DNA of 64,000 bases from Parahoeflea alexandrii. GTDB lineage: Bacteria; Pseudomonadota; Alphaproteobacteria; Rhizobiales; Rhizobiaceae. Shown piece by piece: positions 1 through 64,000 of the stretch; within the stretch, counting starts at the first letter, position 1, and each line of letters starts with the position of its first letter. The stretch lies in NCBI RefSeq assembly GCF_024105735.1, contig NZ_JAAAML010000001.1, positions 1,559,809 to 1,623,808 of the forward strand, written 5' to 3'. The notes under the pieces were generated by a model. That model had not been told where the DNA came from, made no database searches, and saw only the letters and a list, made by a program, of their open reading frames with translations. Position numbers and translations under genes: made by a program.

Positions 1-231
1 TTCTGGTCGAGGCGGGTCGGGTTCTTTGCTCAATTCGAAATCCTGACGTGCCAACTTTACTGCTCAATTCTCCAAATCGGAATCGATCTAGGATGAAAAT
101 CATGCAGGGAGTCAACGTTCTGCAGCGACCTTTGCGGGTTTGACAAAATGTACGGTGCTGGAGCGTGAGAGTGACGGGGCTTCAGCCGCGGCCATCAAGA
201 GTTCCTGCTGTCGGCCATCGCAATTGGCGGC
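1..231. other. Non-coding left edge
   Basis: I see no supported gene here. The ten-base word TGCTCAATTC occurs twice in direct orientation (27-36 and 61-70), each followed within a few bases by an AAATC word. The stretch 73-112 resembles the short interspersed intergenic sequences I remember from rhizobial genomes, but this is only an impression. The YtoQ gene on the minus strand ends at 232, so this is its 3' flank. Confidence 0.3.
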
Positions 232-714
232 TTACTGCGCGGCGTCCTTGACACCGGTGTAGCCGGATAACTCCCCGTCGATCACGTAGCTGAGGATCGA
301 AACCACCTGGTCAGGAAACTTGGCGACGGCAAGGGCTGCGGCATCGACTTCCTTGAGCGCGTGTGCGTGCTCGTCCTGGTGCAGGATGATCAGCGGCTTG
401 CCGAGGGCGCTCGCAAAGCCCGCGTCAAAGGCGGCGTTCCACTGTTTGTATTTTTCGCCGAAGCGGACGACAACGATGTCGGCCTTCTGCAACAGCGTGC
501 GGGTGCGGATGGCGTTGATCTGCGCGCCCTTGTGATCGTGCCAGAACTTGTCAGGCTCTGCGCCGAGGATGGCGACGCCGACATCGTCGGAAGCCTCGTG
601 ATGGGTGACCGGGCCCGAGAATGTCACCGGCAGTCCGGCCGCCTTGGCGCCAGCCTCGATCTGCTCGCGCCAGTCGGTGTGGATTTCGCCCGAGAGATAA
701 ATGGTCCAGGTCAT
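232..714 (-). CDS. YtoQ family protein
   Basis: The 160-residue protein begins MTWTIYLSGEIHTDWR and contains GPVTHHEASDDVG and KADIVVVRFGEKYKQWNAAFDAG, the hallmarks of the small YtoQ family. Its fold appears related to the nucleoside 2-deoxyribosyltransferase group, with an N-terminal YLSGEI strand and a central strand followed by an acidic helix. The biochemical role is not known to me. It is complete, soluble and without signal peptide. It reads away from grxD's end, with a grxD terminator between them, and is probably a single-gene unit. Confidence 0.85.
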   Translation of the reverse strand: MTWTIYLSGEIHTDWREQIEAGAKAAGLPVTFSGPVTHHEASDDVGVAILGAEPDKFWHDHKGAQINAIRTRTLLQKADIVVVRFGEKYKQWNAAFDAGFASALGKPLIILHQDEHAHALKEVDAAALAVAKFPDQVVSILSYVIDGELSGYTGVKDAAQ

Positions 715-773
715 GATCGTCTCCAGTCGTGTCTTGCATGTCTTGGCAGAGGTCCTCGATTGCCTTCTGCCCC

Positions 774-803
774 TGAAACGAAAAGAGGCGGAAAATCCGC
801 CTC
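774..803 (-). terminator. Intrinsic terminator of grxD
   Basis: A perfect 8-bp stem GAGGCGGA/TCCGCCTC with a three-base loop lies at 785-803. Read on the minus strand it is followed by TTTTCGTTTC. It sits 26 bases after the grxD stop, in the correct orientation to end that transcript. Confidence 0.8.
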
Positions 804-828
804 TTGCCGTGTCGTCCTGTCGTCAGTC

Positions 829-1161
829 TCAGGCGGCTTTGACCGGCACGCCGGCGTCGGTCATGTGCTGCTGCAGCTCGCTTGACTGAAACATCTCGCG
901 GATGATGTCGCAGCCGCCGATGAACTCGCCCTTGACGTAGAGCTGGGGGATGGTCGGCCAGTTGGAATATTCCTTGATTCCGTTCCTGAGCGCATCGTCG
1001 GCCAAAACGTTGACGCCCTTGTAGGGAACGCCGAGGTAATCGAGAATCTGCACGACCTGACCGGAGAAGCCGCATTGCGGAAACTGCGGGGTGCCCTTCA
1101 TGAACAGCACCACGTCGTTGTTTTTCACTTCGTTGTCGATGAAATCATTGATGCCGGACAT
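829..1161 (-). CDS. grxD: Grx4-type monothiol glutaredoxin
   Basis: This is a 110-residue monothiol glutaredoxin. The active site CGFS lies at about residues 31-34 (PQCGFSGQ), preceded by the conserved [27 protein letters not shown] carries the glutathione-binding cis-proline and the GGCD loop. Proteins of this family bind a bridging [2Fe-2S] cluster with glutathione, usually as a partner of BolA, and deliver clusters or sense iron. The bolA gene is close by on the same strand (2449-2682), as is common in rhizobia. The length is normal and the start is the conserved MSGIN. A terminator follows at 774-803. Confidence 0.95.
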
Positions 1162-1260
1162 CGTTGGATCCTTTCAAAGCGTGTGGCCACGATAGTTCTT
1201 GCCTTTCAGATAACGCGGGCGGCATGACAAGACAAGAAGGGGAGCCCTATAAGTGATGAG

Positions 1261-2130
1261 ATGTGGATACGTGGCGCCGGTTATCTAGTCCTGATCCTGC
1301 TGGCCCTTTGGGGCGGCTGGGCTGTGTGGAATGTTGTGGGTGGCCAAAGCGAGCCGTCCGGGCTGGTCCTGCCGCAGCGAAGCCTGCCGGAAGGTGCAAT
1401 GGAGAAGAGCCCGCAAGGAAGGACTGAGACGGTGACCGACATGCCCGATATCTGCGAAGAAACCGTGTTCGAGGGTGCGCGATCGATCCTGTGTGTTGCC
1501 GATCCCTCCGTTCATTCGGTCCGGCTTGCCTATCGCGGGCCGGATGGCGCTGTTCTGGGCAGCGTGGAGAAGGCGGTGACGGCGCTGGCGGCCGGCGGGC
1601 AAACACCGATCATGGCGATGAATGCCGGTATGTATCACGCCGACATGACGCCGGTGGGGCTTTATGTCGAAAACGGTGTGGAGATTGCGCCGCTCAATGA
1701 AGATGACGGGTTCGGCAATTTCTTTCTCAAGCCCAACGGGGTGTTCTTTGTCCGCGAGGACGGCAGCGCCGGGGTGATGGAAACCGATGCCTATCTGGCT
1801 GCCGGTATCGCGCCGGAATTTGCGACCCAGTCTGGGCCCATGCTTCTGATCGACGGCGCCATGCATCCGCGCTTCCTGCCTGACGGTACCTCGAAATACA
1901 TCCGCAACGGTGTCGGCGTGAGGGCTGACGGAAAAATCGTGCTGGCGATCACCCGCGATCGGGTCAGCCTCGGTTCCTTCGCGCGGCTGTTTCGGGATGT
2001 CGCGAGATGTGACAACGCGCTGTTCTTCGACGGTGCGGTCTCGAGCCTGGCCCTCAGCATCCATATGGAAATCGATGCAGGCGAACCGGCGGGGCCGGTG
2101 GTGGCGGTGTTCGCGAAAGCGGACCACTAG
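1261..2130 (+). CDS. Phosphodiester glycosidase family protein (NAGPA/DUF2233)
   Basis: The 289-residue protein has an N-terminal hydrophobic segment (about residues 6-27), a signal anchor or signal peptide, so the enzyme domain is expected in the periplasm. The domain contains MNAGMYHADMTPVGLYVENG, FFLKPNGVFFV, QSGPMLLIDGAMHPRF, IRNGVGVRADGKIVLAI and DNALFFDGAVSS. This order is typical of the NAGPA-like phosphodiester glycosidase (DUF2233) family. The natural substrate is unknown. The gene is on the plus strand between grxD and the basic-protein gene on the minus strand, convergent with the latter, so it interrupts the purL-bolA-grxD order. Confidence 0.85.
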   Translation: MWIRGAGYLVLILLALWGGWAVWNVVGGQSEPSGLVLPQRSLPEGAMEKSPQGRTETVTDMPDICEETVFEGARSILCVADPSVHSVRLAYRGPDGAVLGSVEKAVTALAAGGQTPIMAMNAGMYHADMTPVGLYVENGVEIAPLNEDDGFGNFFLKPNGVFFVREDGSAGVMETDAYLAAGIAPEFATQSGPMLLIDGAMHPRFLPDGTSKYIRNGVGVRADGKIVLAITRDRVSLGSFARLFRDVARCDNALFFDGAVSSLALSIHMEIDAGEPAGPVVAVFAKADH

Positions 2131-2146
2131 ATCTCTGACGGTCGGT

Positions 2147-2440
2147 CTATGCAGGCTTGCGAGCCGTCGATTTCCGCCTTGTGGTGCGCGTCTTGCGGCT
2201 CTTTGTGCGGCGGATCCTGGTGCGCTTGGGCGCGGGCTTCTTGCCGGTCAGCGCCTCGACCAGGATTTTCTCGATTGTCGATGTGGTGGTCGAGCGCTTG
2301 CGCCGCGACGTGGTTTTCCGGCGGGTTGTCGTGCGGCGTGTGGTGGAGCGGCGGCGCTTGCGCGTGACGGCGCCCTTGGCCATGCCGTCAACCACACCGT
2401 CGATAATCTCGCTGATCAGGCCGTCGAGAAACCCAGCCAT
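2147..2440 (-). CDS. Small Lys/Arg/Thr-rich basic protein
   Basis: The 97-residue protein has a short normal N terminus (MAGFLDGLISEIIDGVVDGM) followed by a highly basic low-complexity region in which RR, TTR and SRRK units repeat. A second short ordered segment (TIEKILVEALTGKKP) is followed by another basic tail. The composition resembles histone-H1-like or nucleic-acid-binding tails. The gene starts 8 bases after the bolA stop on the same strand, so it is likely co-transcribed with purL and bolA. Close spacing and a sensible hydrophobic N terminus support a real gene. No function can be assigned. Confidence 0.6.
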   Translation of the reverse strand: MAGFLDGLISEIIDGVVDGMAKGAVTRKRRRSTTRRTTTRRKTTSRRKRSTTTSTIEKILVEALTGKKPAPKRTRIRRTKSRKTRTTRRKSTARKPA

Positions 2441-2448
2441 GGATTGGC

Positions 2449-2682
2449 TCAGTCGGGCACGCTGGTCTGCAGCGCCAATGCGTGCAGAACGCCGCCCATG
2501 TTTCCTTCAAGCGCGTTGTAAACCATTTGGTGCTGCTGCACCCGGCTCTTGCCGCGAAAACTCTCGGAGACAACCTCCGCCGCATAGTGATCACCGTCGC
2601 CAGCCAGGTCACGGATCGTTACCTTGGCGTCAGGAATCCCGGTCTTGATGAGTTTTTCGATATCGCCTGCATTCATTGGCAT
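2449..2682 (-). CDS. bolA: BolA family protein
   Basis: This is a 77-residue BolA/IbaG-type protein. It has the class II KH-like pattern with IEKLIKTGIPDAKVTIRDLAGDGDHYAAEVVSESFRGKSRVQQHQMVYNAL. The HYAAEVVS strand and the RVQQHQMVY helix with the conserved histidine are diagnostic. BolA proteins bind CGFS glutaredoxins through a shared [2Fe-2S] cluster, and grxD lies about 1.3 kb downstream on the same strand. The start follows the purL stop by 21 bases, so it is probably in the purL operon. It is complete and of normal size. Confidence 0.93.
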   Translation of the reverse strand: MPMNAGDIEKLIKTGIPDAKVTIRDLAGDGDHYAAEVVSESFRGKSRVQQHQMVYNALEGNMGGVLHALALQTSVPD

Positions 2683-2703
2683 GTGGGTCGGCTCCTGATT
2701 GGG

Positions 2704-4935
2704 CTATTCGGCGGCAAGGGTTTCGGGAACATCCATAAAGGCAGGAAACCACGATTCATGGGTGGCGCGCAATGTGGATACCGGCAGCGAGAGCAGGCCA
2801 CCGATGGTCAGGCTGTCACCGGACATCGTGCCCAGGTGGCGGAAGGGAACACCCGCTCCCTCGGCGCTGGCCATGATGTATCCCGACAGATCGGAAGGGA
2901 CGGTGATGACATAGCGGGCCTGGTCCTCGCCGAACAAAAGTGCATGGGCGGGTCCGTGGCTTGAGGAGAGGTCAAGTTTCATGCCGAGATCGGAAGCCAT
3001 GGCCATTTCGGCCAGCGTGGTGGCGAGGCCGCCCGAGGAAATGTCGTGGCAAGAGGTGACCTGGCCGTTGCGGATGGCGGAGCGGATGAAATCGCCGTTG
3101 CGGCGCTCTTCCATCAGATCCACCGTTGGTGGCGCGCCTTCGGCACGGCCGAGGCAATCGCGCATCCAGGCCGACTGGCCGAGATGGCTGCAATCGCCGC
3201 CGATCAGAATGACGGCATCACCGGCATTGGCACCGCCGATGCGGGCCATGTGGTTCCAGTCGTCGATCAGGCCGACGCCGCCAATGGTGGGCGTGGGCAG
3301 GATCGCCTCGCCATTGGTCTCGTTGTAGAGCGAGACATTGCCGGAAACGATGGGGAAGCCGAGCGCCGTGCAGGCCTCGCCGATGCCCTGGATGGCCATC
3401 ACCAGCTGGCCCATGATCTCGGGCCGTTCCGGATTGCCGAAATTGAGGTTGTCGGTCGAGGCAAGCGGTTCGGCGCCGGTGGCGGTGAGGTTGCGCCAGC
3501 ATTCGGCGACGGCCTGCTTGCCGCCCTCGTAGGGGTTGGCCTCGACATAGCGGGGCGTGACATCGGAAGAGAAGGCCAGCGCCTTGGTGTCGTGGCCCTC
3601 GACACGGACCACGCCGGCGTCGCCGCCGGGGATTTGCAGCGAATTGCCCTGGATCAGCGTGTCGTACTGCTCCCAGACCCAGCGCCTTGAGGCGTTGTTG
3701 GCCGAGCCCAGAAGGTCGAGCAGCGACTGGCCGTAGTCCTCGGGCTCTTCGACTTCGGTGATGTCGAGCGGCGACAGGCCGCCGATCTCGCGCCATTCGC
3801 GGTCATATTCGGGGGCTTCGTCGCCCAGTTCCTTGATCGGCAGGTTGGCGACCTCATCGCCCTGGTGCAGAATGCGGAAGCGCAGATCATCGGTGGTCTT
3901 GCCGACAATGGCGAAGTCGAGGCCCCACTTGACGAAGATCGCCTTGGCAACCTCTTCCTTGGACGGCTCAAGCACCATGAGCATGCGCTCCTGGCTTTCC
4001 GAGAGCATCATTTCGTAGGCGCTCATGTTCTCTTCGCGCACCGGCACGCGGTCGAGATCGAGCTCGATACCGAGATCGCCCTTGGCGCCCATCTCGACCG
4101 CCGAGCAGGTGAGGCCTGCGGCACCCATGTCCTGGATGGCGATGACCGCGCCGGTCTGCATCAGCTCGAGGCAGGCCTCAAGCAGGCATTTTTCGGTGAA
4201 CGGGTCGCCGACCTGGACGGTGGGGCGCTTTTCCTCGATGGATTCGTCGAACTCGGCAGAGGCCATGGTGGCGCCGCCGACGCCGTCGCGGCCGGTCTTT
4301 GCACCGAGATAGACCACCGGCAGGCCGACGCCCTTTGCTTCCGACAGGAAGATCGCGTCGGTCCTGGCGATGCCCGCGGCAAAGGCATTGACCAGGCAGT
4401 TGCCGTTGTAGCGCGGGTCGAACTCGACCTCGCCGCCGACGGTGGGCACGCCGAAGGAATTGCCATAGCCGCCGACACCGGCGACGACGCCCGAGACCAG
4501 GTGGCGGGTCTTTGGATGATCGGGCGCGCCGAAGCGGAGCGCGTTCATCGCCGCGATTGGCCGCGCGCCCATGGTGAAGACATCGCGGAGGATGCCGCCG
4601 ACGCCGGTGGCCGCCCCCTGGTAGGGCTCGATGTAGGAGGGATGGTTGTGGCTTTCCATCTTGAAGACGACGCAGTCGCCATCGCCGATATCAACCACGC
4701 CGGCGTTCTCGCCCGGGCCCTGAATGACCCGCGGGCCGGTGGTCGGCAGGGTGCGGAGCCACCTCTTGGAGGATTTGTAGGAGCAGTGCTCGTTCCACAT
4801 CGCCGAGAAGATGCCAAGTTCGGTGAAGGTCGGTTCACGCCCGATCAGATCGAGAATGCGCTGGTACTCATCGGGCTTGAGCCCGTGAGCGGCAATCAGG
4901 TCTTCTGTGATGGGAATGATGTTTGGAATGCTCAT
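2704..4935 (-). CDS. purL: Phosphoribosylformylglycinamidine synthase, large subunit
   Basis: The 743-residue small-type PurL converts FGAR, ATP and glutamine-derived ammonia to FGAM in purine synthesis, together with PurQ and PurS (both encoded further right on the same strand). It shows [19 protein letters not shown] near the N terminus, the substrate/ATP segment [27 protein letters not shown], the block [15 protein letters not shown] and the second-half block [19 protein letters not shown]. Length fits the bacterial PurL that needs separate PurS and PurQ. It is separated from purQ by three unrelated genes. The start ATG at 4935 gives the usual MSIPN N terminus. Confidence 0.97.
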
Positions 4936-5080
4936 GGCGGTGGTCGCCCTTCTTGTCCTCAGCGTGCCTGTGGCTATAGCGCAATGACGGGCCGGTTGGC
5001 ACCTGTAAATTGGGATTTGGGCCGAAAGAAAGCGCTAAACTGTGGACATGGCCGATGCCAATCCGCCCGGCCGGCACCGG

Positions 5081-5458
5081 TCAGCAGCCGGTGCCGCCTG
5101 ACGCCCAGCGCGAAATGTCGCCATTGATCCGGCCGGCCAGCGGCGAGGTGGAGAGCGGGCCGTAGAACTGAGCATTGCCGGCGGAAGCAATGATGACCGC
5201 CTGGGGCAGGGACTGTGGCTTGCCGCGCGGGATGATCAACAGGCGCGGCGTGCTGGTGGTGTCGAGTTCGGGGACAATCCCGTAGGCGGCGAAGTCGCCA
5301 TCCTTGAGCCAGCAGGCATGGGCCTGGCTGTTGACCTTCTGCAGGGTCGCGACAGCAATTGCATTGCTGCTCATTCCCGCCGGCGGGCCTGACGCAGGCG
5401 CACAGGCGGACAGGACGAACCCAACAGCCGGGACAAGCAGGGTCTTACTCAGTTTCAT
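5081..5458 (-). CDS. Putative small lipoprotein
   Basis: The 125-residue protein begins with a lipoprotein signal: MKLSKTLLVPAVGFVLSAC, with lipobox LSAC near residue 19. It should be exported and lipid-anchored. The mature part contains two more cysteines (SQAHACWLKDGDF and the C-terminal GTGC), which could form a disulfide. I do not recognise a family. ATG at 5458 is preferred over the in-frame TTG three bases upstream because GGAG lies six bases ahead of it. It is divergent from the flavin monooxygenase gene, sharing a 169-base intergenic region. Confidence 0.65.
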   Translation of the reverse strand: MKLSKTLLVPAVGFVLSACAPASGPPAGMSSNAIAVATLQKVNSQAHACWLKDGDFAAYGIVPELDTTSTPRLLIIPRGKPQSLPQAVIIASAGNAQFYGPLSTSPLAGRINGDISRWASGGTGC

Positions 5459-5627
5459 CAAGGTCTCCGGGCGGCTTCAGGGATGGAAGTCAGTTATGCT
5501 GCTGCAATAGCACGATTCCTGCGCGTGACAGCGGTTCTTGGTTGGGTTCTATCGCTCTGAGCCGGGCGGCGTAGACATTGTCGCGGGGGATACCTGCTGG
5601 TAAGACGCACGGCAAGGGGACATAAGT

Positions 5628-6950
5628 GTGAGTACAGGTGGGATGAGCAGAGCGGATCATGTCCGGGTTTGCGTGGTCGGGGCGGGTCCGACCGGACTGA
5701 CGACGGTGAAGAACCTTGTCGAGGCGGGTATCACCGATATCGTCTGCCATGAAGCGCAGGGCGAGAGCGGCGGTATCTGGGTTTTCAGCGATGATCCGGA
5801 CCGACCGAGCGTCTATGAAAACGCACATACGATCAGTTCAAGACGATTGTCGCAATTTCCGGATTTTCCGATGCCGGAGGACTATCCCGATTATCCGTCG
5901 AACCGGCAAATCCTCGCTTACATGCGCGCCTACGAATCCCATTTCGATCTCGGCAGCCACATCCGGCTGAACTCAAGGGTCGCAGATGTGAGCGCCCGAG
6001 ATGGGGGTGGATGGGTGATCGCCTATGAAGATGCTTCTGGGCGGCACACCCAGACGGCTGATTACCTGATCATCTGCTCGGGCCACCACAGGGAGCCGTT
6101 TGTTCCGGACCTTGCAGGGGATTTTTCGGGCGAACAGCTTCATGCCGGGCGCTACAAGACGGCTCGCGGCTTCGAAGGCAAGAAGGTGCTTGTTGTCGGG
6201 GGAGGAAACTCGGCCTGCGATATTGCGGCAGCACTCAGCCGGGTCGCTGATCATGTCAGTCTGAGCATACGCAGCCCGCAAGTCATCGTGCCGAAACTGA
6301 TCGCCGGACGCCCGGTGGATGTTCAATTCTCAAAGTTGCGCAAAATCCAATCGCGATGGCTCAGGGACACGCTTCTCAAGCTCGGGGTCAGGTTGGCGGT
6401 CGGGCCTTATGACCGGTACGGGCTGCAGGAGCCACAGGGCAGGGTGCTGAGGCAGCATCCGACCCTCAACACGGATGTTCTCGACAGGATCCGCCATGGC
6501 ACGGTAACCATGCGGCGCGGAATCAGTTCTGCCAACAACCGCATGGTGAAGTTCAGCGATGGCGCGAGTGACGAGTTCGACACCATCATCTGGGCCACCG
6601 GCTACCGGCTTGGTACGACCTACCTTTCCCGTGTCTGTCCGGACTGGAGCGAGGCGCAGCAGGTGCCGCTCTACCTCAAGATGATGATGGCGGACGTGCC
6701 CGGACTGTTCTTCATCGGCCTCATTCAACCGGTCGGATGTATCTGGGTGCTTGCCGATCTGCAGGCCAAGATCGCGGCTTCCGAGATCTCGGGCAAATGG
6801 CAGCGGCCAAGTGACATGGCCATGCTGATTGAGCGGGACAACCGGCGCGATGCCTTGCGGTACAAGGCCAGCCCACGGCATGCCGTACAGGTCGAAACCT
6901 ACGAATACCAAGGCGAGTTGGAAGCGGTTCTGAAAGAACTGCGCGGGTAA
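5628..6950 (+). CDS. Flavin-containing monooxygenase-like NAD(P)/FAD oxidoreductase
   Basis: The 440-residue protein has the FAD-binding Rossmann motif VCVVGAGPTGLTTVKNL near the N terminus and a second dinucleotide motif KVLVVGGGNSACDIAAAL around residues 190-206. An FMO-like GEQLHAGRYKTARGFEGKK segment precedes it, and the ATG-type motif DTIIWATGYRLG lies near residue 325. This architecture is that of class B flavin monooxygenases, which use NADPH and FAD to oxygenate N, S or ketone substrates. The substrate is not predictable. The GTG start at 5628 is plausible; ATG at 5643 is an alternative that loses five residues. It is convergent with the hydrolase gene downstream and appears inserted within the purine gene region. 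Confidence 0.82.
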   Translation: MSTGGMSRADHVRVCVVGAGPTGLTTVKNLVEAGITDIVCHEAQGESGGIWVFSDDPDRPSVYENAHTISSRRLSQFPDFPMPEDYPDYPSNRQILAYMRAYESHFDLGSHIRLNSRVADVSARDGGGWVIAYEDASGRHTQTADYLIICSGHHREPFVPDLAGDFSGEQLHAGRYKTARGFEGKKVLVVGGGNSACDIAAALSRVADHVSLSIRSPQVIVPKLIAGRPVDVQFSKLRKIQSRWLRDTLLKLGVRLAVGPYDRYGLQEPQGRVLRQHPTLNTDVLDRIRHGTVTMRRGISSANNRMVKFSDGASDEFDTIIWATGYRLGTTYLSRVCPDWSEAQQVPLYLKMMMADVPGLFFIGLIQPVGCIWVLADLQAKIAASEISGKWQRPSDMAMLIERDNRRDALRYKASPRHAVQVETYEYQGELEAVLKELRG

Positions 6951-6965
6951 GCATCGCGCTTTGCC

Positions 6966-7619
6966 TCAACGGGCGGCGCGTTTGACCAGTTTGAGGATTT
7001 CGGACTGTATGACGGCGTTGTGGGTGACGGTCCAGTGGTCGTCACCGGCTCCGGCTACTTCGTCGCGCTCGCCCATGTCGATATTGGTGATGCGCGACTG
7101 CGGCACGCCGGGGGCGGACTTGAGACGGGATCCCAGGCCATTGCCGGAGAAGAAGAAATTCACATAGCGCCCGACATTGGTTGAAAGTGGGCCGCCGCGG
7201 GTCGGATCCACGGTGACAACCAGGGCGACCGGGATGTTGTCCCTGCGCAAGCCCGCGGCAACCTGTAACGCGGCATTGCCGCCGAAGGAATGTCCGACAA
7301 GGATGACGGGCTTGTTTCGCTTCGAACCGGCGTACTCCTCGACAATGGCGGAGCGAATGGCGGCGCCGCTGAGGTGTCCGTAGACCTTGGCGGTGACCCC
7401 GGATTTGGCAAGGGTCTTTGCCATCGTATCGAAACCGGTCGAAAACACGCCCATGAAACCGCGAATAAAATAGACCTGGGTCGTTGTGGCAGTTGTCTTG
7501 CTTGCCGCTTCAGCGCGAGGCGCACCTGTCAGCGTGACCAGAACCAGGGCTGCCAGCAGCCAGATTGCGGCCCTTCGCGAGCGGGGATGAGATCCTGTGG
7601 TAGGAACGCCGATCGCCAT
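6966..7619 (-). CDS. Exported alpha/beta hydrolase
   Basis: The 217-residue protein has a signal peptide (basic start, then IWLLAALVLVTLTGAPRAEA with an ALA-type cleavage site). The nucleophile elbow VGHSFGG and a late histidine in GDDHWTVTHN belong to the alpha/beta hydrolase fold, and TVDPTRGGP may supply the acid. The segment VYFIRGFMGVFSTGFDTMA is shared with lipase-like proteins of rhizobia. ATG at 7619 is chosen because GAGG lies six bases upstream. A TTG at 7631 would overlap the purQ stop by four bases and is the alternative. It is probably translated with purQ, but its function in purine synthesis is doubtful. Confidence 0.75.
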   Translation of the reverse strand: MAIGVPTTGSHPRSRRAAIWLLAALVLVTLTGAPRAEAASKTTATTTQVYFIRGFMGVFSTGFDTMAKTLAKSGVTAKVYGHLSGAAIRSAIVEEYAGSKRNKPVILVGHSFGGNAALQVAAGLRRDNIPVALVVTVDPTRGGPLSTNVGRYVNFFFSGNGLGSRLKSAPGVPQSRITNIDMGERDEVAGAGDDHWTVTHNAVIQSEILKLVKRAAR

Positions 7620-7627
7620 AACCCGCC

Positions 7628-8302
7628 TCAAGCGTCGACCAGTCCCAGCGCGGACTCGAACAGGGCGCGACCGTCGCTGCCGCCATGCGCGGGTTCGATC
7701 AGGTTTTCAGGATGCGGCATCATGCCCAGCACGTTGCCCGCCTTGTTGACGATGCCGGCGATGTTGTTGAGCGATCCGTTGGGGTTGGTGTCGGCGGTGT
7801 AGCGGAACGCGACCTGATTGCTGGCTTCGAGGTCGGCAAGCGTTCCGGGATCGGTGAAATAGTTGCCGTCGTGATGGGCCACCGGGCAGCGGATGACCTG
7901 GCCCTGGCTATAGCCTTGCGTGAACGCGGTCTTCGCGTTGGTGACTTCGAGCTTGACCTCGCGGCAGACGAATTTAAGCGAGGCGTTGCGCATCAGCGCG
8001 CCGGGCAGAAGGCCGGCTTCAAGCAGGATCTGGAAGCCGTTGCACACGCCGATGACGCGGGTGCCCTTTTCGGCCTTCTCGCGCACCGCCTGCATCACCG
8101 GCATGCGCGCGGCAATGGCGCCGCAGCGGAGATAATCGCCATAGGAAAAGCCGCCCGGGATGACGATCAGATCGACGTCGTCATCGATCGAAGTCTCGGT
8201 CTGCCAGATCGTTTGCGGGGCCTGGCCCGAAATCTTGGTCAGCGCCGCGATCATGTCGCGGTCGCGGTTGAGGCCGGGAAGCAGGATGACGGCGGCTTTC
8301 AT
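7628..8302 (-). CDS. purQ: Phosphoribosylformylglycinamidine synthase, glutaminase subunit
   Basis: The 224-residue class I glutamine amidotransferase supplies ammonia to PurL. It starts [17 protein letters not shown], has the oxyanion motif [13 protein letters not shown], the nucleophile [19 protein letters not shown] and the late catalytic HPEN segment. It is three bases from purS and 20-odd bases from purC through purS, forming a purC-purS-purQ operon. Length and all catalytic residues look normal. Confidence 0.97.
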
Positions 8303-8305
8303 GGC

Positions 8306-8548
8306 TCAGAGCACCTCGACCGCGAAATCCTCGATCACCGTATTGGCGAGCAGTTTTTCGCCCATGGCCTTGAGTTCGGCCTCGGCCTTGGCGCGGTCGG
8401 ATGTTTCAAGAACCACATCGAAGACCTTGCCCTGGCGGACGGAATCAACGCCGGAGAAGCCGAGACCGCCGAGCGCATGCTCGATGGCCTTGCCCTGCGG
8501 GTCGAGAACGCCGTTCTTGAGCGTTACCGTGACGCGTGCCTTGATCAT
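8306..8548 (-). CDS. purS: Phosphoribosylformylglycinamidine synthase subunit PurS
   Basis: This is an 80-residue PurS, the small subunit that bridges PurL and PurQ for ammonia transfer. It shows the family pattern KARVTVTLKNGVLDPQGKAIEHALGGLGF and ends with a TVIEDFAVEVL strand. It sits between purC (18-base gap) and purQ (three-base gap) on the same strand. The length is typical. Confidence 0.96.
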   Translation of the reverse strand: MIKARVTVTLKNGVLDPQGKAIEHALGGLGFSGVDSVRQGKVFDVVLETSDRAKAEAELKAMGEKLLANTVIEDFAVEVL

Positions 8549-8566
8549 TGACCCAACTCCTGAGGC

Positions 8567-9331
8567 TTACTTGACCAGAACCGGCCCGGTCGGGCGGTTC
8601 GGCTCGTTCTCGTTCATGATGCCAAGCCGGCGGGCGACTTCCTGGTAGGCCTCGACCAGATTGCCCAGATCGCGGCGGAAGACGTCCTTGTCGAGCTTCT
8701 GGTTGGTGTTGACGTCCCAGAGGCGGCAGGAATCGGGCGAGATCTCGTCGGCGACGACAATGCGCATCATGTCGCCTTCGAACAGGCGTCCGCATTCGAT
8801 CTTGAAATCGACCAGCTGGATGCCGACGCCGAGGAACAGGCCGGTGAGGAAGTCGTTGACGCGGATGGCAAGCGCCATGATGTCGTCGATTTCCTGGGGG
8901 CTGGCCCAGCCGAAGGCGGTGACGTGCTCTTCGGAAACCATCGGGTCGTCGAGCGCATCGGCCTTGTAGTAGAATTCGATGATCGAGCGCGGCAGCACGG
9001 TGCCTTCCTCGATGCCGAGGCGCTTGGCGAGCGAGCCGGCGGCAACGTTGCGCACGACGATCTCCAGCGGGATGATCTCGACTTCCTTGATCAGCTGCTC
9101 GCGCATGTTGATGCGCTTGATGAAGTGCGTCGGGATGCCGATCCGGTTGAGATGCGAGAATATGTATTCGGAGATGCGATTGTTGAGCACGCCCTTGCCG
9201 TCAACCACGTCGTGCTTCTTCTTGTTGAACGCGGTGGCGTCGTCCTTGAAGAACTGGATCAGCGTGCCTGGTTCTGGGCCTTCATAAAGAATCTTGGCCT
9301 TGCCTTCGTAGATACGGCGGCGACGGGTCAT
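8567..9331 (-). CDS. purC: SAICAR synthetase
   Basis: The 254-residue phosphoribosylaminoimidazole-succinocarboxamide synthase joins aspartate to CAIR using ATP. Signature segments are [12 protein letters not shown] at the N terminus, [45 protein letters not shown] and [12 protein letters not shown]. It is the first gene of purC-purS-purQ on the minus strand. A candidate promoter lies at 9399-9427. The length is normal and the start gives the usual [13 protein letters not shown]. Confidence 0.97.
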
Positions 9332-9398
9332 GGAGCATCTCTGTCAGTTGAGCCGGCTGAAGCCGCGGCAACTCGGCATAGGGTCGATTTTGAGCCGT

Positions 9399-9427
9399 GC
9401 TTTAGCGGATTGTCCAGGCTTTCACAA
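9399..9427 (-). promoter_or_regulatory. Candidate promoter of purCSQ
   Basis: On the minus strand TTGTGA (9422-9427) and TAAAGC (9399-9404) are separated by 17 bases. They lie about 70 bases upstream of the purC start in the purC/DUF1476 divergent region. The -35 box is imperfect, so this is a proposal by spacing and similarity only. I see no purine-responsive riboswitch or clear operator. Confidence 0.4.
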
Positions 9428-9497
9428 CGCTGTTGTCGGCAATGTCCCCCGAATTGCACGGCATGAGACGAGTTTACATTGCACTTTCGGCGGTCTT

Positions 9498-9526
9498 TTG
9501 TTTTATGGACCAAACCCCCATATAGG
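9498..9526 (+). promoter_or_regulatory. Candidate promoter of the DUF1476 gene
   Basis: TTGTTT (9498-9503) and TATAGG (9521-9526) have a 17-base spacer. A transcript would start near 9533, giving a leader of about 24 bases before the ATG at 9557. The 225-base region has no other good candidate on the plus strand. Confidence 0.5.
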
Positions 9527-9556
9527 GATTATCGATTCACCGCCGGGAGCCAGCTC

Positions 9557-9877
9557 ATGAGCAGTATGAAAGACCGCGAAAACGCATTTGAAAACAAATT
9601 TGCCCATGACGAGGAGTTGAAGTTCAAGGCGGAAGCCCGCCGGAACAAGCTTCTGGGCCTCTGGGCGGCCGAATTGCTCGGCAAGAGCGGCGACGAGGCG
9701 GAAACCTATGCCAAGTCTGTTGTCATGGCCGACTTCGAGGAAGCGGGCGACGAGGACGTGTTCCGCAAGGTGCGCGCTGATTTCGATGCGGCCGGTGTGG
9801 ACCAGTCCGATCATCAGCTGCGCCGCAGGATGGATGAGCTTCTCGCGGTCGCCGTCGAGCAGATCCAGAACAGCTAA
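9557..9877 (+). CDS. DUF1476 protein (F1-ATPase inhibitor zeta-like)
   Basis: The 106-residue, highly charged helical protein begins MSSMKDRENAFENKFAHDEELKFKAEARRNKLLGLWAAE. This is the DUF1476 signature found across alphaproteobacteria. The family includes the zeta subunit that inhibits F1-ATPase in Paracoccus. The start at 9557 is preferred over the 26-codon longer open frame because it matches the family N terminus and has GGGAG eight bases upstream. It is divergent from purC, an arrangement I remember from other rhizobia, and is followed by a strong terminator. Confidence 0.9.
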   Translation: MSSMKDRENAFENKFAHDEELKFKAEARRNKLLGLWAAELLGKSGDEAETYAKSVVMADFEEAGDEDVFRKVRADFDAAGVDQSDHQLRRRMDELLAVAVEQIQNS

Positions 9878-9900
9878 GGCTTTTCTGTCGTCTTATCTTC

Positions 9901-9933
9901 AAACCGCCCGCGGCTTGCCGGGGGCGGTTTTTT
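9901..9933 (+). terminator. Terminator after the DUF1476 gene
   Basis: AAACCGCCC (9901-9909) pairs with GGGCGGTTT (9922-9930), with an inner CGGC/GCCG stem and a two-base loop. The run of T continues to 9933. It lies 24 bases after the stop codon. Confidence 0.85.
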
Positions 9934-9995
9934 GTTGGATTGAAGGAAACAAACCGCCACCAGCGGGCGTGACAGCGATTCGGGAGGAGCCGGCA

Positions 9996-10757
9996 ATGCA
10001 ACTGCGAGACAAGCTTGATCAGGACAGGATGCTGATCACCGCCTGGTCGACCTCGCCGTCCGAGGAAATGGCGGGCGCACTGGCCCGCTGCCCGTTCGAC
10101 ACCGTCACCGTCGACATGCAGCACGGCGCCCATACAGAAACGACTGCCTTTGCCTCCGCGAAGGCGATCTTTGCCGCGGGCAAGCCTGCGATCATGCGCA
10201 TACCGGTGGGGCGGAACGATCTTGCCAGCCGGGCGCTCGACATGGGCTTCGAGGCGGTCATCGCGCCGATGATCAATTCGGTTTCCGATGCAGAGGCGTT
10301 CGCGGCCGCGATGAAATACCCGCCGGTGGGCGAACGCTCATGGGGACCGATGAGAGCGCTGCAGCTGCATTCGGGGCATTCGCCCGAGAGCTATTTCAGG
10401 TCGGCCAACAGCGAGACCCTGGCGCTGGCAATGATCGAAACCCGCGCCGCATTCGCAGCGCTTGACGGGATTCTTGCAACCGACGGGATCGACGGAATCT
10501 TTGTCGGACCGTCGGATCTTTCGATCTCGTGGTCGGACGGGGCGGGTGTCGATCCGCAAAACGAAGAGCTTCAGGACGTGATTGCCGAGATCGGCAACCG
10601 GGCTCACCGGGCCGGCAAGGCAGCGGCGATCTTTGCCGTCGATCCGGCCGATGTACCGCGCTTCGGCAAGATGGGTTACCGGCTGGCGGCCTTGAATACG
10701 GATCCTGCGATCATTCATGCCGGTGCCGCGGTGATGCTGGACAAGGCGCGGGGCTGA
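9996..10757 (+). CDS. HpcH/HpaI aldolase family protein
   Basis: The 253-residue protein belongs to the class II (metal-dependent) HpcH/HpaI aldolase family, which cleaves or forms 2-keto-3-hydroxy acids with pyruvate. Motifs are FDTVTVDMQHGAH (metal and base region), AIMRIPVGRNDL, FEAVIAPMINSVSDAEAF, the conserved arginine/glycine loop YPPVGERSWGP, and GIFVGPSDLSIS. The physiological aldehyde is unknown. ATG at 9996 is supported by GGGAGGAG nine bases upstream. The ORF could open earlier, but that would run into the preceding terminator. Confidence 0.88.
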   Translation: MQLRDKLDQDRMLITAWSTSPSEEMAGALARCPFDTVTVDMQHGAHTETTAFASAKAIFAAGKPAIMRIPVGRNDLASRALDMGFEAVIAPMINSVSDAEAFAAAMKYPPVGERSWGPMRALQLHSGHSPESYFRSANSETLALAMIETRAAFAALDGILATDGIDGIFVGPSDLSISWSDGAGVDPQNEELQDVIAEIGNRAHRAGKAAAIFAVDPADVPRFGKMGYRLAALNTDPAIIHAGAAVMLDKARG

Positions 10758-10773
10758 CCGCCGTCCAGCTGCC

Positions 10774-11328
10774 CTAAGGCTGCAGCCGGGTCAGGAAGTT
10801 GGCGAATACCATGATGCCTTCCGGCCAGGGGCCATGGCCCGATTCGGCGTTGATGTGACCGGCTTCGCCGGCGTCGATCAGCATCGACCCCCAGGCATTG
10901 GCCATGTCGCCGGCATGTTCGAAGGATCCGAAGGGATCGTTGCGGCTGGCCACCACGATCGACGGGAACTCCAGCGGCTCTTCCTTGTAAGGGCCGAAGG
11001 TCATCAGGTGCTTTGGCCGGACTCTCGGGTTGTTGACTTCGGGGGGCGCCACCAGGAAGGCGCCGGCAATCTTTTTGTTGCACTGTGGCAATGCCTGCAG
11101 CGCCGTTGCCACGCCCAGCGAATGGGCAATCACCACCACCGGCCTGGTTGCTTCGTTGACGGCTTCGGCGAAGCGCGCGGTCCAGTCTTCGCGGACCGGC
11201 TTGGCCCAGGCGTCCTGTTCGACGCGGCGGGCTGTCGACAGGCGGCCTTGCCAGCGGGATTGCCAGTGGTCGGGACCGGAATTTGTGTAGCCCGGTACAA
11301 TGAGGATGTCTGCTTCTGCTACTTTCAT
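10774..11328 (-). CDS. RBBP9/YdeN-type alpha/beta hydrolase
   Basis: The 184-residue protein has the family opening ILIVPGYTNSGPDHWQSRWQ and the nucleophile VVIAHSLGVATA. The acid lies in VVASRNDPFGSFEHA, and the late histidine in AGHINAESGHGPWPEG. These are serine hydrolases of small size and uncertain substrate. It is complete and convergent with the HpaI-family gene. There is no signal peptide, so it is cytoplasmic. Confidence 0.9.
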   Translation of the reverse strand: MKVAEADILIVPGYTNSGPDHWQSRWQGRLSTARRVEQDAWAKPVREDWTARFAEAVNEATRPVVVIAHSLGVATALQALPQCNKKIAGAFLVAPPEVNNPRVRPKHLMTFGPYKEEPLEFPSIVVASRNDPFGSFEHAGDMANAWGSMLIDAGEAGHINAESGHGPWPEGIMVFANFLTRLQP

Positions 11329-11481
11329 GCCGCCGAGGTGGGCGAGGGCGGGTCAAATGTCAACCGGTGCAGCGGGCCGAGATGGTCTGCGGGTGGTTGA
11401 AACTGGCTTTCGTGCCACATTCGACGACCGGCGTGGGCTCCGGGCCGGGCATTTTACGGCCTTGACTGGCCATGCGACCGC

Positions 11482-11712
11482 CTAAAGGCCGCTTGCAGGG
11501 TAGGCGCTGATTTCCGTCGGTGGGGTGATCACAAACGGTCCGCCGCCATTTTTCAGTTGCCCCTGGGAGAAGACCAGCAGGACGCCAAGCGAGATGATCA
11601 CGGTTGCGGCCGCAATCCAGAGGCTGATGCCGCTGTCGTGGGTCTGATACTGTTCGGCGCCGTCGTCGCGGCGGTGATAGCCGTTGCCGGGAAGGGGCGG
11701 GTGGTCCTGCAT
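11482..11712 (-). CDS. Small single-pass membrane protein
   Basis: The 76-residue protein starts MQDHPPLPGNGYHRRDDG. It has one transmembrane helix (about residues 30-48, ISLWIAAATVIISLGVLLVF) and a short C-terminal tail rich in Gly and Pro. The ATG at 11712 follows GGAGGA by about six bases, which decides the start over a longer open frame. The predicted topology is N-in with a short outside tail, by inference. I do not recognise a family. It lies between the RBBP9-type hydrolase and purB, all on the minus strand. Confidence 0.6.
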   Translation of the reverse strand: MQDHPPLPGNGYHRRDDGAEQYQTHDSGISLWIAAATVIISLGVLLVFSQGQLKNGGGPFVITPPTEISAYPASGL

Positions 11713-11858
11713 GGGATCCTCCAATGTGTCGGATGAACGCCAGACTGGGCGGTAACCGCGGCAAGATGGGGGCAACAGCAGGGCAGTATGGTGACACGCA
11801 ATCACTTCGGATGAATGCGTGTCATTTATGTCTCAGGTGAACTGCCGGGGGGAGAGGA

Positions 11859-13187
11859 TCAGCTGTCCTTGAACACCCGTGCGAAGATCGTGTCGACATG
11901 CTTGGTGTGATAGCCAAGATCGAAGCGGTCGCGGATTTCGGTTTCCGAGAGATACTTGCGCACGTCCTCGTCATTGAGCAATTCGGTGAGGAAGTCGACC
12001 TCGGAATCGCCTGAAGTCTGGTAGCTGTTCCAGACCTTCATGGCATTGCGCTGGACCAGCCGGTAAGCGTCCTCGCGCGACGATCCTGCCTGGGTCAGCG
12101 CCAGGAGAATCCGCTGCGAATGCACCAGGCCGCCAAGCCGGTCCATGTTGCCGACCATGCGCTCGGGATAGACCATCAGCTTGTCGATGACGCCGGTCAG
12201 GCGGGCCAGCGCGAAATCGAGCGTCACGGTGGTGTCGGGGCCGATCATGCGCTCGACCGAGGAGTGCGAGATATCGCGCTCGTGCCAGAGCGCGACGTTT
12301 TCCAACGCCGGTGTCACGGCCATGCGGACCAGGCGCGACAGGCCGGTGAGGTTTTCGGTCAGTACCGGATTGCGCTTGTGCGGCATCGCCGACGAGCCCT
12401 TCTGGCCCTTGGAGAAATACTCCTCGGCTTCCAGAACCTCGGTGCGCTGCAGGTGGCGGATTTCGGTGGCGACCCGCTCGATCGAGGAGGCGATGACGCC
12501 GAGCGTGGCGAAATACATTGCGTGGCGGTCGCGCGGGATGACCTGGGTCGAGACCGGCTCGGCGGTCAGGCCCATGGCCTTGGCAACGTGTTCTTCGACG
12601 CGCGGATCGATGTTGGCGAAGGTGCCGACAGCGCCGGATATGGCGCAGGTGGCGATTTCCTCGCGTGCGTTGACAAGGCGGGTACGGCAGCGGTCGAACT
12701 CGGCATAGGCCTCGGCCATCTTCAGCCCGAAGGTCACGGGTTCGGCGTGGATGCCGTGCGAGCGACCGATGCAGACGGTGTCCTTGTGCTCGATGGCGCG
12801 ACGCTTGATGGCGGCGAGGAGCGCATCCATGTCGGCGAGCAGAAGGTCGGTGGCCTTGACCAGCTGGACGTTGAAGCAGGTGTCGAGGACATCGGAGGAA
12901 GTCATGCCCTGATGGACGAAGCGGGCATCGGGGCCGACAATCTCAGCCAGGTGGGTAAGGAAGGCGATGACGTCGTGCTTGGTTTCGCGCTCGATTTCAT
13001 CGATGCGGTCGATGTCGAAGGTGGCGTTGCCGCCCTTTTCCCAGATGGTCTGCGCGGCCTCTTTCGGAATGACGCCGAGTTCGGCCAGTGCATCGCAGGC
13101 ATGGGCCTCGATCTCGAACCAGATCCGGAACTTCGATTCCGGCGACCAGACTGCGACCATTTCCGGGCGGGAGTAACGAGGTATCAT
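11859..13187 (-). CDS. purB: Adenylosuccinate lyase
   Basis: The 442-residue enzyme of the fumarase/aspartase superfamily cleaves SAICAR to AICAR and adenylosuccinate to AMP. It starts MIPRYSRPEMVAVWSPESKF and has TSSDVLDTCFNVQL, the catalytic-histidine segment GRSHGIHAEPVTFG, and the flexible signature loop GSSAMPHKRNPVLTENL. Length is close to other alphaproteobacterial PurB proteins. It works on both sides of purC in the pathway. A membrane-protein gene lies upstream on the same strand. Confidence 0.97.
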   Translation of the reverse strand: MIPRYSRPEMVAVWSPESKFRIWFEIEAHACDALAELGVIPKEAAQTIWEKGGNATFDIDRIDEIERETKHDVIAFLTHLAEIVGPDARFVHQGMTSSDVLDTCFNVQLVKATDLLLADMDALLAAIKRRAIEHKDTVCIGRSHGIHAEPVTFGLKMAEAYAEFDRCRTRLVNAREEIATCAISGAVGTFANIDPRVEEHVAKAMGLTAEPVSTQVIPRDRHAMYFATLGVIASSIERVATEIRHLQRTEVLEAEEYFSKGQKGSSAMPHKRNPVLTENLTGLSRLVRMAVTPALENVALWHERDISHSSVERMIGPDTTVTLDFALARLTGVIDKLMVYPERMVGNMDRLGGLVHSQRILLALTQAGSSREDAYRLVQRNAMKVWNSYQTSGDSEVDFLTELLNDEDVRKYLSETEIRDRFDLGYHTKHVDTIFARVFKDS

Positions 13188-13264
13188 GGCAAGTTCCGTA
13201 AAGGTTGGCGTTGCGGCGGGTCTAGACCATTTTCGGGCGAAATCAAACGCGGGATCTCAAGCGG

Positions 13265-13849
13265 CTAGACGTTGGTAACGGTTTTCCGCGGTTTGGAGGG
13301 CATGTTGCGGGTGGCGAGCAGCCAGGAGGCGCCGAACAGGAAGATCACGCCCAAAGGAAGATAGAGGCGCAGCCCCTGGACGGCGAACTGGTAGAGCGCC
13401 GCCGCCGTGGTGAAGACAAGCTGGATGACCCAGAGCCTGGTAAACGGGTCGCCGTGCCATTGCGCATAAAAATTGCGGTAGATGATGGCGAATATCAGCG
13501 AAGTGGCGCCGATGGTGAAAACGGTCAGGCATATGAAGGCGGCCGCAAAGGCGGCCTCACGGCTTCGCCCGAAGGCGACGAAGCGGAACGTGGCAAGTGC
13601 GAAGGGCCAGGCGAGCATCCCGCCGCAGAAAGCCAGTAGGGTGAGGCTCCAGTAATTGCTGGTGAGGGCCCCCACCGACAGCCACAGCCAGCCCTGCGCC
13701 GAGACTGCCATGGCCGCACCCCAGCCGATCGCGCCGTAGACGACGTCACGCCAGTGCGGTCTTGCCGCCAGAAACCGGTCCCGCAGATTGGAATTGTCGT
13801 TGGCCGGTCTGGGTCGCGGTCCCTTGTGGCGTTTGACGGGGTTGGTCAT
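13265..13849 (-). CDS. Conserved membrane protein of unknown function
   Basis: The 194-residue protein has a basic N terminus (KRHKGPRPRPANDN), typical of some rhizobial inner membrane proteins, and four hydrophobic segments. These lie around residues 38-58, 66-88, 98-124 and 138-176, where the last stretch may be two helices. No catalytic motif is visible. It lies 77 bases upstream of purB on the same strand and could share its transcript. I do not recognise a named family. Confidence 0.7.
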   Translation of the reverse strand: MTNPVKRHKGPRPRPANDNSNLRDRFLAARPHWRDVVYGAIGWGAAMAVSAQGWLWLSVGALTSNYWSLTLLAFCGGMLAWPFALATFRFVAFGRSREAAFAAAFICLTVFTIGATSLIFAIIYRNFYAQWHGDPFTRLWVIQLVFTTAAALYQFAVQGLRLYLPLGVIFLFGASWLLATRNMPSKPRKTVTNV

Positions 13850-13995
13850 GGACTGTTTCGGGTTCCGGTAAAAATCCGCAGCGCTCGGGCTTTCAGAACG
13901 GGCACTTTGCGAGGCGCTGACGGCATGAGCAGATCTCGGGCTTCAAGACAGCACCGCCTAGCATTGCCGGGGCGGGCGGGCAACCGCAAGCCGGT

Positions 13996-15006
13996 TCAAG
14001 CCTTGGCGGTTGTCCAGGCGGGCATCAGGTCGCGCTCGTCGGGCGTGGCCGCAAAGACGCCGCGGGCGATGGCGCGGCTCATGGTCGAGGCCGCCGCCGC
14101 GCACAGGTCGATGAATTCGTCAGGGGTCGGCTTGCGGCCGGAGGCACCGGTGGCGAGCGCAAATACCAGGTCGCCGTCAAACGGCGTGTGGCTCGGCCAG
14201 ATGGCGCGCGCGAAACCCGCATGGGCGGCAATCGCCAGGCGCTTGGCTTCGGCCTTGGTGAGGCTGGCGTCGGTGGCGATGACGGCAATGGTGGTGTTGG
14301 AGATGCCGCGGTTCATGTCACGGAACTTGATCTTCAGCTCGCTGGTCTCAGCGGGCAGAGGGGAGGGCATGCCAAGACCACCGAACTCGTCGCCGATTTC
14401 GAAGGGTGCTGCCCAGAAATGGCGGGTGTCTCCGATCGTTGCCGAGCCCATCGGATTGGCGGCAACCAGCGCGCCAATGGTGATACCGTCAGCCACGAGG
14501 GTCGATGCGGATCCGAGGCCGCCCTTGAAGGTCGCCGTCAGCGCACCGGTGCCCGCGCCCGCCGAGCCGAGATCGAAATCCCCGGATGCGGCCTCGGTGG
14601 CCTGATAGCCGAGTTCGCGGTAGGGCGGATAGGTTCCCCAATCCTTGTCGCCGCCATTGATCAGGTCGAACAGGATGGCCGCAGGAACCAGCGGAATACG
14701 GTGCGGGCCGACTTCGAATCCCTTGCCCTCTTGGCGCAGGCAGGCCTGGGCACCGCTGGCGGCATCGAGACCGAAGGCCGAGCCGCCGGACAGGACGATG
14801 CCGTTGACGGTCTCGACCGTGTTGTGGGGTTCGAGCAGATCGGTTTCGCGGGTGCCCGGCGCGCCGCCGAGCACCTGAACGGCGGCGGTTGCCGGCGGGT
14901 CGCAGACAATCGCCGTAACGCCGGAATTGAGCTTGCGATCGCTGGCATTGCCGACGCGCAGCCCTGCAACGTCGGTGATCAGGTTTTTCGGGCCGGTCGT
15001 CTTCAT
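13996..15006 (-). CDS. P1 family (S58, DmpA-like) peptidase
   Basis: The 336-residue protein is an N-terminal-nucleophile peptidase related to DmpA/BapA. These are self-cleaved into two chains and hydrolyse D- or L-aminopeptides, beta-peptides or amides. It opens ITDVAGLRVGNASD, contains TVETVNGIVLSGGSAFGLDAASG and LINGGDKDWGTYPPYRELG, and has the cleavage-site block SNTTIAVIATDASLTKAEA. In the family the first residue after cleavage, here within NTT, acts as nucleophile. The start overlaps the stop of the upstream periplasmic binding protein gene by four bases (ATGA), indicating translational coupling. Confidence 0.9.
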   Translation of the reverse strand: MKTTGPKNLITDVAGLRVGNASDRKLNSGVTAIVCDPPATAAVQVLGGAPGTRETDLLEPHNTVETVNGIVLSGGSAFGLDAASGAQACLRQEGKGFEVGPHRIPLVPAAILFDLINGGDKDWGTYPPYRELGYQATEAASGDFDLGSAGAGTGALTATFKGGLGSASTLVADGITIGALVAANPMGSATIGDTRHFWAAPFEIGDEFGGLGMPSPLPAETSELKIKFRDMNRGISNTTIAVIATDASLTKAEAKRLAIAAHAGFARAIWPSHTPFDGDLVFALATGASGRKPTPDEFIDLCAAAASTMSRAIARGVFAATPDERDLMPAWTTAKA

Positions 15007-16127
15007 CGGCTTTCTCCGGCAATGCGCGCCATGTCTTCGAGACTGAGCCGATGAAAGGCGCCGTCGCGCCAGATCGCCAGCACGAATCCCGGTTCGCGGC
15101 GTTCGCCGTTCTGGTCGAAGGTGACCGGTCCCAGCGCCGTGGAAAAGGTGGTCGAACGCAGGGCTTCGCCGAGCCCGGTCTGGCTGTAATCCATGCGGGT
15201 TGCGATGGCGCCGAGGATCTCGGCTGCCGCATAGGCCGGAATGCGCAACCCTTCCGCGATCAGGCCGCGTTCTTCAAAAGCGGCCCGCGCGGCTTCCGCT
15301 TCCGGCCCGGGCGTGGCGCCGGCAGCGAGCACGGCGATCGTGCCGTCGGGCAGCGGGAGTTCTCCCTGCGGCGCATTGAGCTGATCACCACCCATGAATT
15401 CAAGCGGTACACCCTGGCGGTCGGCTTCCATGGCAATGACCGCCATGTCGGAGCGTTCCCCACCGACGAAGACGCGGGAGACGCCGGCGGCCTTGAGGCG
15501 ACGCAAGAGGCTCGGCTGGGTGGCCTGGCCGGGGCGGTAGTTGTCGACGAAATTCGGCTTGAGCCCACGGTTTTCGAGAATGACCCGGATTGCCTCGACC
15601 AGTTCCCGTCCCGAAATGGCGCCGTCCTCGATCAGGGCGAAGGACTTGTCGGCCCAGAGCCTGAGGATGGCGTCGGCGGCGATCTCGGCCTCGGAGCCGG
15701 CGCGCGGAGCGAGGCGGAAGAAATTCCAGCCCAGCCGCCCCGCTTCCTCGGCGATGATGTCGGCGCGCACGGTCAGCGTCATGACCGGGATGTCTTCCGC
15801 CGACAATAGCGGCAGGGCGGCCGCCAGGCTCTCGGTGCACAGAAAGCCCACGACAACGTTGACGCCGGCCTCGATCATTGCCGCGGCGGCGTCGGTGCCG
15901 GCCTCTTCGCTACAGCCGTCATCGCCCTCGACCAGGTCGGCGAAGATCTCGGGATGCCCGGTCTCCCAGATCTCGAAGGCTTCACGGACATGATCACCAA
16001 GCGGTTTGAACTGGCCTTCCTGGGGGATCACCAGCCCGACATGCAGCGAGTCCGCCCGCACCGGAGCGGCGGCGATGAGCAGAGCCATGAGAAGCGGCAG
16101 GGGTGAAAGTGCAAGACGGATCAACAT
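15003..16127 (-). CDS. Branched-chain amino acid-type ABC substrate-binding protein
   Basis: The 374-residue periplasmic protein has a signal peptide (LALSPLPLLMALLIAAAPVRADS, cleaved near residue 25) followed by a Leu/Ile/Val-binding-protein-like domain. HVGLVIPQEGQFKPLGDHVREAFEIW, AMIEAGVNVVVGFLCTESLAAALPLLS and GVSRVFVGGERSDMAVIAMEADRQG support the assignment. No permease or ATPase of this ABC class is in the window. It is coupled by a four-base overlap to the P1 peptidase gene, which suggests a peptide or amide compound as common substrate. That link is inference from context only. Confidence 0.85.
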   Translation of the reverse strand: MLIRLALSPLPLLMALLIAAAPVRADSLHVGLVIPQEGQFKPLGDHVREAFEIWETGHPEIFADLVEGDDGCSEEAGTDAAAAMIEAGVNVVVGFLCTESLAAALPLLSAEDIPVMTLTVRADIIAEEAGRLGWNFFRLAPRAGSEAEIAADAILRLWADKSFALIEDGAISGRELVEAIRVILENRGLKPNFVDNYRPGQATQPSLLRRLKAAGVSRVFVGGERSDMAVIAMEADRQGVPLEFMGGDQLNAPQGELPLPDGTIAVLAAGATPGPEAEAARAAFEERGLIAEGLRIPAYAAAEILGAIATRMDYSQTGLGEALRSTTFSTALGPVTFDQNGERREPGFVLAIWRDGAFHRLSLEDMARIAGESR

Positions 16128-16305
16128 GGGCGGTATTTAGCCCGGCGATCCCGGCGGATCAAAGCAAAATCCGTCGCTTGGGTCTGATCTGACGGGGTCG
16201 GGGGAGAAAAAGTCGTGGGCGGCGGGTTTCAAATTCGTGCATGCACTTTATGTATGGTCGCAAGCTGCATCGTTGCAGAACCGATCCCGAAACCGAGGCG
16301 CAGGC

Positions 16306-16800
16306 GTGTTGAAACGGCAGACTATAGATTCCAGGGACTATCGCGACGCCATGGCGCGCTATGCCGGGCACGTGCAGATCGCCACGACCGCGCATGAGGG
16401 CGTGCGCCGCGGTGTGACCGTGACTGCCGCCTGCTCGGTGTCGGACAATCCCGGCACGCTGCTGGTCTGCCTGAATCATTCGAACCCGCACAACGAGATC
16501 TTTGCCGAATCAGGCGTGTTTGCGCTCAACTCGCTGATGAGCGGTCACGAGGATCTGGCCATGGCGTTTTCCGGTCTCGAGGATCTGACCGTCGACGAGC
16601 GGTTTGCGCGGGCACAATGGGATACGATCACCACCGGCGCGCCGACACTCGTCGGAGCCGCAGCGGTGTTCGATTGCCGTCTCATCGAGGCGAAAATCGT
16701 GGCCACTCACACGGTTTTGTTCGGCGAGGTGACGGGATTGCGCACAGGGCCCGCAGGACCGGCGCTTTTGTATCTGGACCGCGGATACCATTCTGTTTAG
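16306..16800 (+). CDS. Flavin reductase family protein
   Basis: The 164-residue protein belongs to the FMN-binding split-barrel flavin reductases (RutF/HpaC-like), which reduce free flavin with NAD(P)H for a partner. Family features are YRDAMARYAGHVQIATTAHEGVRRGVTVTAACSVSDNPGTLLVCLN and HNEIFAESGVFALNSL. C-terminal HTVLFGEVTGL is followed by LLYLDRGYHSV. The GTG at 16306 has GAGG eight bases upstream; TTG at 16309 is nearly equivalent. It lies 42 bases before the MoxR gene and might be the first gene of that operon. Confidence 0.85.
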   Translation: MLKRQTIDSRDYRDAMARYAGHVQIATTAHEGVRRGVTVTAACSVSDNPGTLLVCLNHSNPHNEIFAESGVFALNSLMSGHEDLAMAFSGLEDLTVDERFARAQWDTITTGAPTLVGAAAVFDCRLIEAKIVATHTVLFGEVTGLRTGPAGPALLYLDRGYHSV

Positions 16801-16842
16801 CTTCCTGCCCGACGGGACACGCCCAAGCCTCAAGCCGGAGCC

Positions 16843-17769
16843 ATGATGTCGATCACCAACCCGCTGCCAATCTCGATTGATGAAACCATGGCCCTGCTGT
16901 CGAGCCAGGACTATGTCGCCAGCAAGGCGCTGGCGACGGTGCTGTTTCTCAGCCTGAAGATGCAGCGGCCCTTGTTTCTCGAAGGCGAGGCCGGCGTCGG
17001 CAAGACCGAGATTGCCAAGGTGCTGTCCAAGGCGCTCGACCGGCCGCTGATCCGGCTGCAGTGTTATGAGGGGCTCGATGTCTCCTCGGCGGTCTATGAG
17101 TGGAACTACCCGGCGCAGATGCTCGAGATCCGGCTGGCGGAAGCCACCGGCGAGGACGACCGGGGGGCGATCGAGCGCACCATCTTCTCCGAAAAACACC
17201 TGATCCGGCGGCCCGTGCTGCAGGCGCTCGAGGGAACAGGCGGCCGCGCGCCGGTGTTCCTGATTGACGAGCTTGACCGGACGGACGAAGCCTTCGAGGC
17301 GTTCCTGCTGGAAATCCTGTCGGACTACCAGGTGACGATCCCCGAGCTTGGCACGATCAAGGCGCAAGAGCCGCCGATCGTGATCATTACCACCAACCGC
17401 ACACGCGAGATTCATGATGCGCTGAAGCGGCGCTGCCTGTATCACTGGGTCGACTATCCCGCAGCCGATGTCGAGCTCGAGATTGTCCGGCTGAAAGTGC
17501 CGGGATGCCACGAGGAGCTTTCGCGGCAGGTGGTCGCCTATGTGCAGAAGCTCCGGCAGATGGACCTGTTCAAGAGCCCCGGCGTGGCCGAGACCATCGA
17601 CTGGGCGACGGCGCTTACCGAGCTCGACCGGCTGGCGCTCGATCCCGAGACCGTCTCCGATACGCTCGGAACGCTGCTGAAATACCAGGACGACATCGCC
17701 CGCATCGACGGCAGCGCCGGCCGGGAACTGCTGGCCGAGGTGAAGGCCGAGCTGGCGCAATCGATCTGA
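16843..17769 (+). CDS. MoxR-family AAA ATPase (CoxD-like)
   Basis: The 308-residue AAA+ ATPase has Walker A GEAGVGKTE (residues 48-56), Walker B VFLIDELDR (138-146), sensor-1-like IVIITTNRTREI and RRCLYHWVDYP. This is the pattern of the MoxR branch that includes CoxD. MoxR ATPases act as metal-cofactor-inserting chaperones together with VWA proteins. The next gene is exactly such a CoxE-type partner, 13 bases downstream. ATG codons at 16843 and 16846 are both possible starts. Confidence 0.92.
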   Translation: MMSITNPLPISIDETMALLSSQDYVASKALATVLFLSLKMQRPLFLEGEAGVGKTEIAKVLSKALDRPLIRLQCYEGLDVSSAVYEWNYPAQMLEIRLAEATGEDDRGAIERTIFSEKHLIRRPVLQALEGTGGRAPVFLIDELDRTDEAFEAFLLEILSDYQVTIPELGTIKAQEPPIVIITTNRTREIHDALKRRCLYHWVDYPAADVELEIVRLKVPGCHEELSRQVVAYVQKLRQMDLFKSPGVAETIDWATALTELDRLALDPETVSDTLGTLLKYQDDIARIDGSAGRELLAEVKAELAQSI

Positions 17770-17782
17770 TGGCGGCAATCTG

Positions 17783-19009
17783 ATGGCCGAACCCGGCAAC
17801 GCGATCAATTTCAAGGGCGGCGACGGCCGCATCGTCAACAACATCGTCTATTTCGCGCGGGTGCTGCGCAAGGCGGGCCTCAAGGTTGGCCCTGCAGCGG
17901 TGCGCGATGCGGTGGAAGCCGTGCAGATCGCCGGCATCGGCAGCCGCGAGGAATTCTACTGGGTGCTGCACTCGGTATTTGTCAAGCGGCGCGAGGACCA
18001 CGAGGTCTTCGACCAGGCCTTCCGGCTGTTCTGGCGGACACGCGACCTTGTCGAGAAGATGATTGCGCTGTTTTCGCCGGTGGCGATGGAGAACAAGCAG
18101 CGGGAGAAGCTGAAGGCCGGCGAGACACGGGTCAGCCAGGCGCTGTTCGAAGGGCACGAGAAGCAGCGCCCGCCCGAAGACAAGCCGATGATCGACATCG
18201 ATGCGCGCGAGACGATGTCGGGAAACGAAGTGTTGCGGCAGCAGGATTTCGCCCAGATGACGGCGGTCGAACTGGCGGACGCCAAACGCGCCATTGCCGA
18301 ACTGACGCTGCCCTTCGACCAGGTCGAGACGCGGCGTTACAAGTCTGCGGCAAAGGCGCGCAAGATTGATCCGCGGGCGACCATGCGCGCGGCGATGCGG
18401 ACCGGCGGCGACCTGATCCTGCCGCGCTTCCGCAAGCGCCGGAAGGTGCATCCACCGCTGGTGATCATTGCCGACATCTCCGGATCGATGAGCCAGTACA
18501 CCCGGATCTTCCTGCATTTCATGCATGTGATCAGCGAGAAGCGGCGCGGCGTTCATACCTTCCTGTTCGGCACGCGGCTCACCAACATCACACGGCAGAT
18601 GCGCAACAAGGATCCCGACGATGCGGTGGACCAGTGCACCGGCGCAGTGAAGGACTGGTCGGGCGGCACCCGCATCGGCGAGGCCCTGAGGCTGTTCAAC
18701 CGGCAATGGTCGCGCCGGGTTCTGGGGCAGGGTGCGGTGGTGATCCTGATCACCGACGGGCTTGAGCGCGATTCCATCGAGGAACTGGATGCCGAGATCG
18801 ACCGGCTGCACCGGTCTTGCCGCCGGCTGATCTGGCTCAATCCGCTGCTGCGCTTTGATGGTTTTGAAGCCCGCGCCCGCGGCGTGCGCACCATGCTCGA
18901 TCATGTCGACGAATTCCGGCCGGTGCACAATATCAATGCGATGGCGGATCTTGTCTCGGCGCTGGGCGAACGCAATGCGGCGAAGGCCGATCCCCGGCGC
19001 TATCTCTGA
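17783..19009 (+). CDS. CoxE-type VWA domain protein
   Basis: The 408-residue protein has a helical N-terminal half and a C-terminal VWA domain with the metal-ion adhesion motif ADISGSMSQYTR, then DWSGGTRIGEAL and VVILITDGLERD. It ends with RLIWLNPLLRFDGFEARARGV, characteristic of CoxE-like proteins. In carbon monoxide dehydrogenase systems CoxE works with the MoxR ATPase CoxD in active-site maturation. The gene follows its MoxR partner directly, and the pair is followed by XdhC-family genes. No CO dehydrogenase genes are present, so the client enzyme is unknown. Confidence 0.92.
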   Translation: MAEPGNAINFKGGDGRIVNNIVYFARVLRKAGLKVGPAAVRDAVEAVQIAGIGSREEFYWVLHSVFVKRREDHEVFDQAFRLFWRTRDLVEKMIALFSPVAMENKQREKLKAGETRVSQALFEGHEKQRPPEDKPMIDIDARETMSGNEVLRQQDFAQMTAVELADAKRAIAELTLPFDQVETRRYKSAAKARKIDPRATMRAAMRTGGDLILPRFRKRRKVHPPLVIIADISGSMSQYTRIFLHFMHVISEKRRGVHTFLFGTRLTNITRQMRNKDPDDAVDQCTGAVKDWSGGTRIGEALRLFNRQWSRRVLGQGAVVILITDGLERDSIEELDAEIDRLHRSCRRLIWLNPLLRFDGFEARARGVRTMLDHVDEFRPVHNINAMADLVSALGERNAAKADPRRYL

Positions 19010-19086
19010 GCACTCTTGTATTCGCCCTTGTATTCACCCGGTGGTGGTGGCCATATTTGATTGAGTGACAGAGGACGGAGGCTGGC

Positions 19087-19434
19087 ATGACATCTCAAAT
19101 CATTTCGCAGGCCGCGGAAGATCAGCTCGATCCGCTAATGGTGGCCGAACGCTGGATGCTGGACGGGCGTGACGTTGCCGTGGCGACGGTGATCGAGACC
19201 TGGGGCTCGGCGCCTCGGCCGGTCGGCAGTCATCTGGTGATCGACGCGGAGGGCAATTTCAGCGGATCGGTTTCCGGTGGCTGCGTTGAAGGTGCGGTGA
19301 TTTCGGAAGCCGCCGAAGTGATTGCCTGCGGTGAGCCGAAAATGCTCGAATTCGGCGTGGCCGACGAAACCGCCTGGCGGGTCGGCCTGTCCTGCGGCGG
19401 CAAGATCCAGGTCTATGTGGAGCGGGTCGGCTGA
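19087..19434 (+). CDS. XdhC/CoxI N-terminal-domain protein
   Basis: The 115-residue protein contains the XdhC_CoxI domain only: MVAERWMLDGRDVAVATVIETWGSAPRPVGSHLVIDAEG, SGSVSGGCVEGAVISEA and VGLSCGGKIQVYVE. The two cysteine motifs GGC and SCGG are conserved in the family. XdhC-type proteins bind molybdopterin cofactor, promote its sulfuration and insert it into xanthine-dehydrogenase-type enzymes. Here the protein is split from the Rossmann domain, which is encoded by the next gene with a one-base TGATG overlap. GGAGG lies nine bases before the start. Confidence 0.92.
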   Translation: MTSQIISQAAEDQLDPLMVAERWMLDGRDVAVATVIETWGSAPRPVGSHLVIDAEGNFSGSVSGGCVEGAVISEAAEVIACGEPKMLEFGVADETAWRVGLSCGGKIQVYVERVG

Positions 19435-20144
19435 TGGATCCGCATCTGCTCAGGAAACTCAATGCTGCGCGGCGCGACCGGCAGGCCGCCATCATGCTCA
19501 CTGACCTTGCTGACGGTCGCAACCGGCTGATGATGAAGGGCGATCCGATTGCCGGAGAACTCGGCGAGGCCGTAGAAAAGGCGTTCCGGACCGGCAAGGC
19601 CGGAGTGGTGGAGGCGGAAGGACAGCGCTTCTTTCTCAATGTGCATGTGCCGTCGCCGCGGATGGTGATCATCGGCGCGGTGCACATCTCGCAGGCGCTG
19701 GCACCGATGGCGGCGATGGCGGGCTTCGATGTCCGGGTGATCGATCCGCGTACGGCCTTTGCCACGCCCGAGCGGTTCGAGAATGTGGACCTTGTCGCCG
19801 ACTGGCCGGAGGACGCACTCAAGGACCGGCCGATCGACCCGTTCACGGCGCTTGTGGCGGTGACCCATGATCCGAAGATCGACGACTGGCCGCTGATCTC
19901 GGCACTGAAGGCCGGTGCGTTCTACGTGGGTGCGCTCGGCTCGCGCAAGACCCATGCAAGGCGCGTGGAGCGACTGAGCGATGCTGGTCTTGGTGAGGCC
20001 GAAATCGGCCGGATCGATGCGCCCATCGGGCTTGATATCGGAGCGCAGAGCCCGGAAGAGATCGCCGTGGCGATCCTCGGGCAGGTGATTGCGGCGCTGC
20101 GCAAACCGTCACCGCACACGTTGGCGCAAGCGGAGAAAGTCTGA
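19434..20144 (+). CDS. XdhC family protein with Rossmann domain
   Basis: The 236-residue protein carries the C-terminal XdhC Rossmann domain: PSPRMVIIGAVHISQALAPMAAMAGFDVRVIDPR, ALVAVTHDPKIDDWPL, FYVGALGSRKTHARR and APIGLDIGAQSPEEIAVAILGQV. Its first 75 residues are a short version of the preceding region and lack the GGC/SCGG cysteines, which are provided by the upstream protein. It starts within the stop of that gene. Together the two genes look like a divided XdhC/CoxF-type cofactor chaperone for molybdenum hydroxylases. Confidence 0.92.
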   Translation: MDPHLLRKLNAARRDRQAAIMLTDLADGRNRLMMKGDPIAGELGEAVEKAFRTGKAGVVEAEGQRFFLNVHVPSPRMVIIGAVHISQALAPMAAMAGFDVRVIDPRTAFATPERFENVDLVADWPEDALKDRPIDPFTALVAVTHDPKIDDWPLISALKAGAFYVGALGSRKTHARRVERLSDAGLGEAEIGRIDAPIGLDIGAQSPEEIAVAILGQVIAALRKPSPHTLAQAEKV

Positions 20145-20147
20145 GGC

Positions 20148-21791
20148 ATGAAGTTCGGCCCGGTTGCTCTGTTGGAGGCCGAGGGTGCGGTGCTGGCACA
20201 TTCGCTGGCGCTCGGCCGCATGCGGTTGAAGAAGGGGCACGTGCTCACTGCCGATAACCTGGAACAGATCAGGCAGGGTGGCATCGACACGGTGATCGTG
20301 GCGCGGCTGGAGGCGGGCGATGTCGGGGAAGATGCCAGCGCCGAAGCCTTGTCGCGGGCTTTCTCGGTACCCGGCATCCGTGCGGCAAATGCGTCGACCG
20401 GGCGGGTCAATCTTCATACCGATTGCGCCGGTCTTTTTCGCGCCGACAAGGGACTCGTCAACGCCTTCAATGCGATCGATCCCGCCATCACCTTTGCCTG
20501 CCTTGCCGATCATACCGCGGTCCAGGCCGGAGAAATGGTGGCAACGATCAAGATCATTCCGCTGGCCGTGACCGGCAATTCCCTCGACCGGGCCAAAGCA
20601 GCGATTGCGGCGCCGGGTCTGGCGCATCTCTTGCCGTTCCGCCCGGTCCGTGCCGGGCTGATCTCGACCGTGCTGCCCTCGCTCAAGGCGTCGGTGATGG
20701 ACAAGACCAGAGGACTGCTTGTGGCCCGGCTGGCGCTCAGCGGCTCAAGCCTCGCGGAGGAAAGACGGGTTGCGCATGATGCCGATGCGGTCGCGGGCGA
20801 GATCGTCCGCATGGCGAGTGTGCACGAGATGATCATTGTCTTCGGCGCCTCGGCGGTGACCGATCCGCAGGATGTCATTCCCGCAGCGATCTGGAAGGCC
20901 GGCGGGCACGTGGAACGGGTGGGCATGCCGGTCGATCCCGGCAACCTTCTGGTGCTGGGCTCGGTCGGCGCCGTTCCTGTCATCGGCGCGCCCGGATGCG
21001 CCCGAAGTCCCAAGGAGAACGGGTTCGACTGGGTGCTGGCGCGGATCCTGGCGGGAGAGACACCGACATCGATGGACATCGCTCGGATGGGCGTTGGCGG
21101 TCTGCTCAAGGAAATTCCGACCCGACCGCAGCCACGGCAGACGAATGCCTCCGCAAGCGGACGTATGGCGCGCGCGTCAGTCGGCGTGGTGCTGCTTGCG
21201 GCGGGCCGGGCAAGCCGCATGGGCGAACAGGCCGGGCACAAGCTGCTGGCCGAGTTTGACGGCGAAACTCTGATCCGCCGCATGGCCGGTACGGCGCTGT
21301 CCTCGAAGGCAGCGGAAACGGTGGTTGTGACCGGGCATCGCAGCGCCGACATCGAAGCGAGCCTCAAGGGCCTCGATGTCAGCCTGGTACACAATGGGGA
21401 CTATGAAACCGGCATGGCGTCGTCGCTCAAAACCGGGCTGGCCGCACTTGGCAGCGAGTGTGATGGCGCGCTTGTCCTGCTTGGCGACATGCCGGCGCTG
21501 ACCGCCGCGCACCTGGACCGCCTGATCGAGGCGTTTGCCGACCATAGGGGCCGCGCCATCGTGCGCGCCTGTGACGGCGAGCGGCGCGGCAATCCGGTCA
21601 TCCTGCCGGCAAGCACCTTTGCCGAGGCGATGGAGCTTACGGGCGATGTCGGCGCCCGCGCGTTGATCGAAAGCGGGGTCTGGCCGGTGATCGATGTAGA
21701 GATCGGTGCCGCGGCGCGGCTGGATGTGGACACGCCCGAAGCAGTTCGAGAGGCCGGCGGCGTGACTGAAAACACCTTGCCGACCGGGTGA
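20148..21791 (+). CDS. Fusion of MoeA-like molybdopterin-binding and MobA/MocA-like NTP-transferase domains
   Basis: This 547-residue protein has two parts. Residues 1-330 resemble the molybdopterin-binding domain of MoeA/MogA, with FGASAVTDPQDVIPAAIW, GGHVERVGMPVDPGNLLVLG and GAPGCARSPKENGFDWVL. Residues 345-540 are a nucleotidyltransferase with LLAAGRASRMGEQAGHKLL, VVTGHRSADIEA, YETGMASSLKTGLAAL, GALVLLGDMPALTA and RGNPVILPAS. That second part is typical of MocA, which makes the cytosine dinucleotide cofactor used by xanthine-dehydrogenase and CO-dehydrogenase families. It lies four bases after the XdhC gene. CTP specificity is inference from the LAAG opening. Confidence 0.9.
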   Translation: MKFGPVALLEAEGAVLAHSLALGRMRLKKGHVLTADNLEQIRQGGIDTVIVARLEAGDVGEDASAEALSRAFSVPGIRAANASTGRVNLHTDCAGLFRADKGLVNAFNAIDPAITFACLADHTAVQAGEMVATIKIIPLAVTGNSLDRAKAAIAAPGLAHLLPFRPVRAGLISTVLPSLKASVMDKTRGLLVARLALSGSSLAEERRVAHDADAVAGEIVRMASVHEMIIVFGASAVTDPQDVIPAAIWKAGGHVERVGMPVDPGNLLVLGSVGAVPVIGAPGCARSPKENGFDWVLARILAGETPTSMDIARMGVGGLLKEIPTRPQPRQTNASASGRMARASVGVVLLAAGRASRMGEQAGHKLLAEFDGETLIRRMAGTALSSKAAETVVVTGHRSADIEASLKGLDVSLVHNGDYETGMASSLKTGLAALGSECDGALVLLGDMPALTAAHLDRLIEAFADHRGRAIVRACDGERRGNPVILPASTFAEAMELTGDVGARALIESGVWPVIDVEIGAAARLDVDTPEAVREAGGVTENTLPTG

Positions 21792-21841
21792 GTGGGTGTT
21801 TCGGCCGCTGAGCACGGTTTGCATGTTTGCATGGCCCGGGT

Positions 21842-22003
21842 TCAGCCGGGGCGCCCAGAACGCCGTGCATCGTTGCGGCAGCGGTTCGAGCAATACTTGA
21901 CCTCGTCCCAGGCCCGCGCCCATTTCTTCCGCCAGGTGAACGGGCGTCTGCACGTCGTGCACAGCTTCTGCGGCAGGTTCGATTTCGTGACGGTCTTGCC
22001 CAT
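21842..22003 (-). CDS. DUF2256 zinc-ribbon-like small protein
   Basis: The 53-residue protein has the compact DUF2256 pattern: [30 protein letters not shown], with a C-x2-C pair and a C-x3-C pair that could bind one zinc ion. The family is small, common in proteobacteria and of unknown role. The ATG at 22003 gives the usual length. The frame extends far upstream but overlaps the TfoX gene on the other strand, so the short form is preferred. Confidence 0.8.
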
Positions 22004-22099
22004 TCGAGCGATATGGTCCGGTCTTGGGGGATGACAAGCTTGCCGCCTGGAAAAATGCGCAGCACAGTGGGCCCGATCAGTTGGAACGGGAGTGCTGGT

Positions 22100-22429
22100 G
22101 TGGACAATGATCTGATCCGGGACATGTTTGACAGCCTCGGCGAGGTGACGATCAGGCGCATGTTCGGCGGCAAGGGGATTTATCATCAGGGCCGGATCCT
22201 GGCGCTGGAAGTCAGTGGCGAGGTTCTGCTCAAGGCCGATGCGGAAAGTGCACCGGACTTTGCCGATGCCGGCGCCAGCCAGTGGATCTATGACGGCAAG
22301 AGCAAGCCGGTGGCGATGCCCTACTGGTCGATCCCCGACCAGGCGCTCGACGATCCGGAGGAGCTGGCGAAATGGGTGGGTCTCGCCTGGCAGGCAGCGC
22401 TTCGCGCCAGAAAACAGGGTGTTCAATGA
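22100..22429 (+). CDS. TfoX/Sxy family protein
   Basis: The 109-residue protein matches the TfoX N-terminal domain: [44 protein letters not shown], with [10 protein letters not shown] later. In gammaproteobacteria TfoX regulates competence. Stand-alone N-domain proteins in alphaproteobacteria have no established role. The GTG at 22100 is chosen because GGGAG lies seven bases upstream and the domain begins directly after it. It is divergent from the DUF2256 gene. Confidence 0.85.
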
Positions 22430-22499
22430 CTTGAACTCGTGAGCCGTGCGCGGTTGACGGGTGACAGCAGGCGCGCACGGCGGTGCCGGTACTTATGCT

Positions 22500-22892
22500 C
22501 TAGGCCGTTTCCCGCAGCGGGCCGCCTCCGATTCCATGACGCATGACCTGGAAAGCGAACAGCGCCATTGCAGAAAGCGTCAGCACGGATCCGATCTTGG
22601 CGAGTGCCTCGCCCGAGCCTGAAATCGCCATGACGATCCCGGGCACGATTGCGAGCACCGCCGCAAGGCTCAGCCAGTAGTGGACGCCGGCAAGCTTCGA
22701 TGCAGCAGCGCCCGGACTGAGCGCATAGAACGTGCCGGACACCGACATGATCACGAACCCGATCAGGTTGAGATGGCCGTGCGCGGGGGACAGTGTGTGG
22801 TCCTGGGTGGCGGACATGACGATCCCCCACGCCATGCCGCACAGCGCGAAAATGGCTCCAGTGGCAAAAAATCTGCTGGCGATGGTTTTCAT
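22500..22892 (-). CDS. Small four-helix membrane protein
   Basis: The 130-residue protein starts MKTIASRFFATGAIFALCGMAWGIVMS and has four hydrophobic helices. The second begins AHGHLNLIGFVIMSVSGTFYAL. This His-rich turn is shared with small proteins related to heme-copper oxidase subunit I helices, so a heme or metal contact is possible but unproven. The ATG at 22892 is supported by GAGGAG. It follows the cupin gene by 29 bases on the same strand and may be co-transcribed with it. Confidence 0.65.
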   Translation of the reverse strand: MKTIASRFFATGAIFALCGMAWGIVMSATQDHTLSPAHGHLNLIGFVIMSVSGTFYALSPGAAASKLAGVHYWLSLAAVLAIVPGIVMAISGSGEALAKIGSVLTLSAMALFAFQVMRHGIGGGPLRETA

Positions 22893-22921
22893 GGGTCTGC
22901 TCCTCATTGGTTTATCTCTGG

Positions 22922-23362
22922 TTACAGCGCCGGGCCGGTGAAGCTGAGCTGATAACGGGCTGCGCAATCGGCTATCGCCGGCATGTCTTCGGGAATGCGG
23001 TAGTTGTTGTCAGCCATCTCCGCGAAGAACCCTTCGAAACCGCCAGGCGTCAGGATGACCAGATGGCGGGCGGGCGCGTCGCTGACGACGCGGAACGTGT
23101 GCTGTTTTCCGCGGGGTACGAACATGGTCTGGCCGGGCCCCCTGGTGAACTCGTCGCCCTCCAGCCAGAACAGGATATCTCCGGACAAGATGACGAAGGT
23201 CTCGTCGGCATCATGATGGATGTGGCGCGGTGGCCCTGAATTCGGCGGTGACACCGAATCCACCACGGACATCGCGCCGCCGGTCTCTTTATGTCTGAGG
23301 ATGGTCTTGTAGTGAACGCCAAGCCATTCAATGGCATCAGCGCCCAGGATGTTCGGTCTCAT
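22922..23362 (-). CDS. Cupin domain protein
   Basis: The 146-residue protein has a single cupin barrel. Motif 1 is HIHHDADETFVILSGDILFW, with metal-ligand histidines and glutamate, followed by TRGPGQTMFVPRGKQHTFRVV for motif 2, which contains the last histidine. The substrate is unknown. The gene is divergent from a LysR regulator, which probably controls it, and is followed by a small membrane-protein gene. Confidence 0.88.
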   Translation of the reverse strand: MRPNILGADAIEWLGVHYKTILRHKETGGAMSVVDSVSPPNSGPPRHIHHDADETFVILSGDILFWLEGDEFTRGPGQTMFVPRGKQHTFRVVSDAPARHLVILTPGGFEGFFAEMADNNYRIPEDMPAIADCAARYQLSFTGPAL

Positions 23363-23429
23363 CGTTTCCTCCGGTTCAGGTGTGGAAAGAAACGAACGCG
23401 CATTCGATTGAACCGATGTTAGATCGGCT

Positions 23430-23468
23430 ATACCTATTCGTGAAATCGTATTTTGATATGATAGGTAT
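23430..23468. promoter_or_regulatory. Inverted repeat, candidate LysR operator
   Basis: ATACCTAT (23430-23437) and ATAGGTAT (23461-23468) form a perfect inverted repeat with a 23-base spacer. It lies between the divergent cupin and LysR genes, and the right half ends 7 bases before the LysR ATG. LysR regulators typically bind such paired sites in the divergent region. Assignment is by position and symmetry only. Confidence 0.4.
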
Positions 23469-23475
23469 TCGTCTG

Positions 23476-24435
23476 ATGAATTTATCTGCGTTTGATCTGA
23501 ACCTGTTGAGGGTGCTTGATGCGCTTCTTCGTGAAGGTTCCACCGTCAAGGCGGGGCGCAGGATCGGCTTGTCGCAGCCGGCAGTCTCCGCCTCTCTATC
23601 GCGTTTGCGCACGGCGCTGAAGGATGAGCTGTTTTTCAGGCGGGGGCAGGGGCTGGAACCAACAGATTACGCCAGATCACTGGAGTTGCCCTTGCGCAAC
23701 ATCCTCGATGGCATCGAATTGATGTTCGAGAAACCGAGGGTCTTCGATCCGCTCACGGCATCGGCGAATTTCAGGATTTCTGGTAGCGATTTCTTCGCCG
23801 AGATGCTGATGCCGCGTCTTGCCGAGCTTGTCTCCAGCCAGGCGCCGGGCGTCCGGGTGCAGCTTGTCGATCTTGTGCCCGACAGCCACATCGACACGAT
23901 CGAGCGCTACGAGGTCGACATCGCCCTGATCCCGGCTATTGCTCTGCCGGACTGGGCGGAGCAACGCCCTGTGTTCCGGTCGAATTTTTCCGTCATCGCG
24001 CGCCAGGGCAATTCCCGGCTTCAGCGTGCAGGCCTGGGTCCGGGGGACACCGTGCCGATCGATCTGTTCTGCGATCTCGGCCACGTGCTGTTTTCGCCGG
24101 AGGGCAATCTCAAGGGCATGGGCGATGCGGCGCTGGCGCGGGTCGGCCGACAACGCCGCGTCGCCATGACCCTGCCGGTCTTTTCCGGGGTATACCGTGC
24201 GGTCAGCCAGTCCGACCTGATCGCGCTTGTTCCGCATCAGCTGGCGCTGCAAGTTGCGCCCGGGGCCGGTTTGTTGATCTATGCGGCACCGATGCCTGTC
24301 GACCTGGCACAGATCACAATGGTCTGGCACCGGCGATCGACCTCGTCTCCCGGCCACAGCTGGCTGCGTGACCGGATCGCTGAAATCCTGGCACCACTCG
24401 ACGACGCTGACCCGCAGGCTAAACACATCGATTGA
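23476..24435 (+). CDS. LysR family transcriptional regulator
   Basis: The 319-residue protein starts MNLSAFDLNLLRVLDALLREGSTVKAGRRIGLSQPAVSASLSRLRTAL, a classical LysR winged helix-turn-helix followed by the linker FFRRGQGLEPTDYA. The effector-binding domain runs from about residue 92. The NodD/LeuO-like style of its N terminus (FDLNLLRVLDALL) suggests the branch that includes LeuO and PcpR. A longer frame from 23380 is rejected because this start is the family start. It likely regulates the divergent cupin gene. Confidence 0.9.
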   Translation: MNLSAFDLNLLRVLDALLREGSTVKAGRRIGLSQPAVSASLSRLRTALKDELFFRRGQGLEPTDYARSLELPLRNILDGIELMFEKPRVFDPLTASANFRISGSDFFAEMLMPRLAELVSSQAPGVRVQLVDLVPDSHIDTIERYEVDIALIPAIALPDWAEQRPVFRSNFSVIARQGNSRLQRAGLGPGDTVPIDLFCDLGHVLFSPEGNLKGMGDAALARVGRQRRVAMTLPVFSGVYRAVSQSDLIALVPHQLALQVAPGAGLLIYAAPMPVDLAQITMVWHRRSTSSPGHSWLRDRIAEILAPLDDADPQAKHID

Positions 24436-24466
24436 TGCAGTTTCCTGAAGTCTCTCATGCCAGGCC

Positions 24467-24513
24467 CCAGACAAAAAAGCCGCCGGCTAGGACGCTGGCG
24501 GCTGTTTGTCTGG
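24467..24513. terminator. Bidirectional terminator between lysR and the helicase gene
   Basis: A long hairpin: outer arms CCAGACAAA and TTTGTCTGG, inner arms AGCCGCCGGC and GCTGGCGGCT with a six-base loop. A-rich bases on the left and T-rich bases on the right allow termination in both directions. It lies 31 bases after the lysR stop and 23 bases after the helicase stop of the convergent gene. Confidence 0.8.
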
Positions 24514-24536
24514 ATGGTTAGAAGCGGATCGTGAGA

Positions 24537-26069
24537 TCAGCTGCCGATCATCATGAAGGCCGGGATTTCGTCGCCGAAGCCGACCGGAGTGGGCTCGCGA
24601 TCATCATTGTCCCGACCGCCACGGCGGTTGCGGCCGCGATTGCGGTCATTGTTGGCATTGGCCGGTTCCGGGGTCCGTTGCGGCGCCGCACGGCTTTCGC
24701 GTTCCTGGCGTGGCTGCCGCTCCTCGCGATCCTTACGGGGCGCTTCCTTGGGGGCTGTTGCCATCTCGACGGGCTTGTCGGCTTCGACCGTTTCGGCAGC
24801 TCTCTCGGCCACTGCTGCGGGTTCGACTGCGTCCTCCCTTGCGCGTTTTTCTCCGCGTGCGGTCTTGCGTGCCGGCGACTTGCTTTCGCCGCGGCGGCCG
24901 CGAGCCGGCTTGTCATCGGCCGGGTCGGCGTTCTCGATCGCCTGCTGGCCGTCCAGCCAGCTGATCTCGCGGTCGATCAGCTTGGTGATGGCGTCGATAT
25001 ATTTCGCATCGCGGCGCGAAACCAGCGTGAATGCGGCGCCTGCGCGTCCGGCTCGACCGGTGCGGCCGATCCGGTGGACATAGTCCTCTGCGTGGATGGG
25101 GACGTCGAAATTGAAGACGTGGCTGACCGCCGGAATGTCGAGACCGCGGGCCGCGACATCGGAGGCCACAAGCAGGGTGATCTCGTTGTCCTTGAAGCCC
25201 TGCAACATGTTGGTGCGCGAGCGCTGGTCCATGTCGCCATGAAGCGCGCCGACGGAGAAGCCGTGCTTCTCAAGTGATTTGTAGAGATCGGCAACATCTT
25301 TCTTGCGGTTGCAGAAGATGATCGCGTTGGTCAGTTCCGACTGGGAGCGGATCAGATCGCGCAGGCGTTCGCGTTTTTCGAAATCCTTGCTGCCGCAGGC
25401 CACGAGCCGCTGTTCGACAGTGGCTGCGGTCGAGGAGGGCGGGGCCACCTCGATGCGTGCAGGGTTCTGCAGAAACTTGTCGGCCAGCTTCTGGATTTCC
25501 GGCGGCATGGTGGCCGAGAAGAACAGCGTCTGCCGGGTGAACGGGATGAACTTGACGATGCGCTCGATGTCGGGAATGAAGCCCATGTCGAGCATTCTGT
25601 CGGCTTCGTCGATCACCAGAAGCTCAACGCCGGTCATCAGGAGCTTGCCGCGTTCCGTGTGGTCGAGAAGGCGGCCGGGCGTGGCAATCAGCACATCGGC
25701 GCCGCGCTCAAGCTTGCGATCCTGTTCGTCAAAGGAAACGCCGCCGATCAGCAGAACGATGTTGAGACGGTGGTTCTTGCCGTATTTCTCGAAATTCTCG
25801 TGCACCTGGGCCGCAAGTTCGCGGGTCGGCTCGAGGATCAGAGTGCGCGGCATCCGCGCCCGGGCGCGGCCTCGTTCCAGCATGGTCAGCATCGGCAGGA
25901 CGAAGGATGCGGTCTTGCCGGTTCCGGTCTGGGCGATGCCTAGAATATCGCGCCTTTCAAGGGCTGGCGGGATCGCGCCTGCCTGGATCGGTGTTGGCGT
26001 CGAGTAGCCGGCGTCAGTTACGGCGGACAGTACTTTTTGGCTTAAGCCAAGATCAGCAAAAGTGGTCAA
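24537..26069 (-). CDS. DEAD-box RNA helicase, RhlE type
   Basis: The 510-residue protein has all helicase motifs in order: Q motif (PTPIQAGAIPPAL), motif I AQTGTGKT, Ia PTRELA, Ib ATPGRLLDH, motif II VIDEADRMLDMGF, motif III FSATMP, then IIFCNRKKD, ASDVAARGLDI and motif VI HRIGRTGRAGR. From about residue 380 a disordered Arg/Glu/Pro-rich tail with RRGG and RGRN repeats extends to the end, common in RhlE/CsdA-type helicases. It acts on structured RNA or ribosomal precursors. The length is longer than the core because of this tail. Confidence 0.95.
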   Translation of the reverse strand: MTTFADLGLSQKVLSAVTDAGYSTPTPIQAGAIPPALERRDILGIAQTGTGKTASFVLPMLTMLERGRARARMPRTLILEPTRELAAQVHENFEKYGKNHRLNIVLLIGGVSFDEQDRKLERGADVLIATPGRLLDHTERGKLLMTGVELLVIDEADRMLDMGFIPDIERIVKFIPFTRQTLFFSATMPPEIQKLADKFLQNPARIEVAPPSSTAATVEQRLVACGSKDFEKRERLRDLIRSQSELTNAIIFCNRKKDVADLYKSLEKHGFSVGALHGDMDQRSRTNMLQGFKDNEITLLVASDVAARGLDIPAVSHVFNFDVPIHAEDYVHRIGRTGRAGRAGAAFTLVSRRDAKYIDAITKLIDREISWLDGQQAIENADPADDKPARGRRGESKSPARKTARGEKRAREDAVEPAAVAERAAETVEADKPVEMATAPKEAPRKDREERQPRQERESRAAPQRTPEPANANNDRNRGRNRRGGRDNDDREPTPVGFGDEIPAFMMIGS

Positions 26070-26365
26070 TTGGGAGCGTTTTCCGTTTCGGAGTTTGCGG
26101 CGATGCGCGGGAGCGCGGGGTCTGTCGCGGTCCCATAGGCTTCCGAATAGTCGCTGCAGTGCATTAAGTCAAGGAAAAGCCCGGATAAGCGCGGTGCAGG
26201 TGCTCTAGGGCGCTTGGGCGCCGGCTGTTTTTTTCAAGGCTCGATAAACGGTGAAGGCGCGTTTTCATTTTCACCCCTTCTGACGGGGTGAGGCGGTGAA
26301 CCAATGCACGCCGGCCTGCGTGAAAGGTCGCGTCGGGGGGCTACACCTCACAACGGAGTTTACTT

Positions 26366-26863
26366 ATGAAACTGACAAAGACTATCGCAGCAGCCGTCAT
26401 CGCATTTGGTCTTGCCGGTGGTGCCGCCATGGCCGCTTCGCATTCGGACAAGAAGGACATCGTCGACACGGCCGTCGAAGCCGGCAGCTTTCAGACCCTG
26501 GTTGCAGCCGTTCAGGCAGCAGGTCTTGTCGATACACTGAAAGGCGATGGCCCGTTCACGGTCTTCGCACCGACCGATGAGGCATTTGCCGCACTCGGAA
26601 TGACCGTCGATGACCTGCTGAAGCCGGAAAACAAGGACAAGCTGGTTGCCGTGCTGACCTACCACGTGGTGCCCGGCAAGGTGATGTCGACCGATCTCGT
26701 CGACGATTCGACCCCTGCAACCGTTCAGGGCTCGATGGTCACCATTGACCTCGACAACGGCGCAATGGTCAACGATGCCAAGGTGGTAACCGCCGACATC
26801 GATACCTCGAATGGCGTCATTCACGTCATCGACAAGGTGCTGGTGCCTGAAGGCGTTCTGTAA
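26366..26863 (+). CDS. Secreted fasciclin-domain protein
   Basis: The 165-residue protein has a signal peptide ([24 protein letters not shown]) and one fasciclin (FAS1) domain. The H1 motif [14 protein letters not shown] and the later [21 protein letters not shown] (H2) are clear, with YHVVPGKV between them. FAS1 proteins act in adhesion or cell-surface interactions. It is complete and followed by an intrinsic terminator, so likely monocistronic. Confidence 0.93.
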
Positions 26864-26886
26864 TCAGAACACCGGATGGAATCGAG

Positions 26887-26911
26887 AAGGGCCGCTTTTG
26901 CGGCCCTTTTT
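26887..26911 (+). terminator. Terminator after the fasciclin gene
   Basis: Perfect 9-bp stem AAGGGCCGC/GCGGCCCTT with a TTTT loop, ending in a T run that continues to 26911. It lies 24 bases after the stop. On the opposite side the M23 peptidase gene ends at 26957, for which it is in the wrong orientation to have a long T run. Confidence 0.85.
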
Positions 26912-26956
26912 CGTGTCTCAGGGACGCGTCCCCGACGGAGCGGCCGAACCGCCCGG

Positions 26957-28258
26957 TCAGTTGGAGACGAGCAGCGGCTTGAGCTTCTGTGCGGCCTTGA
27001 GAAAACGCATCGGGTCGATGGCATTGCCGTTGCGGCGGACTTCATAGTGCAGGTGAGGGCCGGTGGACCGTCCGGTCGAGCCGGATTTTCCGATACGGGC
27101 GCCGATGCCGACGCGGTCGCCCTCGCGAACCTCGACGGCGGAGAGGTGGGCATAGCGGGTGGTCAGGCCGTTGCCGTGGTCGATTTCCACCATTTTGCCG
27201 TAGCCGCCATTGCGGCCCGCATGCACCACGGTGCCCGAGCCGGTGGAATAGATCGGGGTTCCGGTCGGGGTGCGAAAATCAATCCCGCCGTGGAAGGCGA
27301 GCCGGCCGAGGAAGGGATCGCGGCGGTTGCCGAAGCGGGATGTGATCTCGCGTCCGGGCGCAGGCATGCCTATCGGCAGTTTCCGGGCATGACGCCGCAC
27401 TGTGTCGAGCCGGCCGAGTGCCTGGTCGAGATCGTCAAGCGTTGCCTCGAAGGCATTGGGATCATTGGGCCTGACAAACGGACCGCCGACTGCGTTGTCG
27501 TCATAGGCCGGTACCGGCAGGCCGGTGGATTTGAGTATCTCGCCGATCTCCGAAGCGGTTTCGAAGGCGTCGATGGCCAGGCCCTGCATCTTTTCGATCT
27601 GTTCACGCTCGATCGACTTGAGCGACAGCGTGACGCTTGAGAAGATCCGGTCTGCGCGTTCGCCGACGGATTCCTGCCCCGCTGGCTTGGAGACAGGCGC
27701 AAATGCCAGCGGATTGACGTGCTTTTCCGCCGGATCCGAGACGATCGTGGGCTGGGCAGCGAGCGCTGCAAGACGCGCGGTTTTCGCCGAAACGGCAGGC
27801 AGCGAGGCCTGGTCCTTCGGCTTGACAATCGGAACCGGCACCTGGCCAGCCGCGGCTCCGGCGCGGTCGAGAAGCGGGCCGAGCTTGCCATGGCGGTTGC
27901 TGAGTGCGTTCTGGCGGGCGATCAGTTCGGCGACCTTCTCCTCCATCAGTTGCTGGTCGAGAAGCTGCCGGCTGGTGACCCGGTCGACCTGCGAGCGCAG
28001 GGCAGCGATCCGGTCCTCATAGGCATGCTGCATGCGGGCCTGGCGCGCCATCGACGCGCCGATCAGATCATCGCGCAGCACCAGATAGGATGTGGCAGCG
28101 AGATAGCCGATTGCCATCACCCCGAGCACGGACATCAGCAAGCCAGCCATCCAGGGACGAACCGTGATGTGCCGGATGGTTTCGCCGCTGGCGAAAATGA
28201 TGGTGTGGGAATGCTTTGGCCTCTTGCCAAATACGCGGCTGTCCTGCCTCTGCGACAC
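26957..28258 (-). CDS. M23 family metallopeptidase, membrane-anchored
   Basis: The 433-residue protein has a cytoplasmic basic start, one transmembrane segment (about residues 38-60), a coiled-coil region (residues 75-125) and a C-terminal lysostaphin-type M23 domain. Zinc ligands are HGGIDFRTPTGTP, giving H and D, and the final GPHLHYEVRRNG. The sequence GGYGKMVEIDHGNGLTTRYAHLS is standard. Such proteins cleave peptidoglycan cross-links in the periplasm or regulate such cleavage. All motif residues are present, so it is likely active. Confidence 0.92.
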   Translation of the reverse strand: MSQRQDSRVFGKRPKHSHTIIFASGETIRHITVRPWMAGLLMSVLGVMAIGYLAATSYLVLRDDLIGASMARQARMQHAYEDRIAALRSQVDRVTSRQLLDQQLMEEKVAELIARQNALSNRHGKLGPLLDRAGAAAGQVPVPIVKPKDQASLPAVSAKTARLAALAAQPTIVSDPAEKHVNPLAFAPVSKPAGQESVGERADRIFSSVTLSLKSIEREQIEKMQGLAIDAFETASEIGEILKSTGLPVPAYDDNAVGGPFVRPNDPNAFEATLDDLDQALGRLDTVRRHARKLPIGMPAPGREITSRFGNRRDPFLGRLAFHGGIDFRTPTGTPIYSTGSGTVVHAGRNGGYGKMVEIDHGNGLTTRYAHLSAVEVREGDRVGIGARIGKSGSTGRSTGPHLHYEVRRNGNAIDPMRFLKAAQKLKPLLVSN

Positions 28259-28363
28259 GCGATAATCCTCAGAACGGGTTGCCGTTGATTGTTCGAGGGG
28301 ATTACAGCCTGTTAAGGTTAATAAAGCTTTGAATTGAAGCCGCGACAGGCAAATTCAATCGGA

Positions 28364-29194
28364 TCAGGACATGTTCTGGCTCGACAGAGCCCGGTAAAAG
28401 GTGGGGGTCAGCCCTGCAGCGGCGCGGGCCAGATCGTTGAAGGGAGGCTTCAGGCCTCCGCGGAAATTGGCCCGCACCAGGAGGCGGAAGGTTTCGGCCG
28501 GATCCTTGCCTTCGCGGGCGCAGATGAAGCGGAACCACTTTGCGCCGACGGCGACGTGTTTCTTCTCGTCCTCGTAGATCACATCAAGGACAGCGGCGGT
28601 GTCATGGTCTCCGACCTCGCGCATCTTGGCGCGCAGGGAAGGGGTGACATCAAGCCCGCGGGCCTCGAGGATGAGCGGCACCACCGCAAGACGCGCAGTC
28701 AGGTCGTTACGGGTGTCGTGGGCGGCCTGCCACAGCCCGTCATGGGCCGGCATGTCGCCGTAATCCGCATCCAGCGCCTGCAGCCGCTCTCTGACCAGGT
28801 TGAAATGCTTGGCTTCCTCGAATGCCACCTGCATCCACCCGTCGAAAAAGCTCTGCGGCATGGGAGCGGCGGCGAACCGGGCAACGATGTCGAGTGCAAG
28901 GTCCACCGCGTTAAGCTCGATATGGGCGATGGCATGCAGAAGCGCGATCCGGCCGCGGCGCGAATTGAGCGAGCGCCGGACCACCTTGGTGGGCGGCACA
29001 AGCTCCGGCCTTTCCGGGCGGCCGGGCCGCACCGGAGCCAGCGTGTCGAGCGGTGAGCGAAGCGACAGCCGTCGCGCATGCCAGCGCCTGGCGACGTCCT
29101 GAGCGAGAGCGGTTTTCTCAACCAGGTCCGCAGCCCTGATCGCCTGCGCGGCGCCGTCGCGCAGGGACAGTATGGTGTGGGCTTGTGCTGTCAC
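28364..29194 (-). CDS. DUF455 ferritin-like protein
   Basis: The 276-residue protein has the DUF455 signature set HAIAHIELNAVDLALD, VAFEEAKHFNLV, LILEARGLDVTP and VIYEDEKKHVAVG. The repeated E-x-x-H and E-x-x-K-H motifs suggest a ferritin-like di-metal four-helix bundle. The function is unknown. It lies 30 bases downstream of the Bcp gene on the same strand and may share a transcript with it, consistent with an oxidative-stress role by context only. Confidence 0.85.
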   Translation of the reverse strand: MTAQAHTILSLRDGAAQAIRAADLVEKTALAQDVARRWHARRLSLRSPLDTLAPVRPGRPERPELVPPTKVVRRSLNSRRGRIALLHAIAHIELNAVDLALDIVARFAAAPMPQSFFDGWMQVAFEEAKHFNLVRERLQALDADYGDMPAHDGLWQAAHDTRNDLTARLAVVPLILEARGLDVTPSLRAKMREVGDHDTAAVLDVIYEDEKKHVAVGAKWFRFICAREGKDPAETFRLLVRANFRGGLKPPFNDLARAAAGLTPTFYRALSSQNMS

Positions 29195-29224
29195 TTCAAT
29201 CCGGATCCTGATGTTCTGATGAGA

Positions 29225-29698
29225 TCAAAGCGCTCTGGCCGCCTCGAGCACTTCCTGAGCGTGCCCCTTGACCTTGACCTTGCGCCAGATCCTGGCGATC
29301 TCGCCATTGGCGTTGATGAGGAAGGTGGAGCGCTCGACGCCCATATACTGGCGGCCGTACATGCTCTTTTCCTTCCAGACGCCGTAGGCCTCGAGAACGG
29401 TCTTTTCTTCGTCCGAGGCCAGGATGACGCCCAAATTGTGCTTGGCGACAAACTTGTCGTGCGCCTTTACGGGGTCGGGCGAGACGCCGACGACCGCGGC
29501 GCCGGTGGCGGCGAAATCGTCCGCGAGTGCGGTGAAGTCGAGTGCCTCGGTCGTGCAGCCGCTGGTATCGTCTTTCGGGTAAAAATAGAGTACCACTTTC
29601 TTGCCGGCCAATTCCGCCAGCGACACGTTTCCGCCGCCATCGCGTGGCAAATTCATATTTGGCGCCGGTGCGCCTTCAAGCAATTCGTTCACTATCAA
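29225..29698 (-). CDS. bcp: Peroxiredoxin (Bcp/PrxQ type)
   Basis: The 157-residue thioredoxin-fold peroxidase reduces hydroperoxides. YFYPKDDTSGCTTEALDF contains the peroxidatic Cys48 with the normal upstream Pro and Thr; the late arginine is in VERSTFLINANGEI. The second cysteine that many Bcp proteins have five residues later is absent, and Cys48 is the only cysteine in the protein, so it should be a 1-Cys type needing an external thiol. The gene is followed by the DUF455 gene. Confidence 0.93.
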   Translation of the reverse strand: MIVNELLEGAPAPNMNLPRDGGGNVSLAELAGKKVVLYFYPKDDTSGCTTEALDFTALADDFAATGAAVVGVSPDPVKAHDKFVAKHNLGVILASDEEKTVLEAYGVWKEKSMYGRQYMGVERSTFLINANGEIARIWRKVKVKGHAQEVLEAARAL

Positions 29699-29818
29699 AC
29701 CCTTTCGCCGGTTCAGTCGCGTTTTCGCAGGTGACCCTGCCTTCCGGGGATATATAAACGGCCAACCGACAGTCCAGCGGAATCACCGCCATAATAGAAA
29801 GATATCGTTCCAACGCCC

Positions 29819-32800
29819 ATGCCGGATAAGCCGATAGACAAGGTTCTGTTCAAGAGACGCGACATTACCGGGTTGCACGAGTATCCGTCGGCGCAGTGCA
29901 AGGACGCGATTCTGGTGCGCGGGCATCATCCGCGGCACTGGAGCGGGACGACACTTCGCTGGGTGTTCGGACTCGTGCTGTTGCTCGCGGTACTCGCCGG
30001 CGGGCTGCTGGCAGCCCTTGAAACCGGCGTGGCCGACGGGTTTATCCGCGACCGGGCACAGATGGCCCTGGCGCGCGCGGTCGGGCCTGACAACCGGGCG
30101 GAGCTGCAAAGTGCCGGGATCAGGCTTACCGGGCGCGGGCAGCTTGCGCTTCTGGCGCGGGACGTGGTGGTGGAACGGCTGGACGGCACGACACCCGCAA
30201 GCCGCGCCGAGAGTGCCCTGATCGCGCTCGATCCGCTGGCGCTGCTGTCCGGCAGAATCTCCATTTCATCGGTGGAAATCGGCGGTGTTGAGCTGGCCGC
30301 ACCGCAGGGTAATGGCTTCAACCTGACCGACCTTGCCGGGTTCCGGGTGGATGGCACCGACGCGATGATCGAGCAGCTGTTCGATGCGCTCAACCGCGTG
30401 GCCGTTCAGGTCAATGCCGTCGAGGCCGGGGCGTTCCGGTTTTCGGACATACGCATTTCCGGCGTCGGTGACCCCGTGGTGGTGGAAAGTGCGCTGGTGC
30501 GCCGCATGGACGCCAAGCGTTACCAGATCGAAGCGGAAATCGAACAGTCCGGGCGGCGGATCTCGGTCAACGGCTCAGCCAGCGCACGGCCCAATGAAAC
30601 CGAACTGACCAAAGTGACCGGCGAGATCGGCGGGCTGGCGATTGACTTTCTGACGGAGGGGCCGAGCGACCGGCAGAACGGGATGAAGGCGCCACTCGAG
30701 ATCACCTTCACCGCGGGACGGGCGACCGAAAGGCGAAAGACGGCGCTCTCGATCAAGGTGGCCGCGGTGGATGGGACAATGACGATGGGCGGGGTCGAGG
30801 CGGATATCCGCGATGCCAGCGTCAACCTGGCTTACATGCCGGCAGCAAACAAGATCGAGATCTTGCCCTCGATTTTCCGGATCGGCGAAACCAACATCCC
30901 GTTTACCGGCGGGCTGATCGACAGTGACCGGCTCGACAATCTCGGCGGCGAAGGGATCGCCTTCGATTTCGTCATCGACAGGGGACTTGCCGCTCCCGGT
31001 GATTCCGACGAGGCACCGATTCCTTTCGCGGGCAAGGCTTTCGGCTGGTTTGACGCTGCCAACAGGCGGCTTGTCGCCGATGAGCTGACGGTTGCGTCGG
31101 CGCAGGGCGCAATGTTCGGTTCGGCCTCCTGGCGTTTTGTCGAAGGCATATCCCCGGAAATCAATCTGGTCGCCCAGGCAGAGCGGATGTCGACTGCCGC
31201 GGTCAAGCAGCTTTGGCCCTACTGGGTCGGCAAGCGGGCCAGGCAGTGGGTGCTTGAAAATCTCTACGGCGGCACGGTGAGCAATGCGCGCATTCAGCTG
31301 GCCGCGCCTGCCGGACACTACAAGCCCTATGGTGATGTGACGTTTGACGAAAACCAGTTGCAGATCGATTTTGATATCGAGCGGGCCCGGATGAACGTCG
31401 CTGGCGACATCCCGCCCTTGCGCGACACGACCGGCCACATGCGGCTTCGCGGCTCTGAAATCAGCGTCACGATCGAATCGGCCACCGCGTTCTTCCCGAC
31501 CGGGCGCACGGTGGACATCAATGACGCGGTGTTCTCTATCCCGGAAGCCGACAAGCAGCCGCTGATGGCCGAACTGTCGATGGCAGTGCAGGGAAAGGCC
31601 GACGCCGTTGCCGAACTGATCACCTATCACCCGATCAATGCGCTTGACCGGATCGGTTTGCAGCCGTCCGAGCTGAGCGGGGAAATCGAATCGACGGTAA
31701 CGGCAAGATTCGGATTGATCCGGGAGCAGTCTCCACCGCCGCCGGACTGGACCGTCAATCTTGACATGACCGGTGTGGACATCGCCAAGCCGGTCGAAGG
31801 CAGAATGCTGAGCAGCATGGACGGCACCCTGTCGGTCACGCCGGAGAAAGCCACGCTGAAAGCCGATGCGCAGGTCGACGGGGCGCAGATGAGCCTCGAT
31901 ATCGTGCAGCCGGTGGGCGAGGCGTCCCAGATCGCGGTGCAACGCCGGCTGTCCGGAACGCTGAGCCCTGAAGACCGTGAGAAGATCGCGCCCGGCAGTG
32001 GCGCACTGTTTTCCGGGCCTGTCGGGTTTTCACTGGAAGTCGATCCCGACACCGAAGGCCGCCAGCTTGTCAGCCTTGACCTGAAAGCCGCCAAACTCAC
32101 CATTCCCGGCATAGGCTGGGTGAAAGATGAGGGCGTCGACGCCAAGCTCGACTTCGTCTTGCAGGCCGATGGCGATGCGATGACGCTTTCTGATCTGAAA
32201 TTATCGGGCGACGGCTTTGCGGCCTCGGGCGAGGTTTCCCTGAAAAAGGGTCAACTCGCTTCCGCCCGTTTCGACCGGATCGGCCTGTCGCCGCGTGACA
32301 ACTACCAGGCAGTTATCGACCGCAAGGGCAAGGGCTACCAGATCAAGGTGAGCGGCGCATCGATCGACCTGAGGCCGGTCATCACGCTGGCAAAGGCGGC
32401 AGAATCCGCCAGCCAGGGAACGGGAGGCAACAAGGTGCCGGTGGAAGTGTCGGGCAGTGTCGCGACCCTCCATGGCTATTCCGACGAGCAGCTTTCGTCG
32501 GGGACCGTCAGCTACAAGGGACAGGGCGACCGGATCGACCTGCTCGATTTCAAGGCGGCGACCAAAAGTGGCCAGGCCGTGGTGATCGCCATTTCCGGCG
32601 GAGCATCGGGAGAAACGATCCAGATCACCAGCGGTGATGCTGGTGCGTTTTCGCGGTTTGCCGGGATCTATTCGCGGATTCAGGGCGGACTGCTCAATGT
32701 CAGGCTGAAGCGCGAGGGTGGTCCGTTGCGGCGCGGAACCCTCGATCTGAGGAATTTCCAGGTCGTGGGCGAGCCACGGCTCGGCTCGCTTGTGTCCACG

Positions 32801-33211
32801 CCGAGCAAGCAGGACGGACGGAGCCTCAGGGATGCGGTCAAGGCGGATATAGATGTGTCGGTGGCGCGGTTCGAGATCGCCAGCGCACGGCTCGTCTCCG
32901 GCAACGGAGAACTTCTGATCAGCGAAGGTGTTGTCCGCGGCCCGCAGATCGGCGCGTCGTTCCAGGGAAAGGTCCATGACAGCAAGGGGCGCATCGACCT
33001 GACCGGCACCTTCATGCCTGCCTACGGGGTCAACCGGCTGTTCAGCGAACTGCCGATCATCGGCGTGCTCTTGGGCAATGGCCGCGATCGCGGGCTGATC
33101 GGCATTACCTTCCGCCTGACCGGCATGGCCGCTTCGCCGCTGCTGGAAGTCAATCCACTCTCGGTGATCGCGCCCGGCGTGTTCCGTTCGATTTTCGAAT
33201 TCCGGCCATGA
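29819..33211 (+). CDS. AsmA-like / YhdP-family large envelope protein (DUF3971)
   Basis: The 1130-residue protein has one N-terminal transmembrane helix (about residues 44-66, RWVFGLVLLLAVLAGGLLAAL) and then a very long periplasmic part of repeating beta-strands. That part contains DUF3971/AsmA-C-like segments such as NLYGGTVSNARIQLAAPAGHYKPYGDVTF and the C-terminal GTFMPAYGVNRLFSELPIIGVLLGNGRDRGLIGITFRLTG. This pattern is that of repeating beta-groove (YhdP/TamB-related) proteins proposed to move phospholipids between the two membranes. Length fits. It is monocistronic, with tyrS convergent. Confidence 0.88.
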   Translation: MPDKPIDKVLFKRRDITGLHEYPSAQCKDAILVRGHHPRHWSGTTLRWVFGLVLLLAVLAGGLLAALETGVADGFIRDRAQMALARAVGPDNRAELQSAGIRLTGRGQLALLARDVVVERLDGTTPASRAESALIALDPLALLSGRISISSVEIGGVELAAPQGNGFNLTDLAGFRVDGTDAMIEQLFDALNRVAVQVNAVEAGAFRFSDIRISGVGDPVVVESALVRRMDAKRYQIEAEIEQSGRRISVNGSASARPNETELTKVTGEIGGLAIDFLTEGPSDRQNGMKAPLEITFTAGRATERRKTALSIKVAAVDGTMTMGGVEADIRDASVNLAYMPAANKIEILPSIFRIGETNIPFTGGLIDSDRLDNLGGEGIAFDFVIDRGLAAPGDSDEAPIPFAGKAFGWFDAANRRLVADELTVASAQGAMFGSASWRFVEGISPEINLVAQAERMSTAAVKQLWPYWVGKRARQWVLENLYGGTVSNARIQLAAPAGHYKPYGDVTFDENQLQIDFDIERARMNVAGDIPPLRDTTGHMRLRGSEISVTIESATAFFPTGRTVDINDAVFSIPEADKQPLMAELSMAVQGKADAVAELITYHPINALDRIGLQPSELSGEIESTVTARFGLIREQSPPPPDWTVNLDMTGVDIAKPVEGRMLSSMDGTLSVTPEKATLKADAQVDGAQMSLDIVQPVGEASQIAVQRRLSGTLSPEDREKIAPGSGALFSGPVGFSLEVDPDTEGRQLVSLDLKAAKLTIPGIGWVKDEGVDAKLDFVLQADGDAMTLSDLKLSGDGFAASGEVSLKKGQLASARFDRIGLSPRDNYQAVIDRKGKGYQIKVSGASIDLRPVITLAKAAESASQGTGGNKVPVEVSGSVATLHGYSDEQLSSGTVSYKGQGDRIDLLDFKAATKSGQAVVIAISGGASGETIQITSGDAGAFSRFAGIYSRIQGGLLNVRLKREGGPLRRGTLDLRNFQVVGEPRLGSLVSTPSKQDGRSLRDAVKADIDVSVARFEIASARLVSGNGELLISEGVVRGPQIGASFQGKVHDSKGRIDLTGTFMPAYGVNRLFSELPIIGVLLGNGRDRGLIGITFRLTGMAASPLLEVNPLSVIAPGVFRSIFEFRP

Positions 33212-33244
33212 AAAAGGCCGCCAGATCCCGAGGTTGGCGGCCTT
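33211..33244 (-). terminator. Terminator of tyrS
   Basis: A 10-bp stem AAGGCCGCCA/TGGCGGCCTT (33214-33223 with 33235-33244). On the minus strand it is followed by five T residues that overlap the stop of the opposite gene. It lies 25 bases after the tyrS stop. It may also slow transcription of the AsmA-like gene from the other side. Confidence 0.75.
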
Positions 33245-33269
33245 GTCCGGTGGCGGTGGTAGCCTCCGG

Positions 33270-34523
33270 CTACTGCGGGCGGACCAGCACGTGCTTCTTC
33301 TTGCCAAGCGAGAGCTTGATGACGCCGTCATCATTGAGATAGCCGGCATCGACGAGTGTCTTGTCGTCCGTGATCGACACGTCATTGAGCCTGATGGCGC
33401 CGCCCTGGACATGGCGGCGGGCTTCGCCGTTCGAGCCGGCCAGGCCGGCGCGGACAAACAGCGCCAGCAGGCCGATGCCCGCATCAAGCTCGGAGGCGGA
33501 GACCGTGATGGTCGGCAGATTTTCGGAAATGGCACCTTCCTCGAAGGTCTTGCGGGCGGTTTCGGCCGCTTCCTCTGCCGCCGACCGGCCATGCAGCATC
33601 GCTGTGACCTCGGTTGCCAGGGCTTTCTTGGCCTCGTTCATCTCCGCGCCTTCAAGCGCCTCGAGACGGGCGATCTCGTCCATCGGAAGGGTGGTGTAGA
33701 GCTTGAGGAACCGGCCGACATCGGCATCTTCCGTGTTGCGCCAGAACTGCCAGAAATCATAGACCGGAAGCAGGTCGGCATTGAGCCAGACCGCGCCATT
33801 GGCGGTCTTGCCCATCTTGGCGCCCGACGAGGTGGTCAAGAGCGGCGAGGTCAGGGCGTAGAGCTGCGGGCAGCCCATGCGATGGCCGAGATCAATGCCG
33901 TTGATGATGTTGCCCCACTGGTCGGACCCGCCCATCTGCACGCGGCAGCCGTAGCGCTTGTTGAGCTCGACGAAATCATAGGCCTGGAGGATCATGTAGT
34001 TGAATTCGAGGAACGACAGCGACTGATCCCGGTCGAGCCGGGTCTTGACGCTGTCAAACGCCAGCATCCGGTTGACGGAGAAATGCCGGCCGACATCGCG
34101 CAGGAACTCAAGGTAGTTCAGCCCGCGCAGCCAGTCGGCATTGTTGATCATCAGGGCAGGATTGTCGGCGCGATCGTAATCGAGGTAGTTGCCGAAGCAG
34201 TGCTTGAGCGAGGCGATGTTGTCCTCGATCATCTCGACGGTCATCAGCTTGCGGGCCTCCTCCTTGAAGGACGGGTCGCCGACCATGCCGGTGCCGCCGC
34301 CCATCAGCGAGATCGGCCGATGACCGGTCGCCTGCAGCCAGTGCAGCATCATGGTCTGTGTGAGGTGTCCGACATGAAGACTGGAGGCCGTCGGGTCATA
34401 GCCGATATAGGCCGTCACGGTTTCCTTTGCGAACAGGTCATCCAGGCCAGTCTCGTCGGAGAGCTGGTGAATGAACCCGCGTTCTGAAAGCGTGCGGAGA
34501 AAATCGGACTTGAAGGCTGACAT
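33270..34523 (-). CDS. tyrS: Tyrosyl-tRNA synthetase
   Basis: The 417-residue class I aminoacyl-tRNA synthetase charges tRNA-Tyr. HVGH (the HIGH motif) lies in [20 protein letters not shown], and the KMSKS motif appears as [13 protein letters not shown]. The C-terminal S4-like domain contains [15 protein letters not shown]. Start ATG at 34523 gives the standard [10 protein letters not shown] terminus, while the open frame upstream to 34622 is not family sequence. It is divergent from anmK over about 209 bases. Confidence 0.96.
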
Positions 34524-34732
34524 AACACTGTCCTTGGGGTTGTCGGCAATTCCGGAAAACAGATCAGGCGTCACGGGGTGAGGAACGCCCGGGCGGGCCT
34601 TTAGCACTAGCAGCGGGCGCATTCAACTGAACCCGGTCACTGCGGCTGCTGACGCGTCTCGCCCGGGCGTGTAAAAACCAGCCTCAGAAGACGGCTGATT
34701 CTGCGTGACACGGAACAGCCACGGCATCGAGG

Positions 34733-35893
34733 ATGAGGGTGATGGCACCACACGCGACTGTGAAACGGGCAATCGGACTGATGAGCGGCACCTCGATGGA
34801 CGGCATCGATCTCGCCATGCTCGATACCGACGGCGACGGAAACGTGATGCGCGGCGGATCGTCCTTCGCCCCCTATGATGCGGCCTTCCGCAAGCAGCTC
34901 GAGCAGGCGCTTGGCACGGCAAAGGCAATCCGCGAGCGGCACGAGCGTCCGGGGGATCTTGCTGAACTCGAGACGGAACTGACGGAACGGCATGCTTTGG
35001 CAGTCGAGGCGTTTCTGGCGCGCGAGGGGCTCGCGGCCAGCAACATCGATGTCGTCGGATTCCACGGCCAGACCGTGCTGCATCGCCCGCTCGAGGGATT
35101 GACCGTGCAACTGGGGGACGGCGCGCGGCTGGCGGAACGGCTCGGTATCGATGTCGTTTACGATCTGCGGGCCAATGACATGGAGCTCGGCGGGCAGGGC
35201 GCGCCGCTGGTGCCGGCCTATCACCGGGCGCTTGCCGCTGGTCTTCCGGCTGAATGGGCCGGTGAGACGCCCGTCGTCTTCGTCAATATCGGCGGCATTT
35301 CCAACATCACCTATATCGGCGCTAATGGAGACCTGCGCGCGTTCGACAGCGGCCCCGGCAACACGCTGATCGACCAATGGATGAGCCGCCATGCCGGCAT
35401 TCCCTACGATTCGGGCGGCGCCATCGCCTCTGAAGGCCGGGTGCTGTCGGGGCTTGCCAACCGCTATCTTTCGTCGCCGTTCTTCACGGCCCGGGAGCGG
35501 GTGTCGCTGGACCGCAACGATTTCCAACTGCCAGACGACGACGAGGCCGGACTCGAGGATGGCGCGCGCACGCTGGCCTTTGTGACTGCCGCGGCCATCG
35601 CCAAGGCACAGGCGCATCTGCCGGAGAAGCCGAAACTCTGGATCCTGACCGGCGGCGGGCGCCATAACCAGCAGGTCGTCGAGGATCTGACCGTGGCGCT
35701 GCGGCACACCGGCCAGGTGATCAAGGCCGAGGAGGCTGGGCTGAACGGCGATTCGATGGAAGCGGAGGCCTGGGCCTGGCTCGCGGTGCGCTCGCTGAGG
35801 GGATTGCCTATCACCTATCCCGGGACCACCGGCGTGAAAAAACCCGCAACCGGCGGCGTGCTGGCGCAGGCGAAAGCCACGGCCCAGGACTGA
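34733..35893 (+). CDS. anmK: Anhydro-N-acetylmuramic acid kinase
   Basis: The 386-residue sugar kinase phosphorylates and opens 1,6-anhydro-MurNAc during cell-wall recycling. Motifs are [22 protein letters not shown] (phosphate 1), [38 protein letters not shown], and [11 protein letters not shown] with [20 protein letters not shown] is near the end. Two in-frame ATGs (34733 and 34742) are possible; the latter is nearer the family start. It is complete. The tRNA-Val gene is convergent downstream. Confidence 0.95.
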
Positions 35894-35935
35894 CCCTGCC
35901 TGGCATATGAGATTGTCATCAAAGGTAAGGCCGAA

Positions 35936-36011
<76 letters not shown>

Positions 36012-36029
36012 CCAGATCGGTGGCGCATG

Positions 36030-36058
36030 CTTTAGGGGGTTCGCTTGCGATCCGCAAG
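36030..36058 (-). promoter_or_regulatory. Candidate promoter of tRNA-Val
   Basis: On the minus strand CTTGCG (36053-36058) and CTAAAG (36030-36035) are 17 bases apart, with the predicted start about 12 bases before the tRNA 5' end. The -35 box is one arm of a small inverted repeat CTTGCG/CGCAAG. This is a moderate match only. Confidence 0.4.
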
Positions 36059-36090
36059 AAAAAATGTAGCTGCGGAACCATGATTTTGTG

Positions 36091-36129
36091 AACAGGCCCC
36101 GGAACGCCTGAACTTCCGGGGACTGTTTT
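36091..36129. repeat. Long imperfect hairpin between the two tRNA genes
   Basis: AACAGGCCCCGGAA (36091-36104) pairs with TTCCGGGGACTGTT (36114-36127), a 14-bp stem with one internal mismatch and a nine-base loop, followed by TTTT on the plus side. It resembles a plus-strand terminator, but no plus-strand gene ends directly upstream other than anmK (stop at 35893). It may terminate anmK read-through past the antisense tRNA-Val, by inference. Confidence 0.5.
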
Positions 36130-36171
36130 CGCCTAGTTTGAACTTTGTCGTTTTTCCTTCGCATTCGACGC

Positions 36172-36200
36172 TTGACACCTTTGTGCGAACGCCGTAATTC
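36172..36200 (+). promoter_or_regulatory. Promoter of tRNA-Asp
   Basis: A consensus -35 box TTGACA (36172-36177) is followed after 17 bases by TAATTC (36195-36200). Transcription would begin near 36207, about 38 bases before the mature tRNA. It is the best sigma-70-type promoter I see in the window. Confidence 0.7.
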
Positions 36201-36244
36201 ACCGCTCACGGAACGGCGGTCACCCACTGTTCCGGAACAAATGC

Positions 36245-36321
36245 GCGGGTGTAGCTCAGTTGGTTAGAGTGCCGGCCTGTCACGCCGGAGGTCGCGGGTT
36301 CGAGCCCCGTCACTCGCGCCA
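36245..36321 (+). tRNA. tRNA-Asp (anticodon GTC)
   Basis: Acceptor GCGGGTG pairs with CACTCGC (one G-T), followed by G and encoded CCA. D arm GCTC/GAGT contains AGTTGGTTA. Anticodon stem CCGGC/GCCGG has loop CTGTCAC, so the anticodon is GTC (aspartate). T arm is CGGGT-type with TTCGAGC. The length is 77 nucleotides including CCA. It is followed by a terminator at 36354. Confidence 0.96.
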
Positions 36322-36353
36322 CTTCTCTTCTTGGAGGGGTGGACACATTTGCG

Positions 36354-36382
36354 AAAAGGCCCGGCTTTGCCGGGCTTTTTTC
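36354..36382 (+). terminator. Terminator after tRNA-Asp
   Basis: Stem GCCCGGC/GCCGGGC (36359-36365 and 36369-36375) with a TTT loop, preceded by AAAA and followed by six T residues. It lies 33 bases after the tRNA 3' end. Confidence 0.85.
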
Positions 36383-36858
36383 GTTTCCGGGCGGATTGCA
36401 GGATCATCACGTTGAAAGTCTGCACCGCAGCGACATGCCGCGCCTGTTGCTGCGTCCACCACGACCTTGCCGCTTTGCTTCAGCCGCACTTATGGAGAAA
36501 GACGCCAGGACGGTTTTCCAGAAAGGCGAAGACGCACAGGGCAGCTTGGGTCGCGTGTCGTTTCCGCAAGGTGCCTGAGCCGGAAAAGCCGTGTTGGCAC
36601 TGATTCTCTTCAAGCCCCGAAATCCACCGATGCAGCAAGCGAAACGGAAAAAACGGTGAGTGCAAAGGGGTGCGGCGAAACATTGGGTGGCGAAAGCTCA
36701 CACTATCTGATCAAATGTTTCTTGTGCTCTTGCGCCGCTTGGCGGGCTGCGCTAACCACGCCGCGTTGCAACATGATCAGCCGCACAGGTGAGGGGCCGG
36801 CTCCAGACCTTCGGGAAAGGCAGGGGCTTCGACTGTGACGGATACAGGAACGGACGTC
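36383..36858 (+). promoter_or_regulatory. Non-coding leader region of the nuo operon
   Basis: This 476-base stretch has no gene I can support; the short open frames in it have no family resemblance and random-looking composition. A possible promoter is CTTGCG (36729-36734) with GCTAAC (36751-36756) at a 16-base spacing, which would give a leader of about 95 bases before nuoA. I see no clear operator. The region should hold the main promoter for the nuo operon. Confidence 0.3.
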
Positions 36859-37224
36859 ATGACGGAACTTCTGGGCGCTTATGTGCCGATTGCTATCTTC
36901 ATCGGTCTGGCTTTGGTTATCGGTCTGGCTTTGCTGATCGCGCCATTCGTGATCGCCTACAAGAATCCCGATCCGGAAAAGCTGTCGGCCTATGAGTGCG
37001 GCTTCAATGCATTCGATGATGCCCGCATGAAATTCGACGTGCGGTTCTACCTGGTCTCGATCCTGTTCATCATCTTCGACCTCGAGGTTGCATTCCTGTT
37101 TCCGTGGGCGGTGTCGTTCGGCGATATCGGCTGGATCGGTTTCTGGTCGATGATGGCGTTCCTCGGCGTGCTGACGGTCGGCTTTGTGTACGAATGGAAG
37201 AAGGGAGCGCTCGAATGGGAGTGA
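36859..37224 (+). CDS. nuoA: NADH-quinone oxidoreductase subunit A
   Basis: The 121-residue membrane subunit has three transmembrane helices. The first is [25 protein letters not shown]; the conserved loop [44 protein letters not shown] follows. Start ATG at 36859 has AGGAA eight bases upstream and gives the rhizobial [15 protein letters not shown] terminus; a GTG at 36835 would add eight residues. It is the first gene of the complex I operon and overlaps nuoB by ten bases. Confidence 0.96.
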
Positions 37225-37790
37225 GCAACGCACCATTGGTGGCGCCTGCGCCCAAGGGAATCATCGATCCCAATACCGGCAAGCCGGTTGGCAGCGACGA
37301 CGCGTTTTTCGGCGAGATCAATAACGAGCTGGCCGACAAGGGCTTTCTGGTTACATCTACAGACGAGCTGATCAACTGGTCGCGGACCGGTTCGCTGATG
37401 TGGATGACCTTCGGTCTCGCCTGTTGCGCGGTCGAAATGATGCAGATGTCGATGCCGCGCTATGACGCAGAGCGATTCGGATTTGCGCCGCGCGCCTCAC
37501 CGCGCCAGTCGGACGTGATGATCGTTGCCGGAACGCTGACCAACAAGATGGCGCCAGCGCTCAGGAAGGTCTACGACCAGATGCCGGAGCCGCGCTACGT
37601 GATCTCGATGGGCTCCTGCGCTAATGGCGGCGGCTACTATCACTACTCCTACTCGGTGGTGCGCGGCTGCGACCGGGTGGTCCCGGTTGACATCTATGTT
37701 CCCGGATGCCCGCCCACGGCCGAAGCGCTGTTGTACGGGGTTCTGCTTCTGCAGAAGAAGATCCGCCGCACCGGCACGATCGAGCGATAG
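37215..37790 (+). CDS. nuoB: NADH-quinone oxidoreductase subunit B
   Basis: The 191-residue peripheral subunit carries the N2 [4Fe-4S] cluster at the quinone site. The ligand cysteines lie in [14 protein letters not shown] (tandem CC), [16 protein letters not shown] and [19 protein letters not shown] at 37215 is supported by GGGAG seven bases upstream; it begins inside nuoA. The N-terminal 30 residues are variable, as in relatives. Confidence 0.97.
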
Positions 37791-37801
37791 GAGAGCGGAA
37801 G

Positions 37802-38404
37802 ATGAGCCAAGCCCTCAAGGATCTTTCCGACTATCTCGTGGAGGTCAAAGGCAATCTGATTGACCGGGCCGAACTCGCCTATGACGAGCTGACGCTGATT
37901 GCGGTGCCGGGAAATCTGATCGAGCTGATGACCTTCCTGCGCGATGACGCGCAGTGCCAGTTCGTCAGCTTCATCGATATCTGCGGCGTCGACTGGCCTG
38001 GGCGGGCGGATCGTTTCGACGTGGTCTATCACCTGCTTTCGCCACGCCAGAATTTCCGCATCCGGGTCAAGGTCATGACGTCGGAGGATGTTCCGGTGCC
38101 GTCGCTGACGCCGGTGTTTCCGGGCGCGGACTGGTTCGAGCGCGAAGCCTATGATCTCTATGGCATCCTGTTTACCGGCCACCCCGACCTGCGCCGCATC
38201 CTCACCGACTACGGTTTCGAAGGCCACCCGCTCAGGAAGGACTTCCCGCTGACCGGCTTTGTCGAGGTGCGCTACGACGATGAAGTCAAGCGGGTCGTCT
38301 ACGAGCCGGTCGAGCTGAGGCAGGAATTCCGCAATTTCGATTTTCTCTCCCCCTGGGAAGGCACCGACTACGTGCTTCCGGGCGACGAAAAAGCCAAGGG
38401 TTGA
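37802..38404 (+). CDS. nuoC: NADH-quinone oxidoreductase subunit C
   Basis: The 200-residue 30-kDa-type subunit contains the signature [42 protein letters not shown]. It is not fused to NuoD, as usual in alphaproteobacteria. It starts 11 bases after nuoB with GGAG in front. It pairs with NuoD in the connecting module of complex I. Confidence 0.97.
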
Positions 38405-38415
38405 GGACGGGAACC

Positions 38416-39606
38416 ATGAACGAACACAACGTCCGTAACTTCAACATCAACTTCGGTCCGCAGCATCCGGCGGCGCACGGCGTGCTCCGGCTGGTGCTGG
38501 AACTCGATGGCGAGATTGTCGAGCGCGTGGACCCGCATATCGGTCTTCTGCACCGCGGCACCGAAAAGCTGATCGAAGCCAAGACCTATCTGCAGGCCAT
38601 TCCCTATTTCGACCGGCTCGACTACGTCGCGCCGATGAACCAGGAGCATGCCTTCGCGCTGGCCGTGGAAAAGCTCGCGGGCGTGACCGTACCCAAGCGC
38701 GGGCAGTTGATCCGGGTGCTCTACTCGGAGATCGGCCGGATCCTGTCGCATCTTCTCAACATCACCACGCAGGCCCTTGACGTGGGCGCGCTGACGCCGC
38801 CGCTCTGGGGCTTCGAAGAGCGTGAGAAGCTGATGGTGTTTTACGAGCGTGCCTGCGGCGCGCGGCTGCATGCGGCCTATTTCCGTCCCGGCGGCGTTCA
38901 CCAGGACCTGCCGCATGAACTGGTCGAGGATATCGGCAAGTGGTGCGATCCGTTCCTGCAGACCTGCGATGACATCGAGGGTCTTCTCACCGACAACCGC
39001 ATCTTCAAGCAGCGCAATGTCGACATCGCCGTCGTCAAGCTCGATGACGCCTGGGCCTGGGGCTTCTCGGGCGTGATGGTGCGCGGCTCGGGTGCCGCCT
39101 GGGATCTGCGCCGTTCGCAGCCCTATGAATGCTATTCGGAACTCGATTTCGATATCCCGATCGGCAAGAATGGTGACTGCTACGACCGTTACCTGATCCG
39201 CATGCAGGAAATGCGTGAATCGGTGAAGATCATGAAGCAGTGCGTCGAACAGCTGCTTGGCAAGGAAAAGATTGGCCCTGTGTCTGCCACTGACGGCAAG
39301 ATCGTGCCGCCCAAGCGCGGCGAGATGAAGCGGTCCATGGAAGCGCTGATTCACCACTTCAAGCTCTACACCGAAGGCTACCGGGTTCCGGAAGGATCGG
39401 TCTACGCAGCCGTCGAGGCGCCGAAGGGCGAGTTCGGTGTCTATCTGGTGTCAGATGGATCGAACAAGCCTTACCGCTGCAAGATCCGCGCGCCCGGCTA
39501 TGCGCATCTGCAGGCGATGGATTTCGTCTGCCGCGGCCACCAGCTGGCTGATGTGTCGGCTGCGCTCGGTTCGCTCGACATCGTGTTCGGGGAGGTTGAC
39601 CGGTGA
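38416..39606 (+). CDS. nuoD: NADH-quinone oxidoreductase subunit D
   Basis: The 396-residue 49-kDa-type subunit forms the quinone pocket with NuoB. It starts [26 protein letters not shown] and contains [14 protein letters not shown] and [20 protein letters not shown]. The C-terminal [38 protein letters not shown] is the classical ending. The start ATG at 38416 follows GAGGACGGG. Length is normal. Confidence 0.97.
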
Positions 39607-39690
39607 GCGTGACTCAGAGGTTTCAGGTTCATGACCAGGTCGCCGCTCGGCGAGATCCACTAGGCCGGAAATAAGACAAAAGAGTACATC

Positions 39691-40974
39691 ATGTCCGTTC
39701 GTCGACTTGCCGAAGATAATGTCCAGCCAGCGGAATTCGCCTTCAACCGCGAATTTTCCGCGCAGGCAAAGGTGTGGATCAAGAAGTATCCCAAGGAGCG
39801 CGCCCAGTCGGCGGTGATTCCGCTGCTGATGCTGGCGCAGGAACAGGACGGCTGGGTGACCAAGCGGGCGATCGAGACGATTGCCGACATGCTGGGCATG
39901 CCCTACATCCGGGCGCTCGAAGTGGCGACCTTCTACACCCAGTTCCAGCTCAAGCCGGTGGGCACCCGCGCTCACGTTCAGGTGTGCGGCACCACGCCGT
40001 GCATGCTGCGCGGTTCGGAAGCGCTGATGGAAGTCTGCCGCAGCAAGATCCACCCGGAGCCGTTCCATCTCAACGAGAGCGGCACGCTGTCGTGGGAGGA
40101 GGTCGAGTGCCAGGGGGCTTGCGTCAATGCGCCGATGGTTATGATCTTCAAGGATTCCTACGAAGACCTGTCGCCCGAGCGGCTGGCCTATATCATCGAC
40201 CGCTTCGAAGCGGGGCGTCCCGAGGACGTGACGCCGGGGCCACAGGTCAAGCGCACCTTCTCGGCGCCTGAGGGCGGGCTGACCAGCCTGACCGAGGAAA
40301 TCAAGCCGGGAAGCAAGGGCGGTTCCAAGGCACCGGCGAAGGCCAAATCGCCCGCCGCGACCAAGGCCGGGCGCCCGAAATCGGCTGCGACGGAAACCGA
40401 GACAAAGTCACCCGCCAAGGCCAAGGCGAATGTGAAGGCTGATGCGAAGACCGCTGCCACGGCAAGCGAAGCGCCGAAGATGAGTTCTGCGCGCAAGGAA
40501 TCGGCAACGGCGAAGACAAAGAGCGCCGGTGCGACGGCTGCCAAGGGCAATTCCTCCTCGGACCTGGCTTCAACGGCCAAATCTGTTGCGCCTGCGAGAA
40601 AGACCGCCAAGCCGGTGACCAAGGGCAATGCGACGATGGCCGTTGCGGCGACTGCGAAGGGCACTGCGAAAGCGGCTCCCGCCGCGGCACCGGAAGACAA
40701 GAATCGTCCCGCGGGTATCGCCAAGCCGGCCCAGCCGGACGATCTGAAGATGATCTCGGGCGTCGGTCCGAAAATCGAGGGCATCCTACATTCGCTCGGC
40801 ATCTACACGTTCGCGCAAGTTGCGTCGTGGAAGAAGGCCGAACGCGAATGGGTCGACGGGTATCTGAAGTTCAAGGGCCGCATCGAGCGCGAGGACTGGC
40901 TCAAGCAGGCTAAGGCGCTGGCCAAGGGTGGCGAGGCCGAGTACATCAAGGTCTTCGGCAAGAAGCCGCGATAG
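39691..40974 (+). CDS. nuoE: NADH-quinone oxidoreductase subunit E with C-terminal extension
   Basis: The 427-residue protein is about twice the normal NuoE length. Residues 1-190 are the 24-kDa-type subunit with [2Fe-2S] ligands in VCGTTPCMLRGSE and CQGACVNAPMV. Residues 215-345 form an Ala/Lys/Thr-rich low-complexity linker. Residues 350-425 form a small domain with DDLKMISGVGPKIEGILHSLGIYTFAQVASW, which is a helix-hairpin-helix-like pattern, then WVDGYLKFKGRIEREDWLKQA. The same domain ends the protein encoded between nuoF and nuoG. Such extensions are known in Rhizobiales; their role is not known to me. Confidence 0.95.
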   Translation: MSVRRLAEDNVQPAEFAFNREFSAQAKVWIKKYPKERAQSAVIPLLMLAQEQDGWVTKRAIETIADMLGMPYIRALEVATFYTQFQLKPVGTRAHVQVCGTTPCMLRGSEALMEVCRSKIHPEPFHLNESGTLSWEEVECQGACVNAPMVMIFKDSYEDLSPERLAYIIDRFEAGRPEDVTPGPQVKRTFSAPEGGLTSLTEEIKPGSKGGSKAPAKAKSPAATKAGRPKSAATETETKSPAKAKANVKADAKTAATASEAPKMSSARKESATAKTKSAGATAAKGNSSSDLASTAKSVAPARKTAKPVTKGNATMAVAATAKGTAKAAPAAAPEDKNRPAGIAKPAQPDDLKMISGVGPKIEGILHSLGIYTFAQVASWKKAEREWVDGYLKFKGRIEREDWLKQAKALAKGGEAEYIKVFGKKPR

Positions 40975-40980
40975 AGGTGA

Positions 40981-42291
<1,311 letters not shown>

Positions 42292-42372
42292 GAGGCCCGC
42301 ACCTAGCCGGGCCCGGAAAGACAAGGAAACGTCACGAGGGACAAGAGCCAACAACCGACTAAGGAGAAACTG

Positions 42373-43230
42373 ATGTCGATGTTTTCTTTTCCCGCAGACA
42401 TGAATGAAATGATGAAACCGATGCAATCCATGACCGACTGGACCAAGCTCGACGAGATGCCCGTCTCGCCGCTGATGGTCTATCCGTTGGGTGCGGCGGC
42501 GGCAGCCACCGCCATCGGTTTCGGCATGGCGGGCCAGATGGCCGGCATGATGATGGGCGCCATGCAGGCGGCGATGCAGAACCAGTCTTCGTTGCTTGGC
42601 AACCACCCTGATCTGAGCTGGATCGTGCCGACGCTGGCCGAGGACATTGCGCCCGAAGAAGATGAGAGCGAGGCAGTGGAGGTGCAACCGGCGGCAAGGG
42701 CCAAGACTGCCGATGTGGTCACCTTGACGCCTGCAGCCAAGCCGGTGCCTGCCAAGAGCAAGGCGAAGGCAAAGCCAACTGCGGCAAAGCCGGCCAATGC
42801 CAAGCCGGCTCCGGCCAAGGCCGCATTAGCCAAGGCCAAAGTCGAAGCCGCTGAGACCAAGCCCGTCACCGTTGCAGCGGTGGAGAAGCTGAAGTCGGAT
42901 GCCGAGGTTGCTGCAGGTGTGGCCAGCGAAAGCGTGGCCGTCGTTGATACCCCGGCAAAGCCAGCACCCGCGCCGACGCTTGAGCCTGAAGATTTCCGCC
43001 GTCCGGCAGAAATCGAGAAGCCGGAGACCCCGGACGATCTGAAGTTGATCTCAGGTGTGGGGCCGAAACTCGAGCAGGTGCTCAACGGTCTGGGGATCTG
43101 GACTTTTGACCAGATCGCCGCATGGCAGCCGGAAGAGGCGGCCTGGGTCGACGATTATCTGCAGTTCAGCGGCAGGATCGGCCGCGACAACTGGATTAAA
43201 CAGGCCGGTGCGCTGGCAAAGGGCGGGTAA
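42373..43230 (+). CDS. Complex I-associated protein with NuoE-like C-terminal domain
   Basis: The 285-residue protein begins with a hydrophobic, Met/Gly/Ala-rich stretch (about residues 30-65, PLMVYPLGAAAAATAIGFGMAGQMAGMMMGA) that could be membrane-associated, followed by an Ala/Lys/Pro-rich linker. From about residue 215 comes DDLKLISGVGPKLEQVLNGLGIWTFDQIAAWQPEEAAWVDDYLQFSGRIGRDNWIKQAGALAKGG. This is clearly homologous to the NuoE extension in this operon. It lies between nuoF and nuoG, 81 bases after nuoF. A conserved rhizobial gene at this place is known to me, but no function is. Confidence 0.85.
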   Translation: MSMFSFPADMNEMMKPMQSMTDWTKLDEMPVSPLMVYPLGAAAAATAIGFGMAGQMAGMMMGAMQAAMQNQSSLLGNHPDLSWIVPTLAEDIAPEEDESEAVEVQPAARAKTADVVTLTPAAKPVPAKSKAKAKPTAAKPANAKPAPAKAALAKAKVEAAETKPVTVAAVEKLKSDAEVAAGVASESVAVVDTPAKPAPAPTLEPEDFRRPAEIEKPETPDDLKLISGVGPKLEQVLNGLGIWTFDQIAAWQPEEAAWVDDYLQFSGRIGRDNWIKQAGALAKGG

Positions 43231-43348
43231 CCGCCAAACAGGAATGCAAAGCGGGGCGGTCTGACTGCCGCCCGGCAAAACACAATCAGGTCCCGGTGAG
43301 GGATGGTACGCGGTCGCTCCGACCGTTCGCAAAGGTAGGACTGCTTGC

Positions 43349-45430
43349 ATGGCCAAGATCAAGGTTGATGGAAACGAGATCGAAGTGCCGGATCACTACA
43401 CGCTGCTGCAGGCGTGTGAGGAGGCCGGCGCGGAAGTGCCGCGGTTCTGTTTCCACGAACGGCTGTCGATTGCCGGCAATTGCCGGATGTGCCTGGTCGA
43501 GGTGAAGGGCGGACCGCCCAAGCCCGCAGCCTCCTGCGCCATGGGCGTGCGCGACCTTCGGCCCGGCCCGAACGGCGAAACGCCGGAAGTGTTCACCAAC
43601 ACGCCGATGGTCAAGAAGGCGCGCGAAGGGGTGATGGAGTTCCTGCTCATCAACCATCCGCTTGATTGCCCGATCTGCGACCAGGGCGGCGAGTGCGATC
43701 TGCAGGACCAGGCCATGGCCTTCGGCATGGACAATTCGCGCTATGCCGAGAACAAGCGCGCCGTCGAAGACAAGTATATCGGACCGCTGGTCAAGACGAT
43801 CATGAACCGCTGCATCCACTGCACGCGCTGTGTCCGTTTCACCACCGAAGTGGCCGGCATTTCCGAGCTTGGCCTGATCGGCCGTGGCGAAGATGCCGAG
43901 ATCACCACCTATCTCGAGCATGCGATGAGCTCTGAACTGCAGGGCAACGTCATCGATCTCTGCCCGGTCGGCGCGCTGACCTCGCGGCCCTATGCTTTCC
44001 AGGCGCGTCCGTGGGAATTGAACAAGACCGAATCGATCGACGTGATGGACGCCTGCGGCTCGGCGATCCGGGTCGATACCCGCGGCCGCGAAGTGATGCG
44101 GGTGATGCCGCGCGTCAACGAGGCGATCAACGAGGAATGGATTTCCGACAAGACCCGGTTCATCTGGGACGGCTTGCGCACGCAACGCCTCGACCGCCCA
44201 TATGTGCGCCGCAACGGCCGGCTGGAAGCAGCAAGCTGGGGCGAGGCCTTCGGCGCCATCGCGACGGCTGTTGCTGCCGCCAAGCCGGAGCGCATTGGCG
44301 CGATTGCCGGCGACCTGGCGGCAGTTGAAGAAATGTATGCGCTCAAGGCGCTGATCAGCTCGCTCGGCTCGACCAACATCGATTGCCGCCAGGATGGCGC
44401 TGCACTTGACCCGTCACTTGGCCGCTCGAGCTACATCTTCAATCCGACCATCGAAGGCATCGAGGATGCGGACGCGATCCTGATCATCGGGTCGAACCCG
44501 CGCCGCGAAGCTGCGATCCTGAATGCCCGGATCCGCAAGCGCTGGCGCATGGGCGAGCTGCCGATCGGTCTGATAGGCGAGCAGGCCGATCTGCGCTATG
44601 CTCACGAGTATCTCGGCGCCGGCCCGGAAACGCTGAAGGAACTGGTCGACGGCACCAACAAGTTTGCGGCCAAGCTGAAGCGCGCCAAGAAGCCGATGAT
44701 CATCATCGGCCAGGGCGCGCTGGCGCGCGGCGACGGCGCGGGTGTTCTCGCTAACGCCGCCAAGCTCGCCGATGCGGTCGGGGCGGTGAAGGGCGACTGG
44801 AACGGTTTTGCGGTGCTGCACACGGCGGCAGCGCGCGTCGGCGGCCTCGATCTCGGCCTGGTGCCGGGTGAGGGCGGCCTCGATGCCGCAGCCATGCTGA
44901 CCGGCACCGACGTTCTGTTCCTGCTCGGCGCGGACGAACTCGACTTCACCAGGAAGACCGCGGGCTTCACCGTCTATATCGGTACCCATGGCGACAATGG
45001 CGCGCACCATGCCGACGTGATCCTGCCGGCTGCGACCTACACGGAAAAGTCCGGGACCTATGTCAACACCGAAGGCCGGGTTCAGCTTGGCAGCCGCGCC
45101 GCCTTCGCGCCGGGCGAGGCGCGCGAAGACTGGGCCATTCTCAGGGCGCTTTCGGACGTTCTGGGCGAGAAGCTGCCCTATGATTCGCTCGTCGCGCTCA
45201 GGGCCGCGCTTTATGCCGAGTACCCGCATTTCGCGGAAATCGACATGATTTCCACCGGTGACAGCAGTGCAATTGCCGCAATTGCGAAGAAAGCGGGCCG
45301 GATGAACAAATCGGCGTTTGCGTCCGCGGTCAAAGACTTCTATTTGACCAACCCGATCGCACGCGCTTCTGCGGTGATGGCTGAGTGCTCGGCCTTGGCG
45401 AAGACCGCCAAGGCAGTGGCGGCGGAATAG
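43349..45430 (+). CDS. nuoG: NADH-quinone oxidoreductase subunit G
   Basis: The 693-residue 75-kDa-type subunit carries clusters N1b, N4 and N5. The N-terminal ferredoxin-like part has [39 protein letters not shown] and [23 protein letters not shown] follow, then a molybdopterin-oxidoreductase-like domain without cofactor. Length and ligands are standard for alphaproteobacteria. It is separated from nuoF by the extra gene. Confidence 0.97.
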
Positions 45431-45444
45431 GGGCGGGAAACACC

Positions 45445-46491
45445 ATGGACGGTTTCATCACATCTTATGTCTGGCCCGGGGCCATCATTCTGGCGCAGTC
45501 GCTGCTGGTGATGGTGGCGCTGCTGCTGTTCATCGCCTACATCCTCTACGCCGACCGGAAGATCTGGGCTGCCGTGCAGTTGCGCCGCGGCCCGAACGTT
45601 GTTGGCCCGTGGGGTCTGTTCCAGTCCTTCGCCGACCTTCTGAAGTTCGTCTTCAAGGAACCGGTGATTCCATCGGGTGCCAACAAGGCGGTGTTCCTGC
45701 TCGCCCCGCTGGTGGCGGTGACGCTGGCGCTGGCGGCCTGGGCGGTCATTCCCTTCGATGCCGGCTGGGTGATTGCAGACATCAATGTCGGCATCCTGTT
45801 CGTTTTCGCGATCTCCTCGCTTGAAGTCTACGCGATCATCATGGGCGGCTGGGCCTCGAACTCGAAATATCCGTTCCTCGGCGCGCTTCGCTCGGCGGCG
45901 CAGATGGTGTCCTACGAGGTCTCGATCGGCTTCGTCATCGTCGCCGTGCTGCTCTGCGTCGGTTCGCTCAACCTCACCGATATCGTAATGGCGCAGGCCG
46001 ACGGCATCGGAACCCGGATGGGGCTGCCGAATTCGCTGTTCGACTGGCACTGGTTCGCACTGTTCCCGCTGTTCATCATCTTCTTCATTTCGGCGCTGGC
46101 CGAGACCAACCGTCCGCCCTTCGATCTGCCGGAAGCGGAATCGGAACTGGTGGCGGGCTTCATGGTCGAATACGGCTCGACGCCCTACATGATGTTCATG
46201 CTCGGCGAGTATGCAGCGATCGTGCTGATGTGCGCGCTGACCACGATCCTGTTCCTGGGCGGCTGGCTGCCGCCGCTAGATGTGTGGTTCCTCAACTGGG
46301 TCCCCGGCATCGTCTGGTTCGTGCTCAAGGCCTGCCTCGTGTTCTTCATGTTCTCGATGGTCAAGGCCTTCGTACCGCGCTACCGCTACGACCAGCTGAT
46401 GCGGCTTGGCTGGAAGGTGTTCCTGCCGATTTCGCTGGGCATGCTGGTGATCGTGGCCTTCGTTCTCAAGCTGACGGGAACCGCGCCGTGA
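45445..46491 (+). CDS. nuoH: NADH-quinone oxidoreductase subunit H
   Basis: The 348-residue membrane subunit with eight helices links the quinone pocket to the membrane arm. Signature segments are [40 protein letters not shown] and [35 protein letters not shown] at 45445 gives the usual [12 protein letters not shown] and is preferred over the longer frame, which would overlap nuoG. It lies 14 bases after nuoG. Confidence 0.97.
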
Positions 46492-46549
46492 TCCTGACCA
46501 CCTGTTTTTCCATCCGGCTGATCAAGCCTATCAAGAGCGGAGACTGACC

Positions 46550-47035
46550 ATGTTGGCTCAAGCCGCAAAATCGCTGTTCCTGAAGGAATTCGTCGGCGCG
46601 TTCTTCCTGTCGATGCGCTATTTCTTCGCGCCGAAGGCGACCGTGAACTACCCGAACGAAAAGGGGCCTGTCAGCCCGCGTTTCCGCGGTGAACATGCGC
46701 TGCGACGGTATCCGAACGGCGAGGAACGCTGTATCGCCTGCAAGCTGTGCGAGGCCATCTGCCCGGCGCAGGCGATCACCATCGAGGCCGGTCCGCGACG
46801 CAATGACGGCACCCGCCGCACGGTTCGCTACGACATCGACATGGTCAAGTGCATCTATTGCGGCTTCTGCCAGGAAGCCTGCCCGGTCGATGCGATCGTC
46901 GAGGGGCCGAACTTCGAGTTCGCGACGGAAACGCGCGAAGAGCTCTACTACGACAAGGACCGGCTGCTCGCCAATGGCGACCGCTGGGAACGGGAAATCG
47001 CTCGCAACATCGCGATCGATTCGCCCTACAGGTAA
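46550..47035 (+). CDS. nuoI: NADH-quinone oxidoreductase subunit I
   Basis: The 161-residue subunit carries clusters N6a and N6b. Two classical C-x2-C-x2-C-x3-CP motifs are present: [14 protein letters not shown] and [23 protein letters not shown]. The N-terminal part [18 protein letters not shown] is typical. Length is normal for alphaproteobacteria. It lies 58 bases after nuoH. Confidence 0.97.
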
Positions 47036-47178
47036 GACACCGGAACGGCGCACCATCGGGGCGCGCCGTCCTGAATTCACATGCGGGGGGCAGGGGCCGG
47101 CTTCGGTCCATCTGCCTCCATTCGGGGCGGGAACAAATGGTTCCTGTCACTCGGGGGAAAGACGAAAAGGCGCCGATC

Positions 47179-47793
47179 ATGGGTCTGCAGGCTCTGTTTT
47201 TCTATTTGTTTGCCTTCGTGGCAGTGGCTTCCGCCTTCATGGTGATCGCAGCGCGCAATCCGGTGCATTCCGTGTTGTTCCTGATCCTCACCTTCTTCAA
47301 CGCGGCCGGATTGTTCCTGCTTACAGGCGCCGAGTTCCTGGCGATGATCCTGCTGGTGGTCTATGTCGGCGCGGTCGCGGTACTGTTCCTGTTCGTCGTC
47401 ATGATGCTCGACGTGGACTTCGCCGAGATGAAGTCCGGTGCACTCGAATACGCGCCCGTCGGCGCGCTTGTCGGCATCATTCTGGCGGCCGAGCTGATCA
47501 TCGTGCTTGCCGGTAACGCCTTTCATCCGGCAGCGGCCGGCAGCGGGTCCAGTCCGATCCCGGCACTGAGCGAGCGAAGCAACACCCAGGCGCTCGGCGA
47601 CGTGCTCTACACCGACTACATCTTCTTCTTCCAGATCGCCGGCATGGTGCTGCTGGTGGCCATGATCGGCGCCATCGTGCTGACGCTCAGGCATCGGGAA
47701 CACATCAAGCGGCAAGACATCAACCAGCAGGTCGCCCGGACACCGGAGACCGCCATCGAGGTGGTCAAGGTCAAGCCCGGCCAGGGCATTTGA
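47179..47793 (+). CDS. nuoJ: NADH-quinone oxidoreductase subunit J
   Basis: The 204-residue membrane subunit starts MGLQALFFYLFAFVAVASAFMVIAARNPVHSVLFLILTFF and has GAEFLAMILLVVYVGAVAVLFLFVVMMLD, the most conserved stretch of the family (third helix with its pi-bulge in other species). The ATG at 47179 has AAAAGG eight bases upstream. It is separated from nuoI by 143 bases with no gene seen in the gap. Confidence 0.95.
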   Translation: MGLQALFFYLFAFVAVASAFMVIAARNPVHSVLFLILTFFNAAGLFLLTGAEFLAMILLVVYVGAVAVLFLFVVMMLDVDFAEMKSGALEYAPVGALVGIILAAELIIVLAGNAFHPAAAGSGSSPIPALSERSNTQALGDVLYTDYIFFFQIAGMVLLVAMIGAIVLTLRHREHIKRQDINQQVARTPETAIEVVKVKPGQGI

Positions 47794-47819
47794 ACGCGGG
47801 GACGTGAAGGAATAATCGC

Positions 47820-48128
47820 ATGGAAATCGGACTCTCCCATTACCTGACTGTCAGCGCGATCCTGTTCACGCTTGGCGTTTTCGGGATATTCCTGAACCGC
47901 AAGAACGTGATCGTCATCCTGATGTCGATCGAGTTGATCCTGCTTGCCGTGAACCTGAACATGGTGGCGTTCTCGATGCATCTCAACGATATCGTCGGGC
48001 AGGTGTTCGCGTTGCTGATCCTGACGGTTGCCGCGGCGGAAGCGGCGATCGGTCTTGCCATTCTCGTCGTCTTCTACCGGAACCGCGGCTCCATTGCCGT
48101 GGAAGACGTCAACATGATGAAGGGCTGA
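47820..48128 (+). CDS. nuoK: NADH-quinone oxidoreductase subunit K
   Basis: The 102-residue three-helix membrane subunit contains the conserved glutamates in [19 protein letters not shown] and [26 protein letters not shown], which take part in proton translocation. The length is standard. It follows nuoJ by 26 bases and precedes nuoL by 7 bases. Confidence 0.97.
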
Positions 48129-48135
48129 GAGAGCC

Positions 48136-50121
48136 ATGTACCACGCTATCGTCTTTCTTCCCCTCATCGGCGCGCTGATTGCGGGTTTCGGTGGCCGCGC
48201 CATCGGCGCCAAGGCCTCGGAATACGTGACCACGCTGTTCCTGATCGTCGCCGCGCTCCTGTCCTGGGTGGCCTTCTTCACGGTTGCCATGGGCGACAGC
48301 GAAACCATTCGCGTGCCGATCATGCGCTGGATGGATTCGGGCGGGTTCAGTGTCGACTGGGCACTCAGGATCGACACGCTGACCGCGGTGATGCTGGTTG
48401 TCGTCAACACGGTGTCCTGCCTGGTTCACGTCTATTCGATCGGCTACATGCATCATGACCCGCACCGCCCGCGGTTCTTTGCCTACCTGTCGTTCTTCAC
48501 CTTCGCCATGCTGATGCTGGTGACCTCGGACAATCTCTTGCAGATGTTCTTCGGCTGGGAAGGCGTGGGCGTGGCCTCCTACCTGCTGATCGGCTTCTGG
48601 TACAAGAAGCCGTCGGCCAATGCCGCGGCAATGAAGGCGTTCATCGTCAACCGCGTCGGTGACTTCGGCTTCCTGCTTGGCATCTTCGGCCTGTTCGTGC
48701 TGTTTGGCTCATCCTCGTTCGATGCGATCTTTGCCGGTGTTGCAGACTATCTGCCGGCGGAAGGCGCCGAGGGCGGCGAGACGGTTCTCAACCTGTTCGG
48801 CATGCATCTCGACAAGGCGCATGCTCTGACCGGCGTCTGCCTGCTTCTGTTCATGGGCGCGATGGGCAAGTCGGCCCAGTTCCTGCTGCACACCTGGCTG
48901 CCTGACGCCATGGAAGGCCCGACACCCGTGTCGGCGCTGATCCATGCCGCGACCATGGTGACCGCGGGCGTGTTTCTTGTCGCGCGCATGTCGCCCGTGT
49001 TCGAACACGCACCGGATGCGCTCACCGTGGTGACCTGGATCGGTGCGATCACGGCGTTCTTTGCCGCCACCGTCGGCCTGGTGCAGAATGACATCAAGCG
49101 GGTGATTGCCTATTCGACCTGCTCGCAGCTCGGCTACATGTTCGTGGCGCTCGGCATTGGCGCCTATGGCGGTGCGATCTTCCACCTGTTCACCCATGCC
49201 TTCTTCAAGGCTCTGTTGTTCCTTGGCGCCGGTTCGGTGATCCATGCCGTCTCCGACGAGCAGGACATGCGGCGCATGGGCGGGTTGCGCAAGAAGATCC
49301 CGATGACCTACTGGATGATGATCATCGGCACCATCGCTCTGACCGGCGTCGGCATTCCCGGCACGCTGATCGGAACCGCCGGCTTCTTCTCCAAGGACAT
49401 CATCATCGAATCGGCCTACGTGGCGCACAACTCCGCCGCCGGCATCGCCTTCGGGTTGCTTGTGATCGCTGCGCTGTTCACGAGCTTCTATTCCTGGCGC
49501 CTGATCTTCATGACCTTCCACGGCAAGCCGCGCGCTTCGTCGGACGTGATGCATCACGCCCATGAATCGCCCCCGGTGATGCTGGTGCCACTGTTTATCC
49601 TGGCCGTTGGTGCGCTGCTTTCCGGCGTGGTGTTCAAGGATTTCTTCTTCGGTGATCACTACGAGGCTTTCTGGAAGGGCGCGCTGTTCACCGGCGCTGA
49701 GAACCAGATTCTCGAGGAATTCCACCATGTGCCGCTGTGGGTGAAGCTGAGCCCGTTCGTGGCCATGCTGCTGGGCCTTGTGACCGCCTGGTATTTCTAC
49801 ATCCGCTCGCCGGAGACACCCAAGCAGCTGGCCGAGGACCATCAGGCCCTTTACCGGTTCCTGCTCAACAAATGGTATTTTGACGAGCTTTACGATTTCA
49901 TCTTTGTCCGCCCTGCGAAGTGGCTCGGCTCATTCCTGTGGAAGCAGGGTGACATGCGCGTCATCGACGGTTACGGCCCCAACGGCATCGCCGCGCGGGT
50001 GCAGGACATCACCGGCCGGGTTATCCGGCTGCAGACCGGATACCTCTACCACTACGCCTTCGTGATGCTGATCGGAATTGCAGCGCTTGTCACATGGATG
50101 ATGCTCGGGAGTGCATTCTGA
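48136..50121 (+). CDS. nuoL: NADH-quinone oxidoreductase subunit L
   Basis: The 661-residue antiporter-like subunit contains [21 protein letters not shown] (conserved glutamate) and [38 protein letters not shown], then [44 protein letters not shown]. The C-terminal part includes the lateral helix. Length is normal. Its stop overlaps the nuoM start by one base (TGATG). Confidence 0.97.
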
Positions 50122-51632
50122 TGACCGATTGGCCTCTTCTGTCAGTTGTCACCTTCATACCGCTGATCTGCGTGCTGTTCCTGCTGCCGATCAAGGATGA
50201 TACCGAGATCGGCCGGCGCAACATCCGTCAGGTCGCACTTTTGGGCACGACCGCGACCTTCGTGATGTCGCTGTTGATCTGGGCGAGCTTCGATGTAACC
50301 GACCCCGGGTTCCAGATGGTGGAAAGCATCGATCTTCCGGGCTCGATGTTCTCCTACGCGATGGGCGTTGACGGCATTTCGATGCTGTTCGTCATCCTCA
50401 CCACCTTCCTGATGCCGCTGTGCATCCTTGCCAGCTGGAATTCGATCCAGACGCGCGTGCGGGAATACATGATCGCCTTCCTGGTGCTCGAGACGATGAT
50501 GATCGGCGTGTTCTGCGCGCTCGATATCGTGCTGTTCTACGTGTTCTTCGAAGCAGGCCTGATCCCGATGTTCATCATCATCGGTGTGTGGGGCGGCAAG
50601 CGCCGGGTCTATGCGAGCTTCAAGTTCTTCCTCTACACGCTCGCCGGTTCGGTGCTGATGCTGCTGGCGATCATGGCGATGTACTGGGATGCGGGCACGA
50701 CCGATATCCGTATGCTGCTGGCGCACAACTTCCCGGCGGAAATGCAGACATGGCTGTGGCTGGCGTTTTTCGCCTCGTTTGCTGTGAAGATGCCGATGTG
50801 GCCGGTGCACACCTGGCTTCCCGATGCGCACGTCGAGGCGCCGACCGCTGGATCGGTGATCCTGGCCGGCATTCTCTTGAAACTCGGCGGCTACGGCTTC
50901 CTGAGGTTCTCGCTGCCGATGTTCCCGCTCGCCTCGGCCGATTTCGCGCCGTTCATCTTCACGCTGTCCGTTGTTGCGATCATCTACACCTCGCTGGTGG
51001 CGCTGATGCAGGAAGACATCAAGAAGCTGATCGCCTACTCCTCGGTGGCGCATATGGGCTACGTGACCATGGGCATCTTCGCCGCCAACGAGCAGGGCGT
51101 GCAAGGGGCGATCTTCCAGATGCTGAGCCATGGTCTGGTATCGGGTGCGTTGTTCCTGTGCGTCGGCGTGGTTTACGACCGGCTGCACACCCGCGAGATC
51201 GCCGCCTATGGCGGTCTGGTCAACAACATGCCGAAATACGCGGTTGCGTTCATGATCTTCACCATGGCCAATGTCGGTCTTCCCGGCACCTCCGGCTTCG
51301 TCGGTGAATTCCTGACGCTGATGGGTGTGTTCCAGGTCAACAGCTGGGTGGCGCTGTTTGCCGCGACCGGGGTGATCCTGTCGGCCGGCTACGCATTGTG
51401 GCTCTACCGCCGCGTCGTCTTCGGATCGCTGGAGAAGGAAAGCCTCAAGGCCATGCTGGACCTGTCGGGCCGCGAGAAGGCGATCCTCTATCCGCTGATC
51501 GCGCTGACTATCCTCTTCGGGGTCTATCCGGCGCCGATCTTTGATGTGACGGCAGCCTCGGTTGACGCACTGATCAACAACTACACGGCTTCGCTGCAGG
51601 CAGCGCGCGATCTCGCGCTGTCGGTTAACTGA
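50121..51632 (+). CDS. nuoM: NADH-quinone oxidoreductase subunit M
   Basis: The 503-residue antiporter-like subunit shows [19 protein letters not shown] (conserved glutamate), [39 protein letters not shown] and [15 protein letters not shown]. The start overlaps the stop of nuoL by one base, so translation is coupled. The longer frame beginning at 50094 is not family sequence. The length is normal. Confidence 0.97.
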
Positions 51633-51652
51633 GCTACGGAGACTGCAGGACC

Positions 51653-53095
51653 ATGACGTCAGAGATACTCACTTCCAGCCTTCTGCTTTCCGTGCCCGAA
51701 CTCATGCTTGCCCTGGGCGCCATGGCGCTTCTGATGGTCGGTGTGTTCTCCGGCGAGAAGTCGGTGACGCTGGTCAACGGACTGGCGGTGGCGCTCCTGA
51801 TCATGGCCGGCCTTGTGCTGGTGCTGGTGACCGAGAACGGGGAAGCCTACAATGGCGCCTTCCTGTCCGATCCGTTCGCGAAGTTCATGAAGGTGCTGGT
51901 GCTGATCGGATCGATCACCGCGATGGTGATGACGGTCGGTCATGCCAAGGCGGAGCGGATCGACAAGTTCGAGCTTCCGGTGCTGTTCGTGCTGGCGACA
52001 CTCGGCATGCTGCTGATGATCTCCGCCAATGACATGATCGCGCTCTACATGGGGCTCGAGCTGCAGTCGCTTGCACTCTACGTCGTCGCGGCGATCAACC
52101 GCGACAGCCAGCGTTCGACCGAAGCCGGCCTGAAGTATTTCGTGCTTGGCGCACTGTCCTCGGGCATGCTGCTTTACGGCGCATCGCTTGTCTACGGCTA
52201 TACCGGACACACCGGTTTCGACGAGATTGCGGCCGCGATTTCCGGCGGCGAGCGGTCTCTCGGCCTTATCTTCGGTCTGGTGTTCCTGCTTGCAGGCGTC
52301 GCCTTCAAGATCTCCGCGGTGCCGTTCCACATGTGGACGCCCGACGTCTATGAGGGTGCGCCGACGCCGGTCACCGCGTTCTTTGCGGCTGCGCCCAAGG
52401 TCGCGGCGATGGCGCTGTTCGTTCGTATCGTCATCGTTGCCTTCGAGCCGGTGACGCTCGACTGGCAGCAGATCGTGGTGTTTATCTCGATTGCCTCGAT
52501 GGTGCTGGGTGCCTTCGCGGCAATCGGCCAGAAGAACATCAAGCGGCTGATGGCCTATTCCTCGATCGCCCATATGGGCTTTGCCCTGGTTGGTCTTGCG
52601 GCCGGCAGCCAGGCCGGTGTACGCGGCGTCATTCTTTACATGCTGATCTATATGGTCATGACGCTCGGCACGTTTGCCTGCATTCTCGCCATGCGGCGCA
52701 AGGAAGATGGCAATGTCGAGCAGATCGACGATCTGGCCGGGCTGTCGTCGACCAACCCGTTCATGGCGCTGATGCTGACCATCCTGATGTTCTCGCTTGC
52801 GGGCATTCCGCCGCTGGCAGGTTTCTTCGGCAAGTATTTCGTCTTTGTCGCGGCAATCGAGGCCAAGCTCTATGGTCTGGCCATCATTGGTGTGCTGGCC
52901 TCGGTCGTGGGTGCCTATTACTATCTTCGGATCGTCAAGATCATGTGGTTTGATCAGCCCAGCGGCTCGTTTGCCCCGGTTGCGGGTGAACTGAGGCTGG
53001 TGTTCGGGATTTCCGGCCTGTTCGTCATGTTCTATGTGCTTGTCTCCAACCCTCTGGGCCTTGCCGCCGACGTTGCCGCGAAGACGTTCTTCTAG
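51653..53095 (+). CDS. nuoN: NADH-quinone oxidoreductase subunit N
   Basis: The 480-residue last subunit of the operon shows [84 protein letters not shown] and [15 protein letters not shown]. The conserved glutamate of MGLELQSL and central lysines are present. It is 20 bases after nuoM and 18 bases before birA, so birA probably belongs to the same transcript. Confidence 0.97.
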
Positions 53096-53113
53096 CATGC
53101 GGCGGAAGGCTGC

Positions 53114-53857
53114 ATGAGGGGGCCTGATTTCCGGCATATCGAGCTTGGAGACGTCGCGTCGACCAATCTCGAATGCATGGACAGGGCCCGCTCCGGTGAT
53201 GAGGGCAATCTGTGGATTACGGCGGTGCGCCAGACCGGTGGCCGCGCGCGTCGTGGCAGAAGTTGGGTTTCGGAACCCGGCAATCTCTATTCCTCACTCT
53301 TGCTGATTGACCCGGCGCCATGGGCGGCGTTGGCGAGCCTGCCGCTTGCGGTCACCGTTGCGGTTGAGGCGGCGGTGTCCTCGGCGTTGCCGGCCGAGGC
53401 CGCGAAGGCGCTCAGGATCAAGTGGCCGAACGATCTGCTGATTGGCGGCCGCAAGACCTCCGGTATCCTGATCGAAGCCGAACAGATGCCCGATGGACGC
53501 AGGGCAGTGGTCATAGGTTGCGGCATCAATGTCGCCCACCGCCCGGAAGCGGGGCTTTATCCGACCACCTGTCTGGCGGAGCAGGGAAGTGCGGTAACCC
53601 CGCAAGACCTGTTTGCGCAGCTGGTTGTCACCATGGACAGCGTGCTGAGCCTATGGGACCAGGGACGGGGGGTGGCAGCTATCCGCGATGCCTGGATCGA
53701 ACGCGCGCAGGGCATCGGGGAGCCGGTGACCGTGAATTTGCCTGACCGGCAAATCAGTGGTCTGTTTGATGGAATAGATATCGAAGGCAGGTTGATGCTT
53801 GCATTGCCGGACGGGAACAGACAAACAATCGCCTCAGGTGATGTGTTTTTCTCGTAA
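53114..53857 (+). CDS. birA: Biotin-[acetyl-CoA-carboxylase] ligase
   Basis: The 247-residue enzyme attaches biotin to carboxylase carrier proteins. QTGGRARRGRSWVSEPGNLYSSLLL is the biotinyl-AMP loop (GRGRRGR family), with RIKWPNDLLIGGRKTSGILIE and VVIGCGINVAHRP after it. There is no N-terminal helix-turn-helix, so it is a group I ligase without repressor function. Only a small C-terminal SH3-like segment follows the core. It lies directly after nuoN, as in other rhizobia I remember. Confidence 0.95.
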   Translation: MRGPDFRHIELGDVASTNLECMDRARSGDEGNLWITAVRQTGGRARRGRSWVSEPGNLYSSLLLIDPAPWAALASLPLAVTVAVEAAVSSALPAEAAKALRIKWPNDLLIGGRKTSGILIEAEQMPDGRRAVVIGCGINVAHRPEAGLYPTTCLAEQGSAVTPQDLFAQLVVTMDSVLSLWDQGRGVAAIRDAWIERAQGIGEPVTVNLPDRQISGLFDGIDIEGRLMLALPDGNRQTIASGDVFFS

Positions 53858-53991
53858 CAAGGCATGTTTTTCACCTTGATCCGGTTCCGGCTCCAGATGA
53901 AAACCATACATAGACCACAAATCCTGCCGCTGCCTGCATGCGTCAATCCTGATGCCGGGCGCCGCAGCCAATGACCAGACAAGGATAGTTG

Positions 53992-55659
53992 ATGTCAAAA
54001 GACCAGGATCTCGTGTTCGTACCGCTTGGCGGCGTTGGCGAAATCGGCATGAATCTCGCGCTTTACGGCTATGGTTCACCAAAACAGCGCGAATGGATCA
54101 TGGTTGACTGCGGCGTGACGTTTCCGGGACCGGAGCTTCCGGGTGTCGATCTGGTGCTGCCCGATGTGGATTTCGTCAAGAGCCTGGGCAAGCAGCTCAA
54201 GGCGATCATCATCACGCATGCGCATGAAGACCACTATGGCGGACTGGCGCAGATCTGGCCGCGTCTGAATGTTCCTGTCTATGCGTCGGCCTTCACCGCA
54301 GGTATGCTTGAGGCCAAGCGGGCCTATGAACGAACCCGCGCGGAGGTGCCGATCACGCTGTTCAAGGCGGGCGAGCGGTTCACCGTCGGCCCCTTCGAGA
54401 TCGAGCCGGTTGCGGTCAACCACTCGATCCCCGAGCCGTTTTCGCTGGCGATCCGGACGCCGCTGGGCAATCTCATTCACACCGGTGACTGGAAGATCGA
54501 CCTCACGCCATCGCTTGGACCGCTGACTGACGAGAACAGGTTCCGGCAGTTGGGCGAGGAGGGGATCCTCGCGATGATGTGCGATTCCACTAATGCCATG
54601 CGCGACGGCGTGTCGCCGTCCGAGAAGGAAATCAGCCAGGGGCTGCGCGAGGTCATCGAGCAGGCGGAAGGCCGGGTGGCAATCACCACCTTCTCTTCCA
54701 ATGTTGGCCGTATCCGCTCGATCGCGGAAGCGGCACGCGATGCCGGCCGCGAAGTCCTGCTGCTCGGAAGCTCGATCAAGCGGGTGGTCAATGTCGCCAC
54801 CGAACTCGGCATGATGGAGGGAATTCCCGAATTCCTGGCCGAAGACGAGTATGGCTATATTCCCCGCGACAAGGTGGTGGTGATCCTGACCGGCAGCCAG
54901 GGCGAGCCGCGGGCAGCACTTGCCAAGCTCTCACGCGACGAAATGCGCAATGTTGCCCTGGCTTCCGGCGACACTGTTGTGTTCTCCTCGCGCACCATCC
55001 CGGGCAATGAGAAAGGGATCCTCGAGATCAAGAATGGCCTGATCGACCAGGGCATCAAGATTATCACCGATTCCGATGCGCTGGTGCACGTCTCGGGCCA
55101 TCCACGGCGCTCGGAACTGGTGCAGATGTATGAATGGGTCAAGCCCAGGATCCTGGTGCCGGTTCACGGCGAGGCGGCGCATCTGACCGCCCAGGCCGAA
55201 TTGGCCCGGGCATCGGGAATCGAGATTACCCCGCGGGTGCGCAACGGCTCGATCCTGCGTCTGGCGCCGGGCAATCCGGAAGTCATCGGTGAAGCCCATC
55301 ATGGCCGCATCTACAAGGATGGCCAGCTGATCGGTGATTATGACGAGATGGGCATTTCGGAGCGCCGAAAGCTCTCGTTTGCCGGCCACGTGTCGGTCAA
55401 TGTCGTCCTCGATCACCGCTTCGAGTTTCAGCGTGACCCGGTGGTCTCGGCCATCGGTCTGCCGGCCTTCGATGCCGAGGGGGACGACATGGAGGACATC
55501 CTCTATGATTCCGTCCTGGGCGCGGTCGAAAGCATTCCGCGCGGACGGCGCAAGGACACCGATGGGGTACGCGAGGCAATTCGCCGCTCTGTTCGCGCCG
55601 CCGCAAACGAGGTATGGGGCAAGAAACCCGTCGTGACGGTGTTCGTCACCAAGGTGTAA
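53992..55659 (+). CDS. rnj: Ribonuclease J
   Basis: The 555-residue metallo-beta-lactamase/beta-CASP ribonuclease acts in mRNA decay and rRNA maturation. The start PLGGVGEIGMNLALYGYG, the zinc motif ITHAHEDHYGGLAQIW, HTGDWKIDLTP, MCDSTNA and the beta-CASP segments VAITTFSSNVGRIRS and VSGHPRRSELVQMYEWVKPRILVPVHGE are all present. ATG at 53992 has AAGGA six bases upstream; TTG at 53989 is unlikely. Length is right for alphaproteobacterial RNase J. Confidence 0.95.
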   Translation: MSKDQDLVFVPLGGVGEIGMNLALYGYGSPKQREWIMVDCGVTFPGPELPGVDLVLPDVDFVKSLGKQLKAIIITHAHEDHYGGLAQIWPRLNVPVYASAFTAGMLEAKRAYERTRAEVPITLFKAGERFTVGPFEIEPVAVNHSIPEPFSLAIRTPLGNLIHTGDWKIDLTPSLGPLTDENRFRQLGEEGILAMMCDSTNAMRDGVSPSEKEISQGLREVIEQAEGRVAITTFSSNVGRIRSIAEAARDAGREVLLLGSSIKRVVNVATELGMMEGIPEFLAEDEYGYIPRDKVVVILTGSQGEPRAALAKLSRDEMRNVALASGDTVVFSSRTIPGNEKGILEIKNGLIDQGIKIITDSDALVHVSGHPRRSELVQMYEWVKPRILVPVHGEAAHLTAQAELARASGIEITPRVRNGSILRLAPGNPEVIGEAHHGRIYKDGQLIGDYDEMGISERRKLSFAGHVSVNVVLDHRFEFQRDPVVSAIGLPAFDAEGDDMEDILYDSVLGAVESIPRGRRKDTDGVREAIRRSVRAAANEVWGKKPVVTVFVTKV

Positions 55660-55669
55660 GAGGACAAAG

Positions 55670-56074
55670 ATGCTTGGACGCCTGAACCATGTTGCGATTG
55701 CGGTGCCGGACCTTGCGGCAGCGGCCGCCCAGTACCGGACCATGCTCGGGGCCGAAGTGACCGAACCGCAGGCATTGCCCGAACATGGCGTCACGGTGGT
55801 GTTCATCGAGCTGCCCAACACCAAGATCGAGCTTCTGGAGCCGCTGGGTGAAGGATCTCCGATCGCGGCGTTTCTGGAAAAGAACCCTTCGGGCGGCATG
55901 CATCATGTCTGTTACGAGGTGGAAGACATCCTGGCGGCGCGTGACCGGCTCAGAAACGAAGGCGCACGGGTTCTGGGCAGCGGTGAGCCGAAGACCGGCG
56001 CCCACAACAAGCCGGTGCTGTTTCTTCACCCGAAGGATTTCAACGGCACCCTGATCGAACTCGAGCAGGTCTGA
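55670..56074 (+). CDS. mce: Methylmalonyl-CoA epimerase
   Basis: The 134-residue vicinal-oxygen-chelate enzyme interconverts (R)- and (S)-methylmalonyl-CoA in propionate metabolism. It starts MLGRLNHVAIAVPDLAAAAAQY (metal His), then TKIELLEPLGEGSPIAAFLEKNPSGGMHHVCYEVEDI (second His) and PVLFLHPKDFNGTLIELEQV (Glu ligand). It lies 10 bases after the RNase J gene, probably co-transcribed. Length is standard. Confidence 0.95.
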   Translation: MLGRLNHVAIAVPDLAAAAAQYRTMLGAEVTEPQALPEHGVTVVFIELPNTKIELLEPLGEGSPIAAFLEKNPSGGMHHVCYEVEDILAARDRLRNEGARVLGSGEPKTGAHNKPVLFLHPKDFNGTLIELEQV

Positions 56075-56086
56075 GGAGCGTTTCTG

Positions 56087-56368
56087 ATGGGATTTGGAAC
56101 AGCGTTTGCAATCTACTTCATCATCTGGTGGGTGGTGCTGTTCACCGTTCTGCCGTTTTCCGCACGCAGCCAGGCGGATGAAGGTGAGATCACGCTTGGC
56201 ACCGCCCACAGCGCGCCTGCCAATTTCCGGTTCGCACCGATCTTCTGGCGCACAACGCTGATCTCGGCACTGGTCTTCGGCACCTATTTTGTTGTCACCG
56301 TGATCGGCGGTTATTCGCTCGACGATCTTATCGCGCTGTCGCCGGATTTCAGGCCTGCCGGCAACTGA
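56087..56368 (+). CDS. DUF1467 membrane protein
   Basis: The 93-residue protein matches DUF1467: GFGTAFAIYFIIWWVVLFTVLPFSARSQADEGEI and then a second helix (TTLISALVFGTYFVVTVIGGYS). It has two transmembrane helices with a short loop. Its role is unknown. It is 12 bases after mce and keeps the order mce-DUF1467-proS common to rhizobia. Confidence 0.88.
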   Translation: MGFGTAFAIYFIIWWVVLFTVLPFSARSQADEGEITLGTAHSAPANFRFAPIFWRTTLISALVFGTYFVVTVIGGYSLDDLIALSPDFRPAGN

Positions 56369-56482
56369 CCCGCGGTCTCTGTTTCGGCGGCGCTTTCGCC
56401 GGTTCGTTTGCCCGACTCCCAATGGAACTTTGCCTCCCTCGTGCCGTTGACGAGTGAATGCAACAGTTTCAAGGAGATGTTC

Positions 56483-56716
56483 ATGTCGAAGACCCTCAAC
56501 AAGACGTCGCGGCTCAACGAAAACGATCTTGCCCAGGACAAGATGGGTGACAACTCCCTGCAAGGCGATGACCAGGCCAATGTGCGCAATCAGCGCCACG
56601 CTGTCCCGGACGCCAAGCAGGAGCCAGACAAGAGCGTGGTCGACAGCCTCGAGAAGATGGACAAGGACGTCCGCGCCAAGAGAGAACTCGGCAAGGGCGC
56701 CCGTAAACCCGATTGA
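56483..56716 (+). CDS. Small charged hydrophilic protein
   Basis: The 77-residue protein MSKTLNKTSRLNENDLAQDKMGDN is rich in Asp, Lys, Asn and Gln, with few hydrophobic residues, and looks disordered or helical. Candidates with this composition are often stress-related, but I recognise no family. The ATG at 56483 follows AAGGAG by six bases, which is a strong ribosome-binding site and the main support for the gene. It precedes the sRNA-containing gap before proS. Confidence 0.6.
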   Translation: MSKTLNKTSRLNENDLAQDKMGDNSLQGDDQANVRNQRHAVPDAKQEPDKSVVDSLEKMDKDVRAKRELGKGARKPD

Positions 56717-56808
56717 CAAACCGGCAGAGCCTGCAGCGGTTCCGGTACTTGTAGTGCCGGGGCCGTACTGTTGTTGTGCCGCCGCGTGTATCTGAACGGT
56801 GATCAAGC

Positions 56809-56963
56809 CAAAAAAAAACAAGGCATGAAGCCTTGTTGTTCAGGTGTCGCGTGATCTGTTTCCCGGTTGCCCGGGGGCTGCGAACAAAGCGCGCCTGAGA
56901 TCCTATCCTCCCAAGACTTTGACCGCGAATTGGGCAGTTCCCAGTGGGATATGCCTCTTTAGT
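56809..56963 (-). ncRNA. Candidate small RNA (about 155 nt), perhaps the alpha-r9 (Smr9C) family
   Basis: On the minus strand a promoter (next entry) predicts a start near 56963. A terminator hairpin AACAAGGC/GCCTTGTT with a five-base loop at 56817-56837 is followed by at least nine T residues. The RNA between them folds well by eye: CCCAA pairs with TTGGG; a long rod is closed by TCAGG/CCTGA and topped by CCCGG with a GCAA loop and CCGGG. A free GGAGGAT word lies between these. No ORF accounts for this. From memory, the alpha-r9 sRNA of Sinorhizobium lies near proS and is about this long; the match is not verified. Confidence 0.6.
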
Positions 56964-56969
56964 GAGCTT

Positions 56970-56998
56970 TATTTAGCTCAACAAAGACGGCTTGTCAC
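56970..56998 (-). promoter_or_regulatory. Candidate promoter of the small RNA
   Basis: On the minus strand GTGACA (56993-56998) and TAAATA (56970-56975) are 17 bases apart. The transcript would start near 56963 and end at the T run at 56809. The combination of promoter spacing and a perfect terminator is the main evidence for the RNA gene. Confidence 0.5.
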
Positions 56999-57057
56999 GC
57001 GTTTTGTGACAGTGACGTGGCGGTGGTGAAATATATCCTCGAGCTATACCGAATCGT

Positions 57058-57086
57058 GCCCGTACAGCCTTGCTGTACGGGTTTTC
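57058..57086 (+). terminator. Plus-strand terminator-like hairpin in front of proS
   Basis: CCCGTACAG and CTGTACGGG form a perfect 9-bp stem with a five-base loop, followed by TTTTC. It lies 108 bases before proS. It may end transcription coming from the upstream genes, or act as an attenuator in the proS leader. A TTGACG box at 57092-57097 just after it could be the proS promoter (-10 box weak). Confidence 0.65.
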
Positions 57087-57193
57087 ATTGCTTGACGAAG
57101 CGGCTATGTACGCATGAGTCACCATGCTCGTCATGACAACCCTCATTTTGCCCGATTCAGCCCTCAAGGCTTGAAGCCAAACCGGATCATCCC

Positions 57194-58537
57194 ATGCGCC
57201 TGTCAAAATACTTCCTGCCGATTCTGAAGGAAAATCCCAAGGATGCGGAAATCGTCTCGCACCGCCTCATGGCGCGTGCCGGCATGATCAAGCAGCAGTC
57301 GGCGGGGGTCTATTCCTGGCTGCCGCTGGGCAAGCGGGTTCTCGACAAGGTCTGCAACATTGTCCGGGAAGAACAGAACCGGGCCGGCGCCATCGAGATC
57401 CTGATGCCGACGGTTCAGCCGGCCGATCTCTGGCGGGAAAGCGGCCGCTATGACGATTACGGCCAGGAAATGCTGCGCATCAACGACCGCAACGACCGTG
57501 AGATGCTCTACGGGCCGACCAATGAGGAAATGGTCACCGACATCTTCCGGTCCTACGTCAAGTCCTACAAGAACCTGCCGCTCAACCTCTATCATATCCA
57601 GTGGAAGTTCCGCGACGAGCGCCGGCCCCGCTTCGGGGTGATGCGCGGGCGCGAGTTCCTGATGAAGGACGCCTATTCGTTCGATCTCGACTACGAGGCG
57701 TCGAAGGCCGCCTACAACCGGATGTTCGTCTCCTACCTCAGGACCTTCGAGCGCTGCGGGCTCAAATCTATCCCGATGCGTGCCGACACCGGGCCGATCG
57801 GCGGCAGCCTCAGCCATGAATTCATCGTTCTGGCCGAAACCGGCGAAAGCCAGGTGTTCTGCCACCGCGATTTCGAGGCTTTTGCCGTGCCCGGCGCGGA
57901 CATGAACTATGATGACGACGCGGCGGTGGCGTCAATCGTTGACAAGTGGACGACGCCGTTTGCCGCCACCGACGAGATCATGGAGAAGGAAGACTGGGCG
58001 CGCCAGGCCTGGGACGGCTTGAGCGAGGATTCCCGTGTTTCCGCCCGCGGCATCGAGGTCGGCCACATCTTCCATTTCGGCACCAAGTATTCCGAACCGA
58101 TGAACGCCTATGTGCAGGGGCCCGACGGCAAGCAGCACTTCGTTTCCATGGGCTCCTACGGCATCGGGCCGTCGCGGTTGCTCGGCGCCATCATCGAGGC
58201 CTCGCATGACGACAACGGCATCATCTGGCCCAAGGGCGTGGCGCCGTTCGACATCGGCCTGATCAACATGAAGCCCGGGGATGCTGCCTGCGACGCGGCC
58301 TGCGAGAAGCTCGAGAGCGCGCTCGAGAATGCCGGGCTCGAGGTGCTTTACGACGATACCGACGAACGCGCCGGCGCCAAGTTCGCGACCGCCGACCTGA
58401 TCGGCCTGCCGATCCAGGTGATCGCGGGCCCGCGGGCTGTCGCCGATGGCAATGTCGAAATCAAGATTCGGGCAACCGGCGAGCGCGAAACGCTTTCGAT
58501 CGAGGCTGCCATCAACCGCCTCGCGCAAGCCCGCTAG
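57194..58537 (+). CDS. proS: Prolyl-tRNA synthetase (short type)
   Basis: The 447-residue class II synthetase has [50 protein letters not shown], then [27 protein letters not shown] and [33 protein letters not shown] (motif 2). Motif 3 is [20 protein letters not shown]. It lacks the large INS editing insertion, as in alphaproteobacterial and mitochondrial enzymes. The C-terminal anticodon-binding domain is present. The gene begins a proS-lolC-lolD unit. Confidence 0.97.
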
Positions 58538-58564
58538 GTCAAGCATGGGGCAAAGGAAACGCCT

Positions 58565-59854
58565 ATGACCGAACCAGACGCCGCAATTGCTCCCGCCGCC
58601 GCCAGGCCGTTCTCGACCTTCGAGCGCATGGTCGCCTGGCGCTACCTGCGCTCACGGCGGAAGGAAGCGTTCATTTCGGTGATTGCCGGGTTTTCCTTCG
58701 TTGGCATCATGCTCGGCGTTGCCACTCTGATCATCGTGATGGCGGTGATGAACGGGTTTCGCGGCGAACTGATCACCCGAATCCTGGGCATCAACGGGCA
58801 TATGGTGGTTCAGCCGATCGACCGGCCGCTCGACGATTACGCGGCGCTGGCAACCCGCTTCAAGGCGGTCGACGGGGTGCTGAACGCCATCCCGCTGGTC
58901 GAGGGCCAGACGCTCGCCTCGGGCGTTGGCGGGGCAGGGACAGGCGCTCTGGTGCGCGGCATCCGCGCCGAGGACCTGCAATCGATGAAGATCGTGTCCG
59001 ACAATATCCGCAGCGGTGACCTGGTTGGCTTTACTGCCGGGGAGGGCGTGCTTGTGGGCTCGCGCATGGCGCAGTCGCTGGGGCTCGGCGCCGGCGACAT
59101 GATCACGCTGGTGGCGCCGGAAGGCGACGTGACGCCGTTTGGCGTCAATCCGCGGGTCAAGGCCTATCCGATCTCCGGCATCTTCGAGGTCGGCATGTCG
59201 GAGTATGACGCCTCGATCATCTACATGCCGCTCGAGGAGGCGCAGCTCTATTTCAATGCCGAAGGCATGGTTCAGTCGATCGAGCTGTTCGTCGACAAGC
59301 CCGACGATATCGACAGCTTGCGGCCGCTGGTCGAGGCGGCGGCGGAACGGCAGGTGTTCATCACCGACTGGCGGCAGCGCAACCAGACCTTCTTCTCGGC
59401 GTTGCAGGTCGAGCGCAACGTCATGTTCATGATCCTGACGCTGATCATCCTGGTGGCCGCGCTCAACATCGTGTCGGGGCTGATCATGCTGGTCAAGGAC
59501 AAGGGGCGCGACATCGCGATTCTGAGGACCATGGGCGCGACATCGGGATCGGTGATGCGGATCTTCTTCATGACCGGGGCCGCGATCGGCGTGACCGGCA
59601 CCATCGCCGGATTTCTTCTGGGCGTCGTGGTCTGTCTCAACGTCGAAAGCATAAGGCAGTTCTTCTCCTGGCTGTCGGGCACCACGCTGTTCAACCCGGA
59701 ACTCTATTTCCTCAGCCAGTTGCCCGCCGACATGGATTCGGGCGAAACCATCATCGTGCTGGTGGTGGCGCTGGTTCTGTCCTTCATCGCGACCCTGATC
59801 CCGTCCTGGCGGGCGTCGAGGCTCGATCCGGTTCAGGCGCTGCGTTATGAGTGA
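58565..59854 (+). CDS. lolC: Lipoprotein-releasing system permease
   Basis: The 429-residue FtsX/LolC-E type membrane protein has a first helix ([34 protein letters not shown]), a large periplasmic domain of about 220 residues, and three C-terminal helices around residues 285-420. [48 protein letters not shown] is the coupling segment. With LolD it extracts lipoproteins from the inner membrane. Only one permease gene is present, as is common in alphaproteobacteria, so it likely works as a homodimer. It overlaps lolD by eight bases. Confidence 0.95.
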
Positions 59855-60548
59855 TCGCATGGGCACAGGCTCGCACCCGGTTCTCCAGCTGTCCGGGGTG
59901 GGGCGCCACTTCCTGCAGGGCGAGAACCAGATCTCGATCCTCGATGGCGCGGACTTCACGCTTCACGCCGGCGAAACGGTTGCGCTGGTGGCACCCTCAG
60001 GCACCGGCAAATCGACGCTGCTGCACCTGGCCGGCCTGCTCGAGCATCCCGACGAGGGCGACGTGCTGGTCAATGGCGTATCCTGTGCAGGGCTGCCGGA
60101 CGACCGCCGGACGGCGATCCGCCGCTCGGAGATCGGCTTCGTCTACCAGTTTCATCATCTGCTGCCGGAATTTTCGGCGCTTGAAAACATCATGATGCCG
60201 CAGCTGATTTCCGGCTTGCCCAAAGCCGACGCCAGGGAACGTGCCGAGCAATTGCTCGACTACATGCGCATCGGCCACCGTGCTGACCACCGGCCGGCCG
60301 AACTGTCAGGCGGCGAGCAGCAGCGCGTGGCGATCGCCCGCGCGGTGGCCAACGCGCCGCTGGTGTTGCTTGCGGACGAACCCACCGGCAATCTCGACCC
60401 GGAAACCGCCGGCTACGTGTTCGAGGCGCTCGATGCGCTGGTGCGCCAGTCGGGCCTCTCCGCCGTCATCGCCACCCACAACCACGACCTCGCCAGCCTG
60501 ATGAACCGCCGGGTGACGCTGCATGACGGCAAGGTGGTGGAGGTTTAG
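59847..60548 (+). CDS. lolD: Lipoprotein-releasing system ATP-binding protein
   Basis: The 233-residue ABC ATPase shows Walker [11 protein letters not shown]-loop [12 protein letters not shown], signature [14 protein letters not shown], Walker [15 protein letters not shown] and the switch histidine in [16 protein letters not shown] is typical of LolD. It starts inside lolC. It is the last gene of the conserved block before the AT-richer accessory region. Confidence 0.96.
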
Positions 60549-60733
60549 GGGGGGCGGCTGGTGGTGCTGTCTGGCTCTTAGCCGGCGCTCGCGATGGCCG
60601 CAGCGAATGCCCTAAAGGTATGCTCTTTGACGGATGCGCCGTTCGTCATGAATGGCTGCAATGCGCTGGAAGTGAGCTTGCAGTAGTTCGGTTCTTTTTC
60701 CCAAAGCCGCGGTGTTTTTCGATTAGAAGCGAA

Positions 60734-62041
60734 TCATTGTGAGCCAAAGGGATTTCGTAGATGACTTAGAACCTGACCTAGAGAGTGGTTTTGTTGTCTT
60801 CGACTGCGGTGGTCTGTGAGGAGGTTCGCTCGCTTGAGCTTGATTTCAATGGCCTGCTTCGAAGTTCCAAATTGGTCCGACAACTCAGCTAACATTCGAT
60901 TGTAGGGAAGGTAGTTACAAGGCTGGTCGTCAACGAAAATATATCCAAAGGCTCTGCCATAAGTCTCGAACTTATTCCTTAGTGCGGCTACTGCTTCTAG
61001 AAATTGCGCCTCAGGCAGTAGCAACATTGAAGCGAATAGATTGGCCTGATACTCAAGTCGCTCATAATTGAAGGCTTCGTCTTTCTTCACCTCCTCATAA
61101 ATGTCTTGCTCTACAATGTACTCCGACCGAAGGTACTTATCGTGCCGTAGGACAAAGTGACCAATTTCATGGGCAACTGTGAACCTCTCTCGGTGTCGGT
61201 TGCCATGTTGATTGATTTCTATCGACCTATTGCCGAAATTAGCAGACCCTAGGATTGTATCGCCATCTGCGTCCTGAAGCGTTCGTTCCGAATACGCTAA
61301 TTTCAGATTCAACACTCTGCAGATTTGCTCGACATCAACTTCGCCGCAGCTATAACTAATAAGAGACAATGCGTTTTGGGCGGCATCTTGGATTTTTATA
61401 TCTGGCAAGAATGCTACGTAACTAGCCGTTTGATCAGTATTGTCAGCTTGTTCGTCAGTCGAACTTGATTCAAAACTGCGCAGCATCTGATCAAGCGAAC
61501 CGAAATAGCGACCATTGATGCAAGCGGCAAACTTGAGCGTCTTTGGCTTCCGGTTGCCGGTAAAAATTTGGTTTTGAATGAATCGGTTCTCTGGCCACGC
61601 TCCAACTGCCCGATCGACAACCACGTCGATTCCATTTTCGTCGAACTTTACAATTCCGATACCTCTATTTTTCGTAAAACTCTCAGCGCCAGACTGCAAT
61701 CTGGATGAGATGACCACGAGGGGCTTGGCAGCTTGCCCAAATACGCTTCTGACTTGGTCAGAGAAAACTCTGAGATTTCTATCCTCGACTGATCTTTGGT
61801 GGTTCTTGCATTCAAATACCACATACACATGAGGGTCGGCGCCTCCTTGTCGGCGGACTTCCACTACAACGTCAAAATTGACATCCGCTTCACGGTCTCT
61901 GCAGTAGTAGTTAGGTTTCTTGCGAACTGTGCAGCAGTTAGCCGGATAGATATCAAAAACCAGTTCATTGCGTTTGAATTGATCAAGCAGGTAGTCATAA
62001 AGCTTGTCTTCTAGCCTATTTCCCTTCTCGGTGGTGTTCAT
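60734..62041 (-). CDS. PD-(D/E)XK-like nuclease domain fused to ImmA/IrrE-type metallopeptidase
   Basis: The 435-residue protein is unlike its neighbours in base use (AT-richer, many rare-type codons). Residues 1-145 fit a restriction-endonuclease-like domain: helix GNRLEDKLYDYLLDQF, NFDVVVEV (Asp57) and FECK (Glu77-x-Lys79), a D-x(19)-E-x-K pattern, then a KPLVVISSRLQ strand. Residues 240-345 are an ImmA/IrrE (DUF955) zinc peptidase: VAHEIGHFVLRH (HEXXH 291-295) with the third ligand in LEYQANLFASMLLLP (Glu330). It is followed by helical segments. ATG at 62041 has AAGGG eight bases upstream; the frame upstream to 62179 lacks support. A defence or DNA-damage role is possible. Confidence 0.7.
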   Translation of the reverse strand: MNTTEKGNRLEDKLYDYLLDQFKRNELVFDIYPANCCTVRKKPNYYCRDREADVNFDVVVEVRRQGGADPHVYVVFECKNHQRSVEDRNLRVFSDQVRSVFGQAAKPLVVISSRLQSGAESFTKNRGIGIVKFDENGIDVVVDRAVGAWPENRFIQNQIFTGNRKPKTLKFAACINGRYFGSLDQMLRSFESSSTDEQADNTDQTASYVAFLPDIKIQDAAQNALSLISYSCGEVDVEQICRVLNLKLAYSERTLQDADGDTILGSANFGNRSIEINQHGNRHRERFTVAHEIGHFVLRHDKYLRSEYIVEQDIYEEVKKDEAFNYERLEYQANLFASMLLLPEAQFLEAVAALRNKFETYGRAFGYIFVDDQPCNYLPYNRMLAELSDQFGTSKQAIEIKLKRANLLTDHRSRRQQNHSLGQVLSHLRNPFGSQ

Positions 62042-62183
62042 GGCTTGCCCTTCGGCTTTTGCAACTAGTGAAGGATAGGCATCCATTTCGCCCGTGCAAG
62101 CAACAAAGCGTAACAGGTACCTTCGGTGAATGTCGCCGTGTCCCAGTCGCGACCTTCTTTTTTTATCCGTATGGAGCAACTAG

Positions 62184-62387
62184 CCTGCACCCGAAGCGCT
62201 TGATGACCGTATCCTCTTTGGGCTCGGATCGGTCTTTGCCATCGACCGCGCGGATATCTCAAAGGCCTGTTGTGCTGATCTTGATGTGTACTACAGCGAA
62301 AGCCTGTTCCTCGCCGATTCCAGGCTTAAGGCGTCGTCAGGCGTACGTAGGATAAGCGTCGAGCTCACATCCATTCGTCAACGATAA
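62184..62387 (+). pseudogene. Possible 3' remnant of a gene
   Basis: An open frame from 62184 to a TAA at 62385-62387 reads DDRILFGLGSVFAIDRADIS and continues to SESLFLADSRLKASSG. The residue mix looks protein-like, but a TAG lies just upstream and no start codon with a ribosome-binding site is present. If real, it is a truncated piece of a longer gene. I recognise no family; a polysaccharide pyruvyltransferase-like flavour is only an impression. The rest of 62042-62431 shows nothing else I can support. Confidence 0.25.
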
Positions 62388-62431
62388 TCAAGTCCCGACC
62401 CATCACCACATTCCCCTACCTAATCCGCACA

Positions 62432-62462
62432 CAAAAAAGCACGGCGGGTTTCCCCGCCGTGC
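62432..62462 (-). terminator. Terminator of the alpha/beta hydrolase gene
   Basis: Perfect 10-bp stem GCACGGCGGG/CCCGCCGTGC (62439-62448, 62453-62462), loop TTTC. On the minus strand it is followed by six T residues. It lies 27 bases after the stop of the hydrolase at 62490. Confidence 0.85.
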
Positions 62463-62489
62463 CTCTCGCATTCATCCTCGTTGAAACAC

Positions 62490-63167
62490 TCAGCGCAGCC
62501 GCTTGGCCGCCGTCTCCGGCACCAGTTCGCCCGCAAGACGGCGATCCAGGTAGTCTTCGCATTCTTCCATCAGTTCGTCGACCTTGCCGGTGAAGAAGTG
62601 GTTGGCGCCTTGCATGGTCTTCTGGGTGATGAGGATGCCCTTCTGCAGCTTGAGCTTCTCGACCAGGCCGTTGACGTCCTTTTCGGGCGCCACCTTGTCG
62701 GCGTCGCCATGGATGATCAGGCCCGAGGACGGGCAGGGGGCGAGGAACGAGAAGTCATAGGTGTTGGGCTGCGGCGCGATCGAGAAGAAGCCCTCGATCT
62801 CGGGGCGGCGCATCAGAAGCTGCATGCCGATCCAGGCGCCGAAGGAATAGCCTGCCACCCAGCAGCTCTTTGAATCCGGATGCAGGCTCTGCACCCAGTC
62901 GAGTGCTGCGGCGGCATCGGAAAGTTCGCCGGCGCCGTGGTCGAAATCGCCCTGGCTGCGGCCGATCGAGCGGAAATTGAATCTGAGCGTCGTAAACCCG
63001 CGCTGCTGGAACATGTAGAACAGCTGGTAGACGATCTGGTTGTTCATGGTGCCGCCGAACTGCGGGTGCGGATGCAGCACGATGGCGATCGGCGCGTTCT
63101 TTTCCTTGCCCGGCTGATAGCGGCCTTCGAGACGACCGGCGGGTCCGTTGAAAATGACTTCAGGCAT
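62490..63167 (-). CDS. Alpha/beta hydrolase (dienelactone hydrolase-like)
   Basis: The 225-residue protein has AIVLHPHPQFGGTMNNQIVYQLFYMFQQRGFTTLRFNFRSIGRSQGDFDHG, then WVAGYSFGAWIGMQLL (nucleophile GYSFG), LIIHGDADKVAPE (Asp) and QGANHFFTGKVDEL (His). This set is typical of the small alpha/beta hydrolases common in alphaproteobacteria next to the suf/cysteine desulfurase genes. The substrate is unknown. It is divergent from the cysteine desulfurase gene. Confidence 0.92.
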   Translation of the reverse strand: MPEVIFNGPAGRLEGRYQPGKEKNAPIAIVLHPHPQFGGTMNNQIVYQLFYMFQQRGFTTLRFNFRSIGRSQGDFDHGAGELSDAAAALDWVQSLHPDSKSCWVAGYSFGAWIGMQLLMRRPEIEGFFSIAPQPNTYDFSFLAPCPSSGLIIHGDADKVAPEKDVNGLVEKLKLQKGILITQKTMQGANHFFTGKVDELMEECEDYLDRRLAGELVPETAAKRLR

Positions 63168-63253
63168 TGATACTCCATGCGTGGGCTTGGTTCGCGCGGC
63201 CTGCCGTCCGAGGTTGCGATGCCGGCGGGCGGGTGGATATCGCTTCCGCGCCC

Positions 63254-63305
63254 TTGACTGGGGCAGGGCGGCTCCCTAGAACCTAGTTTAGAATCGTTCG
63301 AAACT
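63254..63305 (+). promoter_or_regulatory. Promoter with Irr-type iron-control palindrome
   Basis: TTGACT (63254-63259) and TAGAAC (63277-63282) are 17 bases apart. A palindrome at 63285-63305 has left arm AGTTTAGAA and right arm TTCGAAACT around a TCG centre, one mismatch between the arms. It overlaps the predicted start point near 63289. Its form is close to the iron control element bound by Irr in Rhizobiales, whose consensus I remember as TTTAGAA-N3-TTCTAAA. A repressor bound there would block initiation. This suits a suf-type operon. Confidence 0.55.
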
Positions 63306-63409
63306 GCAGCGGTGTCGCTGAAAGTCTGTGTGTCTTACGGCATCGGACACTGAAAATTCAAGAAAAATGCGCCTGCCATGGTGGCCGGCGTTGAAGACAG
63401 GCAACGGGA

Positions 63410-64000
63410 ATGATGGCCAGGGAGCGTCTTTACTTCGATTACAACGCGACGGCTCCGCTTCTTGACGAGGCGCGGTCGGCGATGGTCGATGCGATGGACC
63501 TGCCCGGAAACCCGTCCTCGGTGCATGCCGAGGGCCGAAAGGCCCGGGCGGTGGTCAGCAATGCCCGCCAGGCCGTGGCAAGGCTTTGCGGTGTTCCTGC
63601 CGCACAGGTTGTTTTCTGCTCTGGCGCGACGGAAGCCGCCAACCATGTTCTGACACCGGATTTCCGGATGGGCCGTTCTCCGGTGCGGGTGTCGCGGCTG
63701 TTCGTTTCGGCTGTCGAGCATCCTGCCATTCTCGCCGGCGGCCGGTTCGCAGCAGATGAGATCACGGTGCTTCCGGTCGACCGTGACGGGCGGCTCGATC
63801 TCGAAGCGCTGGAAGAAGCTCTCGCCGCACATGACCAGACAAGCGGGCAGGCGATGCTCGGGCTGCAGCTTGCCAACAACGAGACCGGTGTGATCCAGCC
63901 TGTCCGGCAAGCCGCCGATATCGTCAAGGCGCATCACGGGCTGATGGTTGTCGACGCGGTGCAGGGCGCAGGCCGTCTGCCGCTGTCGCTTGAAGTGCTC
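63410..64000 (+). CDS. Cysteine desulfurase, 5' part
   Basis: The gene runs off the window; 197 codons are visible. The product opens ERLYFDYNATAPLLDEARSAMVDAM, a class V aminotransferase start, then GNPSSVHAEGRKARAVVSNAR, VVFCSGATEAANHVL, SAVEHPAIL and LQLANNETGVIQPV. The visible end MVVDAVQGAGRLPL contains the conserved Asp of the cofactor pocket and the Q before the expected Lys. This is the NifS/IscS group. In rhizobia such a gene often opens the suf operon. ATG codons at 63410 and 63413 are both possible. Confidence 0.92.
   Translation, partial: MMARERLYFDYNATAPLLDEARSAMVDAMDLPGNPSSVHAEGRKARAVVSNARQAVARLCGVPAAQVVFCSGATEAANHVLTPDFRMGRSPVRVSRLFVSAVEHPAILAGGRFAADEITVLPVDRDGRLDLEALEEALAAHDQTSGQAMLGLQLANNETGVIQPVRQAADIVKAHHGLMVVDAVQGAGRLPLSLEVL

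What the first reader, a model, noticed from the sequence alone, without database searches (positions are those of the whole stretch)
60734..62041. Nuclease-like domain fused to an ImmA/IrrE peptidase in an AT-richer insertion
One gene combines a D-x19-E-x-K restriction-type nuclease core with a complete HEXXH peptidase site. Peptidases of this class cleave repressors or regulators after a stress signal. Having the nuclease in the same chain suggests a single-protein switch in which proteolysis (of itself or of a regulator) could release or limit nuclease activity. The base composition differs from every neighbour, so the gene was probably acquired. I do not know of a characterised system with this exact architecture.
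Basis: partly seen in the sequence, partly recalled or inferred. Interest (0 to 1): 0.75.

Follow-up and report, generated by a model that had tools for sequence, protein, structure and literature searches.

The report
One-gene nuclease-peptidase, probably phage defence
A foreign, single-gene insert encodes a DNA-cutting-type domain joined to a protein-cutting domain, with both active sites preserved in distant relatives; it most likely protects the bacterium from viruses and may work as a self-contained switch.

The parts
60734..62041 (-). 435-aa gene: nuclease fold + ImmA/IrrE (M78) peptidase
   Evidence: relatives start at the same residue
61607..62041 (-). residues 1-145: PD-(D/E)XK nuclease domain (Mrr/Can2/NucS-like)
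61871..61873 (-). D57, first acidic catalytic residue (role inferred from the superfamily)
   Evidence: invariant in 24 of 24 rows, 23 distinct sequences
61805..61813 (-). E77-C78-K79 of the nuclease core
   Evidence: invariant in 24 of 24 rows, 23 distinct sequences
61406..61606 (-). residues 146-212: variable, largely disordered linker (candidate cleavage region, inferred)
   Evidence: pLDDT below 50 at 146-172 and 192-207; mean column identity 0.28 against 0.45 and 0.46 for the domains
60806..61405 (-). residues 213-412: ImmA/IrrE peptidase domain with a C-terminal helix pair
61157..61171 (-). H291-E292-x-x-H295 zinc-binding motif
   Evidence: invariant in 24 of 24 rows; third ligand probably E330, invariant too (its role is recalled from the family)
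60549..62430 (.). AT-rich insert between conserved flanks (ends approximate); holds this one gene
   Evidence: comparison with congeners; GC profile
59847..60548 (+). left flank: lolD-like ABC transporter ATPase gene (name recalled from sequence)
   Evidence: found in 14 of 14 congener stretches fetched
62490..63167 (-). right flank: alpha/beta-hydrolase-like gene (name recalled from sequence), with a terminator-like stretch at about 62430-62465
   Evidence: found in 18 of 18 genomes of the genus, own included, one of them only as a 34-bp match

Best explanation
A horizontally acquired, stand-alone anti-phage (or phage-carried exclusion) protein. Shown: one chain carries a predicted PD-(D/E)XK nuclease fold and an ImmA/IrrE zinc-peptidase fold with both active sites under strong constraint, and it sits in a locus where congeners carry other defence-type genes. 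Inferred: the nuclease is the effector and is kept quiet until an infection cue, probably abnormal DNA as for the related peptidases PprI and CapP, activates the peptidase; the peptidase then cuts an exposed stretch, most simply the linker at residues 146-212 in cis or between protomers, and so releases or reshapes the nuclease, which degrades phage and/or host DNA.
For: Folds of both domains. Invariance of E11, D57, E77, K79, H291, E292, H295 and E330 in 23 distinct full-length sequences, so neither domain looks like a passenger. In a 398-genome sample scanned with the N-domain, 6 of the 7 strong matches are this fusion or pieces of it. The insert interval is a variable locus in the genus: of 14 congeners examined, 5 empty and 9 with other cargo, 4 of the 9 with cargo matching defence models. 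Two homologues lie directly downstream of defence-type reverse transcriptases: L041 (Drt6/Drt4-type; this homologue is itself broken) and L076 (Drt2-type, 16 bp between stop and start). Two lie in phage contigs of T7-like gene content between DNA polymerase and head-tail adaptor genes. GC is lower than the flanks in 29 of 30 loci. Precedents: proteolytically activated pro-nucleases in Hachiman and AVAST (PMC12799240, abstract and passages); ssDNA-activated PprI and CapP (PMC10904395, passages).
Against: No functional data. The linker has no motif conserved across the whole family; its KSLKFSA-like stretch is confined to the closer members. PprI needs an arginine of its peptidase domain and two of its GAF-like domain for ssDNA activation; only 31 residues follow the last confident helix here (395-404), too few for such a domain of about 100 residues. 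One strong N-domain match (G473, L035) shows no peptidase; it may be a remnant beside a transposase-like ORF or a stand-alone form. Many homologues whose surroundings I could read lie alone among housekeeping-type genes rather than in large defence islands. Of the 9 occupied congener intervals, 3 gave no defence match (L060, L061, L065) and 2 were not scanned (L064, L069). A phage-borne role in host takeover is not excluded.
Confidence: 0.42

Rival explanations
1. Two loosely coupled activities: a modification- or structure-dependent DNase (Mrr/type IV-like) whose fused peptidase destroys a phage inhibitor or a distant repressor; no self-cleavage.
For: Mrr_cat relationship. PprI, CapP and ImmA, as described in the passages read, each cut another protein, a repressor (PMC10904395; PMC2701414).
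Against: No repressor gene beside the window gene, and no family other than ABC ATPases shared by three or more of the loci compared.
Confidence: 0.23
2. The peptidase is the effector (cuts an essential host or phage protein, as the phage-exclusion protease Lit cuts EF-Tu) and the nuclease domain is a DNA sensor or targeting module.
For: PprI senses ssDNA partly through its GAF-like domain, outside the peptidase fold. The nuclease domain could stand in for the missing sensor. Lit precedent (PMC3506569, passage).
Against: The full D/E/K triad plus E11 is invariant; a pure sensor would be free to lose catalysis.
Confidence: 0.15
3. A mobile-element or phage gene used for host takeover, counter-defence or element maintenance (ArdC-like logic) that became stranded in chromosomes.
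For: Five loci in viral contigs, with clear phage genes beside it in L042, L043 and L044; polyvalent proteins join zincin peptidases to DNA-acting domains (PMC5512222, passages); frequent decay.
Against: Retained with intact active sites as a lone chromosomal gene in unrelated species; the Pfam scan lists no ArdC N-domain; the host locus carries defence-type cargo in congeners.
Confidence: 0.12
4. Artefact: chance motif, or a gene-prediction or assembly fusion of two genes.
For: The loose nuclease motif is common by chance. In L034 the two parts lie in two overlapping ORFs.
Confidence: 0.02

Closest known systems
ImmA/IrrE (M78, COG2856) peptidases: PprI/IrrE, CapP, ImmA
   Different: Nuclease domain in front; no room for a GAF-like domain behind; no adjacent HTH repressor gene in the window
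Mrr-type / Can2-Card1 / NucS-EndoMS PD-(D/E)XK nucleases
   Same: Predicted fold and D, E-x-K triad
   Different: The Pfam scan lists no CARF, NucS N-terminal or Mrr winged-helix partner; the partner is a peptidase
Nuclease-protease pairs of Hachiman, AVAST and Canu (PMC12799240; abstract and passages seen)
   Same: Defence pairing of a nuclease with a protease
   Different: There an MBL-fold nuclease and a trypsin- or caspase-type protease, the nuclease always in a separate gene; here a PD-(D/E)XK nuclease and a zinc peptidase in one chain
PD-lambda-2 of E. coli (PMC9519451; passages seen)
   Same: An Xre-peptidase fusion in a demonstrated anti-phage system; I take its peptidase to be the ImmA/IrrE one that the paper's discussion lists
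   Different: Peptidase fused to an Xre HTH in a three-gene HigBA-like system; no nuclease domain in that fusion as described
ArdC and polyvalent zincin proteins (PMC5512222; passages seen)
   Same: Zincin peptidase fused to DNA-acting domains on mobile elements; autoproteolysis proposed there
   Different: N-terminal domain is a ssDNA-binding ArdC-N domain, not a nuclease

Membership tests
Peptidase_M78 / ImmA-IrrE | Pfam PF06114 above curated cut-off | tested here: met
   62.5 bits, cut-off 22
Peptidase_M78 / ImmA-IrrE | HEXXH plus third acidic ligand | tested here: met
   H291, E292, H295, E330 invariant in 24 of 24 rows, 23 distinct; E330 as ligand is inferred
ImmA/PprI/CapP repressor-cleaving pairs | Adjacent HTH repressor substrate gene | tested here: not met
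   The window's neighbours are lolD-like and hydrolase-like genes; homologues' neighbours share no such family in three or more loci
ImmA/PprI/CapP repressor-cleaving pairs | C-terminal GAF-like sensor domain as in PprI | tested here: not met
   31 residues follow the last confident helix (395-404), the last 21 of them at pLDDT under 50; PprI's GAF-like domain is residues 177-277
PD-(D/E)XK nuclease superfamily | Core fold | tested here: met
PD-(D/E)XK nuclease superfamily | D, (D/E)-x-K catalytic residues | tested here: met
   D57, E77, K79 invariant in 24 of 24 rows, 23 distinct
PD-(D/E)XK nuclease superfamily | Nuclease activity | not testable with these tools
   no bench work
Mrr_cat (PF04471) | Above curated cut-off | tested here: inconclusive
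   18.7-20.1 bits against 21 for the window protein; 26 of 26 N-domains match at E<=1, best 6e-9
Can2/Card1 CARF nucleases | CARF sensor domain | tested here: not met
   No CARF family in the Pfam scan, limit E 10
Hachiman/AVAST/Canu nuclease-protease pairs | MBL-fold nuclease in its own gene with a trypsin- or caspase-type protease | tested here: not met
   Different families and folds, one chain
ArdC antirestriction proteins | ArdC N-terminal ssDNA-binding domain | tested here: not met
   Absent from the Pfam scan, limit E 10
Anti-phage defence systems | Demonstrated phage protection | not tested
   Needs plating assays
Anti-phage defence systems | Location in a locus with other defence genes | tested here: met
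   In congeners, 4 of 9 occupied intervals carry cargo matching PADLOC models; 2 of the 9 were not scanned. The window's own interval holds this gene alone

The most novel reading that the evidence does not exclude
A one-polypeptide pro-nuclease: a PD-(D/E)XK DNase with its own ImmA/IrrE activating peptidase in the chain, triggered by infection-associated DNA and released by self-cleavage in the linker, so that sensing, proteolytic switching and killing all fit in one 435-aa, single-gene mobile defence unit.
Probability: 0.28. Interest if true: 0.85.

Novelty: new variant of a known kind. Interest (0 to 1): 0.6.

Why it matters
Proteolytic activation of nucleases has recently been described in bacterial immunity, but with the nuclease in a gene of its own (PMC12799240). 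Here both catalytic centres are kept intact in one small chain across two phyla. If the peptidase gates the nuclease, this would be a very compact self-contained immune switch and a tractable model for how ImmA/IrrE peptidases sense trouble. The lolD-hydrolase interval also offers a place to look for further single-gene defence cargo in this genus.

Tried and rejected
Motif alone: the D-x19-E-x-K argument was rejected as evidence because loose versions appear in 69% of shuffles; the conclusion rests on fold and conservation.

Sequence profile of the N-domain against PDB sequences: no nuclease match (one hit, a ribosomal protein at E 0.47). The full-length profile found CapP, PprI and IrrE, plus NucS only at E 0.95. 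The nuclease assignment therefore rests on Mrr_cat and on predicted folds.

Among the 50 rows shown of the BFVD viral structures, names and lengths point to single-domain IrrE-type or nuclease proteins and none stood out as the same fusion. Literature searches for the architecture surfaced no paper describing it, but the lists were capped (20 of 584, 20 of 48, 15 of 102) and I saw listings plus passages of a few papers; PMC10853773 (passages) had nothing relevant. sought relatives (PprI, CapP, RmrA).

Phage origin of the Acinetobacter 'phage' record L037: rejected, its annotated neighbours are bacterial housekeeping genes.

Natural split-gene version in L034/L082: considered; the two ORFs overlap in different frames and I read it as a frame-broken copy, not as proof of action in trans.

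A recurrent partner was sought by all-against-all comparison of the ORFs in the loci held at that time; apart from the family itself and the window's own overlapping copies, only ABC ATPases were shared by three or more loci. L073-L083 came later and were read by eye, and part of the gene lists was cut from view. Neighbours sent to PADLOC were 10 proteins picked by eye, so that result is not an enrichment test; 4 of the 10 had no match. Of the congener cargo, 10 ORFs from 7 intervals were sent; the cargo of L064 and L069 and the further ORFs of L058, L059, L063, L065 and L071 were not. Three of the 17 other congeners (G593, G595, G598) were left out because their match was fragmentary or at a contig end. 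Loci left out of the GC count: fragments, contig-edge pieces and duplicates (such as L012, L016, L017, L033, L039, L040, L075, L083, L084).

Full report
What is there. The gene at 60734-62041 on the minus strand encodes 435 residues. Relatives begin at the same residue, with ATG or GTG, so the 481-aa TTG ORF listed mechanically is not the likely gene. It is the only match in its own 4.9-Mb genome.

Is it more than chance? The nuclease motif alone is not: D-x(8-30)-[DE]-x-K is present in 69% of shuffles of the first 145 residues; HEXXH is in 1.4% of shuffles. Homology decides. Pfam gives Peptidase_M78 at E 4e-17 and Mrr_cat at E 0.002, just below its curated cut-off; 26 of 26 N-domains of the family, the window's included, match Mrr_cat at E<=1, best 6e-9. 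PADLOC's best model is CapP at 3e-22.

Conservation. In 24 full-length rows (the window protein plus 23; L084 equals L003 after the first residue, so 23 distinct), 21 of 435 positions are invariant. They include E11, D57, E77, K79, K106, H291, E292, H295 and E330. Identity to the window protein falls to 21%. The linker is less conserved (mean column identity 0.28) than the domains (0.45 and 0.46); the tail has 0.12. Both sites are thus maintained together.

Distribution. Genome contigs: 16 loci. Viral contigs: 5. plasmids: 6 records, 2 of them covering at least 80% of the query. phages: 3 records, 2 covering at least 80%, one of which I inspected and take to be bacterial DNA. Samples of whole genomes: family 37 of 199 with any match, of which 6 hold a full-length single reading frame (the window's own genome included), 1 holds the gene in two pieces, and 30 match the peptidase part only. 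Phylum 7 of 398 at E<=1e-20, 4 of them full-length, own included. Class 2 of 385 at E<=1e-25, own included. Order of another carrier, G450: 1 of 247, G450 itself. In the genus, 5 of 18 have a match but only the window's genome has the full protein; the other four match the peptidase part. In a 398-genome sample scanned with the N-domain alone, 12 genomes match at E<=1e-6: 7 strongly (over 100 bits), of which 6 are the fusion or pieces of it and one (G473) shows no peptidase, lies beside a transposase-like ORF and may be a remnant; and 5 weakly (8e-9 to 1e-6), in ORFs that I did not examine. Full-length members occur in named Alpha- and Gammaproteobacteria and on a Spirosoma plasmid (Bacteroidota).

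Broken copies. Of the 16 loci, five have the gene interrupted or reduced to a remnant (L002, L005, L011, L014, L017); L016 stops matching after residue 66, but 144 bp from a contig end, and L012 runs off a contig. The viral-contig copy L041, G049, G276 and the Rhizobium plasmid copy L039 (N-part missing, transposase annotated upstream) are broken too. Sequencing errors in draft assemblies may explain some.

Foreign composition is a property of the family: the gene is AT-richer than its flanks in 29 of the 30 loci counted, median 11 GC points; the exception is L082. In the window no other region is as AT-rich.

The locus. The flanking genes, lolD-like and hydrolase-like, are conserved in the genus, and the insert lies between the lolD stop and the hydrolase's terminator-like stretch (about 60549-62430), with no clear repeat at its ends. 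Fourteen of the 17 other congeners were fetched, all with both flanks. The interval is 108-488 bp with no ORF of 60 aa or more listed in five; in nine it is 1.0-5.9 kb and carries other genes. Of ten cargo ORFs from seven of the nine intervals, four match PADLOC: PifA (KAP NTPase, 4e-88, L059), PDC-S15 (FRG domain, 1e-94, L063), DitA (5e-55, L071, next to ORFs that I read as an IS3-type transposase) and, more weakly, a Fic protein (PDC-S04, 3e-9, L058). The other six have no PADLOC match, one of them being a GGDEF protein. The intervals of L064 and L069 were not scanned. This is the strongest contextual support for a defence role, and it is support by position only.

Neighbours elsewhere. No family other than ABC ATPases was shared by three or more loci. 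Many homologues stand alone between housekeeping-type genes (read by eye, and part was cut from view). By-eye choices sent to PADLOC gave a Drt6/Drt4-type reverse transcriptase upstream of the broken copy in L041 (99 bp or so away) and a Drt2-type one directly upstream in L076, a HEC-06/Orf5 (DUF262-like, recalled) protein in L009, and PDC-S73 in L038, besides weaker matches for two more L076 proteins; 4 of the 10 proteins had none. In L076 the reading frame starts 16 bp after the reverse-transcriptase stop, with a purine-rich ribosome-site-like stretch between, which suggests an operon. Two viral contigs of about 43 kb (L043, L044) have what I recognise as T7-like gene content: primase-helicase, DNA polymerase, the gene, head-tail adaptor. 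L042 has an endolysin nearby; L045's scanned neighbour is a DNA ligase.

Mechanism. Established for relatives: PprI is activated by ssDNA and cuts the repressor DdrO; CapP likewise cuts CapH (PMC10904395, passages). An Xre-peptidase fusion is part of the phage-defence system PD-lambda-2, and the paper lists an ImmA/IrrE peptidase among its defence domains (PMC9519451, passages). Separately encoded pro-nucleases are switched on by proteases in Hachiman and AVAST (PMC12799240, abstract and passages). COG2856 peptidases usually partner with Xre repressors (PMC2701414, passages). Here there is no repressor gene beside the window's gene and no room for a GAF-like domain behind the peptidase, and the nuclease stands in front. 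The most economical reading is that the peptidase controls the nuclease in the same chain; that step is inferred. That the nuclease acts on DNA is inferred from the fold family. The trigger is inferred from PprI and CapP, with the caveat that two of the three arginines PprI needs lie in its GAF-like domain.

Verdict. Real, acquired and conserved; most likely a single-gene anti-phage factor. The self-contained switch is a good hypothesis, not a result.

Noticed in passing
L058 3537-3767 and 6648-7349; L059 7012-7707 and 9338-9573: Two congeners with cargo in the lolD-hydrolase interval carry a second, partial copy (about 230-240 bp) of the 3' end of lolD, as if cargo lands at the lolD 3' end and duplicates it. 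The window has no such second copy.
   Followed up: partly
L060 921-1955 and 2091-2927; L061 1228-1956 and 1983-2795; L058 2577-3422: Other AT-richer cargo ORFs in the same interval have no Pfam or PADLOC match at E 0.01; candidates for unknown single- or two-gene units.
   Followed up: no
L076 2474-16275: Island with PP2C-like and kinase-like ORFs (the latter a weak PD-T4-6 match), a Drt2-type reverse transcriptase, the nuclease-peptidase homologue, an ORF matching the N-terminus of type IIG enzymes, and a probable Tn3-type transposase (PP2C and Tn3 names recalled from sequence).
   Followed up: partly
L043 and L044, about 8001-9287: Phage contigs from two IMG/VR records carry the gene at the same place, between DNA polymerase and head-tail adaptor genes.
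   Followed up: partly
L037 (CAKLQH020000007.1): A record filed as 'Acinetobacter phage MD-2021a' has bacterial housekeeping genes around the match and looks like bacterial chromosome.
   Followed up: no
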